A DNA stretch of 26,004 bases from a virus, in IMG/VR virus record IMGVR_UViG_3300020436_000082, positions 1 to 26,004 of that record. The stretch is one strand, 5' to 3'. A model generated the notes under the pieces. The model had not been told where the DNA came from and searched no databases. It saw nothing but the letters and a program-made list of their open reading frames with translations. The position numbers and the translations under genes were made by a program. How positions within the stretch are numbered: position 1 is the stretch's first letter; each line of letters starts with the position of its first letter. This document shows, piece after piece, positions 1-26,004 of the stretch.

Positions 1-370
1 CCTCTAATGCCCTGCGAACCTCTGTATCAAAATTATATACATCTAATTGATATTCTAATGCACGCTCTAAAACAGTTGCAACTGTCCTGGCAACAGGGTC
101 ATTATTTCGATATCTGCGATTAACTTTTGGTCTAGGTGTTTTGTAATATAATGCAGATTTTAATGTATCCGTATTAGAATATAAAATATTCATACGAATT
201 TCCCTGCTGACTCGATCAGGGGAATCATCCCTATACCGATCAATAATATCCATACAACGCTCGCGCCATTGCTCCTCAAACTTTAATGCCTGGTTGATGG
301 TTTTTGTCCAATACCCTGCACGCTCTTTTTGGTTCTTTGGCTCTGCATCATACATTTGTTCTTCAGCCAT
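1..370 (-). CDS. Portal protein, N-terminal part (runs off the left edge)
   Basis: Reading leftwards from ATG at 370 gives about 123 residues beginning MAEEQMYDAEPK, with no stop before the window edge. The stretch with NILYSNTDTLKSALYY followed by KTPRPKVNRRYR and an Arg/Glu-rich helix (VLERALEYQLDVYNFD) is typical of the N-terminus of portal proteins from P22-like and related podoviruses. The portal forms the dodecameric ring at the capsid vertex through which DNA enters and leaves. The start codon overlaps the large terminase stop by one base (TAATG), so the two are translationally coupled, and terminase-portal is the standard packaging order. The rest of the gene, and probably scaffold and capsid genes, lie outside. 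The assignment rests on remembered family features and gene order. Confidence 0.8.
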   Translation of the reverse strand, partial: MAEEQMYDAEPKNQKERAGYWTKTINQALKFEEQWRERCMDIIDRYRDDSPDRVSREIRMNILYSNTDTLKSALYYKTPRPKVNRRYRNNDPVARTVATVLERALEYQLDVYNFDTEVRRALE

Positions 371-1806
371 TATAATCTCCAACCTTGCGGTTTATTGCTA
401 TTAGCTCGATCCATGCCTTGCATCATTTCTTCGATTGTCGGCGGCCGCCAGATATCTTCTTCGATTTCTGGTTTTTTCCTGGTGTACGGCCTAGCCATGC
501 AAGCATAACGGATTTCGTCTGCACAATGATCCTCTGAATCGGTACAAACATCCTCAATTCGATGCTTGTCATGCACCAATACAGGAAGTGTACGAATTGT
601 GTCCGTACAGTTTTTAAATATGTAAAGCATCGGTTTACCATCATCGCCCATTAACCTCTGTCTTAGTTGATCCCATCCTGCAACGCGGCTATTATCCGCC
701 CTGCGAAACATTACGCCCATTTTGGATAATCGTTCTCCAATACTAGGCCCACCATCAAATTTCCATATACTCGGATCACCTACTGAAAAATCTATTCTTT
801 CATGCTGTTCTCTGGAGCGTATACCAGCTCCAACTTCCTCAGCAGATAATCGCAACCCACGATTTGGGCCTGCAGCACCATACCATTCTCGATAACGCAC
901 TAAAGCATTGTCTGGAATTGTATCGTGTCCTTGTGCAACAGCCCACCATCCTACACTAAAAGGTGCAGATGATCCCCAATCAAAAGAACGATATTTTGTC
1001 CAATATTCAGGTATTTCAAACGGCTGTATTACATGAAGATCGCGTTTCCATATATCGCCAAAAAACGATCCAACGACCAAATCCCAATCGCCAACACGCA
1101 ACGCCCTTGCTAATTCCTCTGGCAATCCACTAAAACTGCTTGCATAAGTTGGATCAATATATTTGTTATCTTCCATTCTTGATGGAATATACATTGTAAC
1201 CCATCCCTTATCTTTGGGATTGTCAGGATCACGCATTGTATGATCGTAAAAATAACTTTCTGATGGAGCAGGGTCAATATAAAGGGCTTTTAAATAATTA
1301 TGACTCTGCCCACCAGGATTTGCGGTCATTACCAATCGAGGGAGAAATGCAATTTGTTTTGGTTCATAACCGCCTAAGCGCATTCGTGATTTAATATATC
1401 CAAGCTGATAAGCAGTCATTTGTCCTGCTTCATCTATGCCTGCAAAATGAATTTCTGTGCCTTGTATTCGATCACAATCGGAATCACGCTCTAAATACTG
1501 AAATTGTATGGTTGATCCATTATGAAACGTAAAACGCTTTCGTGATTCATTATACTCGCCTAAACTTGGCGGCATTTCCTTGCGTAAGGGCTGTATATGG
1601 TTTGCATCCAACTCTGGCAAAGACCTGCGAAAAATAAACGCATTTAAACCAGGATTTTCTAAACAAAATGCTATACAATCCCATCGTAAGGCATGACTTT
1701 TGCCACCACCTGCCGCACCACCAAACAATATTTGTTTTGCTTTACATTGATGCAACAACACTTGTTTTGGCTGCGGATTATAGTCAAGTTTAATTGTTTT
1801 CGTCAT
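370..1806 (-). CDS. terL: Terminase large subunit (packaging ATPase/nuclease)
   Basis: A 478-residue protein with both halves of a phage packaging motor. The ATPase has a Walker A loop GGAAGGGKS at residues 29-37 and a Walker B with catalytic acid GIDEAG (D125, E126). The C-terminal RNase-H-like nuclease starts at FDWGSSAPFSVGWW (D276), the usual first metal-binding Asp. Length is normal for the family. It pumps DNA into the prohead through the portal and cuts concatemers. Its ATG at 1806 touches the stop of the upstream polyvalent-protein gene, and its stop overlaps the portal start. Unusually, two large effector-like genes and two tiny basic genes separate it from the small subunit. Confidence 0.95.
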   Translation of the reverse strand: MTKTIKLDYNPQPKQVLLHQCKAKQILFGGAAGGGKSHALRWDCIAFCLENPGLNAFIFRRSLPELDANHIQPLRKEMPPSLGEYNESRKRFTFHNGSTIQFQYLERDSDCDRIQGTEIHFAGIDEAGQMTAYQLGYIKSRMRLGGYEPKQIAFLPRLVMTANPGGQSHNYLKALYIDPAPSESYFYDHTMRDPDNPKDKGWVTMYIPSRMEDNKYIDPTYASSFSGLPEELARALRVGDWDLVVGSFFGDIWKRDLHVIQPFEIPEYWTKYRSFDWGSSAPFSVGWWAVAQGHDTIPDNALVRYREWYGAAGPNRGLRLSAEEVGAGIRSREQHERIDFSVGDPSIWKFDGGPSIGERLSKMGVMFRRADNSRVAGWDQLRQRLMGDDGKPMLYIFKNCTDTIRTLPVLVHDKHRIEDVCTDSEDHCADEIRYACMARPYTRKKPEIEEDIWRPPTIEEMMQGMDRANSNKPQGWRL

Positions 1807-3755
1807 TATGGTAGTAAGTTTTCATACCCTTGCGGCGGAGGTTCATCGATTTTTGGAAAATCATCAGGCGGAAATATAGAGCGTTCGTCTGGACTTCCCG
1901 ATCTTCTACCTACAAGTCTAGCTTCTGCTTCACCTAAAGTATCATAATAAATATTTCTACTAAAAATGGACTGAGGTTTAATTTGTGTAAGATTTGCTGC
2001 ATAAGGATAGCGAGGGTCTTTTTCATAAAATTCTAACGCCCTTTTGGCATCCCTGTATTTAAAAGCATCCTCTGACGTTTTATCACGCTTTCTTTCCGCT
2101 TTACCTATACGGCTTTTTATTTCTTTTGCTGTTAAAGTGTTTGCTAAATTTGCACCGCCTGCAGTTTCGTTTTCAATTTTCTTTGCAAGTTTTTCAAATG
2201 CCAGGCTAATATATTTTTCTCGCTCTGGTGTTTTGCGTTTTTTATAGGTTATTCCTGTTTCGTCAAAAATCTCACGCCGTATTTCATCGCTGTATTTATA
2301 CCAATAACCATTATTGAATAATAAACGCGGCTGATGGCTGTCTAATAACGCCTTTTCTCTAAAATACTTAATTCTATCTGCATGATACAAATTAGATAAT
2401 TCTGCTTGTAATCCTAAATTTTCATAAAAGTTATCGTTAGTTTCTTTTATAATTCTCTTTTTTTCATTAATTGCGTTTTGCAATCTATTACCAATATTAG
2501 GATCGATAGGATTTGCTCCTTTAGAAAAGCCCTCTATTTCTTGTACTGCGTGTTGTATTTCGTGAAATAAAGTATCTCTGATTACTTTTTTAAAATCTTT
2601 TGCTTTTATCTCTTTGGTTTTTAAATGTTGCAACCCACCTATTAAATTGGACAAGCTTATGCCTATTTCCTTATTTTTTTGACTAAAATAACCTCCCTCT
2701 GTAACAGGTTCTTTTTGATAAAAATTAACCTTATAATTTGCTAATTGTGGATAGGCTTCAAATAACTCAGGATGCTCTAATATCTCACCCAAAGTAGTAA
2801 TTTTACTTACTTTTCCGTTTTCTAGTTTTGAATCTGGAAACCTTATCTCAAAAGCATCGCTTGTAATTGTATCTGATAAGACAGGTTTGTTATCATCTAT
2901 GCCTAAGTTTATTTTAGCGGTGCTATCATCAATTTCAAAACGATACTGCTGATCTGGAAATTTAAACAAGCCTTTTCCATATTCTCGTTCTGTGTCTCTA
3001 AAAAAACTAAACGGCGTTGTTTTTTTCAATGCCTGGTCATAATCTTCAAAGATTTTTTGTGTGTTTAAATCACCTGAAAAAATAATTTTATCCAATTCAT
3101 TACTTAAACTTTTTTCCCTTTTTGTTAGGTCATCTGTTACCGCATCGCCTAATTGCATTCTTCCCATTGTTAGCATCTGCTGCACAGATTCTTTTTCTTT
3201 TTTTAATTGTTCGTATCGATTTAAGTTTTCAGTAATTTCCAGTCTTTTTTTCTTGTCTGGAAATGTCTTTGCAAGTTTGCCTGCAAAAACACCTATAGCA
3301 CCCTCTGGCACTACGCCTGGTAATTGCGATGTTAATGCACCTAAAACGCCAAACTCGGTTACAAAATCTGTGGCATCTGCAATAAATTGTGGATTATTTC
3401 GCATTTGATTTACATTACCATATTCGCCTTTTGCTATACGGCGCGGTATTGTAAAAGCCTTATAGGTTTCTTGCAAAAATTTTGGTACTGCAAATGTAAA
3501 CGCACCCTCTTTTGTTTCACCTATCGGCGCTAATTCGCCACGAAACGCCAGAGGTTCATTAGGTTTACCTGCTAAAGCTGCGCCAAAATCACTTAGTCCC
3601 TGTTTGAAAATTTGCCCCACATTTGTTTCACCAGATAATTCATCAACAGGAGGTTTTATTTTACCTGAAAAAAAACGACTGTCGCTAAAAGGGTCGTTTC
3701 GCTTTTCTTGCATTAGCCTTTGTGCCAACAAGCGTTGTTGTAACCCATTTACCAT
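1806..3755 (-). CDS. Large polyvalent protein with HExxH metallopeptidase-like domain (LPD23-like)
   Basis: A 649-residue protein. Residues 1-51 form a tag shared with the neighbouring gene at 3767-5449 (NGLQQRLLAQ, then PFSDSRFFSGKI). A Phe/Ala/Gly-rich part follows, then a coiled, Lys/Glu-rich stretch at about 170-240. The second half holds LFHEIQHAVQEIEGF with the zinc-binding HEIQH near residues 395-399, and a C-terminal GEAEARLVGRR near residue 606 that could give a third ligand. This pairing is what I remember of the large-polyvalent-protein-associated domain LPD23 of phage and conjugative-element proteins that are delivered with DNA. I infer a virion-carried protease or protease-like effector acting early in the infected cell. 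Position between terS and terL supports packaging with DNA. The substrate is unknown. Confidence 0.7.
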   Translation of the reverse strand: MVNGLQQRLLAQRLMQEKRNDPFSDSRFFSGKIKPPVDELSGETNVGQIFKQGLSDFGAALAGKPNEPLAFRGELAPIGETKEGAFTFAVPKFLQETYKAFTIPRRIAKGEYGNVNQMRNNPQFIADATDFVTEFGVLGALTSQLPGVVPEGAIGVFAGKLAKTFPDKKKRLEITENLNRYEQLKKEKESVQQMLTMGRMQLGDAVTDDLTKREKSLSNELDKIIFSGDLNTQKIFEDYDQALKKTTPFSFFRDTEREYGKGLFKFPDQQYRFEIDDSTAKINLGIDDNKPVLSDTITSDAFEIRFPDSKLENGKVSKITTLGEILEHPELFEAYPQLANYKVNFYQKEPVTEGGYFSQKNKEIGISLSNLIGGLQHLKTKEIKAKDFKKVIRDTLFHEIQHAVQEIEGFSKGANPIDPNIGNRLQNAINEKKRIIKETNDNFYENLGLQAELSNLYHADRIKYFREKALLDSHQPRLLFNNGYWYKYSDEIRREIFDETGITYKKRKTPEREKYISLAFEKLAKKIENETAGGANLANTLTAKEIKSRIGKAERKRDKTSEDAFKYRDAKRALEFYEKDPRYPYAANLTQIKPQSIFSRNIYYDTLGEAEARLVGRRSGSPDERSIFPPDDFPKIDEPPPQGYENLLP

Positions 3756-3766
3756 AATAAACTCGT

Positions 3767-5449
3767 TTAATTGTTTTCGTCATCTTTAAAAATGCTTGCG
3801 CTTTTTGCAAGACCTGTAACAGCCACAGGGCCAACAATGCCGTATTTGGCAAGTATGTTTATTAGGTTCTCGTCAAAGATGACGTAATTGCTTGACCTAT
3901 TTCCTATCTCTGTATTAGCCCAATCTTCAGCCTCTTTTTGAGTCTTGTATGGCTTACTTGTGGTAATTACTCGACCACTTCCTCCAAGTCCTGTCTGTCT
4001 GTTTGGGTCATCTAATACAATTTTTGCTTGAAACTGACCATCATCTAGTTTGTTAATACCTAACAACTCGCCACCGAATGTATTTCGTGATGCGTTATCT
4101 AAGTATTTTATGCCTTTGATGCCAAATTCGTTCATTATTTCAGATGCAATCTTTGGAGTGCTGCCTAATGGGTTTCCTATATAACCAGTAACAGTTTTAT
4201 CATCTAGCATTTTAGTATTTACTAATTTCAAAAAAGGATCTTCATTAATCATTTTTTCAAAATCAAGTTGGCTTATTTCTTTTTTTAGTCTTCTAACATT
4301 GTTATCTGCTATTTTATTTATACCTGCTTCAACTTGACTTTCCAATTCTTGTCTGAATAAACCACCACTAAGACTCAAATCTAATTTAAAAAATCTATTT
4401 TCAGCAAATGGCATAATTTCAATTATTTCTTGAACCTTATCTTGCATATTTTTAGATTGTTCATTAATCGGAATGTCATGGTTTATTAAATTATCAGTTA
4501 CAGTTTTTATATTAACTTTGTAGGTTTTACCCTTTAATTTCTTTAGTCCACCTTTTTCCTGTATATTTCTAAGTGTTATCAAATCCTGTTCTGCTAGCAT
4601 ACTAGCTTCAGTATTAGGATTGTTTTGAATAATTCTTTCGGCTCTATTTATAGGCTTTTCTATATTCCCATCATGGTCTAAAATTGATGTTCTTATGTTT
4701 GGATTTTTTATTCTTAGCGTACCATCTCCTTGAGGCTCATAAGGGTCAAACAACCTACCATCAGGAGTCTCAAATCTATCTTCTGAAATTTTGTTCTTAT
4801 AAAACTTCGCTATGTCTTCAGTATCAGTAAAATATAATCCATACCCAAAAACCTGTGCGCCTTCGCCTGTACCCATCTTATCCATGCGAAACTGGTCAAA
4901 GTCAGCACCACTTCCATGAAAAGCAATAATGCCAGGCTGTGTATCTGTTGGCGGTTCTACTTTGGCTATATCACCTGGTTTTACATCATCTACTGTCTTA
5001 GATGCCTTAGAACTCCCTTTTAATGCCTTACCTAACTGACTTGCGCCTTTCATTGCAGCGGCTGGAGCAACTAATACAGGCGCAAAAGGTGCTGCAGCTA
5101 ACATCACATCACCACCTGCACCAAGCGTTTGTAATCCTGCATCCAACAAATTACCCTGTCTTACATTCTCTGCAAAACTCGGTAATGTCTGTCCTGGATT
5201 CATAGGATCAGGTGCAAAACCCAAAACATCAGAAAATCCACTACCAGGTGTAAACATCGCTCCTGTTGCACCTACTGCATAAGGAATAGACGCACCTTTG
5301 AAAATTTGTTCTCTTGTAATATCCTCTGATAAATCCTCTGCAGGAGGCCTAATTTTGCCAGAAAAAAAACGGCTATCACTAAATGGATTATCCCTATTTT
5401 CTCGCATCAATCCTTGTGCTAACAAGCGCTGCTGTAATCCATTCGCCAT
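3767..5449 (-). CDS. Large polyvalent protein with ADP-ribosyltransferase-like domain (ART-PolyVal type)
   Basis: A 560-residue protein. Residues 1-51 repeat the tag of the next gene downstream (about 35 of 51 identical by eye). A Gly/Ala/Pro-rich hydrophobic part covers about 55-150. The catalytic-type domain follows: FHGSGADFDQF near residue 177, GYGLYFTDTEDIAKFYK, the later KGIKYLDNASRN, and a C-terminal NYVIFDENLINILAKYG. These are the signature blocks I know from ADP-ribosyltransferase domains of polyvalent proteins, where HGS binds NAD and the YVVFD-type end closes the domain. It probably modifies a host target after injection with phage DNA. Its ATG overlaps the stop of the poly-Lys gene (TAATG), and 11 bp separate it from the metallopeptidase gene. 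The target is unknown and activity is untested. Confidence 0.75.
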   Translation of the reverse strand: MANGLQQRLLAQGLMRENRDNPFSDSRFFSGKIRPPAEDLSEDITREQIFKGASIPYAVGATGAMFTPGSGFSDVLGFAPDPMNPGQTLPSFAENVRQGNLLDAGLQTLGAGGDVMLAAAPFAPVLVAPAAAMKGASQLGKALKGSSKASKTVDDVKPGDIAKVEPPTDTQPGIIAFHGSGADFDQFRMDKMGTGEGAQVFGYGLYFTDTEDIAKFYKNKISEDRFETPDGRLFDPYEPQGDGTLRIKNPNIRTSILDHDGNIEKPINRAERIIQNNPNTEASMLAEQDLITLRNIQEKGGLKKLKGKTYKVNIKTVTDNLINHDIPINEQSKNMQDKVQEIIEIMPFAENRFFKLDLSLSGGLFRQELESQVEAGINKIADNNVRRLKKEISQLDFEKMINEDPFLKLVNTKMLDDKTVTGYIGNPLGSTPKIASEIMNEFGIKGIKYLDNASRNTFGGELLGINKLDDGQFQAKIVLDDPNRQTGLGGSGRVITTSKPYKTQKEAEDWANTEIGNRSSNYVIFDENLINILAKYGIVGPVAVTGLAKSASIFKDDENN

Positions 5450-5574
5450 TATACACTCTTTTTCTTCTTCTTCTTCTTTTTCAACCCTCTAAAGTCCGCA
5501 GCAGTTATTTTCGTTCTTGGTGCTGCAACCTGTGCTAGTTTTTTTTGTTTTGGTGAATATTTACGAAATGGCAT
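5449..5574 (-). CDS. 41-residue basic protein ending in an eight-lysine run
   Basis: Translation from ATG at 5574 gives 41 residues: MPFRKYSPKQKKLAQVAAPR, then TKITAADFRGL, eight lysines, SV and stop. It is joined to its neighbours by TAATG at both ends, which argues strongly for a real gene despite its size. The block PRTKITAADF is one I associate with small proteins in marine phage genomes, but no function is known to me. The charge suggests binding to packaged DNA. The lysine run is encoded by a GAA/AAG microsatellite (TTC repeats on the plus strand near 5462-5482), a possible slippage site. Confidence 0.7.
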   Translation of the reverse strand: MPFRKYSPKQKKLAQVAAPRTKITAADFRGLKKKKKKKKSV

Positions 5575-5732
5575 TACTTCCCTACCTTTTTCATCGCTGC
5601 TTTATGTGCCTGTGTAAAGGTCTTACCCATACGCATCAGTTTACGCATTTCTGTCATGTGCTTTGCTGTATGGTGTACCTTATGTTTTTTTAAAGCATCC
5701 AACTGACGTTTTGTTAATGTTTTCATGCGCAT
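5574..5732 (-). CDS. Lys/His-rich small protein (50-52 residues)
   Basis: ATG at 5732 (or an in-frame ATG at 5726) opens a frame of 52 or 50 residues: MRMKTLTKRQLDALKKHKVH, then HTAKHMTEMRKLMRMGKTFT and QAHKAAMKKVGK. The stop overlaps the next start (TAATG). The pattern of paired HH, KHM and a C-terminal AHKAAMKKVGK resembles a family of tiny basic proteins that I remember from marine phages and some large DNA viruses, all without assigned function. I infer a DNA-binding virion or nucleoid-like role. It is the first gene after the repeat-rich gap following terS. Neither start has a strong ribosome binding site, so the exact start is uncertain. Confidence 0.65.
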   Translation of the reverse strand: MRMKTLTKRQLDALKKHKVHHTAKHMTEMRKLMRMGKTFTQAHKAAMKKVGK

Positions 5733-5743
5733 TGTTTTTCCTA

Positions 5744-5789
5744 TGCAACCTGTGCAACCAAAATTTTGTAGTGCAACCTGTGTGCAACC
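5744..5789. repeat. Four direct copies of TGCAACC in the terS downstream gap
   Basis: TGCAACC starts at 5744, 5753, 5772 and 5783, mostly in the longer form TGCAACCTGTG. More copies lie close by at 5524 and, inside terS, at 6122 and 6343, with reverse copies (GGTTGCA) at 6316 and 6362. A single heptamer should hardly occur once in this stretch by chance. Being clustered at and next to terS, these could be recognition sites for the small terminase (pac or cos). That is inference. Confidence 0.5.
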
Positions 5790-5869
5790 TTTTTTGTGTG
5801 TGTGCGTGTGTGTTTGATATACGTTTTCGTTGACTGCAAAACCTGCCAGGTGGGGTCATGCTATGGGGA

Positions 5870-5891
5870 GGTGTTCAGATTTTAGGACACC
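5870..5891. repeat. Inverted repeat GGTGTTC / GGACACC
   Basis: GGTGTTC (5870-5876) and GGACACC (5885-5891) pair over 6 of 7 positions around an 8-base centre, 35 bp past the terS stop. No T-run follows on the minus strand, so it is a poor intrinsic terminator. The GGACAC/GTGTCC core also occurs as repeats around the attP core (14435-14454, 14690-14743), so a shared binding protein is possible. Confidence 0.4.
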
Positions 5892-5925
5892 TTACTTTTT
5901 GAGTTTGTTGATACACAAGGGTTTG

Positions 5926-6573
5926 CTAGTCTTGGCTCATTGATACATTATCAATGGGCTTAATATTGATAACCTCGTCTGAATCGCCACGACTAATATT
6001 TATCTGAACTGCTAAACTATTGTTATTATTGTCTTTTTGACCAAATGTTTCGCGCTGTGTTTTCTCTAACCACCAACTATCAGCGCGCCAATCTCCCTTA
6101 TCTCCTGCCTTTTTTATGTTTTGCAACCTGGAAGCTACAGCATCGCTCTCTGCTGCGCTACACTCAGAACCAAACTCCTTGTCCCCTTCCATCCATCGAT
6201 TTAACGTACTCAATGAAATCCCAGAACTTCTTGCTGCATGAACTCTAGGAACACCTTGTCTTAGTAAACTAAGTAAACTGTGCCTTCTTTCAGGAGTATC
6301 CTTATCAAACTTTTGGGTTGCAGTCTTAACATATTGCATTTGTGCAACCGCTCTTGGACTAGGTTGCAGTTGCATTCCTGTTTTCTTTTCAGCAATCGAT
6401 CTCGCTTTAGTTACGCTTTTGGTAAAATGTTTCCATCCATATTTTCGAGCGCGTTTATCAATAGCTTGCCTGGATACATCAAAATCTTTCGCAATAGTAA
6501 AAGTAGATTCACCATTTTTGACACGATATTCAATGGTTTCCCAATCAACATTTGTGGGTTGGTAGTTTCGCAT
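5926..6573 (-). CDS. terS: Terminase small subunit-like HTH protein
   Basis: A 215-residue protein. The N-terminus (about 5-50) has a helix-turn-helix of the form TIAKDFDVSRQAIDKRARKYGW. A second HTH-like unit lies in the middle (LLRQGVPRVHAARSSGISLSTLNRWMEGD), followed by a helical region and a mixed C-terminus. Two small HTH units plus oligomerising helices fit small terminases, which pick the DNA end for packaging. It lies in the packaging gene block upstream of terL, though not adjacent to it. The start at 6573 has no Shine-Dalgarno; instead CCTCCT lies upstream, and an in-frame stop rules out an earlier start. Its last codons (KPIDN) contain an exact copy of the attP arm motif. A different DNA-binding role cannot be excluded. 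Confidence 0.7.
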   Translation of the reverse strand: MRNYQPTNVDWETIEYRVKNGESTFTIAKDFDVSRQAIDKRARKYGWKHFTKSVTKARSIAEKKTGMQLQPSPRAVAQMQYVKTATQKFDKDTPERRHSLLSLLRQGVPRVHAARSSGISLSTLNRWMEGDKEFGSECSAAESDAVASRLQNIKKAGDKGDWRADSWWLEKTQRETFGQKDNNNNSLAVQINISRGDSDEVINIKPIDNVSMSQD

Positions 6574-6649
6574 TTTAGGAGGATTGCATAGTTGTGCTAA
6601 TTTTAGAAATTAAGGTAGTCGATTTTGTCGAATCTGTCTATAAAAAAAT

Positions 6650-7045
6650 TTAATTTATTTTTTCTGCTATTGTCATAATTGCTTCTTGCCATCGATATTT
6701 CGCTGTATCTTTGGAACAGCCAGCGACTGCAGCAATTTTACGCCAGGAATATTTTTTTGCTCTAGCCCAGATTAATCTACGTTGTTCGATACTACAATGG
6801 ATTAACCAATATAAACTTTGATCTGCACGATCAATTTGTTCAGGTGATGGTTTGGGTCTACTAATGGTATAGACATTATATCCATAAGCAAGACCTGGAT
6901 CGGTTTTAAATAAAGGCCAGGCATTCATTTTTTGTTTTCTAATTGGTGTAGGCAAGCGTTCAATGACATCAAAACATTCTTCAAAGCGTTCTTCAATTTC
7001 TAATAAACGATTTGTATAATCCGAAATATTGGATAGTGCATTCAT
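6650..7045 (-). CDS. HTH protein of the DUF6362 type
   Basis: The likely start is ATG at 7045 (MNALSNISDYTNRLLEIEER), which overlaps the initiator stop as ATGA, giving 131 residues; a longer upstream frame would run inside the initiator gene. The centre has PRPKPSPEQIDRADQSLYWL and the C-terminus has RRLIWARAKKYSWRKIAAVA followed by GCSKDTAKYRWQEAI, a helix-turn-helix with a conserved Trp-Ala-Arg block. From memory this matches DUF6362, common in alphaproteobacterial phages next to replication or packaging genes. Function is unknown; DNA binding is likely. It ends the replication gene run, 76 bp before terS. Confidence 0.7.
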   Translation of the reverse strand: MNALSNISDYTNRLLEIEERFEECFDVIERLPTPIRKQKMNAWPLFKTDPGLAYGYNVYTISRPKPSPEQIDRADQSLYWLIHCSIEQRRLIWARAKKYSWRKIAAVAGCSKDTAKYRWQEAIMTIAEKIN

Positions 7046-7854
7046 TCTAATTCTCTTAATAAATGTGTTGGGACTTTGGTTAAAGGATGATCTGGCGGCA
7101 TTCCCCAACTATGTTCGAGCCAGCTACCATCTGTTTTCCAGGATTTTAGCCGCGCCTTCCATAGCGATACAAGCGGATCAAAAAAATCTTTCTGATGAGC
7201 AACAATGACATTACCTATAATTTTGTGCAGATAATCGGATATATCGCCCTGCACATTTTGATGATAGGCACTTTTTATTGCATTAAGGATAAACATATCA
7301 CGTTCCTGTTTCTTCTTTATGCCCTGCTGTCCAAGTTTTGCATATAAACCAGAAATAATCTTCCCACTACGCTCGATGCTTGTGATTTGCCCTAACCATT
7401 GTTTGTAAAACTCGTACTCCTTAATAGACTCTTTTTTACCCTCTGAAGTGCCATTATTATTTATAATAATGGGTTCTTTGTATAATTCCTTTGTAGCGTC
7501 CCTATTTGAGGGACGGTAGCCGTCCCTGTTTTCGATACGGTCTTCATTTGAGGGACGGCTCAAATCATACACAAAATAATCATAATATTGGACGTTTCCA
7601 ACAAGACTTGTGGGTTGTTTTAAAACATAACCAAAAGCAATTAAATTACTCAATACATCATACCCTTTATTCTTTCCCCAACCAAAACGCTTGCGTATAT
7701 CGCCCATAGATAAGCGCCAGTTCGCAGGTTTACTTAATAAGTAGGTCAACATAGCTAAAGCATCTGCATTTAACCTGGAGTCATTTAAAAGATCATTAGG
7801 ATAAATGGTAAAATTTTCTTTTATAGTGCTGCGATTAATGAATTGATCGGTCAT
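7042..7854 (-). CDS. Phage replication initiator-like protein (winged-helix N-terminus)
   Basis: ATG at 7854 (MTDQFINRSTIKENFTIYPN) gives 270 residues; a longer frame would overlap the zinc-ribbon gene upstream. The N-terminal part (about 15-85) reads DLLNDSRLNADALAMLTYLL, then ANWRLSMGDIRKRFGWGKNK and VLSNLIAFGYVLKQ, a winged helix of the type that opens many phage replication initiators and DnaD/O-like proteins. A polar linker with two RPSNxD units follows, then a helical C-terminus. The DNA coding for the linker carries iteron-like repeats and a perfect palindrome, as in lambda O where the origin lies inside the gene. I infer that it binds its own gene and recruits the host helicase. No helicase or polymerase motif is present. 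Confidence 0.65.
   Translation of the reverse strand: MTDQFINRSTIKENFTIYPNDLLNDSRLNADALAMLTYLLSKPANWRLSMGDIRKRFGWGKNKGYDVLSNLIAFGYVLKQPTSLVGNVQYYDYFVYDLSRPSNEDRIENRDGYRPSNRDATKELYKEPIIINNNGTSEGKKESIKEYEFYKQWLGQITSIERSGKIISGLYAKLGQQGIKKKQERDMFILNAIKSAYHQNVQGDISDYLHKIIGNVIVAHQKDFFDPLVSLWKARLKSWKTDGSWLEHSWGMPPDHPLTKVPTHLLRELE
7451..7565. other. Candidate replication origin inside the initiator gene
   Basis: Direct copies of TTTGAGGGACGG lie at 7505-7516 and 7547-7558. Reverse copies of its core (CGTCCCT, CCGTCCCT) lie at 7497-7503 and 7520-7527. AGGGACGG and CCGTCCCT form a perfect 8-bp hairpin with a 3-base loop (7509-7527). The second copy sits in another dyad, ATTTGAG / CTCAAAT (7546-7565). 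Some 25 bp away is a perfect AT-rich palindrome with 10-bp arms CCATTATTAT / ATAATAATGG (7451-7472). GC-rich iterons beside an AT-rich element within an initiator gene is the classical origin layout. Confidence 0.6.
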
Positions 7855-7855
7855 A

Positions 7856-8032
7856 TTATTTTTTCTTATCCACTTCTTTTGTGTCATTGACCAACACGCC
7901 ACAAACTTTACAAAGGCGAACTAATTTTGTTTTACTGTTTTCTAAAATTGTTAATCTGCTTTCACATTTAAAACAAAGATTTTGCTTTAACAAAAAATCC
8001 CATTTCTTATCTATTTCAAACACTTTCGTCAT
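7856..8032 (-). CDS. Zinc-ribbon microprotein (58 residues)
   Basis: ATG at 8032 gives MTKVFEIDKKWDFLLKQNLC followed by FKCESRLTILENSKTKLVRL, then CKVCGVLVNDTKEVDKKK and a stop at 7856. CxxC pairs at residues 20-23 and 41-44 form a four-Cys zinc ribbon. The start overlaps the gene at 8016-8213 by 17 bp and the stop lies one base from the initiator ATG at 7854, so it fits the operon exactly. Such ribbons often bind DNA or a partner protein; its role in replication or regulation here is inferred. Confidence 0.7.
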   Translation of the reverse strand: MTKVFEIDKKWDFLLKQNLCFKCESRLTILENSKTKLVRLCKVCGVLVNDTKEVDKKK

Positions 8033-8213
8033 ATTCTTTACCTTTTAATAAAACTTGTTTTGATGCCTTTTCCATGACCTCTAAAGCAAATTCCATATAA
8101 TATTTTTTGCTCATTTCCATAAATGCCTGACGATCTCCAATCTTAACGAGCAGGCCATTAAAATATGGAACAACCAGGATTGGATGATATTCGTTTTGTG
8201 GTTTGTCATTCAT
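8016..8213 (-). CDS. Unknown 65-residue protein
   Basis: It starts at ATG 8213 and reads MNDKPQNEYHPILVVPYFNG, then LLVKIGDRQAFMEMSKKYYM, ending in a Lys-rich helix. A short beta-rich part is followed by an amphipathic helix; there are no catalytic motifs, signal peptide or membrane segment. It lies between the two zinc-ribbon microproteins in the early minus-strand operon and overlaps one of them by 17 bp. I do not recognise the family. Confidence 0.65.
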   Translation of the reverse strand: MNDKPQNEYHPILVVPYFNGLLVKIGDRQAFMEMSKKYYMEFALEVMEKASKQVLLKGKEYDESV

Positions 8214-8216
8214 GGA

Positions 8217-8372
8217 TCAACATGATTCAGATGCGTCATTTGATTGTTTTATTTTTATAATATTGCCTAGCGCTTCATAAAATTTTTCTGCACAACTACT
8301 GCAAAGCATTTTATTTTCTGAAATAACAATCTCTGCTGTGTCATGGCATTCAAAGCATTGCTCAACTTTCAT
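8217..8372 (-). CDS. Second zinc-ribbon microprotein (51 residues)
   Basis: ATG at 8372, inside the end of the nuclease gene (11-bp overlap), gives MKVEQCFECHDTAEIVISEN, then KMLCSSCAEKFYEALGNIIK and a stop at 8217, three bases before the next start at 8213. CFEC at residues 6-9 and CSSC at 24-27 make a four-Cys ribbon, with a C-terminal helix. Ending in Cys is unusual. The tight fit in the gene chain supports that it is expressed. The partner is unknown. Confidence 0.7.
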   Translation of the reverse strand: MKVEQCFECHDTAEIVISENKMLCSSCAEKFYEALGNIIKIKQSNDASESC

Positions 8373-8700
8373 TGGATTGTCCTACAATTAGTTTTCCATT
8401 TATAAGGTCTAAAAAATCGCTATAATGTAAAATCGCTAAAGGTTTTTTACGATCTGCTGCAACAACCAAAGCATCAGCATCATCTTTTTCTAAATTGTCA
8501 TATAAAAACTTAAAACCACTACCACGCTTTTTTGCTTCAATTGACCAATCGCCTGTCTTACTATGAATAATGACATCCGATTTAAAACCCTGCATTGAAC
8601 CTGATAATGGGACACGCTTTGCTTTTAATTCATGCTGCTCTGCAATCTTTACCAACTCTAATTCAAATCGTATTCCCTTATCTCGCTGCATCTTACTCAT
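8362..8700 (-). CDS. Hjc-like PD-(D/E)XK nuclease, probable Holliday-junction resolvase
   Basis: A 112-residue protein. RDKGIRFELELVKIAEQHEL (with E13) opens the fold, VPLSGSMQGFKSDVI carries D42, and WSIEAKKR gives E55-x-K57, followed by an alternating helix/strand C-terminus. This order (Glu, Asp, ExK) and the size match archaeal Hjc-type resolvases and their phage relatives, which cut four-way junctions before packaging. It is the second gene of the early leftward operon, joined to the HTH gene by an ATGA overlap. Specificity for junctions is inferred from family resemblance; another small endonuclease role is possible. Confidence 0.75.
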   Translation of the reverse strand: MSKMQRDKGIRFELELVKIAEQHELKAKRVPLSGSMQGFKSDVIIHSKTGDWSIEAKKRGSGFKFLYDNLEKDDADALVVAADRKKPLAILHYSDFLDLINGKLIVGQSNES

Positions 8701-8891
8701 TTAACTAAACTCACCTCTAATTCTTTCATGTGGGTCATTAAATGCTCTATTGTTTCTAATTTTGGTTTTTGCTTTCCATTTTTCCAACGCCACAAAGTTG
8801 AGTAACTTAATCCTAATTCTGCAGAAGCGCGATAAATTGAACCATATTTTGATTCAATTAAATCTATTAATATTTTTTCGTTTTTTTGCAT
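8697..8891 (-). CDS. Cro-like HTH regulator (64 residues)
   Basis: MQKNEKILIDLIESKYGSIY followed by RASAELGLSYSTLWRWKNGK is a compact helix-turn-helix with the recognition helix at about residues 27-40 and almost nothing else, like Cro or a small Xre protein. It is the first gene of the leftward early/replication operon and faces the rightward regulator genes across a 118-bp divergent region. That is the position of Cro in lambdoid switches. It may repress the rightward regulators or its own promoter. Confidence 0.75.
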   Translation of the reverse strand: MQKNEKILIDLIESKYGSIYRASAELGLSYSTLWRWKNGKQKPKLETIEHLMTHMKELEVSLVK

Positions 8892-9009
8892 TTTTTTTTA
8901 AACTCGCACAGTATTTGACAACTATGCAGTTATATGCGAGAACGATAAAGAGAACATATTTAGACAGTATTGGTAAAATTACTTTACCTATTTCGACAAT
9001 GAGTAGTAT
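8892..9009. promoter_or_regulatory. Divergent control region between the Cro-like and winged-helix genes
   Basis: Two dyads are visible: CTCGCA (8903-8908) with TGCGAG (8935-8940), spanning a TTGACA hexamer near 8916-8921, and GGTAAA-5-TTTACC (8972-8988). On the plus strand TAGACA near 8962 lies 17 bases before TTACCT. On the minus strand TTGTCA near 8916-8921 lies before TTTAAA/TAAAAA near the start. These are weak promoter matches; the dyads look like operators. A tiny frame ATGAGTAGTATATGA just upstream overlaps the 9010 start. Confidence 0.5.
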
Positions 9010-9540
9010 ATGACAGAAAAACAATTAAAATTTGAATTAAGAATAAAAGACAAAAATAAAGTTTCATTACAAGAATTATCAATTTCCGATGAATTATTTG
9101 TGGGTTTTGTAAAAAATAAAATCAATCACTTTGTATTAAATCAAAACAATAAAAAACTTTCAAAAATACAAAATTATTTTAACAGTTCATCTAAAAGATC
9201 AATTATTGCTTGGTTGGCATATTGGCATAAGAAAACCAACCAGGAGTTAAATATACAGCGTTCTATGGAAATATTAAAAATAACAAGGCAAGGTGTTTCC
9301 AATATTGTGCATGAATGTGCTGCTGCTGGATATTTTATTGTGAAAACAAAAGTAAATGGAAAAGAAACAACTTTTACAACAAGCGATGAATTAGACATTT
9401 TAATTGAAAATAATGTTTATGATTCTATAAATATATTTCAAAAAAATGGTTACAATAAAATGGTGAATAGTTACATAGAAACACAAGATTATATGCAAAG
9501 ACACTATACATATAATAAAAAATTTTGTACGGATATATAG
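9010..9540 (+). CDS. Winged-helix DNA-binding regulator (176 residues)
   Basis: The centre reads RSIIAWLAYWHKKTNQELNI, then MEILKITRQGVSNIVHECAA and a beta wing AGYFIVKTKVNGKETTFTTS. This is the helix-turn-helix-wing layout of MarR-like regulators. The N-terminus (1-60) is Lys/Asn-rich and helical; the C-terminus is polar. It is transcribed away from the Cro-like gene and lies just before the CI-like repressor, so it is probably part of the lysis-lysogeny switch. Its codon use is strongly AT-biased, more so than the structural genes. A half-site GGTAAAG overlaps its stop codon, resembling the GGTAAA dyad upstream of its start, so it may control both. No close named relative comes to mind. Confidence 0.6.
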   Translation: MTEKQLKFELRIKDKNKVSLQELSISDELFVGFVKNKINHFVLNQNNKKLSKIQNYFNSSSKRSIIAWLAYWHKKTNQELNIQRSMEILKITRQGVSNIVHECAAAGYFIVKTKVNGKETTFTTSDELDILIENNVYDSINIFQKNGYNKMVNSYIETQDYMQRHYTYNKKFCTDI

Positions 9541-9555
9541 GTAAAGTTAAAGTTT

Positions 9556-9610
9556 TTGATTTTTAGTAATTATTCCTTATGATTAAAGTTTGACGATTTT
9601 AATGATAAGG
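9556..9610 (+). promoter_or_regulatory. Promoter and overlapping operator of the CI-like repressor
   Basis: TTGATT (9556-9561) and TATGAT (9578-9583) are 16 bases apart and point to the repressor gene. Overlapping the -10 is a long dyad, 9575-9610, with 13-base arms beginning CCTTAT and ending ATAAGG that pair at about 12 of 13 positions around 10 bases. A regulator bound here would cover the -10 and transcription start, so autoregulation is likely. AAGGA at the right arm also serves as ribosome binding site for ATG 9621. Confidence 0.55.
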
Positions 9611-9620
9611 ATAAAAAATT

Positions 9621-10274
9621 ATGCTAGTAGATATGGAAAAAAAGCAATTACAAAATGCACTTTTAAAGCTAGGAAACGATTTAGGTATGAGTACATCGGA
9701 ACTAGCACAAACCTGCGGTATTTCAAGCAGTACATTAACAGGATTTGTGAATGGTACAGGTGATAGAGCGAATCACACATTATCAATAAGAACCATTAAT
9801 AAAATTTCAAATAAATATGAGTCATTTCGTGATTTTTTAAATTTACCTGCAATGCCTTCAGATATGGTTGATATTCCTATCATTGGATATATAAATCATG
9901 TAACACAACCTTTAGCGCAGCTTTTTCCAATTGAACCTAATATGACCACAAGCATAAGAGTGTTAAAGGCTTGGGATGGATGCTTTGCAACTACAGTAAA
10001 GCATTTTGAAAAAGAAAGTGAAAGTTTTGCTTCAAATTGGATTCATGTTTGGCGGCCTGACCCTGTTGAAAATATAGAAGTAGCATTAAATTCTATATGT
10101 TTATATTTTGCTACAGAAGGGCCTAAATATTGTGGATGGTTGCGTTTGAGAGATGGTGAGTTTTATTTGCAAAATCGTAATCAGCCTCAAGGAACAATAA
10201 AACTTCCTAAAAATCCTAGAATATTTTTATCTAATTTTATAATTACAAATCGCTTAACAAATCGAAAAAGTTAA
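9621..10274 (+). CDS. CI-like repressor, Xre HTH, no visible S24 active site
   Basis: A 217-residue protein. Residues about 8-70 form an Xre-type HTH: LGMSTSELAQTCGISSSTLT then GFVNGTGDRANHTLSIRTIN. The linker continues to DIPIIGYINHVTQPL, which resembles the start of the peptidase S24/LexA domain (VPxxGYV). The catalytic blocks are not recognisable: there is no DSM-type Ser and no clear Lys. The C-terminus (about 90-210) keeps a beta-rich pattern. I infer a lysogeny repressor that does not cut itself, so induction would need another route. The start at ATG 9621 has AAGGA 9 bases upstream. The operator dyad immediately before it supports autoregulation. Confidence 0.7.
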   Translation: MLVDMEKKQLQNALLKLGNDLGMSTSELAQTCGISSSTLTGFVNGTGDRANHTLSIRTINKISNKYESFRDFLNLPAMPSDMVDIPIIGYINHVTQPLAQLFPIEPNMTTSIRVLKAWDGCFATTVKHFEKESESFASNWIHVWRPDPVENIEVALNSICLYFATEGPKYCGWLRLRDGEFYLQNRNQPQGTIKLPKNPRIFLSNFIITNRLTNRKS

Positions 10275-10289
10275 ATTTTTTTGTCTTTT

Positions 10290-10370
10290 AATGTGCATAA
10301 ACGAAAATGTGCATTAACTATTATGGCAGGCAAATTTTAACTCATCCCCCAAATGATTGATTTGCTTGCC
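10290..10370 (+). promoter_or_regulatory. Direct repeats and leader hairpin upstream of the PD-(D/E)XK gene
   Basis: AATGTGCAT occurs twice, at 10290-10298 and 10306-10314. Then GGCAGGCAAAT (10325-10335) pairs with ATTTGCTTGCC (10360-10370) at 10 of 11 positions around a 24-base loop. The hairpin is followed at once by GAGGAG, the ribosome binding site for ATG 10387, and by no T-run. It looks more like an operator pair plus mRNA leader structure than a terminator. Confidence 0.4.
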
Positions 10371-10386
10371 ACCAGAGGAGTAAAAC

Positions 10387-11208
10387 ATGATTGATATGTG
10401 GTATCCATCAAGAATTGACCCACAATTTTGTCCGCTTGATTGGTGGTTGGTAAAATATGTATCCAATATTAGCAGGGAGCGTTTGGAAAATGTAAATGCA
10501 AAAATGCAGGCAGGGAGTTCTGCTGAAGGATGTTTTGTAGATATTTTAAAAGGTAAGGACAAACAAGCTGCTATTAATCATTGGATTGATATTTTAGATC
10601 AGCACAAACCTTTGCACCCAAAAGATGCAGAGCAAAAATTAGTTTGCAAAAAAGCGTTTCCAGATGTTGTTGATAATTTGCTTACAATAGCAAATGAACA
10701 TCATATTCAGCCCATTTTAACACAAGAATTAGTGCAAGGTAAAATGCATCAATTAAAACGACCCATTGGCGGTTATGTGGATATTACAGAGGAACATTAT
10801 ATTAATGAAATAAAAACAGCTTGGCCAAGTGTTATAGAAAAAAAAGATGGGTTTGGTATTAGAAAACCTACTAATTTAGCACAACCTAGAGTGTATTGGG
10901 TACGCCAGGTTGCAACCTATGCACACGCTGCTCAAAAAAAACCACGCATTTTATATGCTGATCCCTTGCGATCGATTGTCTTTGATGCAGAAAGTACGGA
11001 TTATTTAAACGAACAACATATAAAAGCAGCGCGTGAAACCATGCGTGTATCAGCACGAGCAAGGGAAAATTTACTTTCCATTTCTGATAATTACAAAATG
11101 TTAGCTAGGTTTATTGCGCCTGACTTTACAACATTTATCTGGAATGACATCGACCAAAATACAATGAACGAAATTAAAGAAATATGGGGATATGAAAATG
11201 AATTATAA
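10387..11208 (+). CDS. RecB/Cas4-type PD-(D/E)XK nuclease
   Basis: A 273-residue protein. A helical N-terminus contains AGSSAEGCFVDILKG (the Glu of motif I). The core follows: GGYVDI with D132, INEIKTAW with E141-x-K143, and QVATYAHA with Q174 and Y178, the QxxxY box of the RecB/Cas4 branch. This is an exonuclease fold used by phages to resect ends for recombination. A strong ribosome binding site (GAGGAG) lies upstream. It begins a chain of four closely spaced genes ending with a LexA-like protein; the second overlaps its end. No recognisable annealing protein is present, so the next two genes are candidates for partners. Confidence 0.8.
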   Translation: MIDMWYPSRIDPQFCPLDWWLVKYVSNISRERLENVNAKMQAGSSAEGCFVDILKGKDKQAAINHWIDILDQHKPLHPKDAEQKLVCKKAFPDVVDNLLTIANEHHIQPILTQELVQGKMHQLKRPIGGYVDITEEHYINEIKTAWPSVIEKKDGFGIRKPTNLAQPRVYWVRQVATYAHAAQKKPRILYADPLRSIVFDAESTDYLNEQHIKAARETMRVSARARENLLSISDNYKMLARFIAPDFTTFIWNDIDQNTMNEIKEIWGYENEL

Positions 11209-11569
11209 AGAACCAGATAGTAGAAAGATTTTTTGCACAGGAGTCGTGCAACAAGCAGCGTCAGCAGGCGTTATAAAAAACCCAGAGGATTTATATATAT
11301 GGGTTGAGTGGGCTAGTATTGCCTATGATCGTTGGCTAGGCGAAAGTGCGAAAAATAAAGAATTGGCAGCTTTAGAAATTATTGAGCATGAAGCGTCAAA
11401 TTGTAATTCACCTATAGACTTTGAGGGAAATCCATTTACAGGTGATCCATCCCTTAGAAATAGGTTGTATCAACATATTGGCATTACAAAAAACAGTTTT
11501 GCAGCCAAAGTTGAGCAGATTTTAAACCAAACAGAAAAAAGAATTTTAGGAGCAAAACATGATAAATAA
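11192..11569 (+). CDS. Unknown protein following the nuclease (123-125 residues)
   Basis: The start is ATG 11192 (MKMNYKEPDS) or 11198 (MNYKEPDS); either overlaps the nuclease stop, showing coupling. Residues 12-60 are helical (GVVQQAASAGVIKNPEDLYI, then WVEWASIAYDRWLGESAKNK), followed by acidic and Asn/Pro-rich parts and a Lys-rich C-terminus (NSFAAKVEQILNQTEKRILG). No catalytic motif, membrane segment or signal peptide is seen. I do not recognise the family. Its place between an exonuclease and a Gln/Pro-tailed protein suggests a part in DNA end processing or recombination. Confidence 0.65.
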   Translation: MKMNYKEPDSRKIFCTGVVQQAASAGVIKNPEDLYIWVEWASIAYDRWLGESAKNKELAALEIIEHEASNCNSPIDFEGNPFTGDPSLRNRLYQHIGITKNSFAAKVEQILNQTEKRILGAKHDK

Positions 11570-11903
11570 TCAAATGGATGTTTACTTTATTGAAGGTAAT
11601 CGCACAAAAGGTTACAAGACAGAATATGCAACAAAGGTTGGTATAATTTGGCCACCAAACCCACAATTTGGATCAACAATGCCTAACCTGGATTTAAAAT
11701 TAGTACCTTCTGGCGGCGGAATGTTGGTTGTATTGCCTAAAGGGATGAAACCAAAAGATATGGGTCAAGGGCAACCACCTATGCAACAACCACAATCACA
11801 ACCACCGCAACACAATACTTATCAGCAAGCTAAAGAAAGTGGCGGACAAACAAACCCTTATTGGCAAGGTGATCCTGGCCCAAGTTCGGATGATATAAGG
11901 TAA
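11559..11903 (+). CDS. Small beta-rich protein with disordered Gln/Pro tail and acidic end; possible ssDNA-binding-like protein
   Basis: A 114-residue protein overlapping the previous stop, with GGAG upstream of ATG 11559. Residues 1-65 look beta-rich (MDVYFIEGNRTKGYKTEYAT, KVGIIWPPNPQFG, LDLKLVPSGGGMLVVLPKG). The rest is low-complexity (MQQPQSQPPQHNTYQQ) and ends DPGPSSDDIR. A folded core plus Gln/Pro linker plus acidic tip is the build of bacterial SSB proteins, whose tip recruits partners, and it lies beside an exonuclease. The core is short for an OB fold and the tip lacks the terminal Phe, so this is a hypothesis. Confidence 0.6.
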   Translation: MINNQMDVYFIEGNRTKGYKTEYATKVGIIWPPNPQFGSTMPNLDLKLVPSGGGMLVVLPKGMKPKDMGQGQPPMQQPQSQPPQHNTYQQAKESGGQTNPYWQGDPGPSSDDIR

Positions 11904-11908
11904 TAAAA

Positions 11909-12106
11909 ATGACACCAAAAACTTTGGCAGTTTTAAAATTTATAAGGAATTATGTAAAAAAACATGAAATTCCGCCTACTTATAAAGAAATTAAGGAAGA
12001 AACAGAGGTTTCGCAGGGGGGTCTAAACTACATCCTACGAAACCTTGAAACTGATGGAAAAATAATACGAAAAATTGGTAGAGATAGAGGGTCGTGGCCA
12101 ACTTAA
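11909..12106 (+). CDS. Stand-alone LexA-type winged-helix domain (65 residues)
   Basis: MTPKTLAVLKFIRNYVKKHE followed by IPPTYKEIKEETEVSQGGLN and LRNLETDGKIIRKIGRDRGS aligns by eye with the DNA-binding domain of LexA (IPPTxxEI ... LxxLexxGxIxR ... RG). The whole S24 protease domain is missing, and the protein stops right after the wing. There is no remnant downstream, where the integrase gene converges and overlaps by four bases. It might occupy host SOS boxes or phage operators without being cleavable, or act as an antirepressor. AAGG upstream of ATG 11909 serves as ribosome binding site. Confidence 0.75.
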   Translation: MTPKTLAVLKFIRNYVKKHEIPPTYKEIKEETEVSQGGLNYILRNLETDGKIIRKIGRDRGSWPT

Positions 12107-13230
12107 TATAGACTCTCCTCTATAATGTCGTTCATATTTTCAGGGTCTTTATCTATCAGATGACCATACAATTGTGTGGTGATCTGATAGCTTGAATGTC
12201 CTAGCATTTTTTGTACCCATAAAGGTGAACGATTATTTTCTCTTTGTACCTGGATAATACGACTTGCATAATAATGTCTTAAGGGATGCACACCTTTTTT
12301 CCACTCATGTTGCATATTAAGATTTTTTAATGCTTTTCGTATTCCATATTTCATTAAAGAATTATATCCAATAGGTTTTCCATCATTAAATTTTGCATCA
12401 AAAATCCAATCATTAGATTCTTTATTTGCAATCAATACTTCTAAAACCTCTTTTAGTTTTTTACCAAAGTATACTTCTCTCATTCCTGATACAGTTTTAG
12501 TACCTCTAAGAGTTCGATTATTAGACATTGCTCTTTGTACTTTAATTTTTTTTCTTGGAAAATCTATGTCAGAAACTTTAAGAGATACCGCTTCCCCTGC
12601 CCTAAGACCATTAGCACACAATAAAGTAAAACAATGATATTTAGGATGAAAATTGCTTTCTAATTCTTGTAAAAGTTTTTCAACTTGCTCTTGTGTAGGA
12701 CACCAGGCTTCTTGATGAAACTGTTGTAATTTAGTTTCTTTACCCAATCGATCAGGTTCAAATTGAAATATACTACGATATTCTCTACTTTTATTATATA
12801 TAAATTTTATACATCCTAAAAACTGTCCGTAAATATGATTTCTTGTTCGATTGGATAAATTACCCTTTACATCATCAATTGTTTTGCGAACAACTTGTAA
12901 TAATTGCTCGTTTAAATCGACCACTAAAATTTGCTCTAAAGGTCGATTATGTATTGTCAAGGATTGTAAATGACGAACAAAACCTTGCACACTTGTTTGC
13001 CATTCTTTTGTATGGGTTGCTTTTGAATGCAAATCATACATTGCGAAAACATCTTTCATAGTTGTTTGTTCTTCAGCATTAAAAGATTTCACAAAACCAG
13101 ATTCTAAAAGTTTGTTTTTAAGTTGAATCTGTGTTCTTGCTTTAACCTTTTTTTTTGATCCACTATCATTTATGTAAGCTGTCCAAAATCCTCTATCATC
13201 TTTGGTATTTGAATATGTAACTTTACTCAT
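12103..13230 (-). CDS. int: Tyrosine integrase
   Basis: A 375-residue site-specific recombinase. An arm-binding beta-sheet-like N-terminus (about 1-60) is followed by a SAM-like core-binding domain (about 60-165) and the catalytic domain. The catalytic set is visible: R210 (NGLRAGEAV), a Lys in the beta hairpin near KTVSGMREVYFGKK, H315-x-x-R318 (HPLRHYYAS), H345 (LGHSSYQ) and nucleophile Y355 (QLYGHL). It should join attP, whose core is a tRNA-Lys 3' end at 14582-14632, to the host tRNA gene. It is the last gene of a five-gene minus-strand operon; its ATG overlaps the preceding small gene. It meets the LexA-like gene tail to tail. Confidence 0.95.
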   Translation of the reverse strand: MSKVTYSNTKDDRGFWTAYINDSGSKKKVKARTQIQLKNKLLESGFVKSFNAEEQTTMKDVFAMYDLHSKATHTKEWQTSVQGFVRHLQSLTIHNRPLEQILVVDLNEQLLQVVRKTIDDVKGNLSNRTRNHIYGQFLGCIKFIYNKSREYRSIFQFEPDRLGKETKLQQFHQEAWCPTQEQVEKLLQELESNFHPKYHCFTLLCANGLRAGEAVSLKVSDIDFPRKKIKVQRAMSNNRTLRGTKTVSGMREVYFGKKLKEVLEVLIANKESNDWIFDAKFNDGKPIGYNSLMKYGIRKALKNLNMQHEWKKGVHPLRHYYASRIIQVQRENNRSPLWVQKMLGHSSYQITTQLYGHLIDKDPENMNDIIEESLY

Positions 13231-13390
13231 TTGATTTATTGTCCTTATTTTGCATTAAATCACGATTTATTTCATCAACCTCAGCTCGTATATATTCATC
13301 TACTCTTTTACTAAATTCTTTTAATACTATTCTATACAGTTCTTTACGATTACTTTCGCTGCAATTTGATGTCAACTTGATCTTTTTCAT
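13223..13390 (-). CDS. 55-residue helical protein upstream of int; possible excision factor
   Basis: ATG 13390 has an excellent AGGAG 6 bases upstream. The product reads MKKIKLTSNCSESNRKELYR, then IVLKEFSKRVDEYIRAEVDE and INRDLMQNKDNKSNE. It is a charged helical protein with no clear HTH. Its stop overlaps the integrase start by 8 bp, so it is co-translated. Small proteins in this spot are often recombination directionality factors or antitoxin-like regulators. I cannot assign it; excision factor is a positional guess. Confidence 0.65.
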   Translation of the reverse strand: MKKIKLTSNCSESNRKELYRIVLKEFSKRVDEYIRAEVDEINRDLMQNKDNKSNE

Positions 13391-13413
13391 TTTATTCTCC
13401 TATTTAAGTGTTA

Positions 13414-13566
13414 TTATCCTATAAATTTTTTAATTGCTGATTCCATTACTTTTGCTTGTTCTTCATCAAGACCTTGCTCAGATAAATCAAGATGAAAATA
13501 ATCTGAAGACATTAAAGCAATGCGTATCATTTCCATCTCTTTTTCTGTAAGTTTTATCGTTATCAT
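13414..13566 (-). CDS. 50-residue acidic protein in the integration operon
   Basis: ATG 13566 is preceded by GGGAG. The product is MITIKLTEKEMEMIRIALMS, then SDYFHLDLSEQGLDEEQAKV and MESAIKKFIG. It is helical and acidic in the centre, with a short beta start. It lies 3 bp after the stop of the OB-like gene and 23 bp before the next start. No family is recognised. Confidence 0.65.
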   Translation of the reverse strand: MITIKLTEKEMEMIRIALMSSDYFHLDLSEQGLDEEQAKVMESAIKKFIG

Positions 13567-13569
13567 TCT

Positions 13570-14130
13570 TTATTCTCCCTTTATTAAATTATAAACTTCA
13601 ATTCTTTCTAATCTTGTTTGTTTTGTTGATACTCCGAATTTACTTTTAAAAATTGAGTGATCTTTTATTTTTCCTCTTACTTCAATTCTATCACCCTCTT
13701 TTGCACCCTCATTTTCATGGTGTAAATATTTTGAACCTTTATAAACAAATACATTTCCCTCAAAATCAATAAGATTAAAAATATAACTTTCTCCCCAATA
13801 CCCATCAAAAGAAAATATTTTTTGAACAAATAAAGTTGTTGAAATATTTTCTCCAACTTCCCCTTTATGTTTGCTAATTTTTGCAAGTTGAATTTCTTTA
13901 GTTCTATAATTTTTGCGAACAGTTGAAATAGATTTTGCATCATTTCTAGGATAAGAAATTGTACCATTTCTTAATTTGATTCTTGTTTGACCACAATTTT
14001 TTCTAAAATAAAAATGCAATTCCCAAAAACCCCTTAATTTGTTTTTTGCTTGCAAATCGCAATTTTGCCCTAATTTTTCATAAAATCTTTTTTCTTTTAA
14101 AAATAATTTTTGATCTGTAACTTTACTCAT
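13570..14130 (-). CDS. Unknown 186-residue protein with possible C-terminal OB-fold
   Basis: ATG 14130 is preferred over a TTG 6 bases upstream because GAGG lies at the right distance. The N-terminal half is Lys/Arg/Asn-rich and contains LRGFWELHFYFRKNCGQTRI and a SISTVRKNYRTKEI segment. The C-terminal half (about 95-185) has alternating strands: NISTTLFVQKIFSFDGYWGE, YIFNLIDFEGNVFVYKG and GDRIEVRGKIKDHSIF, ending RLERIEV. This beta pattern with a GDRIEVRGKI turn is typical of OB-like nucleic-acid-binding folds. It may act in DNA transactions with integration. Its first 15 bases match those of the integrase gene exactly. Confidence 0.6.
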   Translation of the reverse strand: MSKVTDQKLFLKEKRFYEKLGQNCDLQAKNKLRGFWELHFYFRKNCGQTRIKLRNGTISYPRNDAKSISTVRKNYRTKEIQLAKISKHKGEVGENISTTLFVQKIFSFDGYWGESYIFNLIDFEGNVFVYKGSKYLHHENEGAKEGDRIEVRGKIKDHSIFKSKFGVSTKQTRLERIEVYNLIKGE

Positions 14131-14299
14131 TTTCAATCCTCTTTACTTCTGATTTTTTAAAAGTAAACAATTTATCTTCAAGACAATTAAATAAATCAGC
14201 ATCTTCATCTTCAATCACGACTTCTGTTGGGTGAACATGAACCACAAGACCATAAATTTCTTCGTCTATAACTTTTACTCTATCTCCAACTTTTATCAT
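14123..14299 (-). CDS. 58-residue acidic SH3/KOW-like protein, first gene of the integration operon
   Basis: ATG 14299 is preceded by GGGAG and lies about 30 bp after the predicted transcription start. MIKVGDRVKVIDEEIYGLVV then HVHPTEVVIEDEDADLFNCL and a KSEVKRI end give a small beta barrel-like pattern (KVGDRVKV...GLVV). It overlaps the next gene by 8 bp. Proteins with this opening often bind nucleic acid or modulate enzymes; no function can be given. Confidence 0.6.
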   Translation of the reverse strand: MIKVGDRVKVIDEEIYGLVVHVHPTEVVIEDEDADLFNCLEDKLFTFKKSEVKRIENE

Positions 14300-14334
14300 T
14301 TTATTCGCTCCCTAATAAATTGCATTATTAAATA

Positions 14335-14363
14335 TATATATTCGTTAACGCATACATTGTCAA
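14335..14363 (-). promoter_or_regulatory. Near-consensus promoter of the integration operon
   Basis: On the minus strand TTGACA (14363-14358) and TATATA (14340-14335) are exactly 17 bases apart, a near-perfect sigma70 promoter. The spacer contains the perfect palindrome CGTTAACG (14343-14350), a likely operator. The start of transcription would be near 14328, about 30 bases before ATG 14299. The attP arm repeats begin 13 bp upstream of the -35, so integrase binding may also control this promoter. Confidence 0.75.
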
Positions 14364-14375
14364 CCCAATTAATAA

Positions 14376-14425
14376 TATCAATGAGCCTATTATCAATGGG
14401 CTTAGAAATATTATCAATGGGCTTG
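14376..14425 (+). repeat. attP arm repeats, left group (three copies of TATCAATGGGCTTA-like motif)
   Basis: Copies lie at 14376-14389 (TATCAATGAGCCTA), 14391-14404 (TATCAATGGGCTTA) and 14412-14425 (TATCAATGGGCTTG), all in one orientation. A fourth lies on the other side of the att core at 14778-14791. Direct repeats on both sides of the core, roughly 150 bp away, are what arm-type integrase binding sites look like. Confidence 0.6.
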
Positions 14426-14434
14426 AAAAAATTA

Positions 14435-14454
14435 GGTGTCCCAGAGGTGTCCCA
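14435..14454 (+). repeat. GGTGTCCCA direct repeat, 11-bp period
   Basis: GGTGTCCCA occurs at 14435-14443 and 14446-14454, one helical turn apart. Related TAGTGTCCCA lies at 14736 and its inverse GGACACTA at 14690, on the other side of the core. One-turn spacing suggests cooperative binding, for example by an excision factor. Confidence 0.5.
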
Positions 14455-14529
14455 AAAAGGGTCATTTTTGGCATATCTGACTAGACCATGACTATACCAT
14501 GTTCGTAAAATATTCGACATCACTAGGTA

Positions 14530-14559
14530 TAAAAAAAGAAGTAAGATCAATGTCTTACT
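14530..14559 (-). terminator. Intrinsic terminator just beyond the tRNA 3' end
   Basis: On the minus strand a 7-bp stem, AGTAAGA / TCTTACT, with a 6-base loop is followed by TTCTTTTTTTAT. It lies 23 bp past the CCA of the tRNA-Lys fragment, on the same strand, and before the integration operon promoter. It could end tRNA transcription in a lysogen and late transcription in the phage. Confidence 0.65.
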
Positions 14560-14581
14560 CCATTTTTGAAGCTATGCTTTG

Positions 14582-14632
14582 TGGTGAGCCGTAGAGGACT
14601 CGAACCTCTGACCCATTGATTAAAAGCCAATT
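14582..14632 (-). other. attP: attP core: 3' part of a tRNA-Lys(UUU) gene
   Basis: On the minus strand the sequence runs from the 5' side of an anticodon stem (CAATTGG), through loop CTTTTAA with anticodon TTT and closing TCAAT, to T-arm AGAGG-TTCGAGT-CCTCT, the 3' acceptor strand ACGGCTCA and an encoded CCA. The 5' half (acceptor 5' strand and D-arm) is absent: upstream bases are AT-rich phage sequence. Integrases often use tRNA 3' ends, and insertion here would restore an intact host tRNA. The exact upstream limit of identity with the host cannot be seen. Confidence 0.85.
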
Positions 14633-14689
14633 GTCTTGAAAAATATGTCATTGTTTTTATTACCTTTTTTAGAACCATTTTTTTTTCTA

Positions 14690-14743
14690 GGACACTAAAT
14701 TAACTAATAAATTACTAAATTTGTAAATGTCTGTCTAGTGTCC
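14690..14743. repeat. Inverted repeat GGACACTA / TAGTGTCC in the right attP arm
   Basis: GGACACTA (14690-14697) and TAGTGTCC (14736-14743) are perfect 8-bp inverted copies separated by 38 bases. They share the GTGTCC core with the tandem pair on the left side of the att core. This looks more like paired protein sites than an RNA hairpin, given the spacing. Confidence 0.45.
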
Positions 14744-14777
14744 CACCATTTTTTTGCTTGGTGTCTTTTTTTATATT

Positions 14778-14791
14778 GTCAATGGGCTTAA
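14778..14791 (+). repeat. attP arm repeat, right copy (TGTCAATGGGCTTA)
   Basis: It differs from the left-side motif TATCAATGGGCTTA at one position and has the same orientation. It lies about 145 bp to the right of the tRNA core, as the nearest left copy lies about 155 bp to its left. Confidence 0.55.
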
Positions 14792-14803
14792 AATAACGCA
14801 CAT

Positions 14804-15058
14804 TTACGCAAATGTTTTTGCATAACTAGGTCTTTTACCTGTCCTTTTTTTAGATTCTGCTGTGCGTTTTCTTGATACAGCAGATCGTTTTTGTGCAGCA
14901 CTCATGCGACTAGCTACAGATGCAGGAACACATTTTGGGTAGCCACGTTTCTCACCTTTTCTGCGACCACACTTTGGATGCTTACCATCTTTTTTTGCAG
15001 ATATGTCTACCCAATTTTGTTTAAACCATTTTGTTAATCCACCACTAGGTTTTGCCAC
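14804..15058 (-). CDS. Basic Cys-containing small protein (DUF5872-like, 84 residues)
   Basis: The likely start is GTG at 15058 (VAKPSGGLTKWFKQNWVDIS), two bases past the stop of the previous gene; the longer frame from 15142 would run through that gene. The product continues AKKDGKHPKCGRRKGEKRGY, then PKCVPASVASRMSAAQKRSA and a Lys/Arg-rich tail. The sequence GGLTKWFKQNWVDI...CGR...YPKCVPASxAxRM matches a domain that I remember as DUF5872, found in phages and giant viruses. Function is unknown; the charge suggests nucleic acid binding. It is the last late gene before attP. Confidence 0.7.
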   Translation of the reverse strand: MAKPSGGLTKWFKQNWVDISAKKDGKHPKCGRRKGEKRGYPKCVPASVASRMSAAQKRSAVSRKRTAESKKRTGKRPSYAKTFA

Positions 15059-15059
15059 T

Positions 15060-15230
15060 TTATTTCTTTCTTTTCTTTGTAGGTGCTGTACGATACCCAC
15101 CACCCATTTTTTTATACTCCTGGACAATTTGCCCTGAAGCATAAGCGCTTGGAAAAACCTTTACTCTAGCTTTAACTTTTGCTTTTGCTCTAGCGTATTT
15201 TTTTGGATCAGTTGGTACTGCTCTTGCCAT
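15060..15230 (-). CDS. Basic 56-residue protein
   Basis: ATG 15230 overlaps the previous stop (TAATG). The product is MARAVPTDPKKYARAKAKVK, then ARVKVFPSAYASGQIVQEYK and KMGGGYRTAPTKKRKK. The block FPSAYASGQIVQEYKKMGGGY is a conserved short motif that I associate with partner proteins of the DUF5872 type in phages and large DNA viruses. The helical Lys/Ala start and Lys-rich end fit DNA binding. The gene overlaps most of the N-terminal extension that an automatic call would give its downstream neighbour. Confidence 0.7.
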   Translation of the reverse strand: MARAVPTDPKKYARAKAKVKARVKVFPSAYASGQIVQEYKKMGGGYRTAPTKKRKK

Positions 15231-15334
15231 TAGTAAGACATCCTTTTCATTTTTTTCTTTTTAACTTTTTTTACAGCAGTCATTAATTTTTTAGATTTTT
15301 TAGGCTTCATTTTTTTTCCATTCATACCTGGCAT
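15230..15334 (-). CDS. Extremely basic 34-residue peptide
   Basis: ATG 15334 has GGAGAG at good spacing. The product is MPGMNGKKMKPKKSKKLMTA, then VKKVKKKKMKRMSY, with 14 Lys and 1 Arg in 34 residues. Its stop forms TAATG with the next gene. The composition is like protamine or a histone tail. Chance reading is unlikely given the ribosome binding site and exact coupling. Confidence 0.65.
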   Translation of the reverse strand: MPGMNGKKMKPKKSKKLMTAVKKVKKKKMKRMSY

Positions 15335-15353
15335 ATTGCTCTCCATTTATAAT

Positions 15354-15623
15354 TTAACAATCCCATTTTCTAAGGGCTTTATTGATCCTAGAATTAGGAT
15401 CATTACGAGTTTTTGCACTCGTAAGCTTTTTCTTCATGCCACTCATTCGCGCACAAAAAGATTTTCTTCTAGCAGCAGATTTAGGGCTTTTTTTAGCCTG
15501 TTTTGCACTCACAGGTCTTTTTAAATTCATGCCTTTTGATTTTGCGTATCTTCGACCTGCTGCTGATAAACCACCTGTTTTGGATTTATGCTTTGCTTTA
15601 AATGTAATTTTTTTTCTAGCCAT
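15354..15623 (-). CDS. Basic 89-residue protein (DUF6321-like)
   Basis: ATG 15623 (or the adjacent ATG 15626) overlaps the end of the lysozyme gene by 8-11 bp. The product reads MARKKITFKAKHKSKTGGLS, then AAGRRYAKSKGMNLKRPVSA, KQAKKSPKSAARRKSFCARM, SGMKKKLTSAKTRNDPNSRI and NKALRKWDC. The end RRKSFCARMSGMKKKLTSAK and DPNSRINKALRKW is a well-conserved block that I remember as DUF6321 in marine phages and other viruses. Function is unknown. With about one basic residue in three it probably binds DNA in the virion or the infected cell. Confidence 0.75.
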   Translation of the reverse strand: MARKKITFKAKHKSKTGGLSAAGRRYAKSKGMNLKRPVSAKQAKKSPKSAARRKSFCARMSGMKKKLTSAKTRNDPNSRINKALRKWDC

Positions 15624-16077
15624 CATCCAATCCACTAACAATCGCAATTAATCGATCTGCTCGATTGGTTGTCTGTCCATACCATTTACTTTGTTTCATC
15701 TGCGCTGCCATTTCTTTGTAATTTTTTGCATCTAATGCAGCACGCATTTTTTTAAATTTAGACAATCCCTTTTTACCAAGCTGAAAACACATATTTGTCA
15801 GCACAATTTGGATGTCTGGTGCATAATCCGCCCAATTATCACCAAAAAGATCAATACAATCCTCTACAGTTCTGTCAAAATCTTCGTTAAATAACTCCTG
15901 AACGCGAACATGGGATATTTTAGAACCAACCTTTAAATTATACTCTGGCTCACCCTTAAGGCATTTATGGCCTATACCTACAGTTTTGTAATTTTCTGTG
16001 CAAGTATAGACCTCGTTTTTTACGCCCTCGTCATTTATGATGCTTTCTTTAGCTAAAACAGTAGTTTCTAATTTCAT
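15616..16077 (-). CDS. Endolysin, T4-type lysozyme (GH24)
   Basis: A 153-residue muramidase that cuts peptidoglycan at lysis. The catalytic signature is E17, eight residues, C26, five residues, T32 (NDEGVKNEVYTC then TENYKT), followed by VGIGHK. The family motif is E-x8-(D/C)-x5-T; here the Cys form replaces the Asp of T4 lysozyme. The helical C-terminal lobe ends with KQSKWYGQTTNRADRLIAIV. There is no signal peptide, so it depends on the holin for release. The start overlaps the preceding small gene as ATGA. Confidence 0.9.
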   Translation of the reverse strand: MKLETTVLAKESIINDEGVKNEVYTCTENYKTVGIGHKCLKGEPEYNLKVGSKISHVRVQELFNEDFDRTVEDCIDLFGDNWADYAPDIQIVLTNMCFQLGKKGLSKFKKMRAALDAKNYKEMAAQMKQSKWYGQTTNRADRLIAIVSGLDDG

Positions 16078-16205
16078 CGCTTTCTTACCTCAGCCACGCG
16101 ACCATCTAATAATGAATCGTATTTAATTGTTATTTTTTTGGGTTTCCAAAGTCTGCTTGCAATCACTTTGCGTCTTTGTTTTTTTAGTGATGCTCTTTGT
16201 TTCAA
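16074..16205 (-). CDS. Possible 43-residue basic protein between holin and lysozyme
   Basis: A frame with TTG start at 16205 gives (M)KQRASLKKQRRKVIASRLW, then KPKKITIKYDSLLDGRVAEV and RKR, with its stop overlapping the lysozyme ATG (ATGA). There is no ATG and no convincing ribosome binding site, so the start is uncertain. The coupling and the basic composition, like nearby late genes, are in favour of it. Confidence 0.4.
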   Translation of the reverse strand: MKQRASLKKQRRKVIASRLWKPKKITIKYDSLLDGRVAEVRKR

Positions 16206-16216
16206 TGATAAATTAT

Positions 16217-16597
16217 TTATTTTTTACCTTTAAATTTATCAACGCCTTTTAATCCTAGCGCTGATAAAATAACTGCTATGACTAAATACTGATACCATTC
16301 TGGCAATTCATTTAATCGATCAAAACCATTTTTAACTATATCTTCCATTCCTGGAATAAAAACTAAACATACAGGCAATAATACAACTATTGTTGCAATT
16401 TCATCCTTAATGCTTGATTTTGTAGATTCTGCCATTATCAGCTCCCATTTACTGTCATGGGTAGCAGCAGTTTTAAGAATATCGGATTTTGCTTTAGCTT
16501 CCGCTTTTGCAATTTCTGATTTATTTTTTTGTTTTTCTATTTGACCTTCTACAAGTGTTGATCCCAAATTTAAAAGTGGTGTTAAAAATTGTAACAT
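16217..16597 (-). CDS. Holin (GTA_holin_3TM-like)
   Basis: A 126-residue membrane protein. A charged helical N-terminus (NLGSTLVEGQIEKQKNKSEI, then AKAEAKAKSDILKTAA) precedes KWELIMAESTKSSIKDE. Two hydrophobic segments follow: IATIVVLLPVCLVFIPG (about 67-83) and WYQYLVIAVILSALGL (about 101-116), with a Lys-rich end. This matches holins of the 3TM type from gene-transfer agents and marine phages, which open the inner membrane for the endolysin. It lies two genes before the lysozyme, with TAATG coupling to the gene upstream. Confidence 0.8.
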   Translation of the reverse strand: MLQFLTPLLNLGSTLVEGQIEKQKNKSEIAKAEAKAKSDILKTAATHDSKWELIMAESTKSSIKDEIATIVVLLPVCLVFIPGMEDIVKNGFDRLNELPEWYQYLVIAVILSALGLKGVDKFKGKK

Positions 16598-16794
16598 TAT
16601 GTAACCTCATAACCTGTTTTGCAGTAATATAAAACATCTCGATATGGCGGTTTTACGATGACTTTAAAATCTTGTAGCATTTCAAAAACTCTTTTCTGAC
16701 AATCTTGCTTTGTGTCATAAGGCCCATAAGCATCCTCTATTACAAAACAATCTGCGCTTGCAAGTTTACAAACAACTAATATTGCTTTGAACAT
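16597..16794 (-). CDS. Small Cys-containing protein in the lysis cassette
   Basis: A 65-residue protein: MFKAILVVCKLASADCFVIE, then DAYGPYDTKQDCQKRVFEML and a tail with KPPYRDVLYYCKTGYEV. Four Cys residues suggest disulfides, but the N-terminus is too short for a clear signal peptide. It overlaps both neighbours by TAATG. Small proteins of this type are common next to holins in marine phages. A spanin or antiholin role is possible but not shown. Confidence 0.65.
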   Translation of the reverse strand: MFKAILVVCKLASADCFVIEDAYGPYDTKQDCQKRVFEMLQDFKVIVKPPYRDVLYYCKTGYEVT

Positions 16795-17114
16795 TATTTT
16801 CTTTGAATCCAGGCATTTGTTCCAAAAAATGCAGCGACAATACCTGCACCAGAAATGTAAAATAAATCTGAAACCCTAATTAGTTGTTCTACGCGATTGT
16901 CTGAAACGAATGGCATAAATAATGCTGCAGTATAAAGTGCCATTGCAAACAATGTCCAAGCCGCCATTCTACGTTGCGCCCTACCTTTTCTTAGTTCATG
17001 TTCTAATTTTTTTATTTCAGAAACATGGGCTAGCTCTTGGTCAGTTACTACGCCATCACCATCTTCGTCATATTCATTATATTTTGAATCATTTTCTAAT
17101 TTTTTTTGGGTCAT
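16794..17114 (-). CDS. EF-hand membrane protein
   Basis: A 106-residue protein. Residues 16-27 are a textbook EF-hand calcium loop: DEDGDGVVTDQE, with Asp at 1, 3 and 5, Gly at 6 and Glu at 12. A charged helix (KKLEHELRKGRAQRR) leads into two membrane spans, about 50-70 (MAAWTLFAMALYTAALFMPF) and 84-103 (LFYISGAGIVAAFFGTNAWI). The soluble domain is N-terminal. It overlaps the gene upstream (ATGA) and lies two genes before the holin. It may be a calcium-responsive lysis regulator or a membrane protein of the ejection apparatus. A single EF hand without its pair is unusual. Confidence 0.75.
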   Translation of the reverse strand: MTQKKLENDSKYNEYDEDGDGVVTDQELAHVSEIKKLEHELRKGRAQRRMAAWTLFAMALYTAALFMPFVSDNRVEQLIRVSDLFYISGAGIVAAFFGTNAWIQRK

Positions 17115-19054
17115 TCTATATTTACTGTGGGTAATGATAGGTTTTGTGAAAGATTACCTGTAAAAGCATTTATAGCTTCTGCTAGTTCACCATCCTTACC
17201 AGGCAATGCTGCGAGTTTTCCAAGCTGCACAGCTAATGGATTAACACCTTTGTTGGCTACTTGTGCTGTAGATTTTAACCACCTAATAAATTTAGGGCTT
17301 GTCATTAGTTTTGCAGCAAATCTTGGTGCTAAAACTGTCGCTCCTACTGCTGTTCCTGCGACTGGCTGACCTGTAAGAAACAAACCACCTGACGAAAGTA
17401 TAGATGTTACATTAGCAAATCCAATATTAATAAGGCCAGTCCTTGAAGGATTATTTAGCAAGCGTCTTTCATCAACTGTTCTTAAAACCCTAACAAGACT
17501 ATCTATTTCTTTAGCAATATCTTTTTGTCTTGGTCTGTTAAATAATACTTTTTTTACGCTTGTGTCTAATTTATCCCACTCATTTAAAAATGTTGTAGGC
17601 GACCAACCAGAATTAGGATCAGCTTTGTTATAACCTAATCTTGAAAATATAGTTGATGAAACAGCCTCTCTTTCTGGGTTAGTAAGTGTTTTAAAAACCT
17701 CTCTGATTCTTTGACTTCCTTGTTTACCACCTTGCATAGCAAAAGTAAAAACCTGTGAATCAAGCGCTTTGTTTTGGATACTTTCAATGGTTTTTTCTAC
17801 ACCACCTGTTTTTTTAGATACAAATTTATTGTATTGATCGGCCTTTTTTAACAACTTACTAGCTTGAGGGTTTACTGCATCTACAGATGAAAATATATCT
17901 TTTGATAAAGCGCCATAAATTGCATTTAACTTGCCATCACCTGTTGATTCAATTTTTATTTTTCCTGGTGTAGCAGGGCCAATAATTTTACCTATTTCTG
18001 TTCTGATTTGTCTTGCTACATTTAAAGGCACAGATCCATCAGTAGCATCTTTTAGCAAATTATTTATTTTATCTAATGATGGTTTGTATATGTTTTTCAA
18101 TGTATTAGGAGCAGAGGCTAACTCGTTTTCTAAATTTGCTTTTAATATTCTAATATTATTTAAACTGACTTTAGCATTCCCTGCTGCATCAAAAGCTGCT
18201 CCATATAAAATTTCTTTTTTATTCTGTATTTTATCAAAATAGTTTTTTGATCCAGTTTTAATTATTGTACCAACGTCTTGAATACTTGGTGCAGCATCTC
18301 CTAAATCTTTTGTGATTTTGCCAACTACATTTTGTAATTGTTTTTGTAATTTATCTCTTGATGCACCAATAATATCTGCAGCAAATATATTGCCACCTAA
18401 AACTTCCTCAACATTTGCAACACCTCTGCTCCCTGTTAATGTGGCAACAGTTGGCTGTACTCCAATTTTATCAAAATCTCTTGCTCTTTGACTTGGACTA
18501 ATACCGCTTAATCTTTGAGCGCCTTTTTGTATTGCTGTTTTTACACCTCTTACAGCGGAGTCAGCTAATTTACCACCTACGGCTTCCATGCCTATGTTCT
18601 CACCTGCTCTAATTAAATTTTGTGCTAATGGTCTTTCAACACGACCAGGAGTTAGAGCGTCTTGTACTACATCATATAATTGACCACCCATCTCACTTCC
18701 CATAGCAACGCCAATAGGAGTTGTAGCAACACCTGGAGATGTTACAGCACCACCAATAATACCACCTACTCCACTTGCAAATTCTCTACCTACACTTGGT
18801 ATATCTCCAAAATCAAGTCCTGGCGGATTATATACAGTTAAATTGTCATTTTTATCTAAAAAGAAAAGATTATCTGCGCCGTATTTATTTTCAATATCAA
18901 GGTTAGGATTTGCTTTTTGCAAATCTTGTGCAGTATAAACCTTTGGATAATATCTTTCTAATATAGATTTTCTTTGATTGTCAGGTGCATTACCTACGGC
19001 TGCCCTTATTGCAAATGATGCGCCGCTTTCATTTATAGATACCTTTTTTGCCAT
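17111..19054 (-). CDS. Putative internal virion/ejection protein (647 residues)
   Basis: A long, mostly helical protein. A soluble start (MAKKVSINESGASFAIRAAV) is followed by a Gly/Ala-rich hydrophobic part at about 85-125 (GVGGIIGGAVTSPGVATTPI), a long helical body rich in Lys/Asn/Asp, and a second hydrophobic patch near 555-600 (NVTSILSSGGLFLTGQPVAG). Size, composition and place after two Gln-rich virion proteins match podovirus internal proteins that are expelled to form a channel through the cell envelope. AGGA precedes ATG 19054. No enzyme motif is seen, and the name rests on position and composition. Confidence 0.6.
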   Translation of the reverse strand: MAKKVSINESGASFAIRAAVGNAPDNQRKSILERYYPKVYTAQDLQKANPNLDIENKYGADNLFFLDKNDNLTVYNPPGLDFGDIPSVGREFASGVGGIIGGAVTSPGVATTPIGVAMGSEMGGQLYDVVQDALTPGRVERPLAQNLIRAGENIGMEAVGGKLADSAVRGVKTAIQKGAQRLSGISPSQRARDFDKIGVQPTVATLTGSRGVANVEEVLGGNIFAADIIGASRDKLQKQLQNVVGKITKDLGDAAPSIQDVGTIIKTGSKNYFDKIQNKKEILYGAAFDAAGNAKVSLNNIRILKANLENELASAPNTLKNIYKPSLDKINNLLKDATDGSVPLNVARQIRTEIGKIIGPATPGKIKIESTGDGKLNAIYGALSKDIFSSVDAVNPQASKLLKKADQYNKFVSKKTGGVEKTIESIQNKALDSQVFTFAMQGGKQGSQRIREVFKTLTNPEREAVSSTIFSRLGYNKADPNSGWSPTTFLNEWDKLDTSVKKVLFNRPRQKDIAKEIDSLVRVLRTVDERRLLNNPSRTGLINIGFANVTSILSSGGLFLTGQPVAGTAVGATVLAPRFAAKLMTSPKFIRWLKSTAQVANKGVNPLAVQLGKLAALPGKDGELAEAINAFTGNLSQNLSLPTVNIE

Positions 19055-19062
19055 TATATATC

Positions 19063-20307
19063 CTAGTCAGGTAGATTGATTTTGTTGCTAGTTGTGTTTT
19101 CATTACTTTTTTTCAAGTAATCATTAACATCTATCTTTGTTAAATTTTCTATTTTTCGACCTTGTTTAAAAGCATTTATGTTAGTTCCTAGTTCAATAAT
19201 TAATCTTTCAATATTAGCGCGAACTGTACTTCCTCTTGTTGTTATACCTGGAACAACTTGGCTTAAATAAAGATCAATTTCTTCTTGATTTGCTGTTGCT
19301 CCTGTTCTTTTTCTAAGTCTAAGGTCAACTAAATTTTGTATTGCATTATATAATCTTTGTGCATCACCACTTGTAGACCTACCCATTGATGATCCAGAAA
19401 GAACTGCTACACCTTGATTATACTCTCCACCCTGCAAATCACCATCAAACATAATATCTATGATTGTTTTTATATCATTTGACGCTGATGCAGCATCTGA
19501 TACAAAAGATGCTTCTTGTTCAGTCAATTTAGCCTGTTTTGTAACTATTGGTTCTTTAGCAATAGGTTCTTTAACTTGATTTTCATTACCATTTAGAATT
19601 GTATTTAAATCAATACCAGGTATTTGTAATACTTCTGTATTACCTGTAGTTGGATTTATTCTATTCAAATTTGTTGGTTTTCCTAAAATAGCAGCTAAAC
19701 CCTTAAGTTCTTGGTTTTCTGCATTTGTTCTATTGGGTTTGCCAGATAGTTCTATTGCTCGGTTCAGCATATTTGCCGAACTACCCATGCTACCTGTTTG
19801 TGAGCCGCTTATGTTTTTAATTGACCCACTTATAGATCCTTGTTGATAAACCTGACCTCTGCTTGTATCAAGTCCTCGTGCATTCGCTTGTTCTTTTGAT
19901 AAGGTTCTAAATGTTTCAGTAGGTTTTGTAGTTGCTTTTGTAGCTTCTGTAGATATTGCTATTGGCAATGCTTGTTCTGGAAACTGTCGTGCAAAATTAG
20001 CAAGAATAGGAGTTGAACTCATATCAATTCCGCTTAAAGCATTTGCTAATTGATTTTGATATTTGTCCTCTCGATCCGCTAAACGATCTCCTGCTTGTCT
20101 TTGTAAATATGCGCCTACTAATGCCTGTGATAATCTTCCTAGCCCTTGTAATGGTGTTCTAACAGGTGCTGTTGATAGGCCCTGTTGCATTAATTGTTGC
20201 CCTAAAATTCTTGATGGATCAGTTTGAAAACTTGGCATAAGTTGTTGAAAACGCATAGAAGGTTGCCTTCTTCTAGCCATAAGCGCTTGTGCAAGTGTGT
20301 TTACCAT
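19063..20307 (-). CDS. Putative virion/ejection protein, Gln/Asn-rich (414 residues)
   Basis: It starts at ATG 20307, whose GAGG ribosome binding site lies in the last codons of the gene upstream. The N-terminus MVNTLAQALMARRRQPSMRF is rich in Gln, Arg and Met; a Gln/Ser/Thr-rich middle and a helical C-terminal domain (EEIDLYLSQVVPGITTRG, VRANIERLIIELGTNINAFK) follow. The first 15 residues weakly resemble the tag of the two polyvalent proteins (MVNGLQQRLLAQ). The gene sits among presumed internal virion proteins. No named family is recognised with certainty. Confidence 0.6.
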   Translation of the reverse strand: MVNTLAQALMARRRQPSMRFQQLMPSFQTDPSRILGQQLMQQGLSTAPVRTPLQGLGRLSQALVGAYLQRQAGDRLADREDKYQNQLANALSGIDMSSTPILANFARQFPEQALPIAISTEATKATTKPTETFRTLSKEQANARGLDTSRGQVYQQGSISGSIKNISGSQTGSMGSSANMLNRAIELSGKPNRTNAENQELKGLAAILGKPTNLNRINPTTGNTEVLQIPGIDLNTILNGNENQVKEPIAKEPIVTKQAKLTEQEASFVSDAASASNDIKTIIDIMFDGDLQGGEYNQGVAVLSGSSMGRSTSGDAQRLYNAIQNLVDLRLRKRTGATANQEEIDLYLSQVVPGITTRGSTVRANIERLIIELGTNINAFKQGRKIENLTKIDVNDYLKKSNENTTSNKINLPD

Positions 20308-20310
20308 TTT

Positions 20311-21534
20311 TTACCTCAATAAATATGCTGATCCAAGACTACCTGCTAATCCAAATAATCCGCCTAAATTAGATGCTTGATTTGCCATTGCTTGATTATA
20401 AGCATTGTTGGCAGCATTTTGACTTATTCCAAAAGAACCTGTTACATCTACACCAGCAGGTGCAAAGAAATTAGGTTGTCGTATTTGTGGGCCACCTAAT
20501 AATGCCGCTAATTCATTAAAAGCTAAGTTTCTTGTTGCTAATCGCTCCTGGATTTCTCTTTGCCTTCTTTGATTTGCAAGTTGATTTGATAATAATTGAT
20601 CTGCGATTTGCTGTTGTCTTGCAGCATTTTGCAAACTTACATTTGCGGCTTGTTGACCAAACTGTTGTCCTTGTGCTGCTAAGCCAAATTCACCTGCCGC
20701 AGCTCTTTCACCAAACAACTGTCCTCTAGCTTGTCTTTGTTGACCAAATACACGATCTGCTTCTTGTCCTGCTGCTAAAGTTGCCTGTTGTGCTAAGCGT
20801 TGTTGTTGTTCGCCTTGCTGAGTTTCTAACCGATTGATTGCATCGTTATATGCTTCAGATGTTATAGGTATTCCACGATTTGCAAGATTTTGTTGTAAAT
20901 CCTCTCTTTGTCTAGCAAACTCAGGCGCTAACAAACCCATCTGTCTATTAAATAATGTTTGCTCAATATTGCTTCTTAATGCAACAGGATCATTAGATAA
21001 CTCAGGCAAACCCTGTGTATCTAATCCTGTAGGTTGCTGAATATCAGATGTAATATTTTGTTGAAATTGTTGTAAATTTTGTGTTGGGTCAATGTCTTGC
21101 GCTTGACTTATACCTGCTAATGAAGGTGCAGATTGAAATGGGTTTGCCATTTGTTGTTCTGCCACAGGGTCGGATATTGTGCCTGCTAAATTTGGGCTAG
21201 GTCTAGGAACTGCTTGTGGTTGCCCTTTTGCACCTGACATAGCAGGCATACCTGGTTGAATACGATCAAATGCTAAATTACCTAATCCTAAACCTACACC
21301 TTCTTGAATTGCCTGTAACTGTGTTTGAAAAGGTGTTTGCTCTGTAAATGCAGCAGATTGCACATTTTCACCCTCTGGAGGTCTGCCTTGCACAAACTGA
21401 CCTTGATCGCCTACATATCCAAACAATAAATTACCAGCAGGCGTAAACTGTGTAATTCTATTTTGATCTGCCTGTGCTTGTATTAGGGCATTAGGGTCTG
21501 GTACTGGCGGTGCAGATGGTCTTGATTTTCCCAT
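20311..21534 (-). CDS. Putative internal virion protein, Gln/Ala-rich coiled (407 residues)
   Basis: The N-terminus MGKSRPSAPPVPDPNALIQA then QADQNRITQFTPAGNLLFGY is a signature of a widespread group of phage virion proteins (PPxPDPxxxxxAQxxxN...TPxGNLxY) lying between tail and internal protein genes. A Pro/Gln-rich linker leads to a long helical Gln/Ala/Arg-rich part (about 180-340) with coiled-coil character. The Gly/Ala-rich end (LGGLFGLAGSLGSAYLLR) could touch a membrane. It probably sits in the capsid or tail hub and is expelled at infection. AGGA lies upstream of ATG 21534. Confidence 0.65.
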   Translation of the reverse strand: MGKSRPSAPPVPDPNALIQAQADQNRITQFTPAGNLLFGYVGDQGQFVQGRPPEGENVQSAAFTEQTPFQTQLQAIQEGVGLGLGNLAFDRIQPGMPAMSGAKGQPQAVPRPSPNLAGTISDPVAEQQMANPFQSAPSLAGISQAQDIDPTQNLQQFQQNITSDIQQPTGLDTQGLPELSNDPVALRSNIEQTLFNRQMGLLAPEFARQREDLQQNLANRGIPITSEAYNDAINRLETQQGEQQQRLAQQATLAAGQEADRVFGQQRQARGQLFGERAAAGEFGLAAQGQQFGQQAANVSLQNAARQQQIADQLLSNQLANQRRQREIQERLATRNLAFNELAALLGGPQIRQPNFFAPAGVDVTGSFGISQNAANNAYNQAMANQASNLGGLFGLAGSLGSAYLLR

Positions 21535-21545
21535 GTTTTTATTTC

Positions 21546-21956
21546 CTATATAAATTTACACTCATTTTTAAGCATTCCCCATAGAATGCCATCGCTTTTA
21601 TCAAACAATCCACGCAACCTACCTTCTTTAGTAAATCCTAATTGTTTGTTCATTTTCATTGCTTTTGCATTATCCTCTGCACATAGCACCAACATTCGAT
21701 TAACTTTTAATTGAATAAATGGATAAGAAAATAATGCTCTTAATATGGGTTTTGTAGCCCAAAACTTTGATATACTCGCAATACTTGCTTCAATTTGATT
21801 ACCTCTAAAATCATGGTAAACAACCGCAGCAATCAGCTTATCATGCCGCATCACACCCAAAGCTTGTCCTGGTGAAAACCCTTGTTTTATCTCTAAAATA
21901 TTTGCAACCCATTTTTGCAGGTGCTGATCTTTAGAGTCGATTATAATTTGGTTCAT
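21546..21956 (-). CDS. GNAT-family acetyltransferase-like virion-cluster protein
   Basis: ATG 21956 (MNQIIIDSKDQHLQKWVANI) is chosen over a TTG 24 bases upstream; both lie in the end of the previous gene. The 136-residue product has the GNAT order: GQALGVMRHDKLIAAVVYHD (strands 2-3), RALFSYPFIQLKVNRMLVLC (strand 4, where acetyl-CoA usually binds), then AEDNAKAMKMNKQLGFTKEG, the typical final helix-strand of GNATs. Similar proteins occur in the structural region of T7-like phages (gp13-like) and marine podoviruses. Whether it acetylates anything is unknown; the classic QxxGxG loop is not clear. Confidence 0.7.
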   Translation of the reverse strand: MNQIIIDSKDQHLQKWVANILEIKQGFSPGQALGVMRHDKLIAAVVYHDFRGNQIEASIASISKFWATKPILRALFSYPFIQLKVNRMLVLCAEDNAKAMKMNKQLGFTKEGRLRGLFDKSDGILWGMLKNECKFI

Positions 21957-22452
21957 CAAACAATGCGTTTGCTGTAGCAATTAAAAAGGTAACTAAAAGA
22001 GCGACTATTAAAACTACACCAAAAAAAACCATTGATCCTATTTTAACAGTTTCAACTAATTCATGGTGTTTTCGTATGCGTTCTTTTTTTATTTTTTCTT
22101 GTTCAATTCGTATTTGCTCTTTTTCTTTAGCGTGAGCTTCTACTATCTCTTGGAAAAAACCAGGATAAAAACGAGTGTCAAGCATAAAACGCAGCTCATC
22201 GCGTTGCTCTTTCATCAGTTGTTTTTGTATTTTTAAATCTGCGTGTTTTTTAAAACCAAGCTGCTCACTTACACTTACACTACTTGATTTGGACATTTCT
22301 TTGTTTATAAAATCCTCAGCCTGCAAAAAATCTGTTACAGATTTGCTAATGCTTTGGACATCTGAAATACCTTCTTTTGCTGATTTTACAAATTCAAATG
22401 CACCTTTTGCCGCAGTAACAGCAGCAATAATTGTTGTAATTGGCTCTGGCAT
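21931..22452 (-). CDS. Coiled-coil protein with C-terminal membrane anchor (173 residues)
   Basis: MPEPITTIIAAVTAAKGAFE opens a hydrophobic Ala-rich helix. A long charged helix follows, dense in Lys/Glu (EAHAKEKEQIRIEQEKIKKE, about 105-130), then one membrane span VFFGVVLIVALLVTFLIATA (about 142-162). Start and tail-fibre stop form TAATG. This build is common near tail and internal virion genes of marine phages. A role in ejection or lysis is possible, but no family function is known to me. Confidence 0.65.
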   Translation of the reverse strand: MPEPITTIIAAVTAAKGAFEFVKSAKEGISDVQSISKSVTDFLQAEDFINKEMSKSSSVSVSEQLGFKKHADLKIQKQLMKEQRDELRFMLDTRFYPGFFQEIVEAHAKEKEQIRIEQEKIKKERIRKHHELVETVKIGSMVFFGVVLIVALLVTFLIATANALFDEPNYNRL

Positions 22453-24809
22453 TAACCTTCTAATGCTTTAATTCTTTTTTCATAGTCTGCACATTTAGCA
22501 GAGAGTTCTTTTATACCAGCTACTAATAATGGGATAACTCCTTGATATTCTAATTGATAATATGTATTGCTAGTTTCATTTCCATCATTGTTTATTTCTG
22601 GCACTTCACTAACTACGTCTGGAAAGTTATTAAGAAAATCTTGTGCAATTAAAAATGACCTACGAACATCATCTTTATCACCATCTCTTTTTGTACCTTT
22701 TGCAATTTTTACATCACCAACATCTTTTCCATCTGGTACTTGACCATCATCTTTTTCTTCTTGTGTATATAAAACATCTGATTCATAAGTTTTTGTTACT
22801 TTATATTTACCAATAACAGCTCGTAATTTATTTATTTTTTCTTCTGCATTAGTAATATTTTCAATTATATCTTTTTTTCGTTCATCTGAAACTGAACCGA
22901 AGCTATTTCCATCGTGTGCAAGACTTACACCATTAGCGCCATTGATTATAAAAAATTGATGACTTGAATTTGATGAAATCAAAGCTGTATCAGCATCACT
23001 AGAATTAGATTTAATTCTAACTTCAGGAGCAGCAGAACCTGTAACATTTAAACTTACCTGTGTTCCTCCAAATTGACCACTCTTATCAGGTGCTGTTGTT
23101 CCAACTCCAACGTGTTCACCAGTAACAACTAATCTGGCAGCACCCTCACTTAATAATTTTATGCCACCACTATTTCCTGTAGCAGAACCAATATTTATAT
23201 TGTCTGGGTCATATATCCATGCTTCACCTGCACTTGCTCCATGTGCATTATAACTTGAGCCTAATTTACTAATTTGTAATGTTTTGCTGTTTTCTGCATT
23301 TGTTATATCTATTCCAATCGCTGTTGCATTACTTCCCTCAACATCTAAAACATTTCCAGGAGAGGTTGTGCCAATTCCCACATTTCCATTTGATTTAATT
23401 GTCATTTTTGTTGTGGCTGTTTCACTAGCACCTGTCATAAAATCTAGTGATGTTGCATTGGAACTAGAACTAAAATCACCCTCTGAGCGTGCTTGTATGC
23501 TTGCTGCAACTAATTGTGCATCACCTGTACTACTTTCATCTGGAGCAACAAAACTTACAACTCCTAATTTGTCGTCTGCGGCAATATCGTTATCACCTGC
23601 CGCTAATAATAATGTTGGAAATTTGTCATCACCACTAGCAGCGTGTTTTAAAGTAAGCCCAGAATCTGCAACATGGGTAAGTGTAATTTCATTATCATCA
23701 CCAAAAGACACTACAGCGCCATCTGCTAAAAATAAATCAGAGAATTGTAATGAACTTGTACCTAAAGCAGCACCATCTTGTGCATCAGGAACAAATGAGG
23801 TTTCTGCTGTAAAAGTATTTGTTCTAATCCCTGATGTACCATTATCAATTGCACCAAATCCACTTGTAATTGAACCTGAATCTAATGCACCTGTTGTTAC
23901 AATGCTTGAACTTCCTGCAGCAGCAGAAGCGCCTATGTCTGATAAAACCTCTGACGTACTACGACTTTCTAAACCATTCGCTGTAAAACGTGCATATTCA
24001 TCATCAGCAACCGATGCACTATCTATTTTTACTGCATTTGTATTAGAGATACCGAAAGTTAATGAAGCCTGACCGCCTATATCAGATAACACCTCTGCTG
24101 CACTTCGACCTTCAATGCTTGTGCCATCTACTTTTAGAAAATCATTGTCTGCTATACCACTTGTTGCAACAAGTACATTTCCATTACTAATACCTGTAGA
24201 TAGGGTTGCTGTTGTTGTAATTGCGCTTCCATTTAAGGTCATTGCATCCGCTTCGAGCGTTCCATCTATATCTGCGTTTCCTGAAATATCTAGGCTTGCT
24301 CCATCAATTTCTGAAGCAACTGTTAGATTTCCTGCTACTGTCATTGTTGAATTGGTTACTGTAGCATTTGGCGCAATCGTTAAATGTGTAACATAAGTGC
24401 CTGCTGAAGCAATATCGTTTCCAAATGTAATTGTACCGCCATCTGCAACATTTAATTTCCATTCATCGCCTGCATCATCGCCCTGATCTGATTTTAAGAC
24501 TATACCTAATGCAGCACCTTCAACATTAGCTGCTATCTCTAAACTATCGTTTGTGGTTTCGTCATATTGAACAGTTATGTCTGAATTTGTACCAAAGGTA
24601 ATAGTTTTATTGTCTGGGATTGTTATTCCTTCAGCAAATGGTATTGCTGCAGTACAAGTCTGTGTCCCATCTTTTAAAATGGTTGTTGTTAATGCTGTTG
24701 CGATACCATCCATTTCAGCATCCATACGCGCTGCCTGGATTTTTATTCCATTATCTCGGTCATCTGTAAAATCGTGAACCCTTGAAAATGTGCCACTACT
24801 AAAAGGCAT
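22452..24809 (-). CDS. Tail fibre/spike with C-terminal S74 intramolecular chaperone
   Basis: A 785-residue protein. The N-terminus (MPFSSGTFSRVHDFTDDRDN, then GIKIQAARMDAEMDGIATAL) is a typical tail-attachment part. The long Gly/Ser/Asp-rich middle holds internal repeats: two SEVLSDIG-type units (about 235-295) and GNVGIGTTSPGNVLDVEG and GVGTTAP units, probably beta-helical. The last 145 residues are a peptidase S74 domain beginning GSVSDERKKDI (S641 D642 E643 R644), which trimerises, helps folding and cuts itself off before the Ser. It ends in a coiled coil (IKELSAKCADYEKRIKALEG). It likely binds the host surface. The start overlaps the tail hub stop (TAATG). Confidence 0.9.
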   Translation of the reverse strand: MPFSSGTFSRVHDFTDDRDNGIKIQAARMDAEMDGIATALTTTILKDGTQTCTAAIPFAEGITIPDNKTITFGTNSDITVQYDETTNDSLEIAANVEGAALGIVLKSDQGDDAGDEWKLNVADGGTITFGNDIASAGTYVTHLTIAPNATVTNSTMTVAGNLTVASEIDGASLDISGNADIDGTLEADAMTLNGSAITTTATLSTGISNGNVLVATSGIADNDFLKVDGTSIEGRSAAEVLSDIGGQASLTFGISNTNAVKIDSASVADDEYARFTANGLESRSTSEVLSDIGASAAAGSSSIVTTGALDSGSITSGFGAIDNGTSGIRTNTFTAETSFVPDAQDGAALGTSSLQFSDLFLADGAVVSFGDDNEITLTHVADSGLTLKHAASGDDKFPTLLLAAGDNDIAADDKLGVVSFVAPDESSTGDAQLVAASIQARSEGDFSSSSNATSLDFMTGASETATTKMTIKSNGNVGIGTTSPGNVLDVEGSNATAIGIDITNAENSKTLQISKLGSSYNAHGASAGEAWIYDPDNINIGSATGNSGGIKLLSEGAARLVVTGEHVGVGTTAPDKSGQFGGTQVSLNVTGSAAPEVRIKSNSSDADTALISSNSSHQFFIINGANGVSLAHDGNSFGSVSDERKKDIIENITNAEEKINKLRAVIGKYKVTKTYESDVLYTQEEKDDGQVPDGKDVGDVKIAKGTKRDGDKDDVRRSFLIAQDFLNNFPDVVSEVPEINNDGNETSNTYYQLEYQGVIPLLVAGIKELSAKCADYEKRIKALEG

Positions 24810-26004
24810 TAGATCGGCCCTCCTGGTATAAATTGAAAATTACTTGATAAAATGCTAATAACTTGTGTGGTCGTTGCCACTTTGATTCTTAAAGATGCAG
24901 AACGACCTAATCGCCCAACAACTTTTCTTTTTTGCACAATACCTGATCCTGTGGTATCCGCCCAAAAATCCTCATCCCATGTTGCTGTATCCCATGCAGC
25001 TAATTCCGATACAAACGAACTTGTTGATAAATTCAAACCGCTTGGCGCTTGTTGATCCACAGCAACGCCAAAATCAAAGTTTATATCACCTAATGCTTCT
25101 AACATAGGTGCAACACTTGTAAAACGCTTGACGGATGCTCTGTCGCCAAAATAATTGTAAGCAAAACTTAAATCTGCGGTAATATTAGCAGTTAAATCTG
25201 CTGTTCCGCCAACTTTGTAAACTTTACCGCCTTCTGTGCCAAAATAGGTATCACCATTAAAATTAGCAAAAACTGTCGCAGGAATATTTTGAAACAAAGA
25301 CCAGGCTCTTGTGATTGGATTAAAAATATGTTGATTGTAGGCGTCTGTGCTATCACCTGTTGGATGATTAAAATATAGTTTGCTACCATCTGCTGCTAAA
25401 TGTATTTGCCAACCCTTACTTGTTGATGTTTTGGCAACTGCAGCAATGACTGTACCTCTTATTTTTTCTGATATTGCTGCTGCTTTATTGCCTGCAAGGT
25501 CTTGTCTAAATACTTGAGATAATGGCAAATATCCTTCTCTGGTAATTACAATTAAATCACCGCCTAATTTTGCCATACCGCGCTTTTCATTGACAGGTTC
25601 AGCAATACGAAATGTACCATTCAAAGAAAAGTCAGAGCTAGGATTGCTACCTGAATAAACCAATACTTCACCGCTTGACATCATTAATACTAATAAGTCG
25701 TCAACACCCTCGCCGCCATCTATTGATAATGTGCCAATTTGAATTAGATTGCCGCCAAGTGTAGAAACCAAACCTACAGGAAATTTAGTAAAGTTTCCTG
25801 CATGGGTATCGACTGTCGCTGAGTAATAAAAGTTTTGATCTGATCCTGTAAAATAATAAACTCTATTCTTAAAAACATGGACACCAGTTAGATTATTGCT
25901 TGATACAGAATCTGATAAAGTAATTGTTAAATCACTTGCACTTGATCCATTCCAGGAAAACGGCGCATTAGCACCACTTGGCACAACTAAAGTTAAATTA
26001 TTAA
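24809..26004 (-). CDS. P22 gp10-like tail hub/DNA-stabilisation protein (5' end outside window)
   Basis: The frame stays open to the window edge; an internal GTG at 25984 could be a start, but the frame before it (NNLTLVVPSGANAPFSWNG) looks like family sequence, so the gene is cut by the edge. Visible blocks are TGVHVFKNRVYYFTGSDQNF, then FTKFPVGLVSTLGGNLIQIG, GVDDLLVLMMSSGEVLVYSG, GGDLIVITREGYLPLSQVF and GWQIHLAADGSKLYFNHP. These are repeated propeller-like blades of the phage tail-hub family related to P22 gp10. It plugs the portal channel and joins the head to the fibre. It is coupled to the fibre gene by TAATG. Confidence 0.75.
   Translation of the reverse strand, partial: NNLTLVVPSGANAPFSWNGSSASDLTITLSDSVSSNNLTGVHVFKNRVYYFTGSDQNFYYSATVDTHAGNFTKFPVGLVSTLGGNLIQIGTLSIDGGEGVDDLLVLMMSSGEVLVYSGSNPSSDFSLNGTFRIAEPVNEKRGMAKLGGDLIVITREGYLPLSQVFRQDLAGNKAAAISEKIRGTVIAAVAKTSTSKGWQIHLAADGSKLYFNHPTGDSTDAYNQHIFNPITRAWSLFQNIPATVFANFNGDTYFGTEGGKVYKVGGTADLTANITADLSFAYNYFGDRASVKRFTSVAPMLEALGDINFDFGVAVDQQAPSGLNLSTSSFVSELAAWDTATWDEDFWADTTGSGIVQKRKVVGRLGRSASLRIKVATTTQVISILSSNFQFIPGGPI

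Follow-up and report, generated by a model that had tools for sequence, protein, structure and literature searches.

Does a phage initiator gene carry, within its own codons, the origin at which its product acts? The question is raised by a cluster of DNA repeats in a putative initiator gene of the virus record IMGVR_UViG_3300020436_000082, whose 26,004 bases form the window analyzed here. The gene lies on the minus strand at 7042 to 7854 and encodes 270 amino acids when read from the ATG at 7854; its open reading frame starts at a GTG at 7902, which served as the gene start in the early comparisons with relatives, and the ATG in the later ones. An AlphaFold2 model of modest confidence (mean pLDDT of 59) predicts three parts: an N-terminal winged helix at residues ~19 to 97 (codons at 7564 to 7800, minus strand, also aligned with VIA-align; pLDDT block means of 55 to 81 over residues 21 to 100), a disordered linker at residues 100 to 144 (7423 to 7557, minus strand, pLDDT < 50), and a helical C-terminal domain at residues 145 to 243 (7126 to 7422, minus strand) that may recruit a helicase or primase. 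The next genes, on the same strand, are those of a DUF6362 protein (6650 to 7045; PF19889, E = 3.2e-25) and terS. No helicase or helicase loader was seen near the initiator gene when the list of open reading frames (ORFs) was read and nine proteins were profiled against families. GC skew, suggested in the initial annotation as a check, showed no inflection at the proposed origin and was uninformative as an origin marker because it tracks gene direction.

The linker codons contain a dense set of short DNA repeats. The word CGTCCCT or its reverse complement AGGGACG occurs four times, twice per strand (7497 to 7503, 7509 to 7515, 7521 to 7527, and 7551 to 7557), and all copies in the 26,004 bp fall within 61 bp of the initiator gene's own sequence. 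The count expected for the window is 0.45, and four copies were reached in 0 of 100 shuffles. In plus-strand orientation, they form four boxes: box 1, TTTGAGGGACGG (coding strand CCGTCCCTCAAA), at 7547 to 7558, located by exact word search; box 2, the inverted CCGTCCCT, at 7520 to 7527 with its core CGTCCCT at 7521 to 7527; box 3, again TTTGAGGGACGG, at 7505 to 7516; and box 4, an inverted CGTCCCT, at 7497 to 7503, from the word count. Box 3 contributes an arm, AGGGACGG at 7509 to 7516, that pairs with CCGTCCCT of box 2 at 7520 to 7527 in a perfect 8-bp hairpin with a loop of 3 nt. Box 1 reaches with its outermost base into the codon that immediately precedes the disordered stretch; otherwise the boxes, together with the palindrome described below, lie inside the codons of that stretch. 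The two iterons, inverted cores, and hairpin of the initial annotation were all recovered, as was the repeated linker peptide RPSNxD, which reads RPSNED and RPSNRD in the translation. We recoded the gene synonymously 2000 times using the phage's own codon usage, and none of these 2000 resamples placed any 7-mer four times in a 70-nt span, so the boxes are clearly features at the level of the DNA.

Next to the boxes, word search and stability calculations located the proposed unwinding element, a perfect AT-rich palindrome with 10-bp arms at 7451 to 7472. It reads CCATTATTAT-TT-ATAATAATGG (22 bp), is unique in the window, and sits 24 bp from the first CGTCCCT core, which bears out its description as lying near the iterons. 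Arms of at least 10 bp appeared in 11 of the 2000 synonymous resamples, which makes the palindrome no more than moderately surprising; it is also less certain than the boxes, because the peptide PIIINNNG favors such DNA, with IIINNN accounting for much of it. The palindrome includes a rare proline codon, CCC (5% usage). Computed over 16 or 20 nt, DNA stability within the gene is lowest at this palindrome; at 40 nt there is a near tie, and a slightly longer span puts the minimum elsewhere in the gene.

Used as a query, the window protein found no relatives in viral_contigs or genome_contigs, and the DUF6362 protein found none either; relatives were reached through the large terminase (terL). 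This protein yielded 41 viral loci, 13 of which carry the same initiator followed by DUF6362 (a DUF6362 match was present in 13 of the 13 terminase-linked loci with an initiator match). These are the nearest relatives found, and the 12 long copies that were aligned are 31 to 34% identical to the window initiator. The exact word of the window, CGTCCCTCAAAT, is in no relative's linker that was read, and because the nearest relatives are this distant, conservation of the word is not directly measurable. At the same place, the relatives' linkers instead carry TTATCGGATACGGCTGAGCCGTATACGG or variants of it. Across 11 distinct linkers, 43 of the 45 Ser, Thr, and Pro codons inside the relatives' repeats end in CG, compared with 10 of 431 in the remainder of these genes. 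The repeat copies within a linker also covary, appearing as GATACGG twice, as GACACGG twice (a synonymous difference), or as GAAGCGG, as should be expected of a site read by one protein. The earlier expectation that the repeats are kept in relatives beyond codon constraint was therefore borne out in part: the exact word is gone, but other repeats, under selection at the DNA level, occupy the same place and are again followed by unstable DNA.

We extended this comparison to a wider set of initiator genes by scoring repeat density, defined as 7-mers recurring in direct or inverted orientation within 70 nt, against synonymous shuffles (300 per gene for the discovery set, 150 for controls, and 100 for the held-out set). 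Dropping genes of <180 amino acids and near-duplicates reduced the discovery set from 60 to 42 genes. The held-out set came from two further scans with smaller alignments, and its 160 loci were likewise narrowed to 75 genes; from one scan, duplicate copies of contigs that were already included and two partial genes were also left out. In the discovery set, the repeat peak reached p < 0.05 for 33 of the 42 genes and fell at codons 95 to 145, i.e., in the linker, for 37 of the 42. The held-out genes gave p < 0.05 in 58 of 75, with the peak inside the linker in 73 of 75, where position alone predicts 20%. Control ORFs reached the same threshold in 15 of 125 cases, a count inflated by the inclusion of an ORF antisense to an initiator (L097). 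The failures (9 of 42 discovery and 17 of 75 held-out genes) are real, and none of these gene counts represent independent trials because the sequences are related and not phylogenetically independent. Of all 117 genes, 86 had their least stable 40-nt stretch on the 3' side of the repeats, at a distance of 20 to 110 nt, compared with 1 gene at the same distance on the 5' side and 11.6 expected; the order of repeats followed by weak DNA is therefore a property of the family. Taken at the level of sequence, an origin within the initiator gene appears to be very common in this protein family.

Some DNA words recur across these linkers. Among the 75 held-out genes, 20 have the pattern CCGT..ACGG in the linker (5.7 expected), and 31 have CTACTAA there (4.6 expected), a word spotted in the discovery set; CTACTAA shows no excess outside the linker of the same genes (3 versus 3.5 expected). 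It is read in two codon phases (29 and 4 cases), encoding LLN/LLS or TTN/TTK, and its reverse complement was found in 0 of 75 held-out linkers. Of 44 genes with both CTACTA and CCG/CGG, 35 have CTACTA on the 3' side of the mean CCG/CGG position, with a median spacing of 35 nt. Compared with the DnaA-trio consensus given in PMC10797057, the complement of CTACTAA, 3'-GATGATT-5', corresponds to two trio-like triplets. Trio-like ([CT]TA)x3 runs were not enriched (1 of 75 versus 0.9 expected), which disfavors a full DnaA-trio array, and runs of the opposite orientation, (TA[GA])x3, were enriched (28 of 75 versus 5.0). It is conceivable, though we hold it doubtful, that initiators from phages with hosts of many phyla share one layout, in which CCGT..ACGG-type boxes are followed ~35 nt downstream by a strand-specific CTACTAA at the edge of the unstable DNA, with a trio-like opening as in chromosomes. 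This reading concerns the family and not the window, because the window linker has only CTACAAA, without CTACTAA, and the longer trio runs are unenriched. The DnaD recognition element, consisting of 5'-TnnT repeats (PMC10201434), was considered and rejected: period-3 T runs scored 3.98 versus 3.79 in shuffled discovery sequences and 4.28 versus 3.83 in the held-out set, a slight to modest excess. Other linker words also exceeded synonymous shuffles in the held-out set, namely AAATACT (44 of 75 versus 7.5), AGTAATA (25 versus 3.0), and TGTTGCA (21 versus 0.5).

The protein itself matches PHROG families 4707, 428, 4221, and 270 (E = 1.9e-8, 6.1e-8, 1.1e-5, and 0.0021), with the replication-initiation matches running through its N-terminal part, and weakly matches TP901-1 Rep. 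Pfam gave nothing significant for the window protein alone: no match to Phage_rep_O at E up to 1, to HTH_36 (PF13730) at E of 0.1, or to the DnaD N-terminal domain (PF21984), and there was no sequence match to RepA_N. HTH_36 was matched by 2 of 13 close-group members at E of 0.1 and, in the wider alignment, by 9 of 13 at E of 0.01, and the DnaD N-terminal domain weakly by 11 of 13 close-group members at E of 0.1 (best, 9.6e-4). Foldseek found no match in the PDB at E up to 0.001, and searching PDB sequences (E up to 1) with the close group likewise gave none. VIA-align scored the model against RepA_N and DnaD N-terminal domains at Z of 5.8 to 6.9, including the RepA_N structures 4pql (6.9), 4pt7 (6.6), and 5kbj (6.1), with a further initiator N-terminal domain, 4pta, and the DnaD structure 2v79 also among the winged helices listed; because other winged helices score similarly, values of 6 to 7 single out no family. 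The predicted winged helix is compatible with a RepA_N-like fold, without being proof of one. Describing the initiator as apparently unrelated to known ones was too strong: despite the missing Phage_rep_O match, its PHROG families include members with recorded in-gene origins. Judged by these profile matches, the window initiator is no orphan; the phage winged-helix initiators to which it belongs make up a large family.

Lambda O, SPP1 gene 38, and the rep genes of pSK41 and pPR9 are established cases of an origin inside the initiator gene, and another is annotated in phiJB. The RepA_N replicons pSK41 and pPR9 resemble the window in having four boxes central in the initiator gene and a linker encoded by the origin, although they are plasmids and the window is from a phage. 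According to PMC5703833, the N-terminal winged helix of pSK41 binds four Rep boxes in the middle of rep, the origin of RepA_N replicons encodes the linker domain and their C-terminal domain interacts with primase, and pPR9, which has its N-terminal domain and origin region jointly swapped for phage-like ones (pfam13730), still replicates. SPP1, likened here by layout, has the oriL repeats inside its initiator gene 38 (PMC6316719) but additionally possesses another origin, oriR, together with a loader and a helicase of its own. Lambda O likewise has the origin inside its gene, with a separate loader, P. Closer to the window are TP901-1 (Rep), phiJB, phiC2, NIIg3.2, PHS3, phi3LM21, and Rivra, which belong to the same winged-helix family, phiJB being tied to it by way of NIIg3.2. 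In their linker codons, too, repeats precede AT-rich DNA, with repeat sequences that differ, and the phiJB record annotates a rep_origin within the linker of its initiator. Several of these phages have DnaD-type C-terminal domains or a separate DnaC-like loader gene, whereas no loader was seen in the window. The rep gene of TP901-1 was reportedly the subject of a paper by Ostergaard in 2001. Neither the family-wide codon test nor the CTACTAA element had a counterpart in the literature found, CTACTAA being the newest part; no published family-wide account was recognized from titles and abstracts, which is no proof of absence.

We consider it very probable that the stretch is the phage's replication origin, composed of boxes and an unwinding element and located where its own initiator gene encodes the linker. 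This remains the best-supported reading of the elements, the codon excess, and the layout in relatives; the original proposal, supported in part, overstated the unrelatedness of the initiator. The origin activity that we infer would begin with the N-terminal winged helix binding the four CGTCCCT boxes, two per strand and arranged in inverted pairs. As the initiator assembles there, it would strain and melt the AT-rich palindrome that adjoins the boxes in the 3' direction of the coding strand, and the helical C-terminal domain, held on a flexible tether, would recruit the host's replicative helicase or primase. The protein sequence of the linker would be free to follow the needs of the DNA that encodes it.

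The same boxes could instead serve as an operator at which the winged-helix protein blocks transcription in its own gene, as autoregulation or as a roadblock to genes downstream, with the origin elsewhere. Winged-helix repressors are indeed common among the fold neighbors, and DUF6362 and terS lie downstream on the same strand. We nonetheless regard this as improbable: the word is absent elsewhere in the window, hence from any promoter, the matched families bear the names of replication initiators, and the precedents in phiJB, pSK41, and SPP1 are origins. Unstable DNA also follows the repeats over the 117 genes, and an operator needs none. That the repeats simply reflect a low-complexity protein linker might be suggested by the RPSNxD peptide repeats and by PIIINNNG, which yields much of the palindrome. 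The codon tests already contradict this, since peptide-preserving synonymous shuffles fail to produce the repeats, CG-ending codons are restricted to the repeats, and CTACTAA is used in two codon phases, so that we give it hardly any credence.

Another repeat cluster might alternatively be the origin, for example the four copies of TGTGCAACC at 5742 to 5789, with the linker repeats a minor feature; the raw repeat count is in fact higher at 5736 to 5820 (42 to 43) than in the linker (37 to 38). That count, however, rests partly on a GT run, and the cluster lies outside the initiator gene, in the gap that separates terS from the next long ORF, a common setting for packaging or regulatory sites. 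The cluster at 14377 to 14452, in turn, flanks an attP-like tRNA end. An origin at another cluster is accordingly very unlikely in our estimation.

Apart from the in-gene origin, the window holds several other features. Two further repeat clusters were detected, at 5736 to 5820 (scoring above the linker) and at 14377 to 14452. Within the former, four TGTGCAACC-type repeats lie at 5742 to 5789 and are followed by the GT run, and in related loci, the matching gap contains GGTTGCACA or GGTTGTCG..AACC strings; these repeats are possibly a packaging or regulatory site. The tRNA gene end at 14585 to 14636 (minus strand) reads like a 5'-truncated tRNA-Lys with anticodon TTT (Rfam tRNA, 28.8 bits at a cut-off of 29) and is likely an attP core, with the integrase gene about 1.4 kb away; an exact-match search with it for a host genome gave no match. 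Around this site are three ATTATCAATGGGCTT-type copies at 14387 to 14431 and a tandem AGGTGTCCCAG at 14773 to 14796, which are likely integrase arm sites. Last, the adjacent large genes at 1806 to 3755 and 3767 to 5449 encode proteins with different bodies but a near-identical N-terminal stretch, M.NGLQQRLLAQ.LM.E.R..PFSDSRFFSGKI, which might serve as a tag for delivery or virion targeting; the protein encoded at 19063 to 20307 (minus strand) and a post-terS ORF of relatives seem to start with a looser form of it.

An in-gene origin at this locus narrows the likely origin of an otherwise uncharacterized phage group to about 120 bp. Beyond this group, a simple codon-aware repeat test finds candidate in-gene origins in most of a large phage family. 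If the boxes and CTACTAA are functional, origin position and initiator specificity could become predictable from sequence, with small plasmids as a possible means of testing the origin.

Follow-up and report, generated by a model that had tools for sequence, protein, structure and literature searches.

The stretch of DNA analysed here, called the window throughout, comprises 26,004 bases and corresponds to an entire IMG/VR virus record. On its minus strand it carries the 3' half of a tRNA-Lys(TTT) gene, from the anticodon stem to the CCA end (14582–14631), identified by direct inspection of the sequence. Inverted halves enclose a 7-bp loop, and the proposed overlap, TTAAAAG (14620–14626), is the anticodon loop itself. 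ARAGORN, run on the window, found no whole tRNA at this core, which is expected because an attP carries a half-gene. The core is nested between an inner and an outer family of short motifs. This layout, put forward in the original prediction, proved real when the sequence was checked directly, and the identification of the region as an attP was likewise upheld. A pattern search of host genomes for a matching tRNA-Lys attB returned none, and a search of species genomes for the integrase, aimed at the host, gave no match.

The integrase gene (12103–13230, minus strand; PF00589, E 2e-21) encodes a tyrosine integrase of 375 amino acids, in which the catalytic residues of tyrosine recombinases (R210, H315, R318, H345 and Y355) are invariant across an alignment of 36 sequences. 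The AlphaFold2 model computed from this alignment (mean pLDDT 86) places strands at residues 3–6, 16–22 and 25–31 and a helix at 34–44. A three-stranded sheet plus a helix is the arrangement of arm-binding domains, and about residues 1–45 are thus predicted to form such a domain at the N-terminus. The best structural matches found by Foldseek include the Tn1549 and lambda integrases; lambda Int and the Tn1549/Tn916 integrases, which are heterobivalent, likewise combine an N-terminal arm-binding domain with core-binding and catalytic domains. Among isolated phages, matches to the integrase lie only below about 32% identity. Tail-to-tail with the integrase gene, overlapping its end so that the two stop codons share 4 bp, lies a gene for a LexA-like winged-helix protein of 65 amino acids (11909–12106, plus strand; PF01726, E 5e-7), a candidate excisionase that is found at the same place in L114–L118 and is expressed from the operon opposite to that of the integrase. 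On the promoter side of the integrase operon we also noted a palindrome-like element, TATTCGTTAACGCATA (14339–14354). Similar TATGCG...CGCATA words occur at the integrase-operon promoter of relatives, and a like word lies near 8934, in a divergent regulatory region; the palindrome is likely a repressor operator that ties the integrase gene to the immunity region.

The inner motif, GGTGTCCCA, contains GTGTCC at 14436, 14447 and 14738 on the plus strand and at 14690 on the minus strand, that is, four copies in 561 bp where about 0.08 would be expected by chance. The corresponding sites are 14435–14443 (GGTGTCCCA, plus), 14446–14454 (plus, 11 bp from the first), 14688–14696 (AGTGTCCTA, minus) and 14737–14745 (AGTGTCCCA, plus). 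A degenerate fifth copy, GGTGTCT (14760–14766, plus), had been overlooked. The outer word TCAATGGGCTT occurs exactly at 14393, 14414 and 14779, three copies against about 0.0003 expected in the same 561 bp, within plus-strand sites at 14391–14403, 14412–14424 and 14777–14789 (TGTCAATGGGCTT). As a family the outer copies stand as originally described, with two corrections: the leftmost (14376–14388, plus, TATCAATGAGCCT) is degenerate, reading TCAATGAGCCT at 14378, and the right-hand copy starts with TG at 14777, not at 14778.

The closest relative, the contig G001 of 7,897 bp, shares this attP and the integrase with the window, and both motifs are present in it. Its core is the same tRNA-Lys half-gene with a compensated change in the T-stem, and the attP between the motifs is nearly unchanged. 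By contrast, all four originally listed inner sites read GTGTTC in place of GTGTCC, and the fifth shows the same change, to GGTGTTC. Altogether, 17 of the 36 substitutions between the two attP regions fall in the 55 inner-site columns out of 557 (P=1.5e-9, a value that is indicative, as the site boundaries were drawn after the motif had been seen), whereas none of the 36 falls in the 56 outer-site columns. G001 also carries one additional outer copy to the left and one to the right of the core, and with the latter comes an additional inner copy. The two integrases differ at 13 amino acids and by one codon insertion within residues 15–36, and at only four of the other comparable residues. Residues 15–36 belong to the predicted arm-binding domain, since they span strands 16–22 and 25–31 and reach into helix 34–44. 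A single recombination tract fails to explain this pattern because unchanged DNA separates the changed arm sites; an altered N-terminal domain matched by altered arm sites, as read from the two sequences, explains it. The small genes between attP and the integrase gene differ in G001 as well, and therefore this pair alone would also be compatible with a reader encoded there. Set against L005 2852–3548, window positions 13223–14299 show these small genes of the close relative to be entirely different, between flanks that are over 95% identical.

More distant relatives extend the comparison. Six integrases from viral contigs share 31–37% identity with that of the window, and all six have, close to the integrase gene, an attP that contains the 3' half of a tRNA and shows the same nested two-motif layout spelled in other words. 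Among these and related loci the N-terminal domain has repeatedly been exchanged: the integrase of L113 has most of its C-terminal part in common with those of L114 and L116, whereas its N-terminal domain is a different one, and its arm word is AGTGTCTTGT where theirs is TAGTCTGTAA; the integrases of L170 and L199 are 32% identical over the N-terminal 50 residues and 82% over the rest, and their arm words differ. At the level of sequence, then, each of these N-domain replacements comes with new arm words. L115 is an exception in that its arm words are mixed between the two sides. Its attP (about 9,000–9,700) is a mosaic, with words of the L116 kind in the left arm and a different kind in the right arm and at terS, and may have arisen by recent recombination. 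With arm sites to the left and right of the core and concerted changes of word and N-terminal domain in three independent comparisons, the idea that the inner motif is an integrase arm site is supported, and we propose with good confidence that GGTGTCCCA is an arm-type site that the N-terminal domain of the integrase would read in the attP arms.

The outer motif appears to be of a different nature. The original prediction had noted that part of it, ATCAATGGG, recurs in the core, which is correct (14612–14620, inverted), and had suspected from this that arm and core recognition are related. The hunch was a good one. The outer word fits the tRNA core on either side of the 7-bp loop. When the window was scanned with a matrix built from the arm copies only, for inverted matches 7 bp apart, the tRNA core emerged as the second-best pair, exactly around the anticodon loop. 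Its score is reached at only two positions of the window, 4% of simulated genomes hold an equal pair somewhere, and part of the symmetry comes free, tRNA stems being inverted repeats around 7-nt loops. In L117 and L118 the tRNA-Lys core reads TCAGTGG rather than TCAATGG, and AATCAGT(GG) is the outer word; in L113–L116 the outer word CCTGTCAC matches the T-stem flanking the 7-nt T-loop; permuting the motif letters gave P values of 0.002–0.005 for the match of outer word and core in each group. The outer word thus changes with the tRNA core in three groups, and therefore behaves as a core-type site. Most likely, judging from these comparisons, the outer motif TRTCAATGGGCTT is a core-type integrase half-site repeated in the arms, which the core-binding and catalytic domains would read as such, and strand exchange at attP would most likely take place in the 7-bp anticodon loop of the tRNA-Lys.

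Other readers of the outer motif were considered. A site for IHF (consensus WATCARNNNNTTR) was rejected given a spacer of 5 bp instead of 4 bp and the conserved TGGGC centre, and against the full IHF consensus even the best copy has two mismatches. A classical repressor operator is disfavoured, the arm copies being asymmetric single half-sites. An excisionase, perhaps the 65-aa winged-helix protein, is an unlikely but coherent alternative. That protein is conserved beside the integrase gene in the groups examined, the arm copies are direct repeats of a kind common at excisionase sites, and the outer words stay constant within a group while the N-terminal domains change, so that they could follow the 65-aa protein, or equally the C-terminal part of the integrase. 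An excisionase site would, however, hardly be expected to fit the halves of different tRNA cores in three groups, nor to stand inverted in pairs at the terS gene, spaced by the very 7 bp that separate the halves of a core. The earlier assignment of the outer motif to an excision factor or a bending protein is accordingly unsupported: the motif follows the core, shows core geometry at terS and does not suit IHF.

Of all outer pairs with a 7-bp spacing in the window, the best one lies at this terS locus. The gene for the small terminase subunit (terS, 5926–6573, minus strand; PHROG 4102, E 8e-13) contains in its last codons the core-like pair TGGCTCATTGA-TACATTA-TCAATGGGCTT (5933–5961), and none of 400 simulated genomes held a pair as good. 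Two inner motifs lie beside it, GGTGTTC (5870–5876, plus) and a member of the AAGGTGTCCT family (5882–5891, minus), so that the stretch 5866–5965, 8.7 kb from attP, combines an outer-type inverted pair with two arm-type words. The joint recurrence of both motifs there had been missed by the original prediction. The large terminase subunit (terL, 370–1806, minus strand; PHROG 979, E 1e-36) is encoded further on, and between the two genes lie two related long genes with the shared start MxNGLQQRLLAQ (1806–5449). One gene of this type occupies the same interval in G005 and none in G006, and therefore a spot for accessory genes adjoins the second site. The non-coding stretch after terS (5517–5790) holds TGCAACCTGTG repeats, with GGTTGCA-like words at the same place in relatives.

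The architecture of the second site recurs at the terS 3' end of the contigs G004, G005 and G006, each with its own core half-sites and arm words, and a search with terS added 80 further loci, a few of which overlap these three contigs. A tandem pair of words with a period of 10–12 (~11 bp) is present at 45 of 60 distinct terS ends, compared with 3.8% of control stretches, and about 25 different words are represented among these pairs. Where both sites are available, the terS-end words recur at the phage's own attP. In a comparison of 12 phages, in which the count for the window includes outer words, the own attP shared the most words in 10 of 12 cases, one of them a tie (permutation P<5e-6); the exceptions are L115, whose terS word equals that of its right arm, and L184, where agreement extends to 9 of 11 positions by eye. 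The core half-sites of the two places also agree (P=2.5e-5 over the 12 phages, inflated since several share a tRNA). Phages of the tRNA-Glu/Asp group have their core-like pair downstream of terS; in L136, for instance, this pair reads ACCGCC-TTGAAGA-GGCGGC, and the phage's own tRNA-Glu core is CGCC-CTTTCAC-GGCGGC. The terS genes of two groups had no match among isolated phages, and contig ends near terS, inspected by eye for virion ends, were uninformative. Loci reached through a neighbouring 112-aa gene lacked an integrase of the window's type and were set aside, and a DNA scan for outer pairs also hit an unrelated contig of 74 kb (L027/L028), in which there is a tandem array.

These words occupy the place at which a packaging signal would be expected, with conserved C-rich elements next to them, and could in principle be packaging sites bound by TerS that resemble attP arms by chance or shared drift. 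Yet TerS proteins that are 98–100% identical adjoin different words, each matching its own attP, which rules out TerS as their reader and makes such an origin of the likeness scarcely credible. A C-rich element such as GCCCCCAGGCAAAGCCCCACAG follows the tandem arm pair at terS 3' ends, for example in L149, L151 and L184, and is itself a candidate packaging signal. If another element had once been inserted at the terS 3' end, the site could be the attL or attR that it left behind as a relic. The position of the core at a gene's 3' end, the restriction of arm sites to the outer side and the accessory genes that separate terS from terL in the window and G005 would agree with this. We regard it as quite improbable: G006 carries the site without an inserted gene, the core-like pair of the tRNA-Glu/Asp group lies outside terS, and a relic would stop tracking the words of the resident integrase, while tracking is seen in many lineages. 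Our best explanation, to which as a whole we assign a probability of roughly 0.8, is that the attP belongs to a temperate phage of marine origin, so far uncultivated, whose tyrosine integrase is of the lambda type, and that the second site, made of a core-like pair and an arm pair, would be an additional recognition site of the same integrase. The relatives are metagenomic contigs throughout, and the support comes from sequence comparison.

The integrase would accordingly bind both attP and the second site. The latter would recombine only with its own copy, and not with attP or attB, because its overlap TACATTA differs from TTAAAAG. In phage P1, the Cre-lox system has its recombinase site near the packaging start, where it circularises terminally redundant DNA and resolves multimers. 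A comparable position, beside the packaging genes, is found in the window, in G004, G005 and G006 and at many further loci, and by analogy the most likely job of the second site is also circularisation of terminally redundant phage DNA or resolution of multimers. Cre, by contrast, lacks an arm-binding domain and does not act at an attP for the chromosome, whereas in the window a single integrase would serve both sites. The main rival is that the site acts as an operator, at which bound integrase represses terL or blocks packaging without recombination. Its place between terS and terL would suit such a role, and for KplE1 the arm and core sites of IntS are documented to act as operators at its own promoter (PMC2951348). 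An operator, however, could do without two inverted core halves set 7 bp apart, and yet such a pair is present in the window, in G004, G005 and G006 and in the tRNA-Glu phages; we consider this role possible, though the less probable outcome. It is a tentative proposal, which we put at somewhat short of even odds, that a large set of temperate, uncultivated phages employ a single integrase for two reactions: integration at the attP in a tRNA gene and, at the second site, either circularisation or the resolution of multimers.

Several known systems share parts of this organization. In lambda-type attP regions arm sites flank a core with a 7-bp overlap, as is proposed for the window; the window differs from lambda in repeating core-type half-sites in the arms and in having a second att-like site, and to our knowledge neither repeated arm half-sites nor such a site at the end of terS is known for lambda. 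The use of a tRNA anticodon loop or T-loop by an integrase has been described, e.g. for L5 and Ms6 (PMC1762012), and there, too, the core consists of a 7-bp loop with flanking stem halves; in the window's family the geometry suggests use of either the anticodon loop (Lys, Glu, Asp) or the T-loop (L113–L116). With the KplE1 IntS/TorI system (PMC2951348) the window shares a tRNA att that overlaps the promoter side of the integrase gene and an excisionase, in the window a candidate, encoded outside the integrase operon; the part of that account consulted describes no second site beside the terminase genes, such as the window has. We found no published account of a second att-like site or of packaging-linked circularisation, within a literature coverage that was incomplete.

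In summary, our comparison suggests that the integrase of these phages has a so far undescribed second job beside the packaging genes. Phage integrases are usually thought to have one attP each. With two sites to serve, a fast-evolving N-terminal domain would force the arm words at attP and at the second site to change together. The natural replacements of this domain, with their matching arm words, provide ready protein–DNA specificity pairs for the arm-binding domain. A second att-like site by the terminase genes, kept across different tRNA targets and keeping pace with the specificity of the integrase, would point to an overlooked link between integration and packaging or circularisation.
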